A program made the position numbers and the translations under genes. Source: Sphingomonadaceae bacterium (lineage in GTDB: Bacteria > Pseudomonadota > Alphaproteobacteria > Sphingomonadales > Sphingomonadaceae). Taken from it: DNA of 53,708 bases. This document shows, one piece after another, positions 1 through 53,708 of this stretch. How positions within the stretch are numbered: position 1 is the stretch's first letter; every line of letters begins with the position of its first letter. Under the pieces are notes generated by a model that saw nothing but the letters and a program-made list of their open reading frames with translations, searched no databases and had not been told where the DNA came from. The stretch spans positions 1 to 53,708 of the forward strand of contig JANXUP010000178.1 in assembly GCA_025356175.1 (NCBI GenBank), written 5' to 3'.

Positions 1-1
1 A

Positions 2-124
2 CGCGGTGTCCACAACGAAGCGGCTGAATTGCTGGTCGAGCGGCTCGAAGGCAAGGTCGAAACCGACTTTGCCACTGCAAGACGGCTGTTCACTTTGATC
101 TGCGTGCTCCATATCAGGGGCTGA
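2..124 (+). CDS. C-terminal end of an unidentified protein (5' truncated by window)
   Basis: An open frame runs from the window edge to a TGA and encodes about 40 residues ending in a hydrophobic stretch ([12 protein letters not shown]). It lies on the same strand as the GH25-like gene and stops 16 bp before it, so the two could be cotranscribed. I do not recognise the family from this tail. The codons are ordinary for this GC-rich genome, which favours real coding, but the function cannot be assigned from what is visible. Confidence 0.5.
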
Positions 125-140
125 GGGGTCGATTCACAGC

Positions 141-839
141 ATGGCACGCAAGAAATCCACCGCATCGCGGCTGCGCCTGTCCGGCGCACTGGTGCTGCTC
201 GCGCTGATCGTGCTCGGCTGGGGCTGGTGGCAACTCCACCACTGGCGGCCCGGGCGCGCCGACTTCCCGGTCCAGGGGATCGAGGTTGGAGCTGAGGACG
301 GCGCGGTCGACTGGAAGGCCGCCAAGGCAATCGGCGCGAGCTTTGCCTATCTCGATGCCTCGGCCAGCGCCTTTGCCCGCGATCCGGTGTTTGTGAAAAA
401 CCTTGAAGATGCGCGCGCGGCCCGGTTGCAGGTCGGCGCGGTGCACAAGTATGATCCATGCCAGCCGGCGGAAAAGCAGGCGGCCAACTTCGTCACCGTG
501 GTGCCGCGCGATGCCGCTCTGCTGCCACCGGCGGTCGATCTCGACCTGCTGGCGGACGAATGCCCGGTGAAGGTCAGCGACGCAGCTGTGACCAGCGAAC
601 TGATGACCTTCCTCAACCAGATCGAGACGCACACCGGCAAGCCGACGATCCTCAAGATTTCCAGCAGCTTCGAGAAGCGCTATCACCTTGCGGCGAAGAT
701 CGATCGCAACCTGTGGCTGGAGCGCACGCGGTTTGCGCCTGACTATGCCGGGAGACCGTGGATGCTGTGGACTGCCAACTCGATGCTCGATAGCGCGGCG
801 GCCGACACCGCGCTGCGCTGGGTGGTGGTGGGCAAGTGA
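141..839 (+). CDS. GH25-family (lysozyme-like) membrane-anchored protein
   Basis: A 232-residue protein with one N-terminal membrane segment (about residues 14-31) and a periplasmic GH25 muramidase-like domain. The family pattern is clear: GIEVGAEDGAVDW at the first strand, RDPVFVKNLEDARAARL, a PCQP segment, QAANF, then PPAVDLDL. In active GH25 enzymes the first motif carries an Asp (GxDVS) and the central motif is Asp-x-Glu. Here the first acid is Glu and the central motif is DLD, so two of the three usual acids are conservatively swapped and muramidase activity is doubtful. A GAGGGG ribosome site lies about ten bases upstream of the ATG. The stop overlaps the cytidine deaminase start by four bases, implying translational coupling. 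Confidence 0.8.
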   Translation: MARKKSTASRLRLSGALVLLALIVLGWGWWQLHHWRPGRADFPVQGIEVGAEDGAVDWKAAKAIGASFAYLDASASAFARDPVFVKNLEDARAARLQVGAVHKYDPCQPAEKQAANFVTVVPRDAALLPPAVDLDLLADECPVKVSDAAVTSELMTFLNQIETHTGKPTILKISSSFEKRYHLAAKIDRNLWLERTRFAPDYAGRPWMLWTANSMLDSAAADTALRWVVVGK

Positions 840-1264
840 GCTGGGACCGTGACAGCCTGATCGCCGCCGCGCTGGCTGCCGCAGACAAGGCCTATGCGCC
901 CTATTCGGGGTTCCACGTCGGGGCGGCGCTGGGCTTTGCCGATGGCAGCGTGGTGACCGGCGCCAACGTCGAGAATGCGAGCTACGGGTTGACGCTGTGC
1001 GCTGAAACCGTCGCGGTGGGCAAATTGTTGTCCGACGGGCAGCGCGGCAAACTTGAAGCGGTGGCCGTTGTCGGCGGCAAGGCAGGCGCGGTAGGCGTGG
1101 GCGCGCCGGTCAGCCCGTGCGGGCGCTGCCGGCAGGTGCTGAACGAAGTTGCCCAGCTTGGCGGCACCGATCCGATCGTGTTGTGCGTCGGCGCGGACGC
1201 GGTGCTTGAAGTCAGGCTATCGGCCTTGCTGCCGCATGCCTTCGGCCCGGCAAACCTCGTCTGA
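836..1264 (+). CDS. cdd: cytidine deaminase
   Basis: A 142-residue zinc-dependent enzyme that deaminates cytidine and deoxycytidine to uridine and deoxyuridine in pyrimidine salvage. The zinc site and general base are visible as CAETVAVG (Cys and the catalytic Glu) and PCGRCRQVL (two more Cys). The substrate-binding GANVENASYGLTLCAE segment precedes them. The length matches the short homotetrameric class. The GTG start overlaps the stop of the GH25-like gene in a GTGA, so this is the second gene of a coupled pair; the pairing has no obvious functional logic. Confidence 0.95.
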   Translation: MSWDRDSLIAAALAAADKAYAPYSGFHVGAALGFADGSVVTGANVENASYGLTLCAETVAVGKLLSDGQRGKLEAVAVVGGKAGAVGVGAPVSPCGRCRQVLNEVAQLGGTDPIVLCVGADAVLEVRLSALLPHAFGPANLV

Positions 1265-1272
1265 GACTACCG

Positions 1273-1707
1273 CTACTGCGCAGGCCCGCGGATCGGTTCA
1301 TCGCCTTGACTGATGCCGCCCGACCGATTGCGTGACGAAGACATCAGCTGCCCTGCTTCTGCGGCAGAGCTGGGTCCGGCCCCGGGGACCTTTGCACCGG
1401 CATCTCCGAGTGCAGGTTCCGCGCCGGGCGCTTCGGGCGTAGCTGCCTGATCTTCAGCGGTCTCACCAATGACCTGATTGGCTTCGTCGCCCGAATTGGC
1501 TTCAGCCAACGGCGCGGCTGGGGCTTGCGCCATGCGGGCCGGGATGGGAGCTGCCGCGGCGAACGGCGCTGGCGGCAGGGACATTGCGGCACCAGGTTCC
1601 GCGCGATCGGCCGAAAACAGCGCCACTGTCCCGGCGAGCGCCAGGGTTATCCACGCAAAGCGTTGATATGATTGGGACGGTCCCACGGTTTCGGTCTTTG
1701 ACGCCAC
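1273..1707 (-). CDS. hypothetical protein, single membrane segment, Ala/Pro-rich
   Basis: A 144-residue product with a short cytoplasmic tail, one hydrophobic segment (AWITLALAGTVALFSA, about residues 18-34) and a low-complexity tail rich in Ala, Pro, Gly and Glu. No domain is recognised. It converges on cdd with only eight bases between stops and diverges from the TadG-like gene. The composition is typical of a poorly conserved, membrane-anchored, disordered protein. The long frame supports coding, but GC-rich DNA also produces spurious ORFs, so confidence is moderate. Confidence 0.5.
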   Translation of the reverse strand: MASKTETVGPSQSYQRFAWITLALAGTVALFSADRAEPGAAMSLPPAPFAAAAPIPARMAQAPAAPLAEANSGDEANQVIGETAEDQAATPEAPGAEPALGDAGAKVPGAGPSSAAEAGQLMSSSRNRSGGISQGDEPIRGPAQ

Positions 1708-1861
1708 CGGACCGGTTTACCCCGGGGGAGTTAATGCCCCTGTCTTAAGCATGGTTCACAAATTATTGCAGGCTGGGGGCGGCCCCTAGTGCCGAATTAG
1801 CGCGTACTTAACCAAGCTCATTAGCCAGCTGCATTGGTTGCTCTGCTAGACCGCCGAGACG

Positions 1862-3769
1862 ATGTGGCGGGATTTCAAAACTGATCGGCGGGCAGTGCGC
1901 GCGCTTCGCGTGCTGGCCACGGCCCTGCTGCGCGATGTGCACGGCAATGCGATCATGCTGATCGCTGCGGCGCTGGTGCCGATGCTCGCACTGCTCGGCG
2001 GTTCGATCGACATGGGCCGGTCTTACCTCTCGGAAAGCCGCCTGCAACAGGCCTGCGACTCGGGCGTGCTTGCGGCACGCAAGCGGCTCGGCACCGAAAT
2101 CGCAGCCAATGGCCAGGTGCCTGCGGATGTCGCAGCGATCGGTGCAAGGTTCTTCAACCTCAACTTCCACGACGGCCAGTACGGAACCACCGACCGCGAA
2201 TTCCAGCTTACCCTGGGCAGTGATTATGCGCTCTCCGGCGAAGCGCGGGTCAATGTTCCGACTACTTTGATGCGGTTGTTCGGGCAGCAGAATGTCGCGC
2301 TTGAGGTCAAGTGCTCGGCGCAGGTCGGCATGGCCAATACCGACGTGATGATGGTGCTCGACGTTACGGGGTCGATGAATGAAACCAATGCGGGCGATTC
2401 GGTCTCCAAGATCACGCTGCTGCGCTCGACCATCGGCGGCTTCTACAACGAGCTTGAGGCCAACAAGGCCAACGGCACCCGCATCCGCTATGGCTTTGTG
2501 CCCTATTCGACCAACGTCAACGTAGGCGCGCTGCTCAAGGACGACTGGGTGGTCAAGAACTGGACCTACCAGTCGCGCACTTTGGTGGGCGGCGGCAATG
2601 GCAGTGGCAACAAGTCGTTCTGGGCGGTGGGCAGCGTGATTTCGGGGTCGCTCAATTCGACCAAGGATTCGCAATATCCAGCTAGCGGTTCGAACGGAAA
2701 CTATTCGTGCTCGTCGCCGCCATCGAGCACGCTCAGGTCGACCTCGGTACAAAAGGGCACGGTCACTTTGCCCTATGCCGGGCCGCCGGCAGGGACCGAA
2801 ACACGCACCTCGTATTGGTACACGTACAACGGCTCCCAATATTCGGTCGCGCTGAAAGGCAGCAACTGCCAGGTCACCAAGCAGACCTACACCAATTATG
2901 TGGTCGCTTACGATTGGGTGACCATCCCCGCACTGCAGTCCTCGTCGAAGTTTCAATACAAGGCGGTTGCCTCGGATGTCTCGTCGTGGCGGAACACTTC
3001 GAACGGCTGCATTGAGGAACGTGCGACTTACCCGATCGACGACTACACGAACGTCGATCTCAGCCGGGCGATGGATCTCGATCTCGACCGGGTTCCTACC
3101 CTGGGCGACAGTGCCACCCAGTGGCGGCCACAGTTCCCGGAAAAGATCTATGCCCGGTCGCTCAAGTGGGACAACTCCGGCAGCTTCACGACCTCGCCGG
3201 TCACCACGAACGATGAATTTTTCGCGCCGCTGGTCGGTGACACCGCAGCCTGCCCCTCCGCAGCGCAGAAGCTCAAGGAAATGACCTCGCTCCAGCTTTC
3301 GACCTACCTCTCCGGGCTCAAGGCCGGGGGCAGTACCTATCACGATATCGGGATGATCTGGGGTGGGCGGCTGCTTTCGCCGAGCGGGATCTTCGCCAAC
3401 GAAAACGCCGACGTTTCGCCCAGCCAGCCGACCAATCGCAACCTGATCATGATGACCGATGGCCAGACCTCGGCGCTTGATCTCAGCTATACGTCCTACG
3501 GGATGGAACCGATCGACCGGCGGCGCTGGGCGACCGGCTCGGCCAGGACGCTGACCCAGACGGTCGAAGACCGCTTCAGCTTCGCTTGCCAGGAAGTGAA
3601 GAAGAAGAACATCACGGTGTGGTTCATCGCCTTCGGCACCGAACTCAACCCGATCATGACCGAATGCGCCGGCCCCGGCCACGCCTTCCAGGCGAGCAAC
3701 GGCCAGGAATTGGCCGCAGCATTCAAGCAGATCGCCGGCGGGATCTCGAACCTCAGGTTGACGAAGTAA
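1862..3769 (+). CDS. TadG-like Flp pilus-associated protein with von Willebrand factor A domain
   Basis: A 635-residue protein. Residues 28-65 hold the TadE/TadG N-terminal membrane segment ([16 protein letters not shown], then SIDMGRSYL...[13 protein letters not shown]), which anchors it in the inner membrane. A vWA domain starts near residue 160 with a metal-ion (MIDAS) motif, VLDVTGSM, and resumes late with [10 protein letters not shown] and [10 protein letters not shown] long Ser/Thr/Tyr/Asn-rich insert (about residues 240-400) separates the two parts. In Flp/Tad systems TadG-like proteins belong to the envelope part of the pilus machine, but no other tad gene is in this window, so this is an orphan copy. 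Its 3' end overlaps the convergent M14 carboxypeptidase gene by 17 bp. Confidence 0.85.
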
Positions 3770-4889
3770 GCCACTCCAGCAGCGCACCCAGACAATCGGC
3801 GCCCAGCTGCGCCGAGCGTTCGGGTGACCACGCCTGCACCGCACAGGGCAGGTCGTCGTTATCCTTGAACGGCATTTCCAGCGTCATCGTCACCGCGCCG
3901 AAGCGTTCGGCGAGCTGGTTGGTCGACATCGTCATGTTGGCATTTCCGGCGCGCGCCACCGGGTAACCGAGCCGGGTCTGGAAATCGGGCGAGCGGCGCT
4001 CAAGAATGGCCGCGTAACGGTCGTACCCGGCCTGCTGCTTTTCGTTCCACGAGGGGATACCGTGGAACCCGGCCAGGAATACGGCAGGGATCGCCTCGTC
4101 GCCGTGGACATCGATCGCGAAATCAAGCCCGGTTTCGTCCATCGCATTGCGGATCGCCAGCACCTCGGGCGATTTCTCAGCGCTCGGCTCGGCCCATTCG
4201 CGGTTGAGGTTGATCCCCGCCGCATTGGTCCGCAGGTGCCCCCGGCGCGAGCCGTCGGGGTTGGCGTTGGGCACGACATGGAAGCGGCACAATTGACGCA
4301 ACTTGCGCGCCACCGGATCGGCCGCATCGGTCAACCGGCCCAGCGCGCCTTCCATCCACCATTCGGCCATGCTTTCACCGGGGTGCTGGCGGGCATAGAG
4401 CCAGACTTGTTTGGAGCCCTCACCCAGTTCGAGGCAATCGATCGGCTGCCCGTCGAGGCTGCGGCCGACGACCCGATGCGTCACCCCATCGGCCAACGCA
4501 GTCTGACTGACGAGATCGTGATGCCGCTCCATCGAATAGGGCGCGAAATAGGCGAACCAGGCGATCCCGCCGTCGGGCTGGTAAGTGATGGTCAGGGTGC
4601 CGCCATCTTCGTGCGCATCGTAGTTACTGGCGGCGCGAGCCCAGAACTCGCGGTCCTCGCTCACTGCCGCGCGGTAAGCAGGCCAGCCGCCCGGATAGGC
4701 CGAGGTACCCAGCCCGGTGATTCGCAGCGTCAGCTCGCGGGCCGCGCAGCCGCTCACCCGGAAATGGAACCACTGGAAGAACTCTGACTGGTGATCGAGC
4801 CGGATCTTGAGCGCGGCGGTGGTGCCGTCGATGGCGAGGACTTCGATATTGCCGCTGTCGAAGGCGGCGTCGATCATGATGTCTGTCAT
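3753..4889 (-). CDS. M14-family zinc carboxypeptidase (cytosolic CCP type)
   Basis: A 378-residue protein without signal peptide. An N-terminal beta domain (residues about 1-125), typical of cytosolic carboxypeptidases, precedes the M14 catalytic domain. Zinc ligands are visible as [10 protein letters not shown] (HxxE) and DVHGDE (His). Substrate-binding residues sit in NPDGSRRG and NLNREW, and the catalytic Glu in TLEMPF. The family removes C-terminal amino acids; bacterial members' substrates are mostly unknown. The ATG overlaps the stop of the upstream DUF4136 lipoprotein gene by four bases (ATGA), so the two are probably cotranscribed. The 3' end overlaps the convergent TadG-like gene. 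Confidence 0.88.
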
Positions 4890-5467
4890 TTGACCTCGAT
4901 AGTCTCACCCGACTGGCCGGGGAAGCCCGCAAACAGCGCTTCGCTCATCTTGGGCGCGCCAAGCGCTGTGGTGGCGAGCGGGGACTTGCTCGACACAGTG
5001 AAACTTGCCCGGCCTTCCCACAGCGTGGCCCCGCTAGCGCGGTCGCGGATCGAGACGGCCAGATCGGTTTCCACTTGCGCCGCTGGCTTGGGCGAGAGGT
5101 TGATCCCGATACCCAGGCCCAGCCCGCTGCCGTAAGTCCCGGTCGAGCCGCCCACACCGACGCTGACCGGGCTCGAACTCTGGGGCTGCAAGGTGCGGCG
5201 CGATAGCTTGACCAGCGCCACCTGCCCGCCGCTGCCCGGCGGCGCCGCAGTATAGCCGGCCACGGCCAGCTGGCGCATCACCGCCGCGCTGTAAGTCTGC
5301 CATTCAAGCGAGGCCGGGTCATTCCCCGGGGCGGGCTCGATTGCGATTGCGCCCTTGCCCAGCTGTGCCACATCGGGCGCATGGAAACGGGTTACCTCGA
5401 CCGGTCCGACCGGGGCAACGCAGCCGCCAAGTGCAAGGGTCAATGCGGCAAGAACAAGACGCTTCAT
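4886..5467 (-). CDS. DUF4136-family lipoprotein
   Basis: An envelope lipoprotein of about 193 residues. The signal peptide ends in a lipobox (LALGGC), predicting a lipid-modified Cys at about residue 16. The rest matches the DUF4136 pattern: a first part with VTRFHAP and a strand-rich C-terminal part with [14 protein letters not shown] and LWEGRA. The ATG was chosen because an AGAGG ribosome site lies nine bases upstream; a TTG nine bases earlier is less likely. The function of DUF4136 lipoproteins is unknown. A paralogue lies directly upstream, and the M14 peptidase follows with a 4-bp overlap. Confidence 0.82.
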
Positions 5468-5533
5468 CGCGGGCAACCTCTCATGGATCGGCTGCGCGCG
5501 ATCCTGAATCCGATTGCCGGGCGATGCAAGGCC

Positions 5534-6253
5534 TTACCGCTCACCCATGCGGGTCGGAAAGCCGTCGAACAGCACGCCGGCCAGCTTGGTGGCCACCGCT
5601 TGCTCGGTCCAGCGCTGATCACCTTCGCGGGTGATGATGTCAGCGCGTCCTTCCCACAGTACGGCACCAGTCGAACGGTCCCGGATTCGGGCTTCGAGGC
5701 GCGTGGAGATCAGCGCCCCGCGCGGCTTCGAGCCATCGTAGGCCAAGGCGACCCCAAGCATCGAGCCGCGGTTCGAAACCCCCATCGTCATCTCGCCGCT
5801 CACCGGCTTGTGCGGAGCCTCCGCAGGTTCAGCTTGCGCCCGCATGATCCTGACTTCGGCAGTCTGGCCGGACCCGGGTGCAGGGTGCACGGTGTCATAG
5901 CCAGCCTTGACCAGCCGGTCTTCTACCGCCGCTTCGAAAGTCGGGTTGGGTCCATCCGAATCGGGGAGGCCGCTTTCAGAATCGGGCTCTGCTGCCATCG
6001 GCACAACTGTGATCGCGCCGTGGCCCAGCGCCAGCGCGGCGTCGCCCTCGGCGCGGAACCGGGCCACGTCGACCTTGCCTTCGCGTGAAGGTGCCTGCCG
6101 CGCACCGTGGCCGCTCCAGGCCGGTTCGCGCCAGCCAGGTCCATCCCAGCCGGGTCCGCCCCAGCCACCGCGCTGCGCCAGCAGGGCAGTTCCAGACAAT
6201 CCGAGCGAAGCGACGATGACGGTTTGGAGCACGGCTGAACGGGAGGGCAGCAT
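5534..6253 (-). CDS. DUF4136-like secreted protein (paralogue of the downstream lipoprotein)
   Basis: A 239-residue exported protein with an N-terminal signal sequence (VIVASLGLSGTALLAQ) followed by a Gly/Trp/Pro-rich linker (about residues 27-50) and a DUF4136-like domain. It shares with its neighbour the [16 protein letters not shown] strand, the RIRDRSTGAVLWEGRAD block and the FDGFP/FAGFP ending. It has no lipobox Cys, so unlike its neighbour it is probably soluble or cleaved by signal peptidase I. AAGGAC lies upstream of the ATG. The two genes are 66 bases apart on one strand and look like a tandem duplication that diverged. Confidence 0.75.
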   Translation of the reverse strand: MLPSRSAVLQTVIVASLGLSGTALLAQRGGWGGPGWDGPGWREPAWSGHGARQAPSREGKVDVARFRAEGDAALALGHGAITVVPMAAEPDSESGLPDSDGPNPTFEAAVEDRLVKAGYDTVHPAPGSGQTAEVRIMRAQAEPAEAPHKPVSGEMTMGVSNRGSMLGVALAYDGSKPRGALISTRLEARIRDRSTGAVLWEGRADIITREGDQRWTEQAVATKLAGVLFDGFPTRMGER

Positions 6254-6397
6254 GAAAAGTCCTTGATCTGGGAGTTGCGGACAGGGCCGTCCTTCGCCTC
6301 GGAAGCTTGCGCTGCGCTGAACGGTTGATGAAATCGTCTGCAGGCGGCGCGCCGTTAACCACTTTGCCGCGCGGCCATGCTAGCGAACGGCCACATC

Positions 6398-7414
6398 ATG
6401 ACTGACAAAGTTCCCGTACTCGTCACCGGCGGCGCCGGATACATCGGCAGCCACGCGGTGCTCGCGCTGGTCGACCAGGGCTGGCCGGTCGCCGTAATCG
6501 ACAACCTGACCACCGGTTTCCGCTGGGCGGTGCCCGAAGGCGTGACCTTCTACGAAGGTGACATCGAGGACGGAGCGCTGCTGGCGCGCATTTTCGCCGA
6601 ACAGGGCATGTCCGACGGTACTGGCGCGGTGATGCATTTCGCCGGCTCGATCGTGGTCCCCGAATCGGTTGAGAACCCGCTCAAGTACTATCACAACAAC
6701 ACCGCGAAGAGCCGCGCGCTGATCGCCGCCGCAGTGGCCGCCGGAGTGCCGCACTTCATCTTCAGTTCGACCGCGGCGACCTATGGCATCCCCCAGGAAT
6801 CGCCGGTGCGCGAAGACAGCCCGAAGCTGCCGATCAATCCTTACGGCATGTCCAAGCTGATGACCGAGACCATGCTGGCCGATGTCGCCGCGGCGCATCC
6901 GATCAATTACTGCGCGCTGCGCTATTTCAACGTCGCCGGAGCCGATCCGCGCGCGCGCACCGGGCAGTCGACCGCCGGGGCAACGCACCTGATCAAGGTC
7001 GCGGTGGAGGCGGCGCTGGGCAAGCGCAGCCATGTCGAGGTGTTCGGCACCGATTACGCCACCCCCGATGGCACCGGGGTGCGCGACTACATCCATGTCA
7101 GCGACCTTGCCGCCGCGCATGTCCTCGCGCTTGAGGCGCTGATTGCGAAGCCAGCCGAATCGCTCACCATGAACGCCGGTTATGGCCGCGGCTTCTCGGT
7201 GCTCGAAGTGCTCGATGCAGTCGACCGGGTGACCAACCTGACCATCGAACGCCGCCTCCAGCCCCGCCGTGCGGGCGATCCCGATGCGCTGATTTCCGAT
7301 AATGAGAAGATCAAGTCGACCCTGCCGTGGGTGCCGCAATACGCCGACCTCGATGTGATCGTTGCCCACGCGCTGCAATGGGAGCGGCGTTTGGGCGAGA
7401 TCCGGGGCAAATAG
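6398..7414 (+). CDS. galE: UDP-glucose 4-epimerase
   Basis: A short-chain dehydrogenase-type epimerase of about 338 residues interconverting UDP-glucose and UDP-galactose, feeding polysaccharide and lipopolysaccharide synthesis. The NAD-binding GGAGYIGSH is at the N-terminus, the catalytic Ser in FSSTAATYG, and the Tyr-x3-Lys pair in NPYGMSK. RYFNVAGADP and the GTGVRDYIHVSDLA block are classic GalE features. The ATG before TDKVPVLV places the Rossmann motif at the usual distance; an upstream in-frame ATG (6377) is possible, and neither has a strong ribosome site. A palindromic repeat follows two bases after the stop. Confidence 0.93.
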   Translation: MTDKVPVLVTGGAGYIGSHAVLALVDQGWPVAVIDNLTTGFRWAVPEGVTFYEGDIEDGALLARIFAEQGMSDGTGAVMHFAGSIVVPESVENPLKYYHNNTAKSRALIAAAVAAGVPHFIFSSTAATYGIPQESPVREDSPKLPINPYGMSKLMTETMLADVAAAHPINYCALRYFNVAGADPRARTGQSTAGATHLIKVAVEAALGKRSHVEVFGTDYATPDGTGVRDYIHVSDLAAAHVLALEALIAKPAESLTMNAGYGRGFSVLEVLDAVDRVTNLTIERRLQPRRAGDPDALISDNEKIKSTLPWVPQYADLDVIVAHALQWERRLGEIRGK

Positions 7415-7416
7415 GG

Positions 7417-7580
7417 GGTTCGCGCAGAGATCGCTGAGGCGCAGAGGCCTGGCTTTGCGCCGCAGGCATCTCCAGACTTTGGGCGCTGCGCCGAACTCTC
7501 AGCTCGCGGGACGAAAGCGGCTTTGCCGCAAACCCAATCCCTTTGCGCCTCTGCGCCCTCTGCGATCTCTGCGCGAAACC
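7417..7580 (+). repeat. REP-like intergenic palindrome, family A copy 1
   Basis: Two near-identical arms of about 31-33 bases (7417-7447 and 7548-7580) in inverted orientation flank about 100 bases. The arm consensus reads GGTT(T)CGCGCARAGAYCGC and continues with repeats of the CGCARAG type. A second copy with the same arms and a different centre lies at 26819-26952. The element begins right after the galE stop and ends before the L36 promoter. Transcripts could fold into a long hairpin and act as a terminator. Confidence 0.8.
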
Positions 7581-7609
7581 TTTTCGCCGTCTCTGCAGCG
7601 CGCGCCCGC

Positions 7610-7638
7610 TTGACTTGGGCCAGACTCACCCGTAACGG
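7610..7638 (+). promoter_or_regulatory. promoter of rpmJ (TTGACT, 17 nt, TAACGG)
   Basis: The hexamers TTGACT (7610-7615) and TAACGG (7633-7638) are separated by exactly 17 bases and lie about 45 bases upstream of the L36 start. The same pair with the same spacing and a shared GGCCC tail occurs before rpmH, and a close variant before rpsT. This points to a shared sigma-70-type ribosomal-protein promoter. Confidence 0.7.
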
Positions 7639-7682
7639 CCCACCTTCAATTTCAGGCGGCATTGTCCGCTCCCGAGGAAACC

Positions 7683-7808
7683 ATGAAGATTCGCAACAGC
7701 CTCAAGTCGCTCAAGGGTCGCCACCGCGATAACCGCGTGATCCGTCGCCGCGGGCGCACTTACGTGATCAACAAGACCAACCGCCGCTTCAAGGCGCGCC
7801 AGGGCTAA
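7683..7808 (+). CDS. rpmJ: 50S ribosomal protein L36, type B (zinc-independent)
   Basis: A 41-residue basic protein absent from the ORF track. It begins [17 protein letters not shown] and continues [23 protein letters not shown]. This is the long type-B (YkgO-like) form lacking the zinc-binding Cys/His residues of type A. In alphaproteobacteria this form is usually the housekeeping L36. It helps stabilise the large ribosomal subunit. It is a single-gene unit with its own promoter upstream and a GC-rich hairpin just after the stop. Confidence 0.95.
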
Positions 7809-7816
7809 CCAGCCCG

Positions 7817-7837
7817 GCGGGGTCCTTCGGGGCCCGC
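7817..7837 (+). terminator. probable terminator of rpmJ
   Basis: A GC-rich hairpin with a 9-bp stem (one mismatch, one wobble) and a TTC loop lies nine bases after the L36 stop. No long T tract follows, so it could be an attenuating or mRNA-stabilising hairpin instead. Confidence 0.5.
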
Positions 7838-7902
7838 GTAAAAGTCCTGCGGCCCGCCTCCCACCCGGGATGCGGGCCGAAGTCATTTTGGAGGTGGCGA
7901 GA

Positions 7903-8508
7903 ATGATCGAAGCAGTCGTATTCGATGTCGGCAAGGTGCTGGTTGAATGGGAACGCGACCTGCCGTTCCGCCGCCTGATCCCTGACCCGGCGACACGGGC
8001 GTGGTTCATGGATACGGTCATCCCGCTTGAATGGCACGGCGAGCATGACGCCGGACGCAGCGCGGCGGAAATGATCGCGGAGCGCAGCGCACTCTATCCC
8101 GAACATGCTCACCTGATCGAAGCCTGGCTCAGCCACTTCAACGAGACCATCCCCGGCCCGGTGCCGGGTAGCGAGGAACTGGTCGAGGCACTGCACGCGC
8201 GCGGCGTGCCGCTTTATGCGATCACCAACTTCGGCGCCGACACCTGGGCCGGGTTCGTACCGGACTGGCGGCTGCGCGAATTCTTTCGCGACATCGTGGT
8301 TTCGGGCGATGAGCAGCTCGCCAAGCCCGACCCGGCGATCTACGCCCTGGCCGCGGGCCGCTTCGGCCATGATCCCGCCGCAATGCTGTTCATCGACGAC
8401 AGCCTGACCAACGTAACCAGCGCGCGGAATTGTGGCTGGCAGGCGCACCATTTCATGAATGCGGATGGGCTGCGCACCGCTCTGATCGAGCACGGTTTGC
8501 TGAAATAG
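7903..8508 (+). CDS. HAD-superfamily phosphatase, YihX-like subfamily IA
   Basis: A haloacid dehalogenase-type hydrolase of about 201 residues. Motif I is VVFDVGKVL: the nucleophile Asp is present, and the position usually held by the acid/base Asp is Gly, as is typical of the YihX-like group (FDxGNV). Motif II is the Thr in YAITNFG, motif III the Lys in LAKPDPAIY, and motif IV the DD in MLFIDDSLTNV. E. coli YihX acts on glucose-1-phosphate; the substrate here is unknown. The ATG at 7903 was preferred over the track start because GGAGGTGG lies just upstream. A bidirectional hairpin follows the stop. Confidence 0.88.
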   Translation: MIEAVVFDVGKVLVEWERDLPFRRLIPDPATRAWFMDTVIPLEWHGEHDAGRSAAEMIAERSALYPEHAHLIEAWLSHFNETIPGPVPGSEELVEALHARGVPLYAITNFGADTWAGFVPDWRLREFFRDIVVSGDEQLAKPDPAIYALAAGRFGHDPAAMLFIDDSLTNVTSARNCGWQAHHFMNADGLRTALIEHGLLK

Positions 8509-8514
8509 GAAAAA

Positions 8515-8542
8515 GGCCCCCGCTCATTGCTGAGCGAGGGCC
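8515..8542. terminator. bidirectional terminator between the HAD and CC_3452-like genes
   Basis: A 12-bp stem with one mismatch and a TTGC loop, preceded by AAAAA on the plus strand, sits between two convergent genes, so it can terminate both. The A run on the plus strand gives a T tract only for the leftward transcript. Confidence 0.75.
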
Positions 8543-8580
8543 AGGGGGGCTGTTCTAGGAGTGCCTGGAACTAAGTCGCG

Positions 8581-8925
8581 TCAGGCGGCCGCGTTGCACT
8601 TGGTCAGGTCTTCGGCGCTGAATTCACCCTTCGGGCCGGTGAACGACTGGACCTTGCCAAATGCCTTGACCACCTGAACGCAGGTGTTGATCGCGCGCGA
8701 GCCGTCAATCGGGCCGCCGCAGCTGTCGCCGATGCACTTCCACACCACGTCGTTGACGACCTTTTCCTTGGGCGCGGCGAACGCGGTCGCGAGCTTGGCG
8801 TTGTAGTGGTTGGTGCTGGCGTGCGCGGTGCTGGTGGTTGCCGAAAAGCTGACCACAGTGCCCGCGAATGCGAGGGCAGCGGCGAGGAAGCTGCGCGAAA
8901 GCGTGCTGGAAATTGCGTTATTCAT
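8581..8925 (-). CDS. CC_3452-family small exported protein
   Basis: A 114-residue protein with a signal peptide ending near TAHAS (about residue 36). The mature part has paired Cys residues in the characteristic order WKCIGDSCGG, INTCVQVV and LTKCNAA, with the closing FSAEDLTKC motif. This pattern matches the CC_3452 family found in Caulobacter and sphingomonads, whose role is unknown; the Cys pairs suggest disulphides in the periplasm. The gene diverges from an HxlR regulator, and the shared upstream region holds repeated motifs, so it is a candidate target of that regulator. AAGGGGA precedes the ATG. Confidence 0.8.
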   Translation of the reverse strand: MNNAISSTLSRSFLAAALAFAGTVVSFSATTSTAHASTNHYNAKLATAFAAPKEKVVNDVVWKCIGDSCGGPIDGSRAINTCVQVVKAFGKVQSFTGPKGEFSAEDLTKCNAAA

Positions 8926-9003
8926 GGTTCTATCCCCTTCAAGGTTAGGCCACGCAGGGATCGAAAGGGAGCCTGGGAGGGACGACTCGATTTGCGTTGC
9001 TAA

Positions 9004-9103
9004 TTGCTACCTAACCGGATAAGTTTTCAGTTGCAACTAGAAACTGTGCATCGCAGCAAAGATTTTTTTGTCGGCGAAGAAGTCAGATTGAGTTAGGTTG
9101 CAA
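9004..9103. promoter_or_regulatory. candidate operator region between the CC_3452-like and hxlR-type genes
   Basis: TTGCTACCTAAC (9004-9015) recurs inverted as GTTAGGTTGCAA (9092-9103), 11 of 12 positions matching. A perfect 10-bp palindrome, AGTTGCAACT (9029-9038), lies between. All three carry the same TTGC core. HxlR proteins bind dyads in divergent promoters, so these are plausible binding sites. Confidence 0.5.
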
Positions 9104-9117
9104 AACGGGATTGAGGA

Positions 9118-9639
9118 ATGACCATGGGTAAACTCCGCGAGCCGCTCAACGACATGCAGAATTGCGGGCTTCCCGCGGCTCTCGAGGTGATGGGTGAACG
9201 ATGGTCGTTCATGATCCTGCGCGCCGGTTTCAACGGCCTGCATCACTTCGAAGAGTTTCTCGGTACGCTGGGGATCGCCCGCAACATCCTGTCGAACCGG
9301 CTCGCGCGGCTGGTGGAGCATGGCATCATGAAGCGCGAGGCGCTGCCCGAAGACCGCCGCAAGATCGAATACCGCCTGACCGCCAAGGGTCTCGACCTGC
9401 TCCCCGCGATGCTCGCACTGCGTCAATGGGGCGAGAAATACGGCGAAGGCATCCCGAGCAACCCGGTGTTGTGCGACGAACGCGACGGCCTACCGATCGC
9501 ACTGATCGGCATTTTCGCGCACGACGGCCGCCACCTCGGCCCGATGGACCTGCAATGGCGCGATATGGCGGATGTGGGGAAAGCGGAGGTCGAGGATGGC
9601 CCGGAAGAGGTTCGGCCGCAGATGAGTGCGCTGCGGTAG
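9118..9639 (+). CDS. HxlR-family winged-helix transcriptional regulator
   Basis: A 173-residue regulator. The winged helix occupies about residues 12-105: CGLPAALEVMGERWSFMIL, then HFEEFLGTLGIARNILSNRL (recognition region) and a wing with DRRKIEYRLTAKG. The Cys near the N-terminus is the conserved one that in some HxlR proteins senses reactive electrophiles. The C-terminal 60 residues are an extension seen in longer family members. The gene is divergent from the CC_3452-like gene, with palindromic motifs between them. TTGAGGA lies just before the ATG. Confidence 0.9.
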   Translation: MTMGKLREPLNDMQNCGLPAALEVMGERWSFMILRAGFNGLHHFEEFLGTLGIARNILSNRLARLVEHGIMKREALPEDRRKIEYRLTAKGLDLLPAMLALRQWGEKYGEGIPSNPVLCDERDGLPIALIGIFAHDGRHLGPMDLQWRDMADVGKAEVEDGPEEVRPQMSALR

Positions 9640-9652
9640 CCCTTTTCTGGTG

Positions 9653-9883
9653 ATGGAAATCAAAGCCGAGGACGAAAAGTCACAAATGGCGGACGAGGAA
9701 GCGCTCTCATTGCGCCATCAGCTTATCGAAGCACGGTCAGCAATCATCGCGCAGTTGGATGAATTGAACGAGCGATCTAGATCGTCATTGAATTCGATCA
9801 AACACTTCCCTCCAGATTACGCACCGTTGATCGCGGAACTGTCGGAGCAGCTGACCGAAATTGAAAGTCTTTTGCGAGCGTAA
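9653..9883 (+). CDS. hypothetical small acidic protein
   Basis: About 76 residues, mostly helical by eye, with heptad-like Leu/Ile spacing (LRHQLIEARSAIIAQLDEL, and ELSEQLTEIESLL at the end) suggesting a short coiled coil. It starts 14 bases after the HxlR stop on the same strand. The start could also be the later ATG at MADEEAL. Base composition is visibly lower in GC than its neighbours and it abuts the comM remnant, so it may be recently acquired. No family is recognised. Confidence 0.45.
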   Translation: MEIKAEDEKSQMADEEALSLRHQLIEARSAIIAQLDELNERSRSSLNSIKHFPPDYAPLIAELSEQLTEIESLLRA

Positions 9884-9894
9884 GAGCGACGTCC

Positions 9895-10497
9895 TCAAGC
9901 CCTAGGCGCCACCCGCCGGTAACTCAGCGCTTCGGCCACGTGGATGCGCCCGATCCCCTCGTTGCCTGACATATCCGCAATCGTCCGCGCCACGCGTAGC
10001 ATCCGGGTGTAGCCGCGCGCGGACAGGCGCATCGCTTCGGCGGCTTGCAGCAGGAGCTTGCGGCCCGGTTCGTCCGGTGTGGCGTGGAGTTCGAGCATTT
10101 CACCACTCAGGTCGGCATTGCTGCGCATCTTGGTTCCGGCAAGCCGAGCGGTCTGGATCGCGCGCGCAGCCGCAACCCGCGCGGCGACTTCGGCGCTGCC
10201 TTCGGCGGGGGGAGGCAGGCCGAGATCGGCGGCGCTGACCGGGTCGACATCGACATGGAGGTCGATCCGGTCGAGCAGGGGGCCACTGACCTTCGACTGG
10301 TAATCCGCCGCACAGCGCGGCGCGCGGCTGCAAGCCAGCGCCGGATCGCCAAGATGTCCGCAGCGGCACGGGTTCATCGCCGCGACCAGCTGCACCCGCG
10401 CCGGGAAGGTCACATGCGCATTGGCCCGCGCGACATCGACCACCCCGGTTTCCAGCGGTTGGCGCAGCGAATCGAGCACCGCGCGCTGGAATTCCGG
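9895..10497 (-). pseudogene. comM: comM (yifB) 3' fragment: C-terminal part of Mg-chelatase-like AAA+ ATPase
   Basis: About 200 codons of the C-terminal half of ComM/YifB. They begin at PEFQRAVLDSLRQPLETG and include FPARVQLVAAMNPCRCG (sensor region), SGPLLDRIDLHVDV and the Mg_chelatase_C domain ending AEALSYRRVAPRA. Upstream residues read from the same ORF come from the island. The matching N-terminal fragment lies 4.2 kb away on the same strand. ComM is a hexameric helicase promoting branch migration during natural transformation. The ATP-binding part is missing, so the gene is inactive. Confidence 0.92.
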
Positions 10498-10533
10498 AAT
10501 TAGGTAGCAAGCGCAGAAGCTACCGAGATGCCG

Positions 10534-10553
10534 CACAAAACAGAGGTTTTGTG
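10534..10553 (-). terminator. hairpin at island left end, terminator of the membrane passenger gene
   Basis: CACAAAAC and GTTTTGTG form an 8-bp stem with an AGAG loop, 38 bases past the stop of the leftward membrane-protein gene. Another small inverted repeat (GGTAGC...GCTACC, 10503-10524) lies just outside and may be part of the element's end. Confidence 0.5.
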
Positions 10554-10591
10554 TAATGGAATTCATTTTGAAGCTGGTCGCGGCGCTTGCG

Positions 10592-11530
10592 CTAAGTTGC
10601 GTGGTTCACCCTGCCCGCAACAGTCCAAGTGATTTCCTGAACATTGTCGCCTTTCAAGGGCCGGTCAGTGTGACGGATAATCCCAATCTCCCAAAGGTGG
10701 CTGGTCATATGTTCGTCATCACCGAAAATGTCCTGATACTTGGCATGGCCATAAATGAAGAGACGGCCCGCGCCCGAAAAAATCGAGTCGATTTCCGCCA
10801 AAGTGAGACGGGTCTGTTGGCTCCAGATTTCTTGGCCCGGCCCGACAATAGACCTCACCGAATCGGGAGCAAAGTTGGTCTGTATTTTCTCAAGTTGCAA
10901 AGTGTTTACCCCCCAAAATGGGGTTTCGATAAAGACAAGATTCCGGGTTGGTGTACCGCCAAAGTTTTTCCAAATAATTCGGATTTCGATGAAAGTCGTT
11001 TCGTCTACAACAATGAATTTCCAAGTGATTCCTGTTGGAGAGAACCAGGGGCGCAAAGCCATCGTAGAATTGCGATCATTGCGATCTGCAATCTCATTGG
11101 CCATCAGCATGGCTTCAGTTGCCTTGCCGGTGTCTTCGACGGCCTCGCGAGTAAGGACAATTTGCTTGTAGAGGAAGGCGGTGCCGACCGCAGTTATGAG
11201 GACCGACGCAAACGACGCGACGACCATCCAAAACGCCCAAAGCGCGCTGGCCTCTTGGGCCGCGAGATCGCGTATCTCATGGTCTTGGCCGGTGGCGGGC
11301 TTTGGGTTTGCTATGGCGCGTTCAACCGGGCCGGGAAGGCCCGAAATATCTGGCAGACTTTGGGATGGGCCAGCGTAGTCGCCATTTCCGGCTTGGTCGC
11401 TAGCTACTGCCTGATATTGCTTATGGTCGGGGCTGTATAGCGAACCATAATAGGCCCCGGTCCCGAGCGCGACAAATAGGGCAGTTAATCCCGCAATTGC
11501 AGCGAGGATGCTCCGATAACCTCTAAGCAT
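10592..11530 (-). CDS. hypothetical membrane protein, island passenger
   Basis: A 312-residue protein with two membrane segments: residues about 9-30 (LAAIAGLTALFVALGTGAYYG) and about 98-122 (WAFWMVVASFASVLITAVGTAFLY). These are followed by a TREAVEDTGKATEAM helix and a C-terminal domain beginning RPWFSPTG. This layout recurs in many small hypothetical proteins of sphingomonads and other proteobacteria; function unknown. Its start lies inside the end of the DUF6471 gene (46-bp overlap), consistent with a two-gene operon. Lower GC than the chromosome. The plus-strand ORF over the same bases is a shadow. Confidence 0.65.
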   Translation of the reverse strand: MLRGYRSILAAIAGLTALFVALGTGAYYGSLYSPDHKQYQAVASDQAGNGDYAGPSQSLPDISGLPGPVERAIANPKPATGQDHEIRDLAAQEASALWAFWMVVASFASVLITAVGTAFLYKQIVLTREAVEDTGKATEAMLMANEIADRNDRNSTMALRPWFSPTGITWKFIVVDETTFIEIRIIWKNFGGTPTRNLVFIETPFWGVNTLQLEKIQTNFAPDSVRSIVGPGQEIWSQQTRLTLAEIDSIFSGAGRLFIYGHAKYQDIFGDDEHMTSHLWEIGIIRHTDRPLKGDNVQEITWTVAGRVNHAT

Positions 11531-11724
11531 TGCAGCAAGAACGCAGCCGTGAAGCCGCCCCGGCTGATCTTGTTGTTGAGGTTGCGCTCGTTCTCCGACA
11601 CGCCGATTCCCGCAAGCTTTTCAGCCAGTTCCGCATAGGTGATGCCCCGCCGTTTCAGCTCCGCTTTTAGCAGGTTCTTTGCGCGAGTCTCGAACTCGAC
11701 TGTTGCTGCGTCGGCCTTGGCCAT
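11485..11724 (-). CDS. DUF6471 domain protein (small helix-turn-helix-like)
   Basis: A 79-residue protein matching DUF6471 closely: FETRAKNLLKAELKRRG, then ITYAELAEKL, ERNLNNKISRGGF and FLLQCLEVIG. The fold looks like a Cro/HTH DNA-binding domain, so a regulatory role is likely but unproven. GAGG lies eight bases before the ATG at 11724; a GTG three codons earlier is an alternative. It is divergent from the IS1595-type transposase, with about 100 bases between, and precedes the membrane passenger. The neighbourhood suggests control of the element's own genes. Confidence 0.8.
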   Translation of the reverse strand: MAKADAATVEFETRAKNLLKAELKRRGITYAELAEKLAGIGVSENERNLNNKISRGGFTAAFLLQCLEVIGASSLQLRD

Positions 11725-11825
11725 GGGGGTCACCTCAAAATATCATCAATTCCGATGATATACACCATTGACTTTGCCGATGTAAACCATCATATCTTGT
11801 GCATAACACCACTGGATATGATGAT

Positions 11826-12320
11826 ATGGCACAGCACTTTCTCCTTTCCGCCAAGGCTCGCACGATCAGCCTCAAGGCCGTCTATCAAATGGGCGAGGCC
11901 AAGGCTTACGATCTGTTCCGCTCGCTTCGCTGGCCGGAGACGGAAGGCGAGGCGGTTTGCCCTCGTTGCGGCTGCACCGATGCCTATGACATTCCTACCC
12001 GGCGCAAGTTCCAGTGCCGCGCCTGCGGCCACCAATTCAGCGTTACCAGCGGCACGATCTTTGCCGGTCGCAAGCTGGCTTTCACCGATTTGCTGGCTGC
12101 AATCGTGCTGTTCGTGAACGGCGCGAAGGGTGTTTCTGCGCTGCAAATCAGCCGTGACCTCGATTGCCAATATAAGACCGCTTACGTGCTGTGCCACAAG
12201 CTGCGCGAGGCTATGGCGCTTGAGGACAAGGGCCAGACGCTGGAGGGCGAAGTCGAAGTGGACGGGGCCTATTTCGGTGGCCACATGCGCCCTGCCAATA
12301 ATCGCGAGAACCCGAAGGAC
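11826..12320 (+). pseudogene. IS1595-family transposase, 3'-truncated
   Basis: About 165 codons remain. They start MAQHFLLSAKARTISL, then a zinc ribbon (CPRCGCTDAYD and CRACGHQFSVTSGT) and the beginning of the ISXO2-like DDE domain (VEVDGAYFGGHMRP, first catalytic Asp). Homology stops after NRENPKD. The usual basic stretch and the remaining catalytic residues are absent, and the frame runs into a serine-recombinase fragment. An upstream in-frame ATG (11799) is in the track, but the ATG at 11826 matches the family start. The truncated enzyme cannot be active. Confidence 0.88.
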
Positions 12321-12485
12321 AGCATTTATCGACTCGACCCTCATCGGGCGGCGACGGTACGGGAAATTTTCCGGCTTGCGACCAGCGGCATGGGCAAGCA
12401 CTTAATCGCTTCGACGCTTAACCAGCGGCAAGTAGCGACTTGGGTGCACGGCAACCGCCGGGCAAACGGCTGGCAGCCATCCTAT
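12321..12485 (+). pseudogene. internal fragment of a large serine recombinase
   Basis: About 55 codons in frame with the transposase remnant: DPHRAATVREIFRLATSGMG, HLIASTLNQRQVATWV and GWQPSY. This matches the part of the recombinase domain just after the catalytic core in large serine recombinases. Both flanks are lost: the transposase abuts on the left and the antisense of the resolvase on the right. It is a trapped remnant with no start of its own. Confidence 0.75.
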
Positions 12486-12845
12486 AAAGCCGCGTTCCAA
12501 ATCGGCTACCATAGCCAGTACCGTCACCAGCAAGGACCCGGTAGCATCCCTAGTAGAGAAGGCTGGTTCGAGCACCGTCAGGGTTGCGCCCTTGGATTGA
12601 AGGTCGTGTACGATGTTCAGCACGTCGCGGGTGCTGCGCCCAAGCCGATCCAGCTTGACCACGACCAACTCATCACCCTCGCGAAGGAATTCTAGCAGCA
12701 AGGCCAGTTCTTCACGTCCTTCTCTCGTACCCGCGCTGGCCTTCTCAGCACGCACGATGGTGCAGCCAGCTTCCTTAAGGCGTACCTGTTGAAGCGCGTG
12801 GTCTTGGTCGGCTGACGAAACCCGAGCGTAACCGTATTTGGCCAT
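12402..12845 (-). CDS. Tn3-type serine resolvase, C-terminally truncated
   Basis: The catalytic domain is complete to about residue 121: YARVSSADQDHALQQ with the catalytic Ser, VVVKLDRLGRSTRDV, then TGSLLVTVLAMVADLERGFI. After that the frame reads through the antisense of the recombinase fragment (GWLPAVCPAV), so the helix-turn-helix tail that binds res is missing. Full-length relatives have about 190 residues. The ATG at 12845 begins MAKYGYARV; the longer track start is unlikely. A three-dyad res-like region lies directly upstream. Without the tail, site-specific resolution is improbable unless another copy supplies it. Confidence 0.85.
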   Translation of the reverse strand: MAKYGYARVSSADQDHALQQVRLKEAGCTIVRAEKASAGTREGREELALLLEFLREGDELVVVKLDRLGRSTRDVLNIVHDLQSKGATLTVLEPAFSTRDATGSLLVTVLAMVADLERGFIGWLPAVCPAVAVHPSRYLPLVKRRSD

Positions 12846-12871
12846 GCGTATTGCCTCCCCCGTAACAGATA

Positions 12872-12950
12872 GGTGGACCAGCGCTTTCCACCGTAACATA
12901 TATGGGTATTATACCCTTAAGTTACAAGTAGGCTGTAACATCAACTTGTA
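12872..12950. promoter_or_regulatory. res-like recombination site of the resolvase (three dyads)
   Basis: Three inverted repeats lie side by side upstream of the resolvase start: GGTGGA...TCCACC (12872-12892), GTAAC...GTTAC around GGGTATTATACCC (12893-12925), and TACAAGT...ACTTGTA (12923-12950, 28 bp with a central TA). Three dyads with the 28-bp crossover-type site farthest from the gene recall Tn3 res, though the centre spacing (about 27 bp) is shorter. The dyads may also autoregulate the resolvase promoter. Confidence 0.6.
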
Positions 12951-13106
12951 TCGCAGGGGCACACCGTAAAGGTACTGACCACGACAATCGTGGCGTGTTT
13001 CCTGCTGACAAACTATTCCTTGGATCCGGGTTCACCGACCTGTATTGGGCTGAATTGCCCGGCAGCCATTTCTAGTACGGTGTCGGAACAGGAGGGGGCT
13101 GGCGCC

Positions 13107-13343
13107 ATGCTGCAATTGGTCGGTTTTATCGCAACTCTGATGCTCTTCGTGAAGGGGCTAGAACTCCAAGCTACTGGCCGGACTAAGGAGGCTGCTCATC
13201 GCGCGAATTTTTACGTGGCCGCAGCTATCGCGATACTCGGTGCGGTGCTTTTCTCTTACGCTCTCGTGGTGGCAGGTAACGAGGCAACTGCTAACATGGA
13301 ACGGATCCAGAGCAGCTTCGCTCCCCCCACGAGGCCGTGGTAA
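13107..13343 (+). CDS. hypothetical small membrane protein, island cargo
   Basis: A 78-residue product with two hydrophobic segments, about residues 2-17 (LQLVGFIATLMLFVKG) and 35-55 (VAAAIAILGAVLFSYALVVAG), and a short soluble tail. GGAGGGG lies about ten bases before the ATG at 13107 and decides this start over the longer track ORF, whose extra N-terminus is not family-like. It converges on the 418-residue unknown gene. No family recognised. Confidence 0.55.
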   Translation: MLQLVGFIATLMLFVKGLELQATGRTKEAAHRANFYVAAAIAILGAVLFSYALVVAGNEATANMERIQSSFAPPTRPW

Positions 13344-13370
13344 GACGCGCTATGGAGCACTCTTGTTTCA

Positions 13371-14627
13371 TCAGGTGGGCTGGTCGGCATCAATACCGCC
13401 CGGCAGGAGCGGGAAGCGGGAGTGCAGACTGTAAACCGTACCATCCCGGTCACGCGCACGGTTGGGTGCACGTATGATCACGTCCAGCGACTCCAACTGT
13501 CCTGCCTCATGAGTCGTTATCATTGCAAGCCGCCCTTTACCGACGCGGATATGTCGGAACTGGCAGAGGTGGTTGATGACCTCTTTACGTCGTTCGTAGG
13601 TGGTGATCACGCATGAAACCAAGGCTGCTAGTTCACCGAAACTGCTATTTCCAACCAGCAGATGCTGTCGCCTGTTAGGCCAAGTGGACCTTAGTATGCG
13701 ATTCATCCGACGGGCCGCGTCGTCGGCCAATACGCGCAGTCGTTGCCGGGTGTCACCAGATGCCGAATCGCGGACTGCGCGGGACACATTTTTCAGGTAC
13801 CGGACCTCGGCTCTGATTCGGTCACCACCACGGGAATAGAACACCGCGTTAGTGGTGTCGGTAGCAAGTAGCGGAACGGTTACCGTGCGGTATCCGTCCT
13901 CATCGCCCGCCCTCACGCTGTTAAACTCAGTCTGACTGCCGCCCTGCACACCAGTATAAAAATCAGTGACCTGTAGGACAGGTTCGTCAGCGCAGAAGTC
14001 ACTGTAAATCTCGATCTGCCTGACGCTAACCAAGTTGAACTGCCCGTGACCGTCCCTTTGCGCATGGCCGGGGATTGCGCCGAACAGTGCCAAGCTGACC
14101 AACGCGACAGCCCCGTCTAGAATGCGGGCCGCATCATCAATCCAATGGTATGGCAGTGCACCGGGGTGCAATAATTCGGCGGGGGTGAAGTAGTTGCCTT
14201 GTCGGTTGGCCCGGCTAGTTGCACAGACCGACGGTGCGACGTGTGTTATGGTGATCTGGGACGCATCAATGTCCGGTCGCAATGCCCGAACCCGAGTCGG
14301 ATTTATGAGCACTGTCGCCGTGACTGCCATGCGTGCGGGCTGCGCCGCAGTCGGCTCGCCGAGGAGCAACTGAACTTCCAATAGCCACCCGTGGTGATCC
14401 GACACATCGCGCAAGCGAAGTCGACCGACGCCGTCATTTGCCCACCTGAAACCTCGGGGCAGCCGCCCCTGAAACGGTGTACGACCGCGCACAAGGTCTG
14501 ACATCACGTCAGCCCTTAACCGGTGACCAGCGAAGGCAAATTCACCCCGACACACGAGTTGAACTCGGTCCACCATGAGGTCACCCGCCTCGACCTGTGT
14601 CGTCGTGCGCCAGTCAGGGAACGCCAA
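13371..14627 (-). CDS. unrecognised 418-residue protein, island cargo
   Basis: A TTG start is supported by GGGAGG six bases upstream; an internal ATG (MVDRVQLV) is the alternative. The sequence has normal globular composition, no signal peptide and no clear membrane segment except a weak one near LDGAVALVSLALFGA. Recognisable landmarks are MVDRVQLVCRG, RGFRWANDG, FTPAELLHPG, RIRAEVRYLKN and QFRHIRVGKGR. I cannot assign it to a family. A short run (DRIRAEVRYLKN after a central variable part) faintly recalls replication initiators of small phages or plasmids, but this is a guess. It diverges from the comM N-terminal fragment's end by about 120 bases. Confidence 0.65.
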   Translation of the reverse strand: MAFPDWRTTTQVEAGDLMVDRVQLVCRGEFAFAGHRLRADVMSDLVRGRTPFQGRLPRGFRWANDGVGRLRLRDVSDHHGWLLEVQLLLGEPTAAQPARMAVTATVLINPTRVRALRPDIDASQITITHVAPSVCATSRANRQGNYFTPAELLHPGALPYHWIDDAARILDGAVALVSLALFGAIPGHAQRDGHGQFNLVSVRQIEIYSDFCADEPVLQVTDFYTGVQGGSQTEFNSVRAGDEDGYRTVTVPLLATDTTNAVFYSRGGDRIRAEVRYLKNVSRAVRDSASGDTRQRLRVLADDAARRMNRILRSTWPNRRQHLLVGNSSFGELAALVSCVITTYERRKEVINHLCQFRHIRVGKGRLAMITTHEAGQLESLDVIIRAPNRARDRDGTVYSLHSRFPLLPGGIDADQPT

Positions 14628-14744
14628 CCCAATCCTCCCGCTAATCGTCAGCAGCGATTCACCAAATTTCTGCGAAGGTCTATAGAGAGGGCAAGGCTGC
14701 CCCTATGAAACCCTCACAAATGTTGGTGCAATGGGCTTCAACTT

Positions 14745-15383
14745 GAGCAGGTTGTGTCCGCCCGCTGCGGCAATTTCGAGCGCACGTTTGGCGCTTTCCT
14801 GGCCCTTCACCTGCTTGAGGTCGGGTCCAAAGCCCGGCTCCTGCGCCACGCCCGGTGCCGGTTCGGCAAGCTGCTGCGTGCCCTTGAGATGATTAAGCAA
14901 GCTGACCAGATTGGGCGCGGCGAGGATCGGGATGCCGCTGGCCCAGCGCGCCTCGGTTCCTTGCGCGGCGGGGCAGATCAGGCCTTTGTCCTGCCCGCTG
15001 GCATGGAGCGCGGCGAGCAACACGCCGGGGCTGGCGATGATCCGCCCGTCGAGTGACAGTTCGCCCACCGCGATAAAGTCTTGCAGTTGCTCGGAATCGG
15101 TGACCCCCATCGCGGCGAGCAAGGCCAGTGCGATCGGCAAATCGTAGTGCGAACCTTCCTTGGGCAGATCGGCCGGCGACAAGTTGATCGTGATCCGCTT
15201 GGGCGGCAGCGATAGCCCCATCGCGGCGAGCGCGGAGTGAACCCGTTCCTGGCTTTCCTTGACCGCCTTGTCGGGCAGGCCGACCACGTTGAAGCGCGGC
15301 AGGCCGGGCGCGATCTGGCACTGCACTTCGACGCCGCGCGCCTCCAGCCCCAAATAGGCGACGGTCTGAACCAGCGCGACCAA
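14745..15383 (-). pseudogene. comM: comM (yifB) 5' fragment: N-terminal part
   Basis: About 213 codons. They start VALVQTVAYLGLEARGVEV and contain the ChlI (lon protease-like) N-terminal domain (FNVVGLPDKAVKES, RITINLSPADLPKEG, LDGRIIASPGVL) and the linker to AAA+ (KGQESAKRALEIAAAGGHNLL). The native sequence stops just before the expected GPPGSGKS Walker A motif. The frame then reads KLKPIAPTFVRVS from the island and ends. The only start in frame is TTG. The C-terminal fragment lies 4.2 kb downstream on the same strand. Confidence 0.92.
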
Positions 15384-15539
15384 GTAGTGCCCCCCGTGTT
15401 ACTGCGTAATACTTGGGTGATGGCGGAGCATCGCCAGCCTGTCGAGCCAATTGGACCGCAATGGCGGCACTTATGCGAAAGACCATCTTAACCTTTGGCG
15501 TTGGCGACCCGGTAAGGGGCCAGGGCCGAAGAGCGATGC

Positions 15540-16253
15540 ATGCGCCGCATTGCCGCCCTTGCCATTGCCCTTCTCGCCCTGACCGGCGCGCCGCTTGCCG
15601 CGCAAGTGGTAACCGTGACCGAGACGGTCGAGGTGACTTATGAAGTCGTGGGCGACGATGCAGTGGCCGACGAGGGCGCGGTTGCGGAGGGCGGATCGGC
15701 GCGCTTCGTTGCCGCCGCCCCGGCGCAGATGCCCCGCGGCGTGGCCAGCTTCGGGCCGTTCCGGGTGCTCGATCCCACGCGCGCAGCCTTGGTTGCCGCG
15801 ACTGACGAGGCCAGCCCGGCTGCGTTCCAGGCGATGCTGCGGGCCTATCCCGGCATTTCGCTGATCGAGATGATCGAATGCCCCGGCACTTATGACGACC
15901 GCGCCAACCTGCAGGTCGGGCGGATGATCCACGCGCGCGGGATTGCCACCCACGTGCCGCCGGGCGGATCGGTGCGGTCGGGCGCGGTCGAGCTGTTCCT
16001 TGCCGGCAAGACCCGCGTGGCCGATCCGGGTGCCGAATTCGCGGTCCACTCATGGGCCGACGAAGACGGGCGCGAGGCCAAGGACTATGCCGCCGACGCG
16101 CCCGAGAACCGCGCCTACATCGCCTATTACGAAGAGATGGGGATGCCCGAGGGCGAGGCCCGCGCGTTTTATGCCATGACCAATTCGGTCCCGAATGCTT
16201 CGGCCAAATGGTTCGGGGCCGCCGAAATGGGCCACTGGGTGACACTGAACTGA
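15540..16253 (+). CDS. periplasmic protein with ClpP/crotonase-like fold (COG3904-like)
   Basis: A 237-residue exported protein with signal peptide (ALAIALLALTGAPLAAQ). The second half has the ClpP-like layout of COG3904-type predicted periplasmic proteins: PGISLIEMIECPGTYDDRANLQVGRMI-type strand-helix, GIATHVPPGGSVRSGAVELFLAG where the nucleophile Ser normally sits in a C-x-SAC context, then FAVHSWADEDG. The usual Cys-Ser-Ala-Cys is replaced by VRSGAVE, retaining a Ser. Activity is uncertain. It ends just before the rpmH promoter and is not part of that operon. Confidence 0.65.
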   Translation: MRRIAALAIALLALTGAPLAAQVVTVTETVEVTYEVVGDDAVADEGAVAEGGSARFVAAAPAQMPRGVASFGPFRVLDPTRAALVAATDEASPAAFQAMLRAYPGISLIEMIECPGTYDDRANLQVGRMIHARGIATHVPPGGSVRSGAVELFLAGKTRVADPGAEFAVHSWADEDGREAKDYAADAPENRAYIAYYEEMGMPEGEARAFYAMTNSVPNASAKWFGAAEMGHWVTLN

Positions 16254-16264
16254 CTGTGCGGTGC

Positions 16265-16293
16265 TTGACTCGGCACGGCCTCTCCAGTAACGG
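16265..16293 (+). promoter_or_regulatory. promoter of rpmH (TTGACT, 17 nt, TAACGG)
   Basis: TTGACT (16265-16270) and TAACGG (16288-16293) are spaced by 17 bases, about 65 bases before the rpmH ATG. Both hexamers, the spacing and the following GGCCC match the rpmJ promoter. Confidence 0.72.
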
Positions 16294-16358
16294 CCCGCCT
16301 CTGTAATCGGGCCTCCGCATGGACGGTTCGTAGTCCAACGAATTCCTGAGGTTTTGAA

Positions 16359-16493
16359 ATGAAGCGCACTTTCCAGCCCAGCAACCTTGTTCGCGCTCGC
16401 CGCCATGGTTTTCGCCTGCGTTCGTCGACGGTTGGTGGCCGCAAGGTCCTGCGGGCGCGCCGCGCTCGCGGCCGCACCAAGCTGAGCGCCTGA
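16359..16493 (+). CDS. rpmH: 50S ribosomal protein L34
   Basis: A 44-residue, very basic protein absent from the ORF track: [19 protein letters not shown], then [24 protein letters not shown]. It is complete and typical of alphaproteobacterial L34, an early-binding component of the large subunit. It has its own strong promoter. CTGAGG lies about nine bases before the ATG. It heads the conserved rpmH-rnpA-yidD-yidC-engB cluster, but two hairpins in tandem separate it from rnpA. Confidence 0.97.
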
Positions 16494-16507
16494 GACTGTC
16501 GCCGGAA

Positions 16508-16531
16508 AGCCAATCGCTTCCGCGATTGGCT
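16508..16531 (+). terminator. hairpin after rpmH
   Basis: AGCCAATCGC and GCGATTGGCT form a perfect 10-bp stem with a TTCC loop, 14 bases after the rpmH stop. No T tract follows; a second, much longer hairpin starts two bases later. It may be a partial terminator or a 3'-end stabiliser for the abundant rpmH message. Confidence 0.6.
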
Positions 16532-16532
16532 A

Positions 16533-16616
16533 GCAACACCGGCCCGCTCCCCCTGCCCGACCACCCTCAGGGTACCTTAAATGGGTGGTCCGGCAGGGGG
16601 AGCGGGCCGGTGTTGC
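16533..16616. repeat. long inverted repeat (34-bp arms) between rpmH and rnpA
   Basis: The arms at 16533-16566 and 16583-16616 are reverse complements over 34 bases with a single mismatch, around a 16-base loop containing GGTACC. The arms begin GCAACACCGGCCCGC. The transcript would form an exceptionally stable, nearly double-stranded RNA stem, a possible RNase III substrate or a rho-independent stop separating rpmH from rnpA. No other copy was noticed in the window. Confidence 0.9.
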
Positions 16617-16654
16617 TTTCGGTGCCTGCCGCGATGCGCTAGTCTGGCGAGATC

Positions 16655-17017
16655 ATGGCTAGTTCGATGACCGTCCTGCAAAAACGCGCTGATTTTCTAG
16701 CCGCAAACCGGGGCCTGCGCGTGGCGCGTCCCGGTTTTGTGCTGCTTGTTAACCCGAACACCGCGGATAAGCTGCGCTTCGGCATCACCGTCACCAAGAA
16801 AATCGGCAACGCGGTGGTCCGCAACCGGATGAAGCGCCGGTTCCGTGCCTTGCTGCGTGAACTGCTGTCCGAGCGGGGCCTGTCCGCGCACGATCACGTG
16901 CTGATCGGCCGCGATGGCGGGGTCGAGCGCGATTACGCCAAACTCCGCGAAGAACTCACCGCCGCCCTGACCCGCGCCGCCCAAGGCAAAGGCGATCCGC
17001 CCCGGCGGCGCAAGTGA
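16655..17017 (+). CDS. rnpA: ribonuclease P protein component
   Basis: The 120-residue protein subunit of RNase P, which helps the catalytic RNA cut tRNA 5' leaders. The signature RNR motif region is clear: GNAVVRNRMKRRFRALLRE, preceded by RFGITVTKKIG. The N-terminal LQKRADFLAANRG is typical of sphingomonads. The start could also be the ATG four codons in (16667), closer to homologues; the first ATG has the better upstream GGCGAG. The stop overlaps the yidD GTG in GTGA, so the two are coupled. Confidence 0.96.
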   Translation: MASSMTVLQKRADFLAANRGLRVARPGFVLLVNPNTADKLRFGITVTKKIGNAVVRNRMKRRFRALLRELLSERGLSAHDHVLIGRDGGVERDYAKLREELTAALTRAAQGKGDPPRRRK

Positions 17018-17223
17018 AACAGCTCCTCATCCTGATCGCGCGCGGGTGGCAATTGGGCCCATCGCGGATCCTGCCGCCGACGTGCCGTTATGCCCCCTCG
17101 TGCTCGCAGTATGCGATTGAGGCGGTTGAGAAGTACGGCGCGATTAAGGGTGGCTGGCTGGCCGCGAAGCGTATAGGGCGCTGCCATCCGTGGGGCGGCC
17201 ATGGCTATGACCCGGTGCCTTGA
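17014..17223 (+). CDS. yidD: membrane protein insertion efficiency factor YidD
   Basis: A 69-residue protein of the YidD family: LLILIARGWQLGPSRILPP, then the conserved CRYAPSCSQYAIEAVEKYG, GAIKGGWLAAKRIGRCHPWG and GYDPVP. It has an amphipathic N-terminal helix at the inner membrane and aids YidC-mediated insertion. The GTG start overlaps rnpA by four bases. yidC follows after 51 bases, the conserved order. Confidence 0.95.
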   Translation: MKQLLILIARGWQLGPSRILPPTCRYAPSCSQYAIEAVEKYGAIKGGWLAAKRIGRCHPWGGHGYDPVP

Positions 17224-17274
17224 CAGGCCCCGCATCCGCACCATCTGAGAAGTGAATTTAGGCAGGGGCCCCAA

Positions 17275-19032
17275 GTGGACACGCAGAACATACGCAACAT
17301 GGTCCTTGCCGGGGTGCTCATTGTAGTGATCCTGTTCGGTTGGGATACGGGGGTCCGCTATTTCTACCCGAATGCGAACAAGGCCCCCGTCGCGGCGGCA
17401 AGCAGCGCCGCGCCTGCGCCGCAGGCTTCGGCCAGCGCCAAGCCGACCCGCGAAGGCGGGCTGATCGATGCTGCCGACCAGGCGCTTGAGGCGAAGGACC
17501 TCGCTACCGCGCTCAACCCTGCGACCCGCGTGCCGATCGCTGCACCGGGCCTGTCAGGCTCGATCAACCTGGTCGCCGCGGTGGTCGATGACCTTTTGAC
17601 CAATCGCCACACGGCCTCGGTTGAGAAGAACGCCGGGCCGCAGCGCATTTTTTCGCCCGCAGGAACCCCAGCGCAGCAATATGCGCAATTCGGCTGGGTC
17701 AGCGCCAGCGGCCAGCCCGATCCCAACCTGCCGGGACCGGCTACGCAGTGGACCGTGCCCGCCGGCGCCAAACTCACTCCGCAAAGCCCGATTACGTTGA
17801 GCTGGACCAATGCCACCGGGCAGACCTTCACGCTGAACTATGGGATCGACACCGATTACCTGATCACCGTAACCCAGACGGTCACCAATGCCGGCGCTGC
17901 GCCGTTCATGGCCAAGCCCTATGCCCAGGTCGCGCGTACCGACAAGACCGCCAGCGTCGATATCTGGAACCTCCATTCCGGCCCGTTCGGCACCTTTGAC
18001 GACAAGGTCTCGTTCGGCCCCAACTACAAGGACGTGACCGACGCGACGCAGATCACCAATCCGGGCAAAACCGGATGGATCGGCTTCACCGACATCTACT
18101 GGATGAGCGCGCTGGTTCCCGACAAGAGCGGCGCGACCAGCGATTTCCGCAGCCTCGGCAATGGCCTGTTCCGCGCCGATCTGGTCTATCCGCTGGCCAC
18201 GATCGCTCCGGGACAGAACCAGGCACTGACCACGCGGTTGTTTGCCGGGGCCAAGGAAAGCTCGGTGCTCGACAAGTACGAGGCCGCGGGCATTCCCAAT
18301 TTTGGTCTCGCGATCGACTGGGGCTGGTTCCGCTGGTTCGAGAAGCCGATCTTTGGCCTGCTCAAGATCCTGTTCAGCCTGACCCACAACTTCGGCGTGG
18401 CGATCATCCTGCTCACCCTGGTGGTGCGCGGGCTGATGTTCCCGGTGGCGCAGAAGCAGTTCGCCAGCATGGCGGCGATGAAGGCGATCCAGCCCAAGAT
18501 GAAGGCGATCCAGGATCGCTACAAGGACGACAAGGCCAAACAGCAAGAAGAGGTCATGGCGCTCTACAAGAAGGAAGGGGTCAACCCGCTGGCAGGCTGC
18601 CTGCCGATCTTCCTGCAGATCCCGGTGTTCTTCGCGCTGTACAAGGTGCTGACCCTGGCGGTCGAAATGCGCCACCAGCCGTTCGTGCTGTGGATCAAGG
18701 ACTTGTCCGCGCCCGATCCGCTGCATGTGCTCAACCTGTTCGGCCTGCTCCCGTTTACCCCGCCGGGCTTCCTCGCGATTGGCGTGCTGGCTTTGCTGCT
18801 GGGCGTTTCGATGTACTTCCAATTCAAGCTTAACCCCGCGCAGATGGACCCCGCGCAGCAGCAGGTCTTCGCCTTCATGCCGTGGATCATGATGTTCGTG
18901 ATGGCCCCGTTTGCGGCCGGCCTGCTGATCTACTGGATCACCTCGAACTTCCTGACCATCGCGCAGCAGGCGTACCTCTATTCGCGCCACCCGGCGTTGA
19001 AGGTGCAGGTCACGAAAGCCACCGGTGGTTGA
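17275..19032 (+). CDS. yidC: membrane protein insertase YidC (Oxa1/Alb3 family)
   Basis: A 585-residue insertase. The first membrane segment is about residues 7-24, a periplasmic beta domain covers about 50-350, and the five-helix insertase core follows from LFSLTHNFGVAIILLT on. Conserved landmarks are LVVRGLMFPV with the hydrophilic-groove Arg, AIQPKMKAIQDRYKDD, and GCLPIFLQIPVFFALYKVL. The GTG start follows YidD by 51 bases. The 3' end overlaps engB by eight bases. It inserts inner-membrane proteins alone or with SecYEG. Confidence 0.97.
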   Translation: MDTQNIRNMVLAGVLIVVILFGWDTGVRYFYPNANKAPVAAASSAAPAPQASASAKPTREGGLIDAADQALEAKDLATALNPATRVPIAAPGLSGSINLVAAVVDDLLTNRHTASVEKNAGPQRIFSPAGTPAQQYAQFGWVSASGQPDPNLPGPATQWTVPAGAKLTPQSPITLSWTNATGQTFTLNYGIDTDYLITVTQTVTNAGAAPFMAKPYAQVARTDKTASVDIWNLHSGPFGTFDDKVSFGPNYKDVTDATQITNPGKTGWIGFTDIYWMSALVPDKSGATSDFRSLGNGLFRADLVYPLATIAPGQNQALTTRLFAGAKESSVLDKYEAAGIPNFGLAIDWGWFRWFEKPIFGLLKILFSLTHNFGVAIILLTLVVRGLMFPVAQKQFASMAAMKAIQPKMKAIQDRYKDDKAKQQEEVMALYKKEGVNPLAGCLPIFLQIPVFFALYKVLTLAVEMRHQPFVLWIKDLSAPDPLHVLNLFGLLPFTPPGFLAIGVLALLLGVSMYFQFKLNPAQMDPAQQQVFAFMPWIMMFVMAPFAAGLLIYWITSNFLTIAQQAYLYSRHPALKVQVTKATGG

Positions 19033-19684
19033 GGACCTTCCCGAAACGGACGACGGACCCGATCTGACCGAGGCTGCGCGCAAGCTGTTCGCGGGCCGGG
19101 TCGAGTTCCTCAAGAGCGCGCCCTCGCTGCAGTACCTGCCCGAGGCGACTGTGCCCGAGGTGGCGTTTGCCGGACGCTCGAACGTCGGCAAAAGCTCGCT
19201 GCTGAACGCGCTGACCGGGCGCAAATCGATCGCCCGCGCCTCGGTCACCCCCGGCCGGACGCAGGAGCTCAATTTCTTCGAGGTCGGTGATCCGGCCGTG
19301 CTGCGGCTGGTCGATATGCCCGGCTACGGCTTTGCCAAGGCGCCCAAGTCGGTGGTCAAGGAATGGCAGCGGGTGGTGCGCGACTACTTGCGCGGGCGCG
19401 CGGTGCTGAAGCGCACGCTGGTGCTGATCGACGCCCGCCACGGCCCCAAGGACGTCGACCGCGAAATGATGGCGATGCTGGATGAAGCCGCCGTCGGCTA
19501 CCGGCTGGTCCTGACCAAGGCCGACAAGATCAAATCGAGCGAGCTGGCCGCCGCGCTGCTTGCCACCCAGACCGAAGCGCGCAAGCATTCGGCCGCCTTC
19601 CCGGTAATCCACGTGACCTCGGCCGAAAAAGGCATGGGCATTCCCGAGCTCCGCGCCGCGGTACTGGGCGACGCCTCGATCTGA
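19025..19684 (+). CDS. yihA: ribosome biogenesis GTPase EngB/YsxC
   Basis: A 219-residue GTPase for late large-subunit assembly. G1 is GRSNVGKSS, G2 lies around SVTPGRTQ, G3 is DMPGYGFAK, G4 is LTKADKIK and G5 is VTSAEKG. The family hallmark NFFEV before G3 is present. It starts with GTG inside the end of yidC (8-bp overlap) and closes the rpmH-rnpA-yidD-yidC-engB cluster, so ribosome assembly and membrane insertion are coexpressed. Confidence 0.95.
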   Translation: MVEDLPETDDGPDLTEAARKLFAGRVEFLKSAPSLQYLPEATVPEVAFAGRSNVGKSSLLNALTGRKSIARASVTPGRTQELNFFEVGDPAVLRLVDMPGYGFAKAPKSVVKEWQRVVRDYLRGRAVLKRTLVLIDARHGPKDVDREMMAMLDEAAVGYRLVLTKADKIKSSELAAALLATQTEARKHSAAFPVIHVTSAEKGMGIPELRAAVLGDASI

Positions 19685-19703
19685 TTTTCCTGAGGAGTTG
19701 CGC

Positions 19704-20555
19704 GTGACCGACACTGCCAAGCTTGGTTCGTTTACCGTGGGCCGCATGGGCTACGGCGCGATGCAGCTCGCCGGACCGGGCGTATTCGGCCCGCCGCGTG
19801 ATCGCGTTACCGCGCTGGCTGTGCTGCGTGAGGCGGTGGCCAGCGGGGTCAACCACATCGACACCAGCGACTACTATGGCCCTTACGTAGTCAACGAACT
19901 GATCGCCGAGGCGCTGCATCCTTACCCGGACGATCTGGTGCTGGTGACCAAGATCGGCGCGCGGCGCGACGACAAGGGCGGTTGGCACCCCGCATTCGGC
20001 GCCGATGAAATGACCGCCGCGGTGCATGATAACCTGCGCCGGTTGAAGCGCGACACGCTCGACGTGGTCAACCTGCGCATGATGTTCTCGCCCCACGGTC
20101 CGGCCGAAGGCTCGCTTGAGGCGGAGCTGACGACGCTTGCAGAATTGCAACAACAGGGCTTGATCAAGCATCTGGGCATCAGCAACGTCACCTCCGCGCA
20201 GCTCGCGGAGGCACGCTCGATGGCCGAAATCGTCTGTGTCCAGAATGCCTACAACCTGGCGCACCGCAGCGACGATACGCTGATCGACGAGCTGGCAGCA
20301 GCAGGCATCGCCTACGTTCCGTTCTTTCCGCTCGGCGGATTCAACCCACTGCAAAGCGCCGCGCTCGATGGTGTCGCGACTGACCTTGGCGCAACCCCGA
20401 TGCAGGTCGCGCTCGCCTGGTTGCTCCAGCGCGCGCCCAACGTGCTGCTGATCCCCGGCACCTCATCGCTTGCCCACCTGCGCGAAAATCTTGCGGCGGC
20501 GGAGCTGGTGCTGTCCGCCGAGGCGATCGAACGGCTCGATGCCGTCGCCGGGTAG
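19704..20555 (+). CDS. pdxI: aldo/keto reductase, YdbC/PdxI-like (pyridoxal reductase family)
   Basis: A 283-residue NADPH-dependent reductase closely resembling E. coli YdbC (PdxI, pyridoxal reductase): GYGAMQLAGPGVFGPP, VNHIDTSDYYGP (catalytic Asp and Tyr), LVTKIGARR (Lys), GPAEGS, LGISNVT and FFPLGGFNPLQS. The tetrad His of other AKRs is replaced in VVNLRMM, as in YdbC. The GTG at 19704 was chosen because TGAGGAG lies seven bases upstream. The role in vitamin B6 salvage is inferred from similarity recalled from memory. Its stop abuts that of the convergent phosphodiesterase gene. Confidence 0.85.
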   Translation: MTDTAKLGSFTVGRMGYGAMQLAGPGVFGPPRDRVTALAVLREAVASGVNHIDTSDYYGPYVVNELIAEALHPYPDDLVLVTKIGARRDDKGGWHPAFGADEMTAAVHDNLRRLKRDTLDVVNLRMMFSPHGPAEGSLEAELTTLAELQQQGLIKHLGISNVTSAQLAEARSMAEIVCVQNAYNLAHRSDDTLIDELAAAGIAYVPFFPLGGFNPLQSAALDGVATDLGATPMQVALAWLLQRAPNVLLIPGTSSLAHLRENLAAAELVLSAEAIERLDAVAG

Positions 20556-21893
20556 TCAATAGATCAGCGCTGGCAGTTCCGCTCCGCTCAGCCGGACATG
20601 CATGATCGCCGCGAGGGTCGGGGCGATCGAACGCATGTCGATTGGCCCGAGCGAATGGCCCCGGGGAATCTTCGGTCCGATCATCATGAAAGTCGATTGC
20701 ATCGCATCGCTCGCCGGGAAATAGCCGTGCGTGCCCTTGTTGTGCGATGGGGCATCAAGCCCGCCGTCAGCGTCCGCGAAGCCGCCCGCGCTGTAACCGG
20801 GCTGGAAATCGACGAACAAGCTGGCTGCGGAGTTCCCGCGCATCTGGGTGATTTCGGACTTGCCCGCGATTCCTGCAATGCCATTGGCAGGTTCCGCTTT
20901 CAGTTGCCCCAGAACACTGGAAACCCTGATCAACAGCGCCGCGTCATCCGGCCGCGCGAGCACCACTGCGGCACTGCCGCCCGAAGGCCACGGCATTGCC
21001 TCCCAAGCTTTGACCTTGCCCGCAGGATCGAGCGTGATCAGGCCCGCATCGATAAAGGCGCGGAACAAGTTGGTTTCATGTGCAATCGGCGCAAATCCGT
21101 GATCGCTGACCACCACGATTACCGCACCGGGAAATGCCTTGCGTTCGGCAACGATCAACGCGCCGACGATGGCGTCGATCCGTTCGAGCACCGCATGCGC
21201 CGCCGGCGTGCCGGGGCCGTCGGCGTGTTGCTGGTGATCGAGCCCGGTCAAGTAGACGGTGGCGAACCGGGGCTTGTGCCGCGCAATCAGCGCCACCGCG
21301 AAACGGCCGCGATTCTCGTCACCCTCGATGGTTTCATCGATTCCTTGCGCATAGGTCTCGCCGGTCACCGCCTCCAGTTCCGGGATCAGGCCAGGCGTGG
21401 CCAGCGCGGACAGCAACTTGGCATCATCGGCATGGCCGCTGCGCCAGATCTGCGGCAGGTTCCAGGTGATCCCCTTGGCGCCGACACTGACCGGCCAGTG
21501 GACATTGCCCACACTCAGCCCGCCAACCGCTGCCGCCTGCCACAAGGTCGGCACCCGGATATCGCTGGCAAACCAGTACCACCCGCCAAAGTTGACCTGC
21601 ATGGGATCGAAGGTGGTGTTGCTGAACACCCCGTGCCGCGCCGGGCTGGCCCCGGTGATCAGCGTGGTATGGCTGGGATAGGTCACCGTGGGCAGCACCC
21701 CGCGTACGCTGGTGGCATAGCTGCCATCTGACAGAAAGCGGCGCAAGTGGGGCACCTGAAGCCCGCGCTGCGGGGCATCGATCACATCGCTGGGCCGCAG
21801 CCCGTCGATCGAGATCAGCAACACCGGCGCGGCCGCCACTGGCGACGCTAAGGCGAGCAGCGCGCCAAACGCGATCACAATTCGTCGCATCAT
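20556..21893 (-). CDS. alkaline phosphatase-superfamily nucleotide pyrophosphatase/phosphodiesterase
   Basis: An exported enzyme of about 445 residues. A signal peptide (IVIAFGALLALASPVAAAP) leads into the NPP-like core: LLISIDGLRPSDV (first metal Asp), LPTVTYPSHTTLITG with the Thr nucleophile, HGVFSN, YLTGLDHQQHADGPGT (Asp/His metal ligands), VVVSDHGFAPI, and KGTHGYFP late. Members hydrolyse phosphodiester or pyrophosphate bonds of nucleotides or lipids in the periplasm. The adjacent ATG ATG at 21893 follows GGGGA; the longer track start is unlikely. The VOC gene upstream lies ten bases away on the same strand. Confidence 0.88.
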   Translation of the reverse strand: MMRRIVIAFGALLALASPVAAAPVLLISIDGLRPSDVIDAPQRGLQVPHLRRFLSDGSYATSVRGVLPTVTYPSHTTLITGASPARHGVFSNTTFDPMQVNFGGWYWFASDIRVPTLWQAAAVGGLSVGNVHWPVSVGAKGITWNLPQIWRSGHADDAKLLSALATPGLIPELEAVTGETYAQGIDETIEGDENRGRFAVALIARHKPRFATVYLTGLDHQQHADGPGTPAAHAVLERIDAIVGALIVAERKAFPGAVIVVVSDHGFAPIAHETNLFRAFIDAGLITLDPAGKVKAWEAMPWPSGGSAAVVLARPDDAALLIRVSSVLGQLKAEPANGIAGIAGKSEITQMRGNSAASLFVDFQPGYSAGGFADADGGLDAPSHNKGTHGYFPASDAMQSTFMMIGPKIPRGHSLGPIDMRSIAPTLAAIMHVRLSGAELPALIY

Positions 21894-21903
21894 ACCACGT
21901 CCC

Positions 21904-22323
21904 CTATTTCGCAAACAGCTGCCCCAAATCGGCAAAGGCTTTCATCTCGACCGCGTTGCCAGATGGATCGCGGAAGAACATCGTCGCCTGTTCGCCCGGT
22001 TCGCCCTTGAAGCGGATGTAGGGTTCGATTTCGAACCTGGTGCCGGCTGCCTTGAGCCGGTCGGCCAGCGCCTGCCAGTCACTCATTTCGAGCACGATCC
22101 CAAAATGCGGCACCGGCACGCCGTGCCCGTCGACCGGGTTGTTCCCGGCATCGCCCGCCTGCTCGCCCACGCAATGCGTCACGATCTGATGGCCGTAGAA
22201 ATCGAAGTCGATCCAGGTCTCCGAACTTCGCCCTTCGGGGCAGCCCATCGTCCCGCCCCAGAATGCGCGCGCCTCGGCGAGGTCGCGGACCGGGAAAGCG
22301 AGGTGGAAGGGGCGCAGGGTCAT
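21904..22323 (-). CDS. VOC (glyoxalase/bleomycin-resistance fold) family protein
   Basis: A 139-residue single-chain vicinal-oxygen-chelate protein: [19 protein letters not shown] (first module, His ligand), [23 protein letters not shown] (second His), and [15 protein letters not shown] with the closing Glu ligand. The metal triad of the fold is present, so it is probably an enzyme; glyoxalase, dioxygenase and other activities are all possible. It lies ten bases upstream of the phosphodiesterase gene on the same strand and may share its mRNA. It diverges from the GST gene. Confidence 0.85.
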
Positions 22324-22378
22324 CGCGGGTTCCTGTTCAGACTCGACACACTCAAGATGAATGGTTAGCCGCTAGAGC

Positions 22379-23047
22379 ATGAAGCTCATCATCGGCAACA
22401 AGAACTATTCGAGCTGGTCGCTGCGCGGCTGGCTGGCGGCCAAGCAGTCTGGCCTCGCCTTCGAAGAGATCCAGGTCCCGCTCTACGGCGATGACTGGAA
22501 CAACGCCAAGAAGCAGAACGACGACATCGCGCCGTCATCAGGCAAGGTTCCGGTGCTGTGGGATGGCGACGCGGTGGTGTGGGACAGCCTGGCGATCATC
22601 GAATACCTTGCCGACAAGGTCGGGCGTGACCGGTTCTGGCCCAAGGAAGACGACGCCCGCGCCATGGCCCGCTCGATGGTCGCCGAAATGCATTCCTCGT
22701 TCCCGGCGCTGCGCACCCAGTGCCCAATGAACGTGCGCCGCAAGGTCGAAGGGACGCAGATCGACGAGGCCGCCAAGGCCGACGTTGTCCGCATCCTGAC
22801 CTTGTGGGCCGAGGCCCGCGCACGGTTCGGGCGCGGCGGACCGTACCTGTTCGGCACCTTCAGCGCGGCGGATATCTTCTTCGCGCCCGTTGTCAGCCGG
22901 TTTATCTCGTACGGGATCGCGGTCCCGGGATTTGCGCTGGCTTACATGGAAGCGGTGTGGAGCCACGAATGGCTGCAAAGCTGGATCCAGGCCGCCGAGG
23001 CCGAGGACTTGGTGATCGAGCAGTTCGAGACCGCGATCAAGAAGTAG
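22379..23047 (+). CDS. glutathione S-transferase family protein
   Basis: A 222-residue cytosolic GST. The thioredoxin-fold domain starts KLIIGNKNYSSWSLRGWLA, with the Ser of YSSWSLR as likely catalytic residue. SGKVPVLWDGD and DSLAIIEYLAD form the glutathione site. The helical domain contains YLFGTFSAADIFFAPVVSRF, the usual N-capping box. The NYSSWSLR start is typical of a bacterial subgroup related to zeta-type GSTs. It is convergent with the LysE-type gene, six bases between stops. Confidence 0.9.
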   Translation: MKLIIGNKNYSSWSLRGWLAAKQSGLAFEEIQVPLYGDDWNNAKKQNDDIAPSSGKVPVLWDGDAVVWDSLAIIEYLADKVGRDRFWPKEDDARAMARSMVAEMHSSFPALRTQCPMNVRRKVEGTQIDEAAKADVVRILTLWAEARARFGRGGPYLFGTFSAADIFFAPVVSRFISYGIAVPGFALAYMEAVWSHEWLQSWIQAAEAEDLVIEQFETAIKK

Positions 23048-23053
23048 GCACGG

Positions 23054-23662
23054 TCACCCGGCGAGGAACCACACTGCCACCCCGACCATGACCATGGCCA
23101 TGATCCGCCGCACCGTGCGGGTCCGGTCGGTATCACTCAGCCAGGCGTGGGCATGCCCGGCTGAAAATACGATCGCCAGGTGAACCGCGGTGGCGATCCC
23201 GACGCTGGTCAGCCCTAGCGCAAAAGCCTGCCTCAGCTGCAGCGTCCCGCCGGTCAGGAACGGTGGCACCACCACCAGGAAAAACACGAAAGCCTTGGGG
23301 TTGATGATGTTGAGCAACAGCCCGGCAGCAAAGCCGTTGCGCCCATCATGCGGCGAGGGCTCGGTCGACTGGTCGACCCACGTCCGCCACGCCAGGATCA
23401 GCATGAGCAAAGCCCCGCCCCAACGCAGCCAGACTTGCATTTCGGGATGGCTCTGCACCAGCTCGGCCAGCCCTGCCCCGGCCAGCATCGCATTGAGCGT
23501 CAGCCCGATCGCGATGCCTGCGGTGGCCGCCAGCCCGGCGCGCCGCCCCTTGGTCAGCGATAGCCCAGCCAGCCACGCCATATTGACCCCCGGGGTCACC
23601 TCCAGAATGGCGACCGCAGCGATAAACCCGAACCAGTCGATGTGGGCGGCGGGCAGGCTCAA
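23054..23662 (-). CDS. LysE/RhtB-family amino acid exporter
   Basis: About 202 residues with five or six membrane segments. The family signature EVTPGVNMAWL is near the N-terminus, NIINPKAFVFFLVVVPPF is mid-protein, and the C-terminal helix is MAMVMVGVAVWFLAG. The track start is far upstream and out of family. I place the start at TTG 23662, which overlaps the cupin stop in TTGA and has AAGGA upstream; this gives SLPAAHIDWFGFIAAV. LysE-type proteins export amino acids or related small molecules. It is coupled to the cupin gene. Confidence 0.88.
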   Translation of the reverse strand: MSLPAAHIDWFGFIAAVAILEVTPGVNMAWLAGLSLTKGRRAGLAATAGIAIGLTLNAMLAGAGLAELVQSHPEMQVWLRWGGALLMLILAWRTWVDQSTEPSPHDGRNGFAAGLLLNIINPKAFVFFLVVVPPFLTGGTLQLRQAFALGLTSVGIATAVHLAIVFSAGHAHAWLSDTDRTRTVRRIMAMVMVGVAVWFLAG

Positions 23663-24108
23663 AAGGCGCTGCCGTCCTTGCGCCGCTGTTCGCCCACCGC
23701 ATTCGACAGATGCATGTCGATGTCGGGGTAATGGCAATCGGATGCCGCCGGGCGGCCGATCGCGACATAACAGCACGGCGCGTCGGACCGGTTTTGGAGC
23801 ACGTGCCCATTGCCGTCATTCTTGGCAAAGGCGGCAATATCACCCGGCAGCATCAGCACTTCGCCGCTGTCATCGACCAGCACGGCTTCACCGCTGATCA
23901 TCACCACGAGTTCGTCCTCGCCGACATGCCAGTGACGCTGACTCGACCATGCGCCCGGTTCAAGCACGACATGGCTCGCGCCAAAGTCGGCAATGCCTGT
24001 GGCCGGAGCAAGGCGGCGATACCACCGGTCCTGAATCACATCGGCATAGACCGGCGGATAGCCGGTGGCGTTGGTCTGGGGAATTTTCTCAAGATCGAGT
24101 TTGGGCAT
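23659..24108 (-). CDS. cupin domain-containing protein
   Basis: A 149-residue small beta-barrel protein. Cupin motif 1 is HWHVGEDELVVMISGEA (two His and Glu as metal ligands) and motif 2 is MLPGDIAAFAKNDGNGH. The N-terminus has YPPVYADVIQDRWYRRL. Such proteins bind sugars or small acids, or act as metal-dependent isomerases or dioxygenases. The stop overlaps the LysE-type start by four bases, so the two are one operon. It diverges from dapE. Confidence 0.87.
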   Translation of the reverse strand: MPKLDLEKIPQTNATGYPPVYADVIQDRWYRRLAPATGIADFGASHVVLEPGAWSSQRHWHVGEDELVVMISGEAVLVDDSGEVLMLPGDIAAFAKNDGNGHVLQNRSDAPCCYVAIGRPAASDCHYPDIDMHLSNAVGEQRRKDGSAF

Positions 24109-24163
24109 GACTGGCGCTCCCGCTTGTCACTTGGCCGCCTAGCCCATATGCCAAGGCCACGCC

Positions 24164-25300
24164 ATGACCACTACCATCCCTTCCGTCGTCGAATTGGCCG
24201 AAGCGCTGATTGCCTGCCCCAGCGTCACCCCTGCTGCCGGGCTGGTGTTCGATTGCCTGCAGGGCAAGCTCGAACCATTGGGCTTTGCGGTGCACCGCTT
24301 CCACGCGGGCGAGGCACCCGATGGACCGGTCGAAAACCTGTTCGCCATTCGCATGGGCCCCAAGGGCAGCCGCCACTTCGGCTTTGCCGGGCATGTCGAC
24401 GTGGTCCCGCCGGGCGAAGGCTGGACCAGCGCACCCTTCGCGCCCGAGCGGCGCGGGGGCCTCCTCTACGGGCGCGGCGCGGTCGACATGAAGGGCTCGA
24501 TCGCGGCGATGGTGGCGGCGGCGGCCGAGGTTCCGGCGGATGCGGGAGCGCTGAGCTTCATCATCACCGGCGACGAGGAAGGCCCGGCGACCTTCGGCAC
24601 GCAGGAACTGATCAAGCACATGCGCGCCGTGGACGCGATCCCCGACCTAATCCTGGTGGGCGAGCCGACCAGCGTCAGCCGTCTGGGCGACATGATGAAG
24701 ATCGGGCGGCGCGGATCGACCAACCTGTGGCTGGAAGTCGAGGGCAAGGAAGGCCATGTCGCCTACCCGCACCTCGCTGACAATCCGATCACCAAGCTGG
24801 TGCATCTGCTGGCCGAATTAAAGGCGATGCCGCTCGATGAGGGGACCGATTGGTTCCAGGCCTCCAACCTCGAGATCACCGATCTGACCGTCGGCAATCC
24901 TGCAACCAACGTGATCCCGGCGCGCGCCTCGGCACGGCTGTCGATCCGCTTCAACGACCAGCATAGCGGCACCGAGCTGGGCGATCAGGTCCGCGCCATC
25001 GCGGAAAAATACGGCGGCACGGTGCGGCAGGTGGTTTATGGCGAGGCCTTCCTCACCCCGCCGGGCGCTTTCTCGGACCTGATCGCCGCTGCGGTCGAGG
25101 CCGAAGTGGGCCTGCGCCCCGAAGTCAGCACCACCGGCGGGACCAGCGATGCGCGGTTCCTCAAGGACCTGTGCCCAGTGATCGAATTCGGCCTGTGCAA
25201 CGCGACGATGCACAAGCGCGACGAGGCGGTTGCGGTGGAAGACCTTGAGGCGCTGGTGCGGATCTACACGCGGGTCGCCAAGGCGGCTTTGGCAAGGTAG
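24164..25300 (+). CDS. dapE: succinyl-diaminopimelate desuccinylase
   Basis: A 378-residue M20-family di-zinc enzyme of the succinylase branch, releasing LL-diaminopimelate for lysine and peptidoglycan. Metal and catalytic residues: FAGHVDVVPPG (His, catalytic Asp), GRGAVDMKG (bridging Asp), ITGDEEG (catalytic Glu pair), and the late GTSDARFL / CNATMHKRDEAV (His ligand). The N-terminal EALIACPSVTPA is diagnostic of DapE. It stands alone; dapB lies about 2.3 kb away on the other strand. A palindromic repeat follows the stop. Confidence 0.96.
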   Translation: MTTTIPSVVELAEALIACPSVTPAAGLVFDCLQGKLEPLGFAVHRFHAGEAPDGPVENLFAIRMGPKGSRHFGFAGHVDVVPPGEGWTSAPFAPERRGGLLYGRGAVDMKGSIAAMVAAAAEVPADAGALSFIITGDEEGPATFGTQELIKHMRAVDAIPDLILVGEPTSVSRLGDMMKIGRRGSTNLWLEVEGKEGHVAYPHLADNPITKLVHLLAELKAMPLDEGTDWFQASNLEITDLTVGNPATNVIPARASARLSIRFNDQHSGTELGDQVRAIAEKYGGTVRQVVYGEAFLTPPGAFSDLIAAAVEAEVGLRPEVSTTGGTSDARFLKDLCPVIEFGLCNATMHKRDEAVAVEDLEALVRIYTRVAKAALAR

Positions 25301-25323
25301 CTGGGCCAATGGCATCGCGGGGC

Positions 25324-25394
25324 CTTCGACAGGCTCAGGCTGAGCGGATGTAGGTATTCAAATCCCAAGACCGCTCAGGCTGAGCTTGTCGAAG
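25324..25394. repeat. intergenic palindrome, family B
   Basis: The 24-base arms at 25324-25347 and 25371-25394 are inverted repeats with two mismatches, consensus CTTCGACARGCTCAG then SCTGAGCGG, around a 23-base centre. This motif is a common dispersed intergenic sequence in sphingomonad genomes as I recall. It follows dapE by about 23 bases and can act as its terminator. Confidence 0.8.
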
Positions 25395-25468
25395 CCCACG
25401 CGCCATGATTGCCCCGCATCCCGCCCCCTGTTAGGCTGCCCCGCAACAAAGTTTCGCGGGGGAGCACC

Positions 25469-26815
25469 ATGACTGAGCAGCGTTCGATTTTCAGCAAGGC
25501 CCTCGGCCTGCTCGCCAGCCACCTGACCGCCTGCATCATGGGCGGCATGGTGCTCGGCGTGGCGGCCGGTTACCTCGTCAACCAGGACCTGCTGTCGGGC
25601 GTGATGACCACCGAGCACTGGGCGCGCAGCTTTCAGGTGCTCTCGACCGTGTTCCTCAACCTGATCAAGATGGTCGTTGCGCCGCTAGTGCTGGCGACAA
25701 TCGTTTCGGGGCTGGCGCACATGAATGACAGCGCCGCGGTTGGCCGGATCGGGTTCCGCGCGATCCTGTGGTTCATCGTGGCGAGCTTCATCTCGATCAG
25801 CCTTGGCCTGCTGATGGTCAACCTGTTCCAGCCGGGGGTCGGGGTCGCGCTCACCGCTTCGGCGCAGTCGATTGGCGAGGTCAAGAAGCTCGACATGTTC
25901 GAATTCGTCGAACACGTCTTCCCCAAGAACATCATCCAGGCGATGGCGGACAACAACGTCCTGCAGATCCTGGTGTTTTCGCTGTTCGCCGGGATCGGCA
26001 TCACCGCGATTGGCGAGAAGGGCAAGCCGCTGGTGCGCGGCGCCGAGGCACTGGCCGAACTGATGCTGCAGGTCACCGGCTACGTCATGCGGTTCGCCCC
26101 GTTCGCGGTATTCGGCGCGCTCGCCAATGTCGTGGCGAAGAACGGCCTCGGCATCCTCGGCACTTATGCCAAGCTGCTGGGTGAGTTCTATTTCAGCTTG
26201 CTGCTGCTGTGGTCGCTGCTGATCGCGATCGGCTTTATCTTCCTGCGCGGCCGCGTGTTCACGCTGGTCCGCTATGTTCGCCAGCCGGTGCTGATTGCTT
26301 TCTCCACTGCGAGCAGCGAGGCAGCGATGCCCAAACTGTTCGAACAGCTCGACCGGTTCGGCATTCCGCGCCGCATTTCGGGCCTGATGCTGCCGCTGGG
26401 CTACAGCTTCAACCTTGACGGATCGATGATGTACGCGAGCTTCGCGACGATCTTCATCGCGCAGGCGTACGGCCACGTCTTGCCCATCGGCACCCAGATC
26501 GCGATCCTGCTGACCTTGATGATCAGCTCGAAAGGCATCGCTGCGGTGCCGCGCGCCAGCCTGGTGGTGATCGCCGCGACGCTCGCCATGTTCGACCTGC
26601 CGGTTGAAGGCATCGCGCTGGTCCTCGCCATCGACCAGTTCCTCGACATGGGCCGCACCGCGACCAACGTGCTCGGCAACTCGGTCGCGACCGCGGTCAT
26701 CACCAAATGGGAAGGCATGCTTCAGCCGCCGATGGATTCCGATGCGGAGCTTCACGCGCCGGGCGAGACGGCGGAGCATGGGAAGCACGGGCTGCATCTC
26801 GACAAGTCGCAGTAG
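25469..26815 (+). CDS. dicarboxylate/amino acid:cation symporter (DAACS family)
   Basis: About 448 residues with multiple membrane segments and the hairpins of the GltPh/DctA fold. Landmarks: FLNLIKMVVAPLVLATIVSGL, TASSEAAMPKLFEQL (the Ser-rich hairpin 1 equivalent), LPLGYSFNLDGSMMY (TM7), SSKGIAAVPRASLVV (hairpin 2) and DMGRTATNVLGNSVATAVI (TM8 with substrate-binding Asp/Thr/Asn). It imports C4-dicarboxylates or acidic amino acids with protons or sodium. The ATG at 25469 follows GGGGGAGC; the track start 20 codons earlier is out of family. A family-A palindrome follows. Confidence 0.93.
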   Translation: MTEQRSIFSKALGLLASHLTACIMGGMVLGVAAGYLVNQDLLSGVMTTEHWARSFQVLSTVFLNLIKMVVAPLVLATIVSGLAHMNDSAAVGRIGFRAILWFIVASFISISLGLLMVNLFQPGVGVALTASAQSIGEVKKLDMFEFVEHVFPKNIIQAMADNNVLQILVFSLFAGIGITAIGEKGKPLVRGAEALAELMLQVTGYVMRFAPFAVFGALANVVAKNGLGILGTYAKLLGEFYFSLLLLWSLLIAIGFIFLRGRVFTLVRYVRQPVLIAFSTASSEAAMPKLFEQLDRFGIPRRISGLMLPLGYSFNLDGSMMYASFATIFIAQAYGHVLPIGTQIAILLTLMISSKGIAAVPRASLVVIAATLAMFDLPVEGIALVLAIDQFLDMGRTATNVLGNSVATAVITKWEGMLQPPMDSDAELHAPGETAEHGKHGLHLDKSQ

Positions 26816-26818
26816 CTG

Positions 26819-26952
26819 GGTTCGCGCAAAGACCGCAAAGCTCGCTAAGGTGCCGTACTCGCGGCGCAGCCGCTGCTGTTTCATAGGTCGCAGGAGACAA
26901 GCCTGCGGCACCAAGCAAGCTCTTTGCGGCCTTTGCGGTCTTTGCGCGAAAC
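26819..26952 (-). repeat. REP-like intergenic palindrome, family A copy 2
   Basis: The same arm family as 7417-7580: GGTTCGCGCAAAGACCGC (from 26819) and its inverted partner ending GCGCGAAACC, which touches the nth stop codon. The centre differs from copy 1. The element fills the whole gap between two convergent genes and could terminate both. Confidence 0.8.
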
Positions 26953-27591
26953 CTACTTCTTCAGACTCTTAGGCTTAAACGCGCACAGGTCGGCCACCAC
27001 ACACCGCCAGCATTCCGGAGTGCGCGCCTTGCAGGTGTAGCGGCCGTGCAGGATCAGCCAGTGATGCGCGCCAAGGCGGAACGGCTGCGGCACCTTCTTT
27101 TCAAGCTGCGCCTCGACCTGTTCGGGGGTCATGCCTTTCGCCAGCCCGGTGCGGTTGCCGACGCGGAAGATATGGGTATCGACCGCGAAGGTTTCCTGCC
27201 CGAACCAGCAATTAAGCACGACGTTGGCGGTCTTGCGCCCGACCCCGGGCAGCCGCACCAGCGCCTCGCGCGTGGCCGGCACTTCGCCGCCAAACTCGTC
27301 GACCAGGAGCTGCGACATGGCGATGACGTTCTTCGCCTTGGAGTTGAACAGTCCGATCGTCTTGATGTGCTCCTTGAGGCCGTCTTCGCCCAGTTCGAGC
27401 ATCTGCTGCGGGGTCTTGACCCTCGCGAACAGCGCCCGCGTCGCCTTGTTCACCCCGACATCGGTTGACTGTGCCGACAGCGCCACGGCAACGACCAGCT
27501 GGAAGGCATTGCCGAACAAAAGCTCAGTCTCGGGCGATGGGTTATCCTCAGCGAGTCGGCGGAAGAATTCGAAGACCTCGGCCTTGGTCAA
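26953..27591 (-). CDS. nth: endonuclease III (DNA glycosylase/AP lyase)
   Basis: A 212-residue base-excision repair enzyme removing oxidised pyrimidines. The helix-hairpin-helix is LVRLPGVGRKTANVVL with the catalytic Lys, and the catalytic Asp follows in FAVDTHIFRV. The C-terminal 4Fe-4S loop has the exact Cys spacing (CKARTPEC, WRC, VVADLC). The TTG at 27591 overlaps the dapB stop in TTGA and gives LTKAEVFEFFRRL; the longer track start lies inside dapB. It is cotranscribed with dapB. Confidence 0.95.
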   Translation of the reverse strand: MTKAEVFEFFRRLAEDNPSPETELLFGNAFQLVVAVALSAQSTDVGVNKATRALFARVKTPQQMLELGEDGLKEHIKTIGLFNSKAKNVIAMSQLLVDEFGGEVPATREALVRLPGVGRKTANVVLNCWFGQETFAVDTHIFRVGNRTGLAKGMTPEQVEAQLEKKVPQPFRLGAHHWLILHGRYTCKARTPECWRCVVADLCAFKPKSLKK

Positions 27592-28316
27592 AGGCCCAGA
27601 ACCTCGGGCATGGTATAACGGCCCGGCGCCTTGCCCACCAGCCACTGCGCCGCGCGGACCGCCCCCTTGGCGAAGATGGTCCGGTTCTCGGCAAGGTGCG
27701 ACAGGGTCACGCGCTCGCTTTCCCCCAGGAACAGCACCGAATGATCGCCCGCCACGGTGCCGCCGCGCAAGCTGGCAAAGCCGATGTCGCCCGCATGCCG
27801 CGCGCCGGTGATCCCGTCACGGCCGCGGACGCTGTGATCCGCCAGATCGGTCGCGCGCCCCTCCGCTGCTGCTTGTCCCAGCAGAAGCGCGGTGCCCGAT
27901 GGCGCGTCGATCTTCATGCGGTGATGCATCTCCACGATCTCGATATCCCAGTCCTCACCAAGCCGCCCCGCCGCCTCGCGGACCAGGTGAGCGAGCAGCG
28001 TCACGCCCAGCGAGGTGTTGCCGGTCTGCAGCACCGCAATCTTTGCCGCCGCGTGATCGCACAGCCACAGGTGGCGCTCTTCAAGGCCGGTGGTCCCAAC
28101 CAGAATCGGCACGCCTGCTGCCATGGCCGCATCGAGATTAGCCTCAAGCGCGGCCGGCGAGGAGAAATCGACCAGCACGTCGCTGGCGCGAGCCAGTGCG
28201 GCCAAGTCACCGGCCTGGTCGACCCCGCCGGAATGGACCTCGCCCGCCGCGGCAATCGCCGCGACCAGCGCCGCTCCCATGCGCCCTGCGCTGCCGATGA
28301 TGCCGATTCGTGCCAT
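27588..28316 (-). CDS. dapB: 4-hydroxy-tetrahydrodipicolinate reductase
   Basis: A 242-residue NAD(P)H-dependent reductase of the diaminopimelate/lysine pathway. Nucleotide-binding motif IGIIGSAGRMG is N-terminal, VLVDFSSPAA and VGTTGLEE follow, and the active site is EIVEMHHRMKIDAPSGTA (His pair, Lys, Gly-Thr). The ATG at 28316 before ARIGIIG is the natural start. nth follows with a TTGA overlap. It diverges from cobB with only 26 bases between the starts, so the promoters must overlap the genes or each other. Confidence 0.96.
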   Translation of the reverse strand: MARIGIIGSAGRMGAALVAAIAAAGEVHSGGVDQAGDLAALARASDVLVDFSSPAALEANLDAAMAAGVPILVGTTGLEERHLWLCDHAAAKIAVLQTGNTSLGVTLLAHLVREAAGRLGEDWDIEIVEMHHRMKIDAPSGTALLLGQAAAEGRATDLADHSVRGRDGITGARHAGDIGFASLRGGTVAGDHSVLFLGESERVTLSHLAENRTIFAKGAVRAAQWLVGKAPGRYTMPEVLGL

Positions 28317-28342
28317 TGCCGTCCCCATGTGTGGCGTGCTTC

Positions 28343-29050
28343 ATGCGGGACATGGGCCAAATCCGCAACATCGTGATCCTGACCGGCGCGGGGATTTCCG
28401 CCGAGAGCGGGATCGATACCTTCCGCAGCGAAGGCGGCTTGTGGGAACAGCACCGGGTTGAGGATGTCGCCACGCCCGAAGGCTTTGCCCGCGATCCCGA
28501 CCTTGTGCTGCGCTTCTACGACATGCGCCGCGCGGCGATTCAGACGAAGCAGCCCAACCCGGCGCATTATGCGCTGGCCCGGCTCGACAACGAGTGGCCC
28601 GGCGAGCTCTTGATCGTCACCCAGAACGTCGATGACCTGCACGAGCGGGCCGGGGCAAAACGCGTGCTGCACATGCACGGGGAGCACCTCACAGCCTGGT
28701 GCCCCAGCTGCGATATTCGCAGTCCGTGGCGCGCGCCGTTGATGGACCGCCCGCCCTGCCCGGTCTGCCAGGCCCGCACGCTGCGGCCCGATGTCGTGTG
28801 GTTCGGCGAGATGCCCTACCGGATGGGCGAAATCTACGCGGCGCTGCGGACCTGCGACCTGTTCGTCTCGATCGGCACCTCGGGCGCGGTCTATCCCGCG
28901 GCAGGTTTTGTCCAGAACGCAGTCGAACTCGGTGCCGAGACGCTTGAGCTCAATCTCGAACGCAGCCAAGGGTCTTCGATGTTTCATGAGACGCGGCTCG
29001 GTCCGGCAAGCGAACTGGTGCCGCAATGGACCCAGGAGATGCTGCGATGA
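28343..29050 (+). CDS. cobB: NAD-dependent protein deacylase, sirtuin class III
   Basis: About 235 residues. NAD-binding ILTGAGISAESGIDTFR, then GLWEQHRVEDVATPEGF typical of CobB, TQNVDDLHERAG, the catalytic His in HMHGEH and a four-Cys zinc site (CPSC...CPVC). Class III acyl-selective residues appear as Tyr-x-x-Arg in FYDMRR, which predicts desuccinylase/demalonylase as well as deacetylase activity. The start was taken at the ATG before RDMGQIRN; the ATG three codons later is also possible. The stop overlaps the GFA gene by four bases. Confidence 0.93.
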   Translation: MRDMGQIRNIVILTGAGISAESGIDTFRSEGGLWEQHRVEDVATPEGFARDPDLVLRFYDMRRAAIQTKQPNPAHYALARLDNEWPGELLIVTQNVDDLHERAGAKRVLHMHGEHLTAWCPSCDIRSPWRAPLMDRPPCPVCQARTLRPDVVWFGEMPYRMGEIYAALRTCDLFVSIGTSGAVYPAAGFVQNAVELGAETLELNLERSQGSSMFHETRLGPASELVPQWTQEMLR

Positions 29051-29385
29051 GCGAACACCACGGCAGCTGCCACTGCGGCGCGGTACGGCTGGTGTTGCGC
29101 GACGATCCGGTTAAGGCGGCGAGCTGCAACTGTTCGATCTGCCGCCGGATCGGTGGGTTATGGGCCTATGCCGAACCGGTAAAGATCACTATCGAGGGCG
29201 CTGGCGTGGCTTACCGCCAAGGCGATTGCATGCTCGATACCTGGCACTGCGGCACCTGCGGCTGCACCACGCACTGGACTCCGGTCGATCCGGCCTACCA
29301 GCGGATGGCGGTCAATCTCAGGATGTTCGATCCGGCGTTGTGGCAAGACTTGCCGATCCGCCACGTCGACGGAGCAAGCTTCTAG
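29047..29385 (+). CDS. GFA-family zinc-binding protein
   Basis: A 112-residue protein of the glutathione-dependent formaldehyde-activating (GFA/CENP-V) fold. Zinc-binding Cys residues: GSCHCGAVRLVL, CNCSICRR and WHCGTCGCTTHW. Most bacterial members have no proven formaldehyde activity, so the function is open. The ATG overlaps the cobB stop (ATGA), hence the same operon. The last bases overlap the convergent MoeB-like gene's stop by four. Confidence 0.9.
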   Translation: MSEHHGSCHCGAVRLVLRDDPVKAASCNCSICRRIGGLWAYAEPVKITIEGAGVAYRQGDCMLDTWHCGTCGCTTHWTPVDPAYQRMAVNLRMFDPALWQDLPIRHVDGASF

Positions 29386-30149
29386 CCGCCGCACCCCCGG
29401 CACTCCGGGTCCTTGACGATCCGCATCGTTCGAAGGCTCGGGACCAGCCCTTCGAACAGGTGCAGCTGGCCCCATTGCGGATCGCCGAGCGCGGCTTTGC
29501 CCTGCACCAGCACCCGCACCGCCTGCATCGCGGCGAAAGCGCCGACGAACCCGGCCACCGCGCCCAGCACCCCGTCTTCGGCGCAGGTATCGCAGTCCTC
29601 GGCATCGAAAGCATCACCAACGAAGCAGCGATAGCAGGCCTGTCCGGCCAAGTGCCCGGCGAAGTTCGCGACTTGCCCCTGAAACCGCCCGATCGCCGCA
29701 CTTGTCAGCGGAATGCCGAGCCGCACGCAGGTGTCCGACACCACCAGCCGAGTCGCGAAATTGTCGCACCCGTCGAGCACAAGGTAAGCACCTTCAAGGA
29801 ACCGCGCCGCGTTGTGATCCCCCACCGCCTCGGCGTGGACGCGGACCTTGAGGGAACCGTCGAACTTGCTGACCCAGTCGGCGGCGAGGTCGGCCTTGCG
29901 GCGGCCCACATCCGCTTCGCGGTAGATCGTCTGGCGCTGCAGGTTCGATGCGTCGACCACGTCGCGGTCGATCACTGTCAGAGTGCCGATTCCCGCCGCT
30001 GCCAGGTATTGCAGCGCGGGCGAACCGATCCCGCCCAGCCCGACAATCGCGACGTGCGCACCGGAGAGCGCGACCTGCCCCGCTCCGCCCAGTTCGGGCA
30101 GGACAATATGGCGGGCAAAGCGTTCGAGGCGGTCAGGCGGGAGCGACAT
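29382..30149 (-). CDS. moeB: HesA/MoeB/ThiF-family adenylyltransferase (MoeB-like)
   Basis: A 255-residue E1-like enzyme that adenylates the C-terminal Gly of a sulfur-carrier protein (MoaD or ThiS). ATP-binding AIVGLGGIGSPALQYL, ERFARHIVLPELGG at the start, DRDVVDASNLQRQ, and DGCDNFATR with the catalytic Asp. Zinc-binding pairs are CYRC and the terminal CRGC. There is no rhodanese domain. The start at 30149 (SLPPDRLERF) is family-consistent; the track start is too long. MoeB versus ThiF partner cannot be decided from sequence alone. Confidence 0.87.
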   Translation of the reverse strand: MSLPPDRLERFARHIVLPELGGAGQVALSGAHVAIVGLGGIGSPALQYLAAAGIGTLTVIDRDVVDASNLQRQTIYREADVGRRKADLAADWVSKFDGSLKVRVHAEAVGDHNAARFLEGAYLVLDGCDNFATRLVVSDTCVRLGIPLTSAAIGRFQGQVANFAGHLAGQACYRCFVGDAFDAEDCDTCAEDGVLGAVAGFVGAFAAMQAVRVLVQGKAALGDPQWGQLHLFEGLVPSLRTMRIVKDPECRGCGG

Positions 30150-30256
30150 TGGCTCACCCTCTACGGCCATTCGGCGCCGCGGCAAAGGAAGGTTCTTGCG
30201 CAGCCCCGCGCTCTGCGGCACTTAACCGGTCAATTAAGAAAACAATGGGATGAGCG

Positions 30257-31969
30257 ATGCATTATGCCGAGCTGCGCCAAGTGCGCGAGGAACTGACCGG
30301 ACCGGGCGGACAATTCGAAATCGTTGACGCCGAGGTGCTGGGCAACCGGCTCAAGGTGTTCAAGAACGCCCCGCCCTCGGTGCGCGAAGTATGGCTGTCG
30401 AGCGCGATGTTCGCCGAACGCCCCTACCTCATCTACCAGGACGAGGTGATGACTTATGCCGAGGCGCATTCCGCTGTGAACGCGGTCGCCGCCTGGCTGT
30501 TCGCACAAGGCGTCAAGCCCGGCGACCGGGTGGCAATCGCGATGCGCAATTATCCCGAATGGATGCTGATCTACTGGGCCTGCGTCTCGATCGGGGTCGC
30601 CGCGGTGGGCATGAACGCCTGGTGGAACGGCGAGGAAATGGCCTTCGCGATGAAGGACTCCGCCCCCAAGGTCCTGTTTGCCGATACCGAACGGCTGGCA
30701 CGCATGCACGAAACCCCGGGCCTGACCGACGGGGTCAAGCTCGTCGGCGTGCGCGTACCCACGCCGCATATCGGAGTGACCGAATGGAGCGAGGTCGTGG
30801 CGCACGGCGGGGCGATGCCCGAAGTCGCGGTCGATCCCGATGCCGATGCCTCGATCTTCTACACTTCGGGCACCACCGGCTTTCCCAAGGGCGCGCAGCT
30901 CACTCACCGCGGCTGCGTCGCGAACCTGCTCAACATGGTCTATTCGACCACCGCGCAGGCGCTCGCGGTCGAACGCGCCACAGGCTTCACCGCGCCGCTC
31001 GATCCGCCGCCGGCGGTAACGCTGCTCACCACGCCGCTGTTCCACGTCACCGCCAACAATTGCGGCGCATACCTGACCACTGCCGCCGGCGGGGCGATCG
31101 TGCTGATGTACAAGTGGGAGGCGGGCGAGGCGCTGCGGCTGGTCGAGAAGTACAAAATTTCCGGGATCAGCGGTGTACCGGTGATGAGCCGCGAGATCAT
31201 CAACCACCCTGACTTTGCCAAGTTTGACACCTCGAGTCTCACCGGCATGTCCGGCGGCGGGGCGCAGGTGCCGCCCGACCTGGTGCTCAAGATCGACGAG
31301 AAGATCGCCACCGCGCGGCCGACCACTGGCTACGGCATGACCGAGACCTGCGGGATCATCACTTCGGTGACCGGGGACTTCTTCGTTGCCAAGCCTGATA
31401 GCGCCGGCCCCTCGATGCCCAATTTCGAGGTCAAATGCGTTGACGATGATGGGGGCGAAGTGGCGCAAGGCGAGCTCGGCGAGCTGTGGGTCAAGGGCTC
31501 ATCGGTGATCAAGGGCTACATCAACCGCCCCGATGCGACCGCCGCCACGATCACCGACGGCGGCTGGCTCCACACTGGCGACATCGCCCGGATCGACACG
31601 GACGGGTTCATCTACATCGTCGACCGCAAGAAGGACATGGTCCTGCGCGGGGGCGAGAACGTGTTCTGCAGCGAGGTCGAATCGGGCATCTACCGCCACG
31701 CTGCGGTGGCCGAATGCTGCGTGTTCGGGGTGCCCGACGAGCGGCTGGGCGAAGAGGTCGGTGTCGCGGTGGTGCTGAAGGCCGGCGACACGCTCGACGA
31801 AACCGAGCTCAAGGCGCACTGCATGGACGTGATGGCCAAGCACAAGGTGCCGCGCTACGTCTGGTTCATGACCGAGCCGCTGCCGCGCAACGCCAGCGGC
31901 AAATTCCTGCGCCGCGAACTGCGCGAGGAGCTGAGCAAGCAGGCATCAGAGGCACTGAGCCATGGGTGA
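30257..31969 (+). CDS. acyl-CoA synthetase (class I adenylate-forming, fatty/aromatic acid:CoA ligase)
   Basis: A 570-residue ligase. The P-loop is YTSGTTGFPKGAQLTHRG, followed by TPLFHVTANN, GYGMTET, GWLHTGDIARIDTDGF and DRKKDMVLRGGENVFCSEVE. The catalytic Lys is in NASGKFLRREL. All residues needed for acyl-adenylate and thioester formation are present. The substrate is not certain; family context suggests a medium- or long-chain or cyclic carboxylic acid. The SDR gene overlaps its 3' end by eight bases, so activation and dehydrogenation are probably one pathway. Confidence 0.9.
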   Translation: MHYAELRQVREELTGPGGQFEIVDAEVLGNRLKVFKNAPPSVREVWLSSAMFAERPYLIYQDEVMTYAEAHSAVNAVAAWLFAQGVKPGDRVAIAMRNYPEWMLIYWACVSIGVAAVGMNAWWNGEEMAFAMKDSAPKVLFADTERLARMHETPGLTDGVKLVGVRVPTPHIGVTEWSEVVAHGGAMPEVAVDPDADASIFYTSGTTGFPKGAQLTHRGCVANLLNMVYSTTAQALAVERATGFTAPLDPPPAVTLLTTPLFHVTANNCGAYLTTAAGGAIVLMYKWEAGEALRLVEKYKISGISGVPVMSREIINHPDFAKFDTSSLTGMSGGGAQVPPDLVLKIDEKIATARPTTGYGMTETCGIITSVTGDFFVAKPDSAGPSMPNFEVKCVDDDGGEVAQGELGELWVKGSSVIKGYINRPDATAATITDGGWLHTGDIARIDTDGFIYIVDRKKDMVLRGGENVFCSEVESGIYRHAAVAECCVFGVPDERLGEEVGVAVVLKAGDTLDETELKAHCMDVMAKHKVPRYVWFMTEPLPRNASGKFLRRELREELSKQASEALSHG

Positions 31970-32732
31970 TCTGGACGGACGTATCGCACTGGTAACCGGG
32001 GCGGCCACCGGGCTGGGCGCTGCTGCGGCGCGGGCGTTGGCGGCGGCCGGGGCAAAGGTTGCAGTGACCGATCTGGCGGCGCCCGACGACCTTGCCGCCG
32101 AAATTGGCGGCATCGCGCGCGCGCAAGACGTGACCAGCGAAGCCGATTGGGCGGCGACGATGGCCTGGCTGCGCAGCGAGGCCGGCGGGCTCGACATTCT
32201 GGTCAACAACGCCGGGCTGTGGCTGTTCAAGCCGATCACCGAGACCACGCTGGAAGACTGGCGGCGGCTTCACGCGGTCAACTGCGAGGGCGTGTTCATG
32301 GGCACCCGCGCGGCGATCCCCTTGTTGGCCGAGCGCGCGCACTTGTGGCGCGGCGGCGCGGCGATCGTGAACCTCTCGTCGGTGGCGGGAATCGAAGGCG
32401 CGGCGGGCGCGACCTGCTACAATTCGACCAAGGGCGCGGTGCGCCTGTTCACCAAGGGCTGCGCCAAGGAACTCGCCGCGGCGCGGATCCGGGTCAATTC
32501 GGTCCACCCCGGGGTGATCGATACCCAGATGGGCCGCGCGCTGATCGATGACTTTGCGGTTGCCCAGGGCATGGGCGACAACGAGGTGCTGGCCCAAGTC
32601 TCGGCGATGCACCCGCTCGGCCACCTCGGCGAGCCGCAGAACGTGGCCGATGCGGTGGTGTTCCTGGCCAGCGACCGCGCCGCCTTCACCACCGGGAGCG
32701 AACTGGTGATCGACGGCGGGATGTCGGCTTGA
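31962..32732 (+). CDS. SDR-family NAD(P)-dependent oxidoreductase
   Basis: A 256-residue classical short-chain dehydrogenase. Cofactor motif LVTGAATGLGAAAA with an acidic residue after beta-2 (VTDLAAP), favouring NAD. The NNAG motif, the catalytic Ser in NLSSVAG and the Tyr-Lys pair in CYNSTKGAV are intact. VHPGVIDTQMG and TGSELVIDGGMSA close the fold. The ATG lies eight bases inside the acyl-CoA ligase gene. Members of this type oxidise secondary alcohols, including steroid and cyclic substrates. Confidence 0.92.
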   Translation: MGDLDGRIALVTGAATGLGAAAARALAAAGAKVAVTDLAAPDDLAAEIGGIARAQDVTSEADWAATMAWLRSEAGGLDILVNNAGLWLFKPITETTLEDWRRLHAVNCEGVFMGTRAAIPLLAERAHLWRGGAAIVNLSSVAGIEGAAGATCYNSTKGAVRLFTKGCAKELAAARIRVNSVHPGVIDTQMGRALIDDFAVAQGMGDNEVLAQVSAMHPLGHLGEPQNVADAVVFLASDRAAFTTGSELVIDGGMSA

Positions 32733-32739
32733 TGGAAGT

Positions 32740-32769
32740 GTGCACAGCTTTGTGAACAGGGCTGTGCAC
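32740..32769. terminator. hairpin between convergent SDR and small unknown gene
   Basis: GTGCACAGC and GCTGTGCAC form a perfect 9-bp stem around a 12-base loop, lying between the two convergent stops. There is no T tract; it is probably a bidirectional terminator. Confidence 0.6.
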
Positions 32770-32773
32770 CGCT

Positions 32774-33115
32774 CTATACGTCCTCGCCCAGCTTCATCAG
32801 CCAGCTCTTGGCTTGTTTGGGTTCGCCCGGTGCATTTGACGCGACCGGGCCGCGCGACGCCAGAAATTCGGCGAACAGGGCAAATGGCTCAAGTCCAAGC
32901 GTGACCCGCATCGCGTCGATTTGTTCGCCCAGCTCGGTCAATTCAGTGATCTTCGGATCCCAGGCCTTTCGGGCGAATTTATCGGAATTGTGTCCGAACA
33001 GCCCCCAGGATCCCGCGGCTGTTTCGCGCAGCGCGGTGATCAGCAAGCCGGTAAATTCCGCTTCCGCGTCCAACCGCTGGCCATCAAGCCGTTCAAGGCG
33101 GTCAGCCCTGCTCAC
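32774..33115 (-). CDS. hypothetical protein downstream of dnaA
   Basis: A 113-residue soluble, mostly helical protein: LERLDGQRLDAEAEFTGLLIT, AGSWGLFGHNSD, ITELTELGEQIDAMR and a Pro/Gly-containing tail ending WLMKLGEDV. No family recognised. It starts 15 bases after the dnaA stop on the same strand, so it is likely read from the dnaA message. The internal GSWGLFGHN turn and the length suggest a conserved small protein rather than a chance ORF. Confidence 0.65.
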   Translation of the reverse strand: MSRADRLERLDGQRLDAEAEFTGLLITALRETAAGSWGLFGHNSDKFARKAWDPKITELTELGEQIDAMRVTLGLEPFALFAEFLASRGPVASNAPGEPKQAKSWLMKLGEDV

Positions 33116-33130
33116 ATGGCAGCCCTGAAA

Positions 33131-34564
33131 TCAGCTTTCCAGCTGGCGCAGCAATGAACGCACGTCGCCGTCCATATCGGCATCGCGGGTGCGCAGGTCT
33201 TCGATCAGGCGGACTGCGTGGATCACGGTCGAGTGATCGCGCCCGCCGAACTTGCGGCCGATCTCGGGGTAGCTGCGCGGAGTCAGCACCTTGGCGAGGT
33301 ACATCGCGACCTGGCGCGGACGTACTACCGCGCGGGCGCGGCGCTTGCTGCTCATCTCGGTCCGGTCGACCCGGTAGAACTGGCACACGGTGCGCTGGAT
33401 CTCGTCGATCGTGATCCGGCGGCGGTTGGCCGAAAGGATGTCGGTCAGCTGCTCTTCGGCAAGCTGGAGCGACACCGCCTGGCCCGTAAGCTGGGCATAG
33501 GCGATCAGCTTGTTGAGCCCGCCAACCAGCTCGCGCACGTTGCGGTTGATCGTCCGGGCGAGGAATTCGACCACGTCCGCGGGCACATGCGTGGGCGAAA
33601 AGCGCTGCAGCCGGTGTTCGAGGATAGTCCGGCGCAAATCGATATCGGCCGGCTGGATATCGGCGACGAGGCCCATCGACAGGCGCGACAGCAGCCGCTG
33701 TTCGACCCCGTCAAGCGCTTGCGGTGCGCGGTCGGCAGCGAAGACCAGCCGCTTGCCTTCGGCGAGCAGCGCATCGATCGTGTACAAGAGTTCTTCCTGC
33801 GCCGAAGCCTTGCCGATGATGAACTGGATATCGTCGACCAGCAGCAAGTCGAAGCCGCGCAGCCGGGTCTTGAACTCGATCGTCTGGTTCTGGCGCAGTG
33901 CCTGGACGAATTCGACCATGAAGCGTTCAGCCGAGCAGTAGAAGATCCGCGCGCGCGGGTGCGCCTGGAGATAGGCGTGGCCGATTGCGTGGAGCAGGTG
34001 AGTCTTGCCCTGGCCAGTGGCGGCCTTGAGGTAAAGCGGAGCGAATTGCGGGGTTTCGGTCGCGGCCATGCGCTGCGCGGCATTGCTGGCGAGAACATTG
34101 GCCGAGCCCGACACGAAAGTGGTGAAGGTCAGCGAGGGGTCAAGCCCGATCGAAGCCATGCCCAGCCCGTTGGGACCAAGTCCGCCAAGCTCAGCCGCGC
34201 TCATGCCCAGCGCATCACCGGGTTGCGCGGCTGGAACAGCATCGCCGCCGCGGCCTCTGCCGTCGAAGCGCAGCCCCTGCGGCGCGCGCCGTCCCGGCTG
34301 CACCGAAATGCGAACATTGCGGATATCCGGCCGGGCGATCTTCCACGCGAGCGAGAGCCGGTCGGAAAACCGGTCCGCGACCCAATTGGCAGAAAATTCG
34401 GTTGGCAAGTGCAAGTCAAGCGTGCCGGTTTCCTTGCAGAACCCGCCAAGCTGGATCGGCTTGATCCACTGACTGTGGAGCTGCTGGCCGAGATCCTTGC
34501 GCAGACCCTGGCTGATATCTGCCCAGTCGGCGGACAGATCCAGCGCTTCGTGTTCGTCGCGCAT
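33131..34564 (-). CDS. dnaA: chromosomal replication initiator DnaA
   Basis: A 477-residue AAA+ initiator. Domain I (about 10-85) contains LRKDLGQQLHSQWIKPI. A Gly/Ala-rich linker follows. The AAA+ domain has the Walker A GQGKTHLLHAIGHA, Walker B LLLVDDIQFI, and sensor regions with LSRLSMGLVADI. Domain IV contains the DnaA signature GGRDHSTVIHAVRLIEDL that binds DnaA boxes. The start at 34564 (MRDEHEALDL) has GAGG eight bases upstream; the track's longer start is less likely. A small unknown gene follows. Confidence 0.97.
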   Translation of the reverse strand: MRDEHEALDLSADWADISQGLRKDLGQQLHSQWIKPIQLGGFCKETGTLDLHLPTEFSANWVADRFSDRLSLAWKIARPDIRNVRISVQPGRRAPQGLRFDGRGRGGDAVPAAQPGDALGMSAAELGGLGPNGLGMASIGLDPSLTFTTFVSGSANVLASNAAQRMAATETPQFAPLYLKAATGQGKTHLLHAIGHAYLQAHPRARIFYCSAERFMVEFVQALRQNQTIEFKTRLRGFDLLLVDDIQFIIGKASAQEELLYTIDALLAEGKRLVFAADRAPQALDGVEQRLLSRLSMGLVADIQPADIDLRRTILEHRLQRFSPTHVPADVVEFLARTINRNVRELVGGLNKLIAYAQLTGQAVSLQLAEEQLTDILSANRRRITIDEIQRTVCQFYRVDRTEMSSKRRARAVVRPRQVAMYLAKVLTPRSYPEIGRKFGGRDHSTVIHAVRLIEDLRTRDADMDGDVRSLLRQLES

Positions 34565-35083
34565 CCGATCCTCATCCGACTTAATTGTAGGGGAGGGTTG
34601 CAATGCTCCGCCTGTTGCCATCACCGTCACACGATTCGCCCCCGAATCCAACAACCAACACCAGAAGCGCGAAGTCGCACTCCTCCGAAGGCCGGATGCC
34701 CAAAACCGGCCTGCCTTCTCAGCAATTTTTGTGAGGCCCGAACCGCGATTTTCGCTTTCAAGACCGTGAGCGGATTTATGAACGGTTCAGTGATGAGAGC
34801 AAGGCGTTGTCCGTAAAAAAACTGAAATAAATGCCCTTGACTCATGCGCAGCCCCTGAAAGCCGCTAACAATGGGTTACTTCATTGTTTTTGCTATGGTT
34901 TATTCTCGATCTGCGATCTCGAACCCCGCGAATCGCGGGAATACATAGTCTTAACGCATTGCAGCATTTCGCCTGCACGGCCGCAGAAAAAAGGCCGGTG
35001 GCTTGCGCCCCAGCCCTTAACCAATTTCGTTCTGCTTCCGTGCCGCCGATCCCCCCCATGCAAAGCGAATCGGTTGCGAGGAA
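34565..35083. other. non-coding region between dnaA and rpsT
   Basis: About 520 bases without a convincing gene. It holds a possible dnaA promoter on the minus strand (TTGCTC, 17 nt, ATAAAT; 34774-34802) and a perfect short hairpin (CCCGCG AAT CGCGGG, 34925-34939). An AT-rich run (GTAAAAAAACTGAAATAAAT) and a plus-strand TTGACT near 34837 lack a well-placed second element. I found no good DnaA box (TTATCCACA or one mismatch), so it does not look like an origin. Confidence 0.5.
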
Positions 35084-35347
35084 TTAACCGAGCGAGACGA
35101 CCCGCTTGGTCAGGCGCGACAGTTTGCGCGCCGCAGTGTTCTTGTGCATCACGCCGCGAGCGACGCCGCGCGCGAGTTCAGGCTGCGCCGCGGCCAGCGC
35201 TTCGGTTGCAGCAGGCTTGTCGCCGCCGTCGAGCGCAGCTTCGACCTTCTTGATGAAGGTACGGATGCGGCCCAGGCGGTTGCCGTTGATTTCGGCACGC
35301 TTGTCGTTGCGGCGATTGCGCTTCTTGGCTTGCGGCGTGTTGGCCAT
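35084..35347 (-). CDS. rpsT: 30S ribosomal protein S20
   Basis: An 87-residue basic, helical protein binding 16S rRNA early in assembly. It starts [20 protein letters not shown] and continues [17 protein letters not shown], ends [17 protein letters not shown]. The ATG at 35347 is preceded by AAGGA; the longer track start reads into the promoter. The promoter lies about 55-80 bases upstream and matches those of rpmH and rpmJ. Confidence 0.97.
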
Positions 35348-35400
35348 GTTCGTCCTTGAATCTCTATGCTGAGGCGGAGTCGACCCGCCGGAAAGCGCGG

Positions 35401-35429
35401 CCCTTAGCGGCGAGGCCATTGTCGGTCAA
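35401..35429 (-). promoter_or_regulatory. promoter of rpsT (TTGACC, 17 nt, TAAGGG)
   Basis: On the minus strand TTGACC (35429-35424) and TAAGGG (35406-35401) are spaced by 17 bases. Only one base in each hexamer differs from the rpmH and rpmJ promoters, and GCC follows the second hexamer. Confidence 0.7.
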
Positions 35430-35439
35430 GCTTTGCGGC

Positions 35440-36255
35440 CTATTTCTGGCATTTTTGACAGAACCAGGTGCTGCGTCCGCCCTGGACGATCCGTCCTATC
35501 GGTGCACCGCAGCGAGAGCAAGGCTGGCCCTCGCGGTCATAGACGTCGAAGCGCTTGGAGAAATAGCCCAACTGGCCATCAGGCTGGGCATAGTCGCGCA
35601 GGGTCGACCCGCCGGCCTCGATCGCTTCGCCGAGCACGTCCTTGATGGCCGGGACCAGCCGCGCAAGCGCGGGCCGGGTGACCTTGCCCGCCGCCTTGCA
35701 CGGATTGATGCCCGCGCGAAACAAGGCTTCGCAGACGTAGATATTGCCGAGCCCCGCGACGATTCGCTGGTCGAGCAGCATCTGCTTGATCGCAGCCGCG
35801 CGGCCAGCCAGCGCGGCCGTGAGGTGAGATACCGAAAAGACATCGCCCAGCGGTTCGGGGCCCAGCGCGGCGAATGTCGGCCAGCTATCAAGGGTCACCG
35901 TATCGACCAGATCAACCGAACCGAACCGGCGCGGATCGCATAGCGACAAGCGGTGGCCGCTTGCGGTCTCGATCACGAGGTGATCGTGCTTGCCCAGTTC
36001 TTCGGGCTCGATTCGCCAGCGTCCCGACATGCCGAGGTGGAAGACCAGCGTGGTGCCGCGGCCGGTGTGGATCAGCCCGTATTTGGCGCGGCGACCAAGC
36101 CCGGTCACCTCGGCCCCGCTCATCGCCTGGACCAGTCCTTCGGGAAACGGTCGGCGCAGGTCGGCGCGGCGCAAAGTCAGCCGCTCGATCCGCGCACCAT
36201 CGAGATAGCGCGCCAGACCGCGTACGGTGGTTTCGACTTCGGGAAGCTCGGGCAT
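35440..36255 (-). CDS. mutM: formamidopyrimidine-DNA glycosylase
   Basis: A 271-residue bifunctional repair enzyme excising 8-oxoguanine and formamidopyrimidines. It begins PELPEVETTVRGL with the catalytic N-terminal Pro and Glu exposed after Met removal. The H2TH region is KQMLLDQRIVAGLGNIYVCEALF, and the C-terminal zinc finger is CSRCG...CQKCQK. The start at 36255 is fixed by the catalytic Pro; the track start adds 12 residues that cannot belong. The gene ends 11 bases upstream of the rpsT promoter and is divergent from the DUF1993 gene. Confidence 0.97.
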   Translation of the reverse strand: MPELPEVETTVRGLARYLDGARIERLTLRRADLRRPFPEGLVQAMSGAEVTGLGRRAKYGLIHTGRGTTLVFHLGMSGRWRIEPEELGKHDHLVIETASGHRLSLCDPRRFGSVDLVDTVTLDSWPTFAALGPEPLGDVFSVSHLTAALAGRAAAIKQMLLDQRIVAGLGNIYVCEALFRAGINPCKAAGKVTRPALARLVPAIKDVLGEAIEAGGSTLRDYAQPDGQLGYFSKRFDVYDREGQPCSRCGAPIGRIVQGGRSTWFCQKCQK

Positions 36256-36364
36256 TTGGGACTGCCTAGGCACTGCCCGGCGGCGCGACAATCAGTTTCT
36301 TATTGCAACCAACATCCCGCCTCCCTATCCAGCCCGCAACTTCAAAAATCTTTGGGAGATCGTC

Positions 36365-36889
36365 ATGTCCTACTCATTCCACGCCGCTACCGTTCCGGCT
36401 TTCGTCGGCATGCTAGGCAACATCAAGTCGTGGCTCGACGTCGCCGCCAGCACCGGGAACGAGGCCGCATTGCTCGAAGCGAGGCTCGCTGACGACATGT
36501 TCGCCCTGGCCCGGCAAATCCAGATCGCTTCCGACTCAGCCAAGGGCGCCGGCGCCCGCATGAGCGGAACCGAAGCTCCGGCGATGCCTGACACCGAAAC
36601 TTCGTTTGCCGAGCTCAAGGACCGCTGCGACAAGACCATCGCCTATCTCCAGTCGATCGATCCCGCCGCTTACGATGCCGGTGCTGACCGCGAAGTGGTG
36701 ATCACCTTCCCCAACGGCGGCGGGGTCAAGTTCGACGGCAAGACCTTCCTCAGCGGCTTTGCCCTGCCCAACTTCTATTTTCACGCGACCACCGCTTACG
36801 CGATCCTGCGCGCCAATGGCGTGCCACTGGGCAAGCAGAACTTCCTCGGCCACCTGATGCCCTACATGTTTGCGCCGCCCGCTGCTTGA
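36365..36889 (+). CDS. DUF1993 family protein
   Basis: A 174-residue all-helical protein with the DUF1993 pattern: TVPAFVGMLGNIKSWLDVAA, ARLADDMFALARQIQIASDSAKG, SFAELKDRCDKTIAYL, and LPNFYFHATTAYAILRANGVPLGK. The fold is related to the DinB four-helix bundle, with His residues that could bind a metal. Function unknown. The ATG is preceded by GGGAG. A 9-bp hairpin terminator follows the stop, so it is a single-gene unit divergent from mutM. Confidence 0.85.
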   Translation: MSYSFHAATVPAFVGMLGNIKSWLDVAASTGNEAALLEARLADDMFALARQIQIASDSAKGAGARMSGTEAPAMPDTETSFAELKDRCDKTIAYLQSIDPAAYDAGADREVVITFPNGGGVKFDGKTFLSGFALPNFYFHATTAYAILRANGVPLGKQNFLGHLMPYMFAPPAA

Positions 36890-36896
36890 TTGGTGA

Positions 36897-36918
36897 GCGA
36901 AGGCCAGCCGGCCTTCGC
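36897..36918 (+). terminator. terminator of the DUF1993 gene
   Basis: GCGAAGGCC and GGCCTTCGC form a perfect 9-bp stem with an AGCC loop, seven bases after the stop. No T run follows. Confidence 0.65.
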
Positions 36919-36996
36919 TGCAACACCAGCCCGCTCCTCCCAAAACACACACGCTTTCACTGGCACCGCGCCCGGCTTCTCGCTAAGGCGCGGCGC

Positions 36997-37728
36997 ATGA
37001 GCGAAACGGTATCTTTTGGCTATGACGAGGTCTCTCCCGAGGAGAAGACCGACAAGGTCGGCGCGGTCTTTTCTTCGGTGGCGAAGAAGTACGACGTGAT
37101 GAACGATGCCATGTCGGTGGGCATGCACCGGTTGTGGAAGGACCAGTTCGTCCGCCGGGTCAAACCGCGCGCCGGCGAGACGATCCTCGACATGGCCGGC
37201 GGCACCGGTGACATCGCCTTCCGCATGGCGAAACACGGCGCCCAGGTAACCGTCTCGGACATCAACCAGGACATGCTCGACGTCGGGATCGAGCGGGCGA
37301 TGGACAAGGGCTTCGATACGCTCGTCTGGTCGCGCCAGAACGCCGAGGAACTGAGCTTCCCCGACCGCTTCTTCGATGCCTATACGATCGCCTTCGGAAT
37401 CCGCAACGTGACCCGGATCGACGCGGCATTGGCTGAGGCTTACCGCGTGCTCAAGCATGGCGGGCGGTTCTATTGCCTCGAATTTTCGACCACCCAGTGG
37501 CCCGGCTTCAAGGAAGCCTACGATTTCTATTCGCACAACCTGGTGCCAAAAATCGGTGAGGCAATTGCCGGCGACGCCGAAAGCTATCGCTATCTGATCG
37601 AATCGATCCGCCGCTTCCCCAAGATGCCCGAATTCGAAGCGATGATCCGCGCGGCCGGGTTCACCCGGACCAAGGTCGAGCCGATTCTGGGCGGTCTGGT
37701 CGCGATCCACTCGGGGTGGAAGATCTGA
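36997..37728 (+). CDS. ubiE: bifunctional demethylmenaquinone/ubiquinone C-methyltransferase
   Basis: A 243-residue SAM-dependent methyltransferase of ubiquinone synthesis. The family start SFGYDEVSPEEKTDKV is followed by FSSVAKKYDVMNDAMS, motif I DMAGGTGDIAFRMA, AIVADINxxM-like VSDINQDML, FAFGIRNVT-type IAFGIRNVT, and FYCLEFS. The ATG at 36997 matches homologues; the track start is longer. The last 13 bases overlap the ubiB start. In a ubiquinone-only alphaproteobacterium it methylates C2 of the benzoquinol ring. Confidence 0.96.
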   Translation: MSETVSFGYDEVSPEEKTDKVGAVFSSVAKKYDVMNDAMSVGMHRLWKDQFVRRVKPRAGETILDMAGGTGDIAFRMAKHGAQVTVSDINQDMLDVGIERAMDKGFDTLVWSRQNAEELSFPDRFFDAYTIAFGIRNVTRIDAALAEAYRVLKHGGRFYCLEFSTTQWPGFKEAYDFYSHNLVPKIGEAIAGDAESYRYLIESIRRFPKMPEFEAMIRAAGFTRTKVEPILGGLVAIHSGWKI

Positions 37729-39278
37729 CCCGGCCCAGCACTCATGTGTTCCGTCTGCTGCGCTGGGGCCGGACCCTGGCACGGCATGGTGCGCTGCGCG
37801 GGATCGAGCAGGACATCAACACTCCTGCGCAAGTCCGGCGGCTGTGCCGGATTGCGCGGTTCGGCGCGGTCCAGCCGCGTGAACCAGACTACGCCGGGGC
37901 CTTCACCGCGATCGGCCCGGCGGCGATCAAACTTGGTCAGGCACTCGCCACCCGGCCCGATCTGGTCGGCGAAGAGGCCGCGCGAAACCTGCTCTCGCTG
38001 CAGGACAGCTTGCCGCCGATGCCGTTTCCGCTGATCCGGCGGGAGATCGAAGCCAGCTTCGGCAAGCCGCTCGAAGCGCTCTACGCGCACTTTGACGAGA
38101 CCCCGATTGGCTCGGCCTCGATCGCGCAGGTTTACAAGGCGGTGACCGCCGAGGGCCGTCAGGTCGCCGTCAAGGTCATGCGCCCGGGGATCCGCGAAAA
38201 GTTGGCGCGCGATATCGACACGTATGAATGGGCCGCAGCGCACCTTGAGGCACTCGGCGGCGAGGCTTCGCGGCTACGCCCCCGCCTGGTGATCGCCAAT
38301 TTCAAGCGCTGGACCGTGCGCGAGCTCGACCTGCGGCGCGAGGCTGCTTCGGCGTCCGAACTGACCGAGGCGATGGCCGGTTACGAAGGCTACCGCGTGC
38401 CCGGGATCGACTGGGACCGGACCAGCGGCCGGGTGCTGACGATCGACTGGATCGATGGCATCAAGATCAGCGACATGGCCGCACTGGACGCTGCCGGGAT
38501 TGATCGGCCCGCGCTGGCCAAACGGCTGGTACTGGCCTTCCTGACTCAAGCAATCAGCTCAGGGTTCTTCCATGCGGACATGCACCAGGGCAACCTGTTC
38601 GTGGAAAACGACGGGACCATCGCCGCGATCGATTTCGGGATCATGGGGCGGATCGACCGGCGCGCGCGGGTCTGGCTGGCCGAGATCCTCTACGGCCTGA
38701 CCACCGGCAATTATCGCCGCGTCGCCGAGATTCATTTCGAGGCGCAATACGTGCCGAGCTACCATTCGGTCGACGAGTTCGCGACTGCACTGCGCGCGGT
38801 GGGCGAACCGATGCGCGGCAAACCGGTGAGCGAGCTATCGGTCGGGCAGATGCTCGACGGGCTGTTCGCGATCACCCGCGATTTCGATATGCAGACCCAG
38901 CCGCACTTGCTGCTGCTGCAAAAGACCATGGTGATGGTCGAAGGCCTCGCCACCCAGCTCGATCCGGGCATCAACATGTGGGACACCTCCGGCCCCTTCG
39001 TCAAAGGCTGGATCCGCGACGAACTTGGCCCCGAAGCGGCGATTGCCGAGCGGCTGCGCGATGATGCGCAAACCTTGCTGCGCATCCCCGAACTCGTCCG
39101 CCGCCTCGAAGACAGTTTCCCGGCCAGGGGTGGCGCACCCGAAGCACCGCCCTTGCCGGATGTACCGCTGGTGTGGGAGCGGCGCGGCGAACCTTCGCAC
39201 TGGCCGCGCTATGTCGCCGCTGCGCTGGGCGGCGGAGCGATGCTTTACGCCGCGCAGATGCTCGGCTGGTTGGGCTGA
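37716..39278 (+). CDS. ubiB: ubiquinone biosynthesis kinase-like protein UbiB
   Basis: A 520-residue ABC1/ADCK-family atypical kinase needed for ubiquinone synthesis. The family-specific AIKLGQALATRPDL (KxGQ) blocks normal kinase access. TPIGSASIAQVYKA is the Ala-rich loop, QVAVKVMRPG holds the nucleotide-binding Lys, and HADMHQGNLF and AIDFGIMGR are the catalytic loop and DFG-like motif. One or two C-terminal membrane segments (AAALGGGAMLYAAQMLG) anchor it. A GTG start overlaps ubiE. Its role is accessory or regulatory to the ubiquinone-making complex. Confidence 0.95.
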   Translation: MEDLTRPSTHVFRLLRWGRTLARHGALRGIEQDINTPAQVRRLCRIARFGAVQPREPDYAGAFTAIGPAAIKLGQALATRPDLVGEEAARNLLSLQDSLPPMPFPLIRREIEASFGKPLEALYAHFDETPIGSASIAQVYKAVTAEGRQVAVKVMRPGIREKLARDIDTYEWAAAHLEALGGEASRLRPRLVIANFKRWTVRELDLRREAASASELTEAMAGYEGYRVPGIDWDRTSGRVLTIDWIDGIKISDMAALDAAGIDRPALAKRLVLAFLTQAISSGFFHADMHQGNLFVENDGTIAAIDFGIMGRIDRRARVWLAEILYGLTTGNYRRVAEIHFEAQYVPSYHSVDEFATALRAVGEPMRGKPVSELSVGQMLDGLFAITRDFDMQTQPHLLLLQKTMVMVEGLATQLDPGINMWDTSGPFVKGWIRDELGPEAAIAERLRDDAQTLLRIPELVRRLEDSFPARGGAPEAPPLPDVPLVWERRGEPSHWPRYVAAALGGGAMLYAAQMLGWLG

Positions 39279-39281
39279 GCG

Positions 39282-39557
39282 GTGGAACTCGACACGCTCC
39301 TGCGGCACTTTTTCGGCACCGACAATCCATCGCAGTTGAGCGATGACGAATACGAGCGCGCGGTCGATCAGCTGAAGATCGGCTTCGGGGTCGAGCGCGA
39401 GCCCGGGCGACGGTTCGCGCTGTGGTGCTTGCTCGAAGCGCTCGGCATTGCGCCGCTGCCAGCGGATGCCTTTGCCAAGGAACCCAAGCTCAAGGCGGCC
39501 GCAGATGAATACCTCAGCGCCGCGTTCCGGATGGAGCGTTTTGAAGACGGCGAATAA
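39282..39557 (+). CDS. hypothetical protein downstream of ubiB
   Basis: A 91-residue small acidic protein: LLRHFFGTDNPSQLSDDEYERAVDQLKIGFGVERE, then RFALWCLLEALGIAPLP. It starts at GTG three bases after the ubiB stop, so it is cotranscribed. No domain recognised. The evenly spread conserved-looking aromatic and acidic residues argue for a real small gene. The context hints at a link with ubiquinone metabolism, but nothing in the sequence proves it. Confidence 0.65.
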   Translation: MELDTLLRHFFGTDNPSQLSDDEYERAVDQLKIGFGVEREPGRRFALWCLLEALGIAPLPADAFAKEPKLKAAADEYLSAAFRMERFEDGE

Positions 39558-39662
39558 GTGCTGCTTCGGCAGACGTCTGGTTCACTGAGCACGCGCCCGA
39601 CCTAAAGCTGATCGGTGCCCGCCGGGCCAGCGTCTGCACGCTGCCCAGCGAGGCATGATCGA

Positions 39663-42314
39663 TCAGAACTTCGCGCCCAGCCTGAGGCCGATCGTGCGCG
39701 GCGTGATCGGCACGATATAAGGCCGTTGGCTGCACGCGCCGCATTCCTGGAACCGCGAGATCTGGCCGCGCGTATCGAACACGTTGGCGACGAACAGTTC
39801 AATATTGAATGTCGACCAATCGGCCCCCACTGCCAGGTTCATCGTAGCGTAGGCCGGGAGACCGCCCAGGGTTGCCGCAGGATTGTAGAATGCGCCGGGC
39901 AGCAAAAGGTCTGCAGGAACCGTGGGGTCATGCAGCTGCCCATCTCCGTTCGGCGCCGCGACAAAGACTTTGGTCCGGATGTCGGACGAAGCCTTGCTTT
40001 GGTAAGACACGTTGACCTGCCCGTAAGGCTTCATCGACCCCGACTGGACGGTGTAACGCAGGGTTCCCGACAGTTTGAACTGGGGCGTGATCGGCAAGCG
40101 CGTTCCCGCCGCAGCGGAAATGTAGTTGATCTGCCCATCGGGCCCGGCAAGCGTGCAGGCAAAGCTGGGATCGTCGTAGCCGCACAGGCTCTTCTTGGTC
40201 TTGGCATCGGTGTACGATCCGCCAACGTTCAGCGAGAGACCGGCGTGGTTGTAGGCCAGATCCATCTCGATCCCGTTGATCCGGGCATCGGGGCCGTTGT
40301 GGATTTCGGTGAACGAGTTGGCGCCCAGGAAGGCGAACTGGAACGCCTTCCAATCCTGATGATAGATCGCTCCGTTGAAGCGCAGGCCCGGTGCAAGCGT
40401 GGTCTTCCAGCCAATTTCGTAGTTGTTGAGGAAATCGGACTGGTACGGGGCCACATCAGCGCGGCGGTTGATCCCGCCGGGGCGATAACCCTTCGAGGCC
40501 GTGGCATAGAACATCAGGCCATTGGCTGGCTTCCATGTGGCGTTTAACCGATAGGTAAGCCCCTGGCCGCGGGCGCTGACCGGCTCCACGCCAACCCCGG
40601 GCACATAGATGCCAAGGTTGGTACACGGGCCGCCGGGTACTTCCGGCGGCAGCAGGACAATACCGGGCGTTCCGGCCACCGGGCGCAGGCGGCTGCCGGT
40701 GCTGGTGAAGCAGCCAGCGACGCCGGTGCGCGAACTGCCCACGCCGTTGCGCGGATAATCGGTGTAGTTTCCGCCCGGATTGCGGCCAAAACCGAAGAAC
40801 CCGATCAGGCTGTTGTCATAGAAGAACGCGCGCGCGCCGGCCGTGAAAGTCAGCTTGTCGGACACATCATACGAAAGTTCGCCAAACATCGCATAGTCGC
40901 GGTCGATGCGGTGCTGCTGGGTCAGCCACAGCGTACCCGGTTGGCCATTGACCGACAGCAGCGGATCGAGCCCTGCCACGCGGTAATCCTGGTGGATATC
41001 GTTCGACTGGTACTGGTAGAACCCGCCTGCAACCACCCGCAGCGGCTGGTCGGCAGGCGATGCGATGCGCAGTTCCTGGCTGAACTTCTTGAAGTGATCG
41101 GTGCCCAGCACGACCTGCGCCGAGTTGATTGTGTTGCCCAGCGAATCGCTGAAATAGAAGTAGCCCGCGACGCCGCCGTAAGTCGAATAGAGCTGATCGT
41201 AAGCTTCGGCGTAATCGATGTAGTCGGCCGAGCTGTTGGTCTTGCGGTCAAGGTAAGCACCGGCGTAGGTCACGTCCCAGTTGCCGAGCTTGCCCTCGAT
41301 TGTCAGCGCCGCCTGGACGAACTTGTCGCTGCGGAATTCGGCGGCGAAGTGCTGGACCTGCAGATCGCCGGTCTTGGGATCGTAGCCATAGGATCCGTGG
41401 CTGCGGGTATCCTGATAAGTGACCGACGGCGTGATCGTCCAGTTTTCGTCAAGGTCGACCTTCAGCGCGGCGCGGCCGCCGGCGATCTCGGTGTCGTTGT
41501 AATCCTTCTTGACGAACGCGGTGTTGTTGACCGTAATTCCGGACGGGAGCGCAGCCAACGGCGTTGCGGTTTCAATGCCGGCAGGCACAGCAAGTTCGGA
41601 AACCGAAGTCCCCAAGAAACTGCGCGTTCCGGGAACGTTGTCGATATAGCCAGCATCGCGTTCGTACCAGCCGACCACGCGCAGCGCCATGTTGGCGGAA
41701 ATCGGCAGGTTGAGCATGCCTTCGAGCTTGCCGCCCCAATCGCCCTTTTCGACATGGTTGACCTCGCCGTCGACCCGGCCTTCGAAGCCCGCAGTCGAGG
41801 GCTTGTTGGTGATGATGCGGATCGTGCCGGCTTCGGACGATGCGCCGTACAGCGTGCCTTGCGGGCCCGACAGGCTTTCGATCCGGGCGATGTCATAGAT
41901 GTGGATGTCAAGGTTGCCGCCAATGGTCGTGACCGGCTGTTCATCGAGATAGACGCCGACCGAAGGCAGCGGGCCCGAGTGGTTGCCGTCACCGCCCGAG
42001 GCGACACCGCGCATGTAGATCACGCTGACGCCCGGGGTGCCAGAGCTTTGGAACGACACCGAGGGGAGCTGCTGGGCATAACCCTTGAAGTCCGAAATGT
42101 TAAGCTGGTCGAGCTTTTGCGTGCCCAGTGCCTGGATCGAGATCGGCACGTTCTGCATGCTTTCGCTGCGCTTTTGTGCGGTAACGATGATTTCGGCATC
42201 GTCAGTGGTGGCCGCTTCATCGGCGGGCGGGGTGTCCTGCGCGAAAGCCGGTGCGGCGTAGAGCGCACTCGTAGCGAGGAAGCAGGCGATGCTGCGACGC
42301 GAGAAATGAGACAT
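39663..42314 (-). CDS. TonB-dependent outer-membrane receptor
   Basis: An 883-residue receptor. Signal peptide to about residue 25 (SALYAAPAFAQ), an acidic linker, then the TonB-box/plug start EIIVTAQKRSESMQNVPIS, plug motifs SVIYMRGVASGG and LYGASSEAGTIRIIT, and a 22-strand-type barrel ending TIGLRLGAKF. The barrel carries YxATASKGYRPGGINRRAD, typical of sphingomonad receptors. The C-terminal aromatic Phe is the outer-membrane signal. The ligand (siderophore, sugar or degraded compound) cannot be read from sequence. No ECF sigma/anti-sigma pair is adjacent. Confidence 0.95.
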   Translation of the reverse strand: MSHFSRRSIACFLATSALYAAPAFAQDTPPADEAATTDDAEIIVTAQKRSESMQNVPISIQALGTQKLDQLNISDFKGYAQQLPSVSFQSSGTPGVSVIYMRGVASGGDGNHSGPLPSVGVYLDEQPVTTIGGNLDIHIYDIARIESLSGPQGTLYGASSEAGTIRIITNKPSTAGFEGRVDGEVNHVEKGDWGGKLEGMLNLPISANMALRVVGWYERDAGYIDNVPGTRSFLGTSVSELAVPAGIETATPLAALPSGITVNNTAFVKKDYNDTEIAGGRAALKVDLDENWTITPSVTYQDTRSHGSYGYDPKTGDLQVQHFAAEFRSDKFVQAALTIEGKLGNWDVTYAGAYLDRKTNSSADYIDYAEAYDQLYSTYGGVAGYFYFSDSLGNTINSAQVVLGTDHFKKFSQELRIASPADQPLRVVAGGFYQYQSNDIHQDYRVAGLDPLLSVNGQPGTLWLTQQHRIDRDYAMFGELSYDVSDKLTFTAGARAFFYDNSLIGFFGFGRNPGGNYTDYPRNGVGSSRTGVAGCFTSTGSRLRPVAGTPGIVLLPPEVPGGPCTNLGIYVPGVGVEPVSARGQGLTYRLNATWKPANGLMFYATASKGYRPGGINRRADVAPYQSDFLNNYEIGWKTTLAPGLRFNGAIYHQDWKAFQFAFLGANSFTEIHNGPDARINGIEMDLAYNHAGLSLNVGGSYTDAKTKKSLCGYDDPSFACTLAGPDGQINYISAAAGTRLPITPQFKLSGTLRYTVQSGSMKPYGQVNVSYQSKASSDIRTKVFVAAPNGDGQLHDPTVPADLLLPGAFYNPAATLGGLPAYATMNLAVGADWSTFNIELFVANVFDTRGQISRFQECGACSQRPYIVPITPRTIGLRLGAKF

Positions 42315-42423
42315 GATGCCGCCCTATATTTTGTGTTCTGAGAAGTTCAGCCTGATTCTTGGCTGGCCCACCGTCAAGGACGTAGATTAAGAAATGACAC
42401 ATCGCTCGCTAAGCGTGGCACAT

Positions 42424-44034
42424 TTACAACGTTTTTGGCGCTTCGGGATAACTTTCGAGCACTGCACCCAGTGCTTCACGCAACGGATCGAGGTGGGCAT
42501 CGAAGGCTTTCCACGCCTCGGTGCCTTCACGAAAGATCGGTTGGCGCACTTGTTCGGAGCTCGGCGTGCGGACTGGGCGCTCGGTGCGGTAGAATTGCAG
42601 GCACGCTTCTTCGAAGGGTAGGCCGCAGTAATCCAGCAAGCCGCGCACCTCGCCCTCGGTATCATCGACCATGCGTTCATAGATCACGCGGTGGACCCGC
42701 CCCGGCATAACCCGGTCGACATGCGCCATCAGCCGGACATAATCGGCATAGTACCGCCCCATGTCGGTCAGGTCATAGCTGAAGCCCTGGCCGCGCGCGA
42801 AGTGCTGCTTGAAGTTCGAAAAGCAGCAACCCAGCGGATGGCGGCGCGCATCGATGATCTTGGCGCCTGGCAGGATCAGGTGGATGAACGGAGTGTGGGC
42901 CCAGTTGTTAGGCAGTTTGTCGATGTAGAACGGACGGTCGCTCTTGCGGTGGATCCGGGTGCGCTGGAGGAATTCCTCGCCCAGTTCGCGTAGGGCATCC
43001 GCGCCCAGATCGGCGACGGCTTCGGGATAGGGCCGCTGCCGCCGCGCTAGTGCGGGCAGGTCGGGCAGTTCCATTGTCCCTTCGACCATGCTGTGGCTGG
43101 CGAGGATCTGCTCGATCAGGGTCGACCCCGAACGCGGCATGCCCAGGATGAAGATCGGATCGGGCGCTGCGCAGCCCTGCCCGGACCGGGCTGCAACGAA
43201 CCGCGCCGAATAGAGCGCAACCGAGCGATCGACGTGGCCGGTGACTTCTTCAGGGTCGTATTCCAGCTGCTCGCGTCGCAAGGCGTTACCATCGCGGTAG
43301 TGCGCGAAGGCTTCCGCCGCCTCGCCGCGATCCTCGAAGGCCTTGCCCAGCGCGAAGTCGAGGTGGAAGCGGTCTTCGGGCGCGAGCTCCGGCGCCTCGA
43401 GCGCGGCCTGCATCACTTCGATATCCCCATCACTGAAGCGATAGGTCTTGAGGTTGGCCAGGCTCCACCAGGTTTCACCGAGCGCCGGCATCAGTTCGAT
43501 CGAGCGGCGATAGGCGGCCACGCCCTCGTCAAGCCGGCCCACGGTCTTGAGCACGTGGCCGTAGCTCATCCACACCCGCGGCTGGCCCGGTGCACGTTCC
43601 AGAACATCGGCATAGACAGCGATGGCATCCTCGAAATCGCCCAGCCGGCTCAAAGCGGCGGCCTGAAGGTTGGCGTGCCCTGCGTTGTCGGGTTCATCGG
43701 CGATGACCCGATCAAGCTCGGCAATCGCCTCTTCGGGGCGGCCTTGGCGGTAGAGGACCAATGCCAGGTTGGCCCGCGCTGCGGTGAACGAAGGCGACAG
43801 TTCGAGCGCGCGGCGCAGCAGGTTTTCGCTATCCTTGTAGCGGCCGATCCGCCCCGCAAGTTCGGCAAACAGCCGGATCGACGCGACGTCGAACGGGAAT
43901 TCCTTAAGCTGCGTACGCAGCAGTGGTTCGGCGCGGGGCAAGTCATTCTCATTCATCGCCAGCGCCGCCTCGATCAGCCGCGGGTGGTACTGCCCGAGGC
44001 GTGAAAGCCAGCTGCTGGTGGTGACACTTGCCAT
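42424..44034 (-). CDS. TPR-repeat sulfotransferase family protein
   Basis: About 536 residues. The N-terminal half (about 20-270) is a row of tetratricopeptide repeats (AALSRLGDFEDAIAVYADVL, VLKTVGRLDEGVAAYRRSI). The second half is a sulfotransferase domain with the PAPS-binding loop ILGMPRSGSTLIEQIL, then DKLPNNWAH, IIDARRHPLGCCFSNF and VIYERMVDD. Such fusions are frequent in alphaproteobacteria; the target of sulfation is unknown. The ATG at 44034 fits homologues; the track start is longer. It lies between the TonB receptor (same strand) and a divergent permease. Confidence 0.9.
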   Translation of the reverse strand: MASVTTSSWLSRLGQYHPRLIEAALAMNENDLPRAEPLLRTQLKEFPFDVASIRLFAELAGRIGRYKDSENLLRRALELSPSFTAARANLALVLYRQGRPEEAIAELDRVIADEPDNAGHANLQAAALSRLGDFEDAIAVYADVLERAPGQPRVWMSYGHVLKTVGRLDEGVAAYRRSIELMPALGETWWSLANLKTYRFSDGDIEVMQAALEAPELAPEDRFHLDFALGKAFEDRGEAAEAFAHYRDGNALRREQLEYDPEEVTGHVDRSVALYSARFVAARSGQGCAAPDPIFILGMPRSGSTLIEQILASHSMVEGTMELPDLPALARRQRPYPEAVADLGADALRELGEEFLQRTRIHRKSDRPFYIDKLPNNWAHTPFIHLILPGAKIIDARRHPLGCCFSNFKQHFARGQGFSYDLTDMGRYYADYVRLMAHVDRVMPGRVHRVIYERMVDDTEGEVRGLLDYCGLPFEEACLQFYRTERPVRTPSSEQVRQPIFREGTEAWKAFDAHLDPLREALGAVLESYPEAPKTL

Positions 44035-44101
44035 GCGCGCTGCAGAAACATGGTGACGCGCCAAGTTCAAGCGATAGTCTGCCCGGCAAAGGGGAAAACG
44101 C

Positions 44102-45406
44102 ATGACCGCAACCGGCAAACGCGCGCTGGGCTTCTGGGCGCTGCTCGCCTTGGTGATCGGCAACATGATCGGATCGGGCATCTATTTGCTGCCCGCGACG
44201 CTCGCCCCGCTTGGCTGGAATCAGGCGATCGGGTGGATCATTACCCTGGGCGGCGCGCTATGCCTGGCGGTGATTTTCGCCGCGCTCAGCGCCCGGATAC
44301 CGCGAGCGGGCGGGCCTTATGCCTACGCCGATGCTGCGTTCGGCCCGCTCGCCGGTTATGTCGCGGCATGGTCGTACTGGGTGATGACCTGGGTCGGCAA
44401 TGGCGCGATCGCGATTGCCGTGGTCAGCAACCTCAGCCTGATCTTCCCGGTGATCGGCACCGTTGCCGGGCTTCCGGCAGTCCTCGCGGTCGGGTTTGTC
44501 TGGCTGCTGACATTGGTCAACCTTGCGGGCGTGCGGGCGGCCGGGCGCGTGCAAGCGATCACGACAGTGCTGAAGATCTTGCCGCTGATCGGCTTGATCA
44601 TGCTGGCGTTGTGGTTCGCGCTGAGCGGGGCGCCGCATGCACCCGATCCCGGCGTGCCGCTGACCACGGGCAATATCGCGGCCGCTGCGGGGCTGACGTT
44701 CTGGGGTTTCCTCGGGCTCGAATCCGCCACCGTGCCGGCCGACAAGGTACAGGACCCGGCGCGCAATGTGCCGCGCGCGACGATGATCGGGGTGGTGTTC
44801 ACTGGCCTCATCTATCTGGGCATTTCGCTGGCCTTTGCGTTCTATATGCCCGTCGGCGAAGCGGCCAGTTCGCCCGCGCCGGTGGCGGATTTCCTGGGCA
44901 AGACCTTCGGCAGCGGGATCGCGCAAGTGGTTGCGCTGTTCGCCGCGATCAGCGCGTTCGGAGCGCTTAACGGCTGGATTCTGGTGCAAGGCGAAATGCC
45001 CTGGGCGATGGCGCGCGGCGGGGTGTTCCCAGCTTGGTTCGCCAAGGAAAGCGCGCGCGGCATTCCGGTGCGCGGTCATATCGTATCGAGCTTGCTGCTG
45101 TCGGGCATGGCTTTGCTCAACGCGCAGAAGGGGATGGGCAAGCTGTTCGAATTCATCGGCTCGGTCAGCATCGCGGCCGGGCTGGTGGCCTATCTCCTGA
45201 GCGCGCTGGCTGCGCTCAAGCTGGTGCGCAATGTGAAGACTGGAAGCGCCGCGCTGATCGCGGCGGCCTTCACGCTGTGGGCCGAATGGGGGTTGGGCTT
45301 GGAAGCGATGGGTTACGGCGCGGTGCTGATCGCTGCAGGTCTGGCGCTCTACCCTTTTGTCAGCTCCGCAAAATCTTCCGCAATAGCGGCCGATCCTGCA
45401 GAATAG
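44102..45406 (+). CDS. APC-family amino acid permease (AdiC-like)
   Basis: A 434-residue transporter with about 12 membrane segments. The first-helix motif GNMIGSGIYLLPATLAPLG is the substrate-binding unwound region of AdiC-like antiporters. GGPYAYADAAFGPLAGY follows in helix 3, and FWGFLGLESATVPADKVQDPARNVPRA marks helix 6. AdiC-like members exchange arginine/agmatine or related amino acids. AAGGGG lies before the ATG. The last 47 bases overlap the convergent FAD-oxidoreductase gene. Confidence 0.92.
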   Translation: MTATGKRALGFWALLALVIGNMIGSGIYLLPATLAPLGWNQAIGWIITLGGALCLAVIFAALSARIPRAGGPYAYADAAFGPLAGYVAAWSYWVMTWVGNGAIAIAVVSNLSLIFPVIGTVAGLPAVLAVGFVWLLTLVNLAGVRAAGRVQAITTVLKILPLIGLIMLALWFALSGAPHAPDPGVPLTTGNIAAAAGLTFWGFLGLESATVPADKVQDPARNVPRATMIGVVFTGLIYLGISLAFAFYMPVGEAASSPAPVADFLGKTFGSGIAQVVALFAAISAFGALNGWILVQGEMPWAMARGGVFPAWFAKESARGIPVRGHIVSSLLLSGMALLNAQKGMGKLFEFIGSVSIAAGLVAYLLSALAALKLVRNVKTGSAALIAAAFTLWAEWGLGLEAMGYGAVLIAAGLALYPFVSSAKSSAIAADPAE

Positions 45407-46958
45407 CCGCCGCGGCATTGTGCCCCGGAGCGCCGGTCACGCCGCCGCCCGGATGAGTCCCCGCGCCGCACATGTAGAGGCCCTTGATCGGCCCGCGATA
45501 GTCGCCATGCCCCAGCACCGGCCGCGCCGACCACAGCTGGTCGAGCCCCATGTTGCCGTGCATGATATCGCCGCCGATCAGCCCGAACTTGCGCTCAAGG
45601 TCGGTCGGCGAGTGGATCTGCGTCGCGATCACGCTGGCCTTGAAATTGGGGGCGTGGTCGTTGACGGTGTCGATAATCAGGTCGGCCACCGCCTCGCGGT
45701 GCGTGTCCCAATCGACCTTGGGATCGAACTGCTGGCAGAACAGGCTGGCGACATGCATGCCCGGCGGGGCGAGGCTGTCATCGACAGTTGAGGGGATCTT
45801 GATTTCGACGATCGGCTTCTTCGACCAGCCGTGCTGGACCGCGTCGTAATAGGCCTGATCCATGTAATCCATGCCCGGCGCGATGATGATCCCGGCGGTG
45901 TGGTGCTCGGCCTGTTCCTTGCCCGGCAGCACGGTGAACGAGGGCAATTCGGATAGCGCAACGTTCATCCGGAAGGTGCCCGAGCAGGCCTTGAAGCCCT
46001 TGATCCGGCGCTTGAATTCGTCGCTGAGGTCGCTCGGATCGACCAGCTGCGGGTACAGCAGCGCCGGCCCTGCGTTCGAGGCGACAATGCTCGCGGCGAT
46101 TTCTTCGCCGCTTTCGAGCTTCACGCCCGTAACCTTGCCGCCATCGACCAAGACCTGCTTGACCGGCGCCTCAAGGCTGATCTCGACCCCGGCATCAATG
46201 CAAGCGGCCGCCATCGCCTGGGTGATCGCGCCCATCCCGCCGACCGAGTGGCCCCAGGCGCCCAGCTTGCCGTTCACTTCGCCAAACACGTGGTGGAGCA
46301 ACACGTAAGCCGAGCCGGGGGTCGAAACCCCGGCGTAGTTGCCGACCACCGCGTCGAACGCGAAGGCGCTCTGCACATAGTCATGCTCGAACCAGCCATC
46401 GAGGAACGACCGCGCCGACTTGGTGAACATGTCGAGCACGTCGCGCTGCACTTCGATGTCGAGCTGTGCCATCGGCCAGCCCTGCTTGGCCGCGGCAAGC
46501 AAGGCGGGCAGGCCGCCGCCAAGGTTAGGCGGGATCTTGAGGCTGAGATCGCGCAGCACGTTGGCGACTTTTTCAAGCGCGACATCGTAAGCTGGATAGG
46601 CCGCCGCATCCTTCTTCGAGAACCGCGCAAACTCCGCCTCGGTCCGCCCCGGTCCGCCGCCAAGCTTGATGTAATCGTCGGCGAAGGGGAAGAAGTTGGA
46701 GATTGTCCGTTCGATCACACGGTAGCCGTAGTCGTGCAGCCGCATGTCCTGGATGACCTTGGGGCGCAGCAAGCTGACGGTGTAGCTGGCGGTCGAATTG
46801 CGGAAGCCGGGGTGAAACTCCTCGGTCACCGCCGCGCCGCCGACAATGTGCCGCCGTTCGAGCACCCGCACCCGCATCCCGGCCTTGGCGAGATAGAAGG
46901 CGCAGACAAGGCCGTTGTGCCCGCCGCCGATGATCAGGGCGTCGTAAGTCTTGGTCAT
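45360..46958 (-). CDS. FAD-dependent oxidoreductase, phytoene dehydrogenase/PYROXD2-like
   Basis: A 532-residue flavoprotein. The dinucleotide-binding motif is ALIIGGGHNGLVCAFYLAKAG, followed by VLERRHIVGGAAVTEEFHPGF; the C-terminal FAD motif is LYMCGAGTHPGGGVTGAPGHNAA. It resembles PYROXD2 and carotenoid desaturase-type amine-oxidase-fold enzymes. The ATG at 46958 overlaps the Rieske oxygenase stop (ATGA), so both are one operon. The substrate is unknown; it may oxidise a product of the Rieske enzyme. The convergent APC permease overlaps its 3' end by 47 bases. Confidence 0.9.
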   Translation of the reverse strand: MTKTYDALIIGGGHNGLVCAFYLAKAGMRVRVLERRHIVGGAAVTEEFHPGFRNSTASYTVSLLRPKVIQDMRLHDYGYRVIERTISNFFPFADDYIKLGGGPGRTEAEFARFSKKDAAAYPAYDVALEKVANVLRDLSLKIPPNLGGGLPALLAAAKQGWPMAQLDIEVQRDVLDMFTKSARSFLDGWFEHDYVQSAFAFDAVVGNYAGVSTPGSAYVLLHHVFGEVNGKLGAWGHSVGGMGAITQAMAAACIDAGVEISLEAPVKQVLVDGGKVTGVKLESGEEIAASIVASNAGPALLYPQLVDPSDLSDEFKRRIKGFKACSGTFRMNVALSELPSFTVLPGKEQAEHHTAGIIIAPGMDYMDQAYYDAVQHGWSKKPIVEIKIPSTVDDSLAPPGMHVASLFCQQFDPKVDWDTHREAVADLIIDTVNDHAPNFKASVIATQIHSPTDLERKFGLIGGDIMHGNMGLDQLWSARPVLGHGDYRGPIKGLYMCGAGTHPGGGVTGAPGHNAAAAILQDRPLLRKILRS

Positions 46959-48157
46959 GCTTTGCTCCAGCCGGGGGTCGGCGCGTGAGGCAACCGCGCC
47001 TCGGGTATCAGGGTGCGAATCTTCCGGGCGAAACTGCGCAGGCAGACCTCGCTGGTGGCGATTGGCCCGGCGGTATAGCTGCGGCTGGCCATGCCTTGCT
47101 GGACCTGTCCGATCAGCCAGGTGTCTTCGGCATTGACCACGCGGTTGATCCGCCAGTTGGCATAGCGCGCGAGCTTCATCTCGCGGCGTTTTCCAGCAGG
47201 AGTGTGGGCATCTGGCAGGCAATAGGCAACCTCGCGCAGCATGCAGGTGGTCGGCGAGGTCGGAATCCACTGCATGAAATCGATCTGGTCGGCGTAGATA
47301 TCGAAGGCCATGTTGGGCCACAGTTTGAAATAGAGCCAGCGACCGTGCGCGTCCTCTGACAGGTGCTCGACGCGCGGCAAATGCTCGCGGTAAAACCGTT
47401 CCCAAAAGTTCTGCTGCTCATTCCGCACCACATCGCCATGGAGCCGGTCGGCCCAGCCGTGTGCTTCGATGCGGTAGGTCTTGCCGACCAGCCGGGTCAG
47501 GCCATCGTGCGCCACTGGGATGTGCAGATTGTCCGAATAATTGTCGCCGACGTTCTTCCAGTTGACGCTGCGCGGGCGGTGGCGGACCGCGCCCATCGGC
47601 TGCATCTGCTCGAACTTGTAAGGTTCGACCTCCGCCTCGAACGGGGCCATCATGGCGCTGGGTTTCGGGAAGCCGCGATCATCGAGGCAGACGAACGCAA
47701 ACCCGTGCCACAGGTCGAGCGCGACCGGCTGCAACCCGTTGTCCGCCAGTTTCAGCGCCGGATATTCGCTGCGCGAGGGCACACCGCTCAGCCGCCCGTC
47801 GGGTTCGTAAGTCCAGGCGTGATAGGGGCACACCAGCTTCTTCGCGCAACCGCCGGACCCTTCAACCAGCCGCATCGCACGGTGGCGGCAGACGTTGGAA
47901 AAGGCGCGCACCTGGCCATCGCCGCCACGGATCACGATCACGCTTTCGTCGAGGTATTCGATCGTGCGGTAGTCACCCGCCTCGGGGATTTCGTTGACGT
48001 GGCAGACGATCTGCCATGATGGGCGGATCACCCGTTCCATCTCCACGGCGAAGTATTCTGGATCGTGATAGATCCAGCCGGGCAGCGAAAAATCAGCGTC
48101 GGGATCGGCGGTCAGCCCGTCGATTTCCGCATGGTTTGATGCCGGACTGCTCGCCAC
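46955..48157 (-). CDS. Rieske non-haem iron oxygenase, alpha subunit
   Basis: A 400-residue ring-hydroxylating-type oxygenase. The Rieske 2Fe-2S site is CRHRAMRLVEG and CPYHAWTYEPDGRL (Cys-x-His, Cys-x2-His). The mononuclear iron site lies in NWKNVGDNYSDNLHIPVAH (Asp-His-His and bridging Asp). Members hydroxylate aromatics or demethylate quaternary amines. I place the start at GTG 48157: the track start overlaps the operator-like palindrome. No reductase or ferredoxin gene is adjacent, so electrons must come from elsewhere. Divergent from a BetI-type regulator. Confidence 0.9.
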   Translation of the reverse strand: MASSPASNHAEIDGLTADPDADFSLPGWIYHDPEYFAVEMERVIRPSWQIVCHVNEIPEAGDYRTIEYLDESVIVIRGGDGQVRAFSNVCRHRAMRLVEGSGGCAKKLVCPYHAWTYEPDGRLSGVPSRSEYPALKLADNGLQPVALDLWHGFAFVCLDDRGFPKPSAMMAPFEAEVEPYKFEQMQPMGAVRHRPRSVNWKNVGDNYSDNLHIPVAHDGLTRLVGKTYRIEAHGWADRLHGDVVRNEQQNFWERFYREHLPRVEHLSEDAHGRWLYFKLWPNMAFDIYADQIDFMQWIPTSPTTCMLREVAYCLPDAHTPAGKRREMKLARYANWRINRVVNAEDTWLIGQVQQGMASRSYTAGPIATSEVCLRSFARKIRTLIPEARLPHAPTPGWSKA

Positions 48158-48176
48158 TGACCCGATTCTCCAATCG

Positions 48177-48200
48177 CTTGTTGGACGATCGTATAACAAG
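48177..48200. promoter_or_regulatory. operator-like palindrome between the Rieske and BetI-type genes
   Basis: A 24-bp dyad: outer arms CTTGTT and AACAAG around a central perfect ACGATCGT, with two mismatched pairs. It sits between the two divergent genes, just upstream of both starts, where a TetR-family repressor normally binds. Confidence 0.65.
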
Positions 48201-48216
48201 TGTTACCATCCCGCAA

Positions 48217-48840
48217 GTGAGTACCCCTGCCTTCACCCGCGCCGAACCGGATGCGCGCCGCCAGAGCCTGATCGAGGCCTGCGCGCGGGTGCTGGCGCAA
48301 GTTGGCGCGGCGGGCGTGTCAGTGCGCGCGATTGCACTCGAAGCCGGAGTCTCGCCGGGGCTCGTCAATCACTATTTCGCCGGGATCGACGCGCTGGTTG
48401 CAGCAACCTATGGCCATGTCGAATCTCAGGTCAGCGAGGCGATCGGCGCGGCACTCGATGCTGCCGGACCCCGGCCGCGCGCCCGCCTCGATGCCTATGT
48501 TACCGCCAGCTTTGCCCCGCCGGTCGCTTCTGGAGAATTGCTGGCGACGTGGATTGCGTTCTGGAGCCTCGCGCGGTCACGGCCGGAGATAGCCCGCCAG
48601 CACGACGAGCAATATGCCCAGTTCCGCACAGCGCTCGAAGCTCTGCTCGCCGCTTGCGGCCTCGCGCCGGCCGAGCTGCGCCACGCTGCCATCGCGATCA
48701 CCGCGCTGGTCGACGGGCTGTGGCTCGAACTGTGCCTCTCACCGCATGCGTTCAGCGCCGCCGAAGCGTGCGAAATTGCCCGCGCCGCGCTCGACCGGCT
48801 TATTTCGACAAGTCGGTCAACAGGCTCAGATAGTATGTGA
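48217..48840 (+). CDS. TetR/AcrR-family regulator, BetI-like
   Basis: A 207-residue regulator. The helix-turn-helix is SLIEACARVLAQVGAAGVSVRAIALEAGVSPGLVNHYF, very close to BetI (choline-responsive repressor). The ligand domain contains RARLDAYVTASF, WIAFWSLARSRPEIARQHDEQY and ALVDGLWLELCLSP, all BetI-like. The GTG at 48217 replaces the much longer track start, which crosses the operator. It probably represses the divergent Rieske/FAD operon. The last 41 bases overlap the convergent M20 peptidase gene. Confidence 0.88.
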   Translation: MSTPAFTRAEPDARRQSLIEACARVLAQVGAAGVSVRAIALEAGVSPGLVNHYFAGIDALVAATYGHVESQVSEAIGAALDAAGPRPRARLDAYVTASFAPPVASGELLATWIAFWSLARSRPEIARQHDEQYAQFRTALEALLAACGLAPAELRHAAIAITALVDGLWLELCLSPHAFSAAEACEIARAALDRLISTSRSTGSDSM

Positions 48841-50215
48841 TCCCCGGCGCGGTGTTGCTGAGCGGAATGCGTTCGTTGAGCCCGTGCGCGAAGTCTTCCG
48901 AATCCTTGGAAAACACCGGGCTCGCGCCATAACTTGGCACGCCAAGTGCGCGGTACCACACCGAATCCGACGCGCCCGAGGCCTGGCTGGGGAAGATCGC
49001 CAGGCCCGGATTGATCAGGTGCATCGCTTTCTCGGCCGCACCGGTAAAGTCGGGCCGCATTGGCGAGGCAGGGGCGGCGATTGAATCCTCGCCCGAAGTC
49101 GCGGTGACCTTCACATCGGGCATGCCGATGATCTGTTCGAGGTTCTGGCGGACTTCCTCGCGGCTGTGGCCGGGGAAGATGCGGCAGTTGATGTTCGCGG
49201 TGGCGCGCTGCGGCAGCGCGTTTTGCGCATGCCCGCCCGAAATCATCGTTGCGACACAAGTGGTGCCGATCTTGCCGACGTAGCTGGGGCTGGCGCGCAA
49301 GGTCGCTGCGGCAGCTTCGTCATTGGGGTTGGCGGCGAAGGCGCGCATTGCCCCGGCCAGCTTGGGATCGCCTTCAAACGCGGCGGCCTTTTCGAAATAG
49401 GCCTTGGTCAGCGGGCTGAGTTCGGGCTTGAAGTGGTAGGCACCGATCTTTTCCAGCGCTGCGGCGAGCTGGACGATCGCGTTGACCGGGCGCGGGGCCG
49501 AGCTGTGGCCGCCGGGGTTGGTCACTTCGAGCTGATAGTCATCATAGGTCTTTTCCGCGCCCTGCCAGGTCCAGTACAGCGGCTTGCCGGTCTTCTCGTC
49601 GAGCGTTCCGCCGCCGCCATCGATGTTGAGCACCAGTTCGGCGCCCGCCAGCTGCTTGGCGATTACCCGCGAGCTGCGCATGGTGGTTTCCTCGTCGCCT
49701 GAGAACTGCAGCACGATGGTACGGCGCGGTTTGTAGCCCGAGCGGCGCAGTTCGATCAGCGAGGAGGCGGCCAGCGCCGCATCGAACTTCATGTCGCTCG
49801 CCCCGCGGCCGAACAGGTAGCCGTTCTCGACCACCGGGGTGAATGGATCGCGCTCCCAGTCCGCAGGCTTGGCTTCGACCACATCCATGTGCCCGGAAAT
49901 GACCAGCGGTTTGAGACTGGGATCGCTGCCCGGCCAGGTTGCGATCAGGTAAGCGGTGTCATTGAATGGGGTGATTTCGACCTGGTTGTCTTGCCAGCCG
50001 CCGGCGACCAGCGCCTGCTTGACCAGTTGCAAGGCCTCTCCGGTCTTGTTGCCCGTGCCCTCCACCGAGCGCAGCGCGATCAGCTGCTTGGCAAGCGCGA
50101 GCACCTGTGCCTCGGCGACCGGATGCGAAGCCGGTTTGGCCGGACGGGCGGCAAGCTGCGGCACGGCGACCCCGGCAAGCAGGGCGATGATGACTGGCGT
50201 AAAGGCGTGGCGCAT
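48800..50215 (-). CDS. secreted M20-family metallopeptidase
   Basis: A 471-residue exported peptidase. Signal peptide (FTPVIIALLAGVAVPQLAARP), then the di-zinc core: VISGHMDVV, FGRGASDMKFD, FSGDEETT with the catalytic Glu, NPGGHSSAPRP (dimerisation domain) and a late KDSEDFAHGLNERI (His ligand). It resembles carboxypeptidase PM20D1-like and dipeptidase members; the substrate is unknown. AGGAG lies nine bases before the ATG at 50215. It is convergent with the BetI-like gene and overlaps it by 41 bases. Confidence 0.92.
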   Translation of the reverse strand: MRHAFTPVIIALLAGVAVPQLAARPAKPASHPVAEAQVLALAKQLIALRSVEGTGNKTGEALQLVKQALVAGGWQDNQVEITPFNDTAYLIATWPGSDPSLKPLVISGHMDVVEAKPADWERDPFTPVVENGYLFGRGASDMKFDAALAASSLIELRRSGYKPRRTIVLQFSGDEETTMRSSRVIAKQLAGAELVLNIDGGGGTLDEKTGKPLYWTWQGAEKTYDDYQLEVTNPGGHSSAPRPVNAIVQLAAALEKIGAYHFKPELSPLTKAYFEKAAAFEGDPKLAGAMRAFAANPNDEAAAATLRASPSYVGKIGTTCVATMISGGHAQNALPQRATANINCRIFPGHSREEVRQNLEQIIGMPDVKVTATSGEDSIAAPASPMRPDFTGAAEKAMHLINPGLAIFPSQASGASDSVWYRALGVPSYGASPVFSKDSEDFAHGLNERIPLSNTAPGITYYLSLLTDLSK

Positions 50216-50366
50216 GAGCGATTCTCCTGTGACGCAGCGTTTAGCCACATGGCACGCTCATGGTAAAGCGTCCGCTGCTTGACAATTGCCGGTCCGCCTG
50301 CCTCACACAAAATTAACGGCCCTGCGACTAGACGGGCCCTGCCAAAAACAGGGTCAGCGAGTACTT

Positions 50367-52742
50367 ATGGTCAGCAAGCAGGCGGCGCTCCGCGTCGCCA
50401 TTCCGGAAGAGCTGCGCGATTGGGTCGATAATCGGCTCATTTCCGCGCACATCCGGATGGTGCGTCCGCTGGTCTTTGGCAGCCTGCTGAATGCGGCGTT
50501 GTTGGTGCTGGCACTGACGGGGCAAATTCCGGCCGGCTACATTGCGCTGTTCGGCAGCACGATGGTTGCGGCATGCTTGCACCGCCTGTGGCTCGCGGAA
50601 GGGATCGAACGCGGCCGCCGCCGCCGCCGCAGCGCCAAGATCATCTCGGCCTTCTGGTGGAATTCGCTGTGGCTGGGGCTCAATATCGGCATCCTCGCAG
50701 CGCTGTGGCTGCCGCGTATTTCGTCGGCCACGCAGCTGCTGCTGGCAGTTTGCACCGTTAGCCAGATCGCCTCAGCTGCTTATACCGTGCGGACATTGCC
50801 CAGCGCCGCCAAGATCTACGTTATTACGCAGGCCCTCGGCCTGGCGGTCGGGATCGGACAGAACGCCAGCTTGATCGGGCTGGCGACGATCGCCGTCCTG
50901 ATAGTGGCAAGCGCGCTGCTGGTGCGCATGGCCTATACCGCGCATGACCTGTTCGTCAGCCGGATCCTGTCCGACCGCGATCTTCACAGCGCCGCGCGAA
51001 CCGTCAAGCTGCTGCTTAACGAATACGAAGAGAACGGCTTCGACTGGCTGTTCGAGCTCGATCGTGAGCGCTCCCTGATCAATGTTTCGGCGCGCTTTGC
51101 CAAGGCTGCCGGCGGCGCCGCCGAACAGCTGACCGGACGCCATCTGTCGACCCTGTTTGCCCCCGGCACCAGCCGTGACGAGCTGGAGCAGGCGCTCATG
51201 TCCGGCCGGCCGCTGCGTTCAGCAGTGGTCGCGCTCGATGGACTGGGTGAAACCGGCCCGCGCTGGTGGTCGATCAGCGGCCGCCCCAGCTATTCGGGCG
51301 ACGGGGTGCATTACCGCGGGGTCATCTCCGACGTTACCGAGCTCCGCCAGGCCGAACAGCGCGCGCAGCAGATGGCGCATTTCGACGCGCTCACCGGCCT
51401 GCCCAACCGCACCCAGTTCAACCAGGCGCTGTCGTGCCTGTTTGGCAACCACCAGGACGGCGAACACATCGCCCTGCTGCTGCTCGACATCGATCATTTC
51501 AAAAGCGTCAATGACATGCACGGCCATTCGGTCGGCGATGCATTTCTGCGGCTGTTCGCCAACCGGCTGGTGTCGGTGGTCGGGTCGAGCGGGCTCGGCG
51601 GGTGCGAGCCGATCGTCGCGCGGCTGGGCAGCGACGAGTTCGCGATTGCGGTCAGCGGCGGCGATGCCTGCGACCATGCGGTGCGGCTGGCCGAATTGCT
51701 GACGCTGTCACTGGGCGAGCCGCTGACGGTCGAAGCCATCGAACTGCCCTGCGGGATTAGCCTGGGGATTGCGCTCGCTCCGTTCCACACCGACCAGCAG
51801 GCGCAGCTGCAAAGCTATGCCGACATTGCGCTGGGCGCGGCCAAAACCGGCGGGCGCGGCAATTGGGAAATGTTCGAACCCGACATGGATGCGCGGCTCC
51901 ACGAGCGCCACACGCTGGCCCGCGACCTGCGCCATGCGGTTGGCCGGGGCGAACTCATGCTGTTCCTCCAGCCGCTGGTCGACGTCGCCAGCGAAGTGAA
52001 GACCGGTTACGAAGCCCTGCTGCGCTGGCAGCATCCGGTGCGCGGGCTGGTCCCGCCCGATGTGTTCATCCCGATCGCCGAAGAAACCGGGCTGATCGTG
52101 CCGATCGGCGAATGGGTGATCCGCACTGCCTTTGCCGAAGCCGCCAGCTGGCCGGGCGAGGAATTGATCGCGATCAACCTCTCGCCGATCCAGTTCTCCA
52201 GCCCCAACCTGCTCCCGGTGATCGTCAATGCCCTGGGCGAAACCGGGATCGCGCCGGGACGGGTCGAATTCGAGATTACCGAAGGCGTGTTGCTGGGCGA
52301 TTCGGAAGCAAACATCGACATATTGTGCCGGATGCAGGCCCTCGGCCTGAAGATCGCGCTTGACGATTTCGGCACGGGCTATGCCTCGCTGAACTATCTG
52401 CTGACCTTCCCGTTCGACAAGATCAAGATCGACCGCAGCTTCATCGCCAGCCTCTCGACGCGCGAGGAATCGCGCGCAATCGTCGCCTCGATGATCGGGC
52501 TCGCCAATGCGCTGGGCATGTGCACCCTGGCCGAAGGAGTTGAGGAAACCGACCAGCTCGATCAATTGAAGGCGCAGGGTTGCCGCATGGTTCAGGGCTG
52601 GCTGTTCGGCAAGGCGCTGCCCAGCGAGGAATATCATCCGCGAAGTGCGCAATTGCCGGTTGCCTCGATTGCTCCGGTGCGGTTGCCCCGCCCGCGCAAG
52701 GTCCGCGTTTCGCAGACGTATTCACACCGCAAGCGCGCCTGA
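50367..52742 (+). CDS. membrane-bound GGDEF-EAL protein (cyclic-di-GMP phosphodiesterase likely)
   Basis: A 791-residue protein. About five membrane segments lie within residues 35-205, a PAS-like domain follows (about 225-330, GFDWLFELDRERSLINVS), then GGDEF (FDALTGLPNRTQF ... RLGSDEFA) and EAL (YEALLRWQHP ... QGWLFGKAL). The EAL motifs for catalysis are intact: NLSPIQFSS, EFEITEG, LDDFGTGYASL, KIDRSFI and AEGVEE. The cyclase motif is GSDEF instead of GGDEF, which argues for a regulatory, GTP-binding role of that domain. ATG 50367 fits; the track start is longer. Confidence 0.92.
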   Translation: MVSKQAALRVAIPEELRDWVDNRLISAHIRMVRPLVFGSLLNAALLVLALTGQIPAGYIALFGSTMVAACLHRLWLAEGIERGRRRRRSAKIISAFWWNSLWLGLNIGILAALWLPRISSATQLLLAVCTVSQIASAAYTVRTLPSAAKIYVITQALGLAVGIGQNASLIGLATIAVLIVASALLVRMAYTAHDLFVSRILSDRDLHSAARTVKLLLNEYEENGFDWLFELDRERSLINVSARFAKAAGGAAEQLTGRHLSTLFAPGTSRDELEQALMSGRPLRSAVVALDGLGETGPRWWSISGRPSYSGDGVHYRGVISDVTELRQAEQRAQQMAHFDALTGLPNRTQFNQALSCLFGNHQDGEHIALLLLDIDHFKSVNDMHGHSVGDAFLRLFANRLVSVVGSSGLGGCEPIVARLGSDEFAIAVSGGDACDHAVRLAELLTLSLGEPLTVEAIELPCGISLGIALAPFHTDQQAQLQSYADIALGAAKTGGRGNWEMFEPDMDARLHERHTLARDLRHAVGRGELMLFLQPLVDVASEVKTGYEALLRWQHPVRGLVPPDVFIPIAEETGLIVPIGEWVIRTAFAEAASWPGEELIAINLSPIQFSSPNLLPVIVNALGETGIAPGRVEFEITEGVLLGDSEANIDILCRMQALGLKIALDDFGTGYASLNYLLTFPFDKIKIDRSFIASLSTREESRAIVASMIGLANALGMCTLAEGVEETDQLDQLKAQGCRMVQGWLFGKALPSEEYHPRSAQLPVASIAPVRLPRPRKVRVSQTYSHRKRA

Positions 52743-52850
52743 TCTGCACCGCGCCGCACTGGCGCACCCCGCACCCTGCTGCTAACTCCTCACCTTGCCC
52801 GGACGCTCGTCCGAAGGTCGGATGAGCTTTGGGCACGGGAGTGAATTGGC

Positions 52851-53708
52851 ATGAGCTTCACCGCAGACCGCTTGCTGCTGTTCGGTGCAACCGGCGATCT
52901 TGCGCAGCGCATGCTGCTGCCTTCGCTGTGCGCGCTGCACGATGACAAGCTGATCGCGCCCGAACTCACGATCATCGGCACCGCGCGGTCCGAATATGAC
53001 GACGACACCTACCAGGCCTTCGCCCGCGACGCGCTCAACAAATACCTCCCCGACTTCCGCAAGCATGCCATCGACAGCTTCCTCCCGCGGCTCAGGTACC
53101 AGGTGCTCGATGCGACCCAGGCTGACCACTTCACCGAACTTTCCGACGAAATCGGCACGGTGGACAAAGGCATGGCGATTTTCCTGTCGACCGCGCCCAG
53201 CCTGTTCGAACCGACCATCGCCGGGCTGACCAAGGCAGGCCTGACCGGCGACAAGGTCCGCATCGGGCTCGAAAAGCCGCTTGGCACCAGCCTCGATACC
53301 AGCCGCGAAATCAACGATGCTGTCGCCGCCACGTTTAGTGAAGACCGCATCTTCCGGATCGACCACTACCTCGGCAAGGAAACGGTCCAGAACCTGCTGG
53401 CGCTGCGCTTTGCCAACATCATGTTCGAGCCGTTGTGGAATGCCGCGCACATCGATCACGTTCAGATCACCATCGCCGAGACGGTCGGGCTGGAGCAGCG
53501 GGCGGGTTATTATGACGGCACCGGGGCACTGCGCGACATGCTGCAGAACCACATGCTGCAACTGCTTGCGCTGGTCGCGATGGAGCCGCCGACGAGCTAT
53601 GACGCTACCCCGATCCAGGACGAAAAGGTCAAGGTGCTGCGCGCGCTGCGCAAGGTTGCGCACACTGAAACCGTCACCGGCCAATACCGCAAGGGTGCGA
53701 TCGAAGGC
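52851..53708 (+). CDS. zwf: glucose-6-phosphate 1-dehydrogenase (3' truncated by window)
   Basis: The first 286 codons are present; the frame stays open to the window edge. NADP-binding LLLFGATGDLAQRMLLPSL, VRIGLEKPLGTS and the active-site RIDHYLGKETVQNLLALRF with the catalytic His and Lys are complete. It catalyses the first step of the Entner-Doudoroff and oxidative pentose phosphate routes; in sphingomonads edd and eda often follow. It was missed by the ORF track because no stop is included. GGGAG lies about ten bases before the ATG. Confidence 0.97.
   Translation, partial: MSFTADRLLLFGATGDLAQRMLLPSLCALHDDKLIAPELTIIGTARSEYDDDTYQAFARDALNKYLPDFRKHAIDSFLPRLRYQVLDATQADHFTELSDEIGTVDKGMAIFLSTAPSLFEPTIAGLTKAGLTGDKVRIGLEKPLGTSLDTSREINDAVAATFSEDRIFRIDHYLGKETVQNLLALRFANIMFEPLWNAAHIDHVQITIAETVGLEQRAGYYDGTGALRDMLQNHMLQLLALVAMEPPTSYDATPIQDEKVKVLRALRKVAHTETVTGQYRKGAIEG

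What the first reader, a model, noticed from the sequence alone, without database searches (positions are those of the whole stretch)
12872..12950. Three-dyad res-like site upstream of the truncated resolvase
Three inverted repeats are packed directly upstream of the resolvase start, with centres about 27 bp apart. The one farthest from the gene is 28 bp long (TACAAGT/ACTTGTA arms) with a central TA, like a crossover site I. In Tn3 res the three subsites are 28, 34 and 25 bp, but spacing is wider, so this may be a compact variant.
Basis: partly seen in the sequence, partly recalled or inferred. Interest (0 to 1): 0.6.

Follow-up and report, generated by a model that had tools for sequence, protein, structure and literature searches.

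The report
Orphan res site beside broken resolvase
The DNA just upstream of a broken resolvase gene is a normal-length, Tn3-like resolution site (a place where a recombinase cuts and rejoins DNA), not the compact three-part one first proposed; its relatives across the Alphaproteobacteria share an extra protein-binding box that the classic Tn3 and gamma-delta sites lack.

Summary
The three dyads are really in the sequence and are more than chance, and the region is a res site. The subsites were drawn in the wrong register, however.

Upstream regions of about 60 related resolvases show one layout. Site I is a 30-bp dyad on a GGGTRYACCC core. An extra half-site (h2) sits in the I-II linker. Site II is centred about 53 bp from site I. 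Site III lies next to the start codon and has only its right arm. In the window this maps to 12976-12861, minus strand. A profile built without the window finds it at 12975-12856 (E = 1.4e-9 and 1.7e-11) and nowhere else in the window.

The other two dyads lie at the centre of site II and across the II/III border. Their pairing in relatives is at or near chance.

The resolvase keeps residues 1-121, lacks its DNA-binding domain, and has no close homologue in the assembled genome, so this res is probably a relic.

The wider point of interest is h2: conserved, co-varying with the recognition helix, and not seen in five gamma-delta/Tn3 res sites. No binding was tested.

The parts
12947..12976 (-). 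res site I (crossover site), 30 bp; centre between 12962 and 12961 (CGGTG|TGCCCC); left arm AGTACC 12976-12971, right arm GATACA 12952-12947
   Evidence: Aligned with GGGTRYACCC-cored site I of homologues; left-arm peak at -15 and right-arm peak at +9 in independent loci. Window core is degenerate: 2 of 5 core pairs, 4 of 6 arm pairs
12934..12940 (-). h2: extra half-site TGTTACA in the I-II linker, same orientation as a right arm
   Evidence: Offset +22 from site I centre in most relatives; replicated in 28 independent loci; not seen in five gamma-delta/Tn3 res sites
12892..12926 (-). res site II, 35 bp: left arm TGTAAC 12926-12921, right arm TGTTACG 12898-12892; centre 12909, about 53 bp from site I centre
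   Evidence: leave-one-out profile match
12861..12885 (-). res site III region; right arm TGTTACG 12867-12861; no left-arm box detected in the family
   Evidence: Pairing in homologues 1.47 of 6, chance 1.5
   Evidence: Pairing in homologues 1.97 of 6, chance 1.5
12483..12845 (-). truncated serine resolvase (residues 1-121; catalytic S10 kept; end of helix E and HTH missing; frame runs on to 12402 in foreign sequence)
   Evidence: PF00239 E=9.4e-30; gamma-delta resolvase in PDB E=8e-19; alignment with full-length homologues
12339..12473 (+). fragment resembling the 'Recombinase' domain of a large serine recombinase, abutting the resolvase break
   Evidence: PF07508 E=0.0019, below the curated cut-off, positions 1-40 of 102

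Best explanation
Positions 12976-12861 (minus strand) are a tripartite, Tn3-type res site of the form shared by alphaproteobacterial resolvases, left beside a resolvase gene that has lost its DNA-binding domain. In an intact relative, resolvase dimers would bind TGTNAC-type boxes at sites I, II and III of two directly repeated res sites. The accessory sites II and III would build a synaptosome, and the paired site I's would be cut at the two central bases (here GT in CGGTG|TGCCCC) and exchanged, resolving a cointegrate or multimer. Shown here: the layout, its conservation, the spacing, and the co-variation of box sequence with the recognition helix. Inferred: binding, cleavage and resolution. 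In this genome the site is probably a relic.
For: A profile from 5 close or 16 wider homologues, window excluded, hits only 12975-12856 (-) with E = 1.4e-9 and 1.7e-11; every other match in the window has E above 0.3. Fixed half-site offsets from the site I centre in about 31 nonredundant loci, replicated in 28 nonredundant loci from two other orders with the register set without IL, IR or h2: IL 3.9, IR 4.3, h2 4.4 of 6, background 1.5. Site I-II spacing is about 53 bp, or about 63 bp in L004, L006 and L054, one helical turn more. Box triplet goes with recognition-helix residues: SRM with GTG/GTT, GRA with GAG, ARS with CGG, SRG with TGA or similar; mutual information 2.21 bits against at most 1.13 in shuffles. 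Homologues sit in Tn402-like tniA-tniB modules, Tn3 transposons and plasmids. A five-turn I-II spacing, variable from 4 to 7 turns with phasing important, is the rule for Tn3 res (PMC12217951).
Against: In the window the site I core is poor (2 of 5 core pairs against 3.8 on average in homologues) and site III has no left box, so activity is doubtful. The window's own resolvase cannot be tested for matching specificity because its recognition helix is gone. No binding data exist.
Confidence: 0.9

Rival explanations
1. A compact res with three subsites at about 27-bp spacing.
For: The dyads exist and exceed chance.
Against: Dyads 2 and 3 are not paired in relatives, and dyad 1 is formed by opposed boxes of adjacent subsites.
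Confidence: 0.03
2. An operator/promoter region that only regulates the resolvase, not a recombination site.
For: In relatives a TTGACA-like -35 box lies at the centre of site II and a -10-like box follows h4 (seen in the upstream sequences), so repression by the resolvase is likely, as in Tn3.
Against: A pure operator would not need the conserved palindromic core and fixed outer arms 53 bp upstream, nor insertions of a whole helical turn between sites I and II.
Confidence: 0.05
3. Chance or private palindromes in a decaying, AT-richer intergenic stretch.
For: Dyad 2 is not shared with relatives; a weak terminator-like score falls on it.
Against: The leave-one-out profile match at E about 1e-9 to 1e-11.
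Confidence: 0.02

Closest known systems
Tn3 / gamma-delta res (three subsites, 28-22-34-5-25 bp)
   Same: Upstream of the resolvase gene with site III next to the start codon; sites I and II centred about 53 bp apart; site II 34-35 bp; Tn3/gamma-delta-like resolvase.
   Different: Site I 30 bp (arms at -15/+9, not -14/+8), GGGTRYACCC core instead of an AT-rich one, an extra half-site at +22 in the I-II linker, and no left box in site III.
SGI1 resolution system (PMC12217951)
   Same: Tripartite Tn3-like res beside a resolvase on a genomic island; crossover dinucleotide other than AT; weakly symmetric box III; it too was disabled.
   Different: There In104 interrupts the res itself and the resolvase is intact; here the res is continuous and the gene is truncated. 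No linker half-site is mentioned in the passages read.
Sin resH / beta six
   Same: Small serine resolvases; in Sin site II the half-sites are direct repeats, and here h1/h2 are also direct repeats.
   Different: Sin uses two sites and a DNA-bending protein; here a full site II of inverted boxes plus a site III arm is conserved.
Tn5053/Tn402 tniR-res
   Same: Close relatives of this resolvase (L064, L068) stand next to tniA and tniB, with the same res layout in L064.
   Different: No tni gene lies beside the window's resolvase.

Membership tests
Tn3-type tripartite res | Lies directly upstream of a small serine resolvase gene, with site III gene-proximal | tested here: met
Tn3-type tripartite res | Site I and site II centres about five helical turns apart | tested here: met
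   52.5 bp in the window; about 53 (or about 63) in relatives
Tn3-type tripartite res | Site I is an inverted pair of resolvase boxes with a central crossover dinucleotide | tested here: met
   Family level: IL and IR peaks; in the window weak, 4 of 6 arm pairs
Tn3-type tripartite res | Site II is an inverted pair of boxes, about 34 bp | tested here: met
   TGTAAC...TGTTACG, 35 bp, 12926-12892
Tn3-type tripartite res | Site III is an inverted pair of boxes, 25 bp | tested here: not met
   Only the right box is detectable; no left-box peak within 33 bp upstream of h5 or 30 bp
Tn3-type tripartite res | No further resolvase box in the I-II linker | tested here: not met
   h2 at +22; absent in five gamma-delta/Tn3 loci
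Tn3-type tripartite res | Supports resolution by the cognate resolvase | not testable with these tools
   Needs a reporter assay; the local gene lacks its DNA-binding domain
Tn3/gamma-delta resolvase family | Catalytic domain with Ser10 and sequence similarity to gamma-delta resolvase | tested here: met
   PDB gamma-delta resolvase E=8e-19; PF00239 E=9.4e-30; S10 invariant
Tn3/gamma-delta resolvase family | C-terminal helix-turn-helix | tested here: not met
   Missing in the window after residue 121; present in homologues as PF02796
Sin/beta two-site res | Two binding sites, site II with directly repeated half-sites | tested here: not met
   Site II boxes are inverted and a third region is conserved

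The most novel reading that the evidence does not exclude
Alphaproteobacterial res sites form a distinct variant in which the left box of site III has been lost and a resolvase box in the I-II linker (h2) gained. That keeps six boxes per res but rewires which DNA segments the resolvase DNA-binding domains hold. For instance, the free domain of the site III dimer might clamp the I-II linker, a bend that the Tn3 synaptosome model leaves without directly bound protein (PMC9943657).
Probability: 0.3. Interest if true: 0.55.

Novelty: new variant of a known kind. Interest (0 to 1): 0.38.

Why it matters
The local site itself is an ordinary relic. What it led to is more useful: one res layout shared by plasmid, Tn3-like and Tn402-like elements across the Alphaproteobacteria, with a conserved box that the textbook Tn3 site lacks and a clear relation between two or three recognition-helix residues and three bases of DNA. 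That gives a ready set of orthogonal resolvase/res pairs for testing how the resolution complex is wired, and a profile for finding res sites, which are also targets of res-hunting transposons.

Tried and rejected
Compact-res reading: rejected by comparison. RNA element: no Rfam match in 12300-13400. Terminator or promoter as main function: only weak consensus matches. Left box of site III at any offset within 30-33 bp of h5: not found. h2 as a general feature of Tn3 res: not seen in five gamma-delta/Tn3 loci, although one of them (L077) has GTTACA by itself at +24. Resolvase or res in the other comM islands: none found. F plasmid as control: record not held. IMG/VR relatives at about 41% identity: most showed no recognisable layout and were not used. 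Literature searches for a described linker half-site found nothing in the held library, which lacks most subscription journals; the paper on the Bartonella resolvase/res pair could not be read, so prior description there is possible.

Full report
WHAT WAS CHECKED. The three dyads reported at 12872-12950 are in the sequence on the strand of the resolvase. They are TACAAGT/ACTTGTA (12950-12923), GGGTATAATACCC (12916-12904) and GGTGGA/TCCACC (12892-12872). Four dyads with arms of 6 bp or more lie in the 79 bp. Dinucleotide shuffles give 0.48 on average and none of 1000 reached four.

THE GENE. ATG 12845 opens a serine resolvase on the minus strand (PF00239, E = 9.4e-30; gamma-delta resolvase in the PDB, E = 8e-19). 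Against full-length homologues it keeps residues 1-121 and then runs into foreign sequence. The end of helix E and the helix-turn-helix are missing. A weak match to the 'Recombinase' domain of large serine recombinases abuts the break on the other strand. The assembled genome (about 90% complete) has no other match to this resolvase at E <= 1e-20.

COMPARISON. Homologues at 64-75% identity (L002-L006), many more at 45-63% and plasmid-borne ones were fetched and their upstream regions aligned. Every clear case has the same order: a GGGTRYACCC core, a right-arm box, a second box in the same orientation (h2), a left-arm box followed by A(A/T)TAGGGTTGA, a right-arm box, and a last right-arm box close to the start codon.

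REGISTER. Relative to the centre of the GGGTRYACCC core, the boxes lie at -15 (left arm of site I), +9 (right arm of site I), +22 (h2), +35 to +37 (left arm of site II), +63 to +66 (right arm of site II) and +94 to +97 (right arm of site III). The site I-II centre distance is about 53 bp, the five-turn spacing of Tn3-type res (PMC12217951). L004, L006 and L054 have about 10 bp more between h2 and site II, one helical turn. In the window the same map gives site I 12976-12947, h2 12940-12934, site II 12926-12892 and the site III right arm 12867-12861.

INDEPENDENT TESTS. First, a profile built without the window (5 close or 16 wider homologues) matches the window only at 12975-12856 minus, with E = 1.4e-9 and 1.7e-11; other matches have E above 0.3. 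Second, in a fresh set of loci from two other orders the register was set from the core and the three right-hand boxes only. In the 28 nonredundant loci that passed the threshold, the peaks at IL, IR and h2 reappeared as the three highest: 3.9, 4.3 and 4.4 of 6 against a background of 1.5. Third, the box sequence differs between loci but agrees within a locus (4.44 of 6 against 3.63 when boxes are exchanged between loci). It also follows the recognition helix: SRM with GTG/GTT, GRA with GAG, ARS with CGG, SRG with TGA (mutual information 2.21 bits, shuffles at most 1.13). Shared ancestry inflates this last number, but several classes occur in more than one order.

Dyad 1 is the right arm of site I and the left arm of site II facing each other across the linker, which is why it looks palindromic and is partly conserved (3.6 of 7 pairs). 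Dyad 2 sits on the centre of site II and is private to this locus (1.5 of 6, chance 1.5). Dyad 3 straddles the II/III border (2.0 of 6). The 27-bp spacing arises because the dyads were drawn half a unit out of register.

HOW IT MOST LIKELY WORKS. [quoted passage not shown] Relatives stand in Tn402-like modules with tniA and tniB, in Tn3 transposons and on plasmids without a transposase next to them, where the job would be cointegrate or multimer resolution. In the window the core of site I is degenerate and the gene is broken, so a relic is the best reading.

SAME AND DIFFERENT. It works like a Tn3 res and meets the main membership features: position, spacing, site I and site II pairs, resolvase family. 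It departs in three tested respects, at family level: site I is 30 bp, there is an extra box h2 in the linker, and the left box of site III is not detectable. Five gamma-delta/Tn3-group res sites fetched as controls show the canonical 28-bp site I and nothing conserved at +22. Weak symmetry of box III has a precedent in SGI1. No description of a linker box was found in the papers held, but the library is incomplete and the Bartonella res, an alphaproteobacterial system already in laboratory use, could not be examined.

LIMITS. No binding or recombination was measured. About a quarter of fetched loci did not give a confident register and were left out; some loci with a clear register lack h2 (for example L126 and L130). 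The first set of loci used h1 and h2 when the register was chosen, so only the left-arm peak is independent there; the second set has no such circularity for IL, IR and h2. The gamma-delta/Tn3 control set is small, and Tn21-type res sites were not examined.

Noticed in passing
window 9895-10497 and 14746-15383 (minus strand): The island holding the resolvase interrupts a comM/yifB-like Mg-chelatase gene and about 268 bp of the gene present in a relative (L174) are missing. Islands of about 4 kb at the same left boundary occur in two congeners (L172, L173), so this gene looks like a recurrent insertion site in the genus.
   Followed up: partly
L171 (G000 contig C175, 1-4140): A second, different comM copy with its own island lies in the same assembly, 93% identical to window 11486-12312 and with a complete IS1595-like transposase; it may be a paralogue or a second strain in the assembly.
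   Followed up: partly
window 11799-12317: IS1595-like transposase gene truncated after about 173 codons and fused to a large-serine-recombinase fragment and antisense resolvase sequence in one open frame.
   Followed up: partly
window 11488-11733 (minus strand): DUF6471 protein (E=1.4e-31) carried inside the comM island; the DNA of this stretch is also found in the comM islands of relatives.
   Followed up: no
L004, L006, L054 upstream of the resolvase: About 10 bp more between h2 and site II than in other relatives, one DNA helical turn: natural spacing variants of the res site.
   Followed up: yes
upstream of about 59 alphaproteobacterial resolvases: Residues around the recognition-helix arginine go with the first three bases of the box (SRM-GTG/GTT, GRA-GAG, ARS-CGG, SRG-TGA, SRK-GAC, SRQ-GTC): a possible specificity code.
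   Followed up: partly

Follow-up and report, generated by a model that had tools for sequence, protein, structure and literature searches.

The window analysed here is a 53,708-nucleotide stretch of contig JANXUP010000178.1 (assembly GCA_025356175.1) from a member of the Sphingomonadaceae. Its comM/yifB gene is split by an island (10498-14745; ~4.25 kb) that stands in place of about 87 codons from the stretch between Walker A and Walker B. The two genes of interest, encoding proteins of 418 and 78 residues, converge in the right part of this island, between the comM/yifB halves, as the initial annotation had placed them. The features are as follows.

9895-10497, minus strand: C-terminal half of comM/yifB (PF01078/PF13335, TIGR00368; alignment to intact comM)
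10592-11530, minus strand: 312-aa orphan with apparent transmembrane segments in the left part of the island (27% identity to the protein in the same place on contig C175)
11485-11733, minus strand: DUF6471 HTH-like protein belonging to the IS1595-type island (PF20075, E=1e-31)
11826-12312, plus strand: 5' part of an IS1595-type transposase (PF12760/NF033547)
12313-14745, no strand assigned: segment with the resolvase remnant, the 78-aa gene and the Rep-like gene (boundaries inferred)
12402-12899, minus strand: small serine recombinase, C-terminally truncated (PF00239, E=1e-29)
13107-13343, plus strand: 78-aa predicted membrane protein (open reading frame with ribosome-binding site; unrelated neighbour)
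13371-14627, minus strand: Rep-like 418-aa protein, TTG start (open reading frame with ribosome-binding site, 11 intact homologues, AlphaFold2 model, Foldseek)
14748-15383, minus strand: N-terminal half of comM/yifB (PF13541, TIGR00368; alignment to intact comM)

The island is composite. In intact-frame numbering, comM homology ends at residue ~244 and restarts at 332. Window positions 11486-12312 are 93% identical to contig C175 of the same assembly, on which the transposase frame is intact, and this identity ends at 12312. Contig C175 has the same left-part arrangement, with its element in comM at residue ~332, flanked on either side by LPEF as in an apparent target duplication; the left junction is common to the two contigs (140 bp at 98.6%). 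The segment 12313-14745 has replaced the 3' half of the IS1595-type element along with comM codons ~245-331. At its left edge, a fragment resembling a large serine recombinase (12313-12520, plus strand; PF07508, a weak match at E=0.03) is in frame with the transposase stub. Islands in comM/yifB occur in several genomes of the genus (window 9895-15383; G000:C175, L057; G926, L056; G912, L055), and they interrupt the ATPase core at various positions, near residues 244, 270 and 332. A DUF6471 gene divergent from an IS1595-type transposase lies inside comM at window 11485-12312, L056 10221-11525 and L057 1112-2411, and a passenger-carrying IS1595 element may favour comM as its target.

Both open reading frames appear to be real genes, and the ribosome sites attributed to them at first reading are borne out by the coordinates. 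The 418-codon frame has GGGAGG and then six bases (ATTGGG) ahead of its TTG start, and no in-frame ATG, GTG or TTG lies upstream. In each of 500 dinucleotide-preserving randomised versions of the island, the longest frame stayed below the 443 codons of the full open frame (median 180, maximum 374 codons). The smaller gene has AGGAGGGGG upstream, 8 bases before its ATG; an in-frame GTG at 12990 would extend the product to 117 aa. By a host codon score its annotated frame, which is free of stops, is the best of the six. A gap of 27 bases separates the two stop codons. The view that neither protein belongs to a recognised family has also held: searches of Pfam, NCBIfam, PHROGs and PADLOC returned no convincing match and no curated model for either, and the 418-aa protein matched no PDB sequence.

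The 418-aa protein is nevertheless not a singleton. Single-sequence searches of plasmids, phages, viral contigs and genome contigs found no relative, but whole-genome searches within the window's bacterial family yielded two distant ones, and alignment-based iteration recovered the relatives at L012-L018, then L031 and L032, then L079 and L080. These 11 intact relatives, all from Alphaproteobacteria, are about 14-28% identical; together with the window protein they form a 12-member set in which most pairs are below 30% identity. This family, here called the Rep family, is found in 9 of 401 genomes (~2%) of the window's bacterial family and is sporadic across the class, with 3 of 199 genomes in one other large family. 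Phage records and viral contigs held no relative by tblastn or contig scans, and the sole plasmid trace by tblastn was a remnant on two related Rhizobium plasmids (in R. ruizarguesonis NZ_CP140842.1 it lies at L020 7791-8450). The genome-contig scan found one broken copy, in Qipengyuania (L061). L061 (7001-8085) and L014 (8114-9852) have one tRNA-Pro element end in common across two genomes, and Rep in L061 is 90% identical and carries an internal deletion. A further candidate from that scan, L062, was a false match and is apparently an IS200-like/REP-type transposase.

Despite this divergence, the 12 sequences retain a small set of invariant polar columns: D20, N109, N145, E206, Y264, R270, R272 and E274 are nearly the only such columns present in 12 of 12 members. 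Position 266 is K in 11 of the 12 and R in the window protein, and position 210 is E or D throughout. The codons of the predicted active site, and the C-terminal region considered below, are located as follows.

14568-14570, minus strand: D20, predicted metal ligand 1 (RepDE D46); 12/12, on the first strand of the model
14010-14012, minus strand: E206, predicted metal ligand 2 (RepDE D142); 12/12, on the first strand of the second lobe
13836-13838, minus strand: Y264, predicted nucleophile (RepDE Y191), in Y-x-K/R; 12/12
13806-13814, minus strand: R272-x-E274, predicted partner Arg and metal ligand 3 (RepDE R212, E214); 12/12
13419-13646, minus strand: C-terminal winged-helix region, approximately residues 328-403, from the secondary structure of two models

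The catalytic set of RepDE/RepSTK1 comprises Y191/Y179, K193, R212, D46/D9, D142/D116 and E214/E196 (PMC4797284), and the MOBT relaxase RelSt3 cannot nick without its equivalents of the Tyr, the Lys and the three carboxylates (PMC6499999). D210, four residues after E206, corresponds to RepDE D146. At the level of sequence, then, the residue set and its order agree with those of Rep_trans-type initiators and MOBT relaxases, and a site of this type is recognisable at the superfamily level: a Tyr with Lys at +2 (Arg in the window protein), Arg-x-Glu, and two earlier carboxylates. The 12-member alignment has no conserved His column, and the His-hydrophobic-His motif is absent; the HUH endonucleases (Rep_1, Rep_2, MOB_F/P/Q) are thereby excluded.

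For the window protein, AlphaFold2 predicts two b-a-b4-a units followed by a winged helix (pLDDT 69.8, pTM 0.63), and the model of a relative, which scored better (pLDDT 79.4, pTM 0.73), has the same two-lobe topology. In both models, D20, E206, Y264 and E274 fall on separate strands of the lobes, as they do in Rep_trans. The latter adopts the TATA-binding protein (TBP) fold (PMC13107129), and Foldseek ranked RepSTK1 (4CIJ) first for the window model, at E 3.3e-5 and probability 1.00 with low TM-scores of 0.27/0.40, followed by TBPs. The relative's better model had no match in the PDB at E<0.001, and RepSTK1 was outside its top 50. A TBP-like two-lobe fold is thus likely from the models, but given this result and the low TM-scores for RepSTK1 it is not settled. 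The winged-helix region matched a MarR/SlyA profile very weakly (E=0.9).

Profile searches leave the family outside those already named. The window protein and ten members had no Pfam match, at E up to 10, to PF02486 (Rep_trans), PF05144 (Phage_CRI) or PF25227 (DUF7845), nor did replication families in Pfam, PHROGs and NCBIfam match (for Pfam and PHROGs the scan covered ten members, with E values up to 10). Comparison by hhalign with the Phage_CRI and Rep_trans sets gave no signal; it was equally blank between those two sets, and the test thus lacks power. With the raw Phage_CRI HMM (PF05144), three members ranked in the top six of 524, a weak signal without significance. In the weak alignments that the Phage_CRI and Rep_trans HMMs make with members, the R-x-E or Y-x-K columns of the HMMs mostly coincide with those of the family.

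The genomic surroundings of the relatives place them in integrative elements. In 9 of the 11 relatives the Rep gene has a small serine recombinase no more than 3.5 kb away, and this neighbour is directly upstream in L013, L014, L017 and L031 (gaps of 21-96 bp) and in L079 (64 bp). Host genomes carry 1-6 PF00239 genes each, and the chance of such adjacency can therefore be roughly estimated at about one per cent per locus. Of the two remaining relatives, L012 has a tyrosine integrase as its neighbour and L032 an AlpA regulator. The truncated recombinase of the window is 36-45% identical by tblastn to those beside L013-L018 and L031. Most relatives are near a tyrosine integrase or a tRNA, with tRNA genes at the edge of most loci, and four elements, each with an integrase inside, are flanked by tRNA-derived direct repeats:

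G046, ~15.8 kb: repeat of 40 bp
G253, ~12.0 kb: repeat of 40 bp
G680, ~9.5 kb: repeat of 20 bp
G241, ~7.9 kb: repeat of 17 bp

These elements integrate at tRNA genes, as seen from the integrase and att-like repeats in these four relatives. The G194 element showed no tRNA repeat, and the repeat at G358 was set aside as probably another tRNA gene. Several of the relatives' elements carry restriction-modification genes. Inside the smallest, the serine recombinase and Rep are accompanied by an integrase, a SacI-like endonuclease and a C5 methylase, and the cargo of G253 includes EcoRII-like endonuclease, Vsr, RES-domain and dCTP-deaminase-like genes. At L018 12076-17326, RES, dCTP-deaminase-like, Vsr and EcoRII-like genes are packed into a 12-kb tRNA-Gly element as a compact defence cargo. 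Among the proteins scanned we recognised no other replication or mobilisation gene in the elements; no phage structural genes were noticed in the Rep loci, and no conserved origin hairpin or common k-mers were found beside the Rep genes. The window copy departs from this pattern, lying in comM and having neither an integrase nor att repeats at a tRNA gene. Given its site, the missing integrase and the truncated resolvase, we regard it as a remnant: an intact Rep gene stranded in a composite comM island.

Rep_trans (RepD/RepDE of pT181-type plasmids, RepSTK1 4CIJ) and MOBT (RelSt3) have the same catalytic order and spacing (D, D/E with an acidic residue at +4, Y-x-K/R, R-x-E) and likewise the two-lobe TBP-like fold predicted here, with the Tyr on a strand and the metal ligands on separate strands. 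The Rep family differs from Rep_trans in that an R at Tyr-2 is not conserved, a winged helix stands in place of the RepDE DNA-binding domain, and its members belong to tRNA-integrated elements of Alphaproteobacteria. Further, the Tyr is 10 residues from the last Glu, versus 23 in RepDE and 17 in RepSTK1, which leaves no helix between them. As the PF02486 profile gave no match, we do not file the family there.

The nearest architecture is that of Rep-Arvir (RepSNJ2, DUF7845/PF25227) of archaeal viruses and plasmids, in which a TBP-fold catalytic domain precedes a MarR-like winged helix; its relation to Rep_trans is also not visible in sequence, and it too is found in integrated elements (PMC13107129). 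The spacing is similar (E25, D207, Y283, E303 versus D20, E206, Y264, E274), whereas the Rep family is bacterial (all the members found are alphaproteobacterial), has Y-x-K and not KHYYM, lacks a DUF7845 match and is linked to a serine recombinase. The gene II-type Phage_CRI proteins of filamentous phages (PF05144) offer another parallel, their ID..., NP after the lobe-1 strand, R-x-D, Y-x-K and R-x-E recalling D20, N109-P, E206, Y264-x-K and R272-x-E274; there was no Pfam or PHROGs match, no profile-profile score and no match in phage records or viral contigs. Finally, integrative and mobilizable elements (IMEs) of Firmicutes reportedly combine an integrase with a Rep_trans relaxase, and thus also place an integrase and a TBP-fold tyrosine enzyme in one integrated element. 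The elements described here differ in being alphaproteobacterial and tRNA-targeting, and in their serine resolvase partner and restriction-modification cargo.

From these observations we conclude that the 418-aa protein is probably a divergent enzyme of the Rep_trans type, a TBP-fold tyrosine initiator or relaxase that serves an integrative element, and we hold with similar confidence that its previously unnamed family comprises divergent enzymes of this kind. Counting against this reading are chiefly the absence of any sequence-profile match and the failure of the relative's better model to recover RepSTK1, and in addition the low TM-scores, the Arg at position 266 of the window protein and the lack of a conserved origin hairpin. 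In the mechanism we propose, two tandem TBP-like lobes would form the catalytic domain and the C-terminal winged helix would recognise DNA. If the enzyme acts as Rep_trans does, D20, E206 and E274 would hold a metal while Y264 attacks one strand at an origin within the mobile element. Y264 would then remain bound covalently to the 5' end, leaving a 3' OH for rolling-circle synthesis, and Rep would rejoin the DNA ends after one round. Members of the family reside in tRNA-inserting elements with a tyrosine integrase, usually a small serine recombinase and often restriction-modification genes. After excision, Rep may copy the circle or serve as a MOBT-like relaxase for mobilisation, and the serine recombinase may resolve multimers. 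We favour replication over mobilisation, two uses that the data do not separate.

The strongest alternative differs solely in the use to which the nick is put. A MOBT-like relaxase would employ the same chemistry to nick the oriT of the excised element and would use a co-resident conjugation apparatus, which would make these elements integrative and mobilizable. Rep_trans relaxases are said to mobilise such elements in streptococci, and the relatives' elements, with an integrase and no other recognised replication or mobilisation gene among the proteins scanned, would suit that use. The catalytic set is also common to MOBT relaxases (PMC6499999). Neither an oriT nor a coupling protein was seen, however, and a C-terminal winged helix has been reported in the replication initiator RepSNJ2 (PMC13107129); we consider a relaxase in place of an initiator rather unlikely.

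It is unlikely that the protein does not nick at all and acts instead as a TBP-like DNA-binding accessory factor, an excisionase or regulator, of the integrase or resolvase. Its linkage to recombinases and its C-terminal winged helix would fit such a role, and some DNA-binding proteins without catalytic activity likewise have TBP-like folds, but the invariant Tyr, three carboxylates, Lys and Arg look like those of an enzyme and not like DNA-facing surface residues. At 420-520 aa, moreover, the proteins far exceed any excisionase known to us.

The 78-aa protein is probably a real small membrane protein and not a partner of Rep. It had no match in plasmids and marginal matches only elsewhere. 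The initial annotation had likened the layout of a soluble and a small membrane protein to both toxin or defence pairs and small replicons, and had proposed looking for conserved adjacency in other genomes; the replicon comparison survives, with an initiator or relaxase as the best reading of the larger protein, and the pair does not. That the two form a toxin or defence pair, as their adjacency and convergent orientation within a mobile region and the restriction-modification genes of the relatives' islands might suggest, is very improbable, as the 78-aa gene is missing at all nine homologous loci tested, the tail-to-tail arrangement is not operon-like, PADLOC gave no match, and the conserved neighbour of the Rep family is the small serine recombinase. 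Any link to defence is thus indirect, by way of the restriction-modification islands in which several relatives travel.

Returning to the initiator or relaxase that we prefer, we lean, with a little more belief than doubt, towards a broader proposal: that an undescribed TBP-fold nicking-joining family, working alongside a serine resolvase dedicated to it, drives the rolling-circle replication or mobilisation of the small, tRNA-integrated elements by which restriction-modification systems spread among Alphaproteobacteria, and that it is a bacterial architectural counterpart of the archaeal Rep-Arvir. In many small alphaproteobacterial defence islands an integrase is present, but no gene for replication or transfer has been recognised. 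If our proposal is correct, a hidden initiator/relaxase family would supply the multiplication or movement function of such islands, and its function could be tested with one Tyr mutant. Annotators could then name a set of proteins now called “hypothetical”, and the TBP-fold initiators would gain a new branch.
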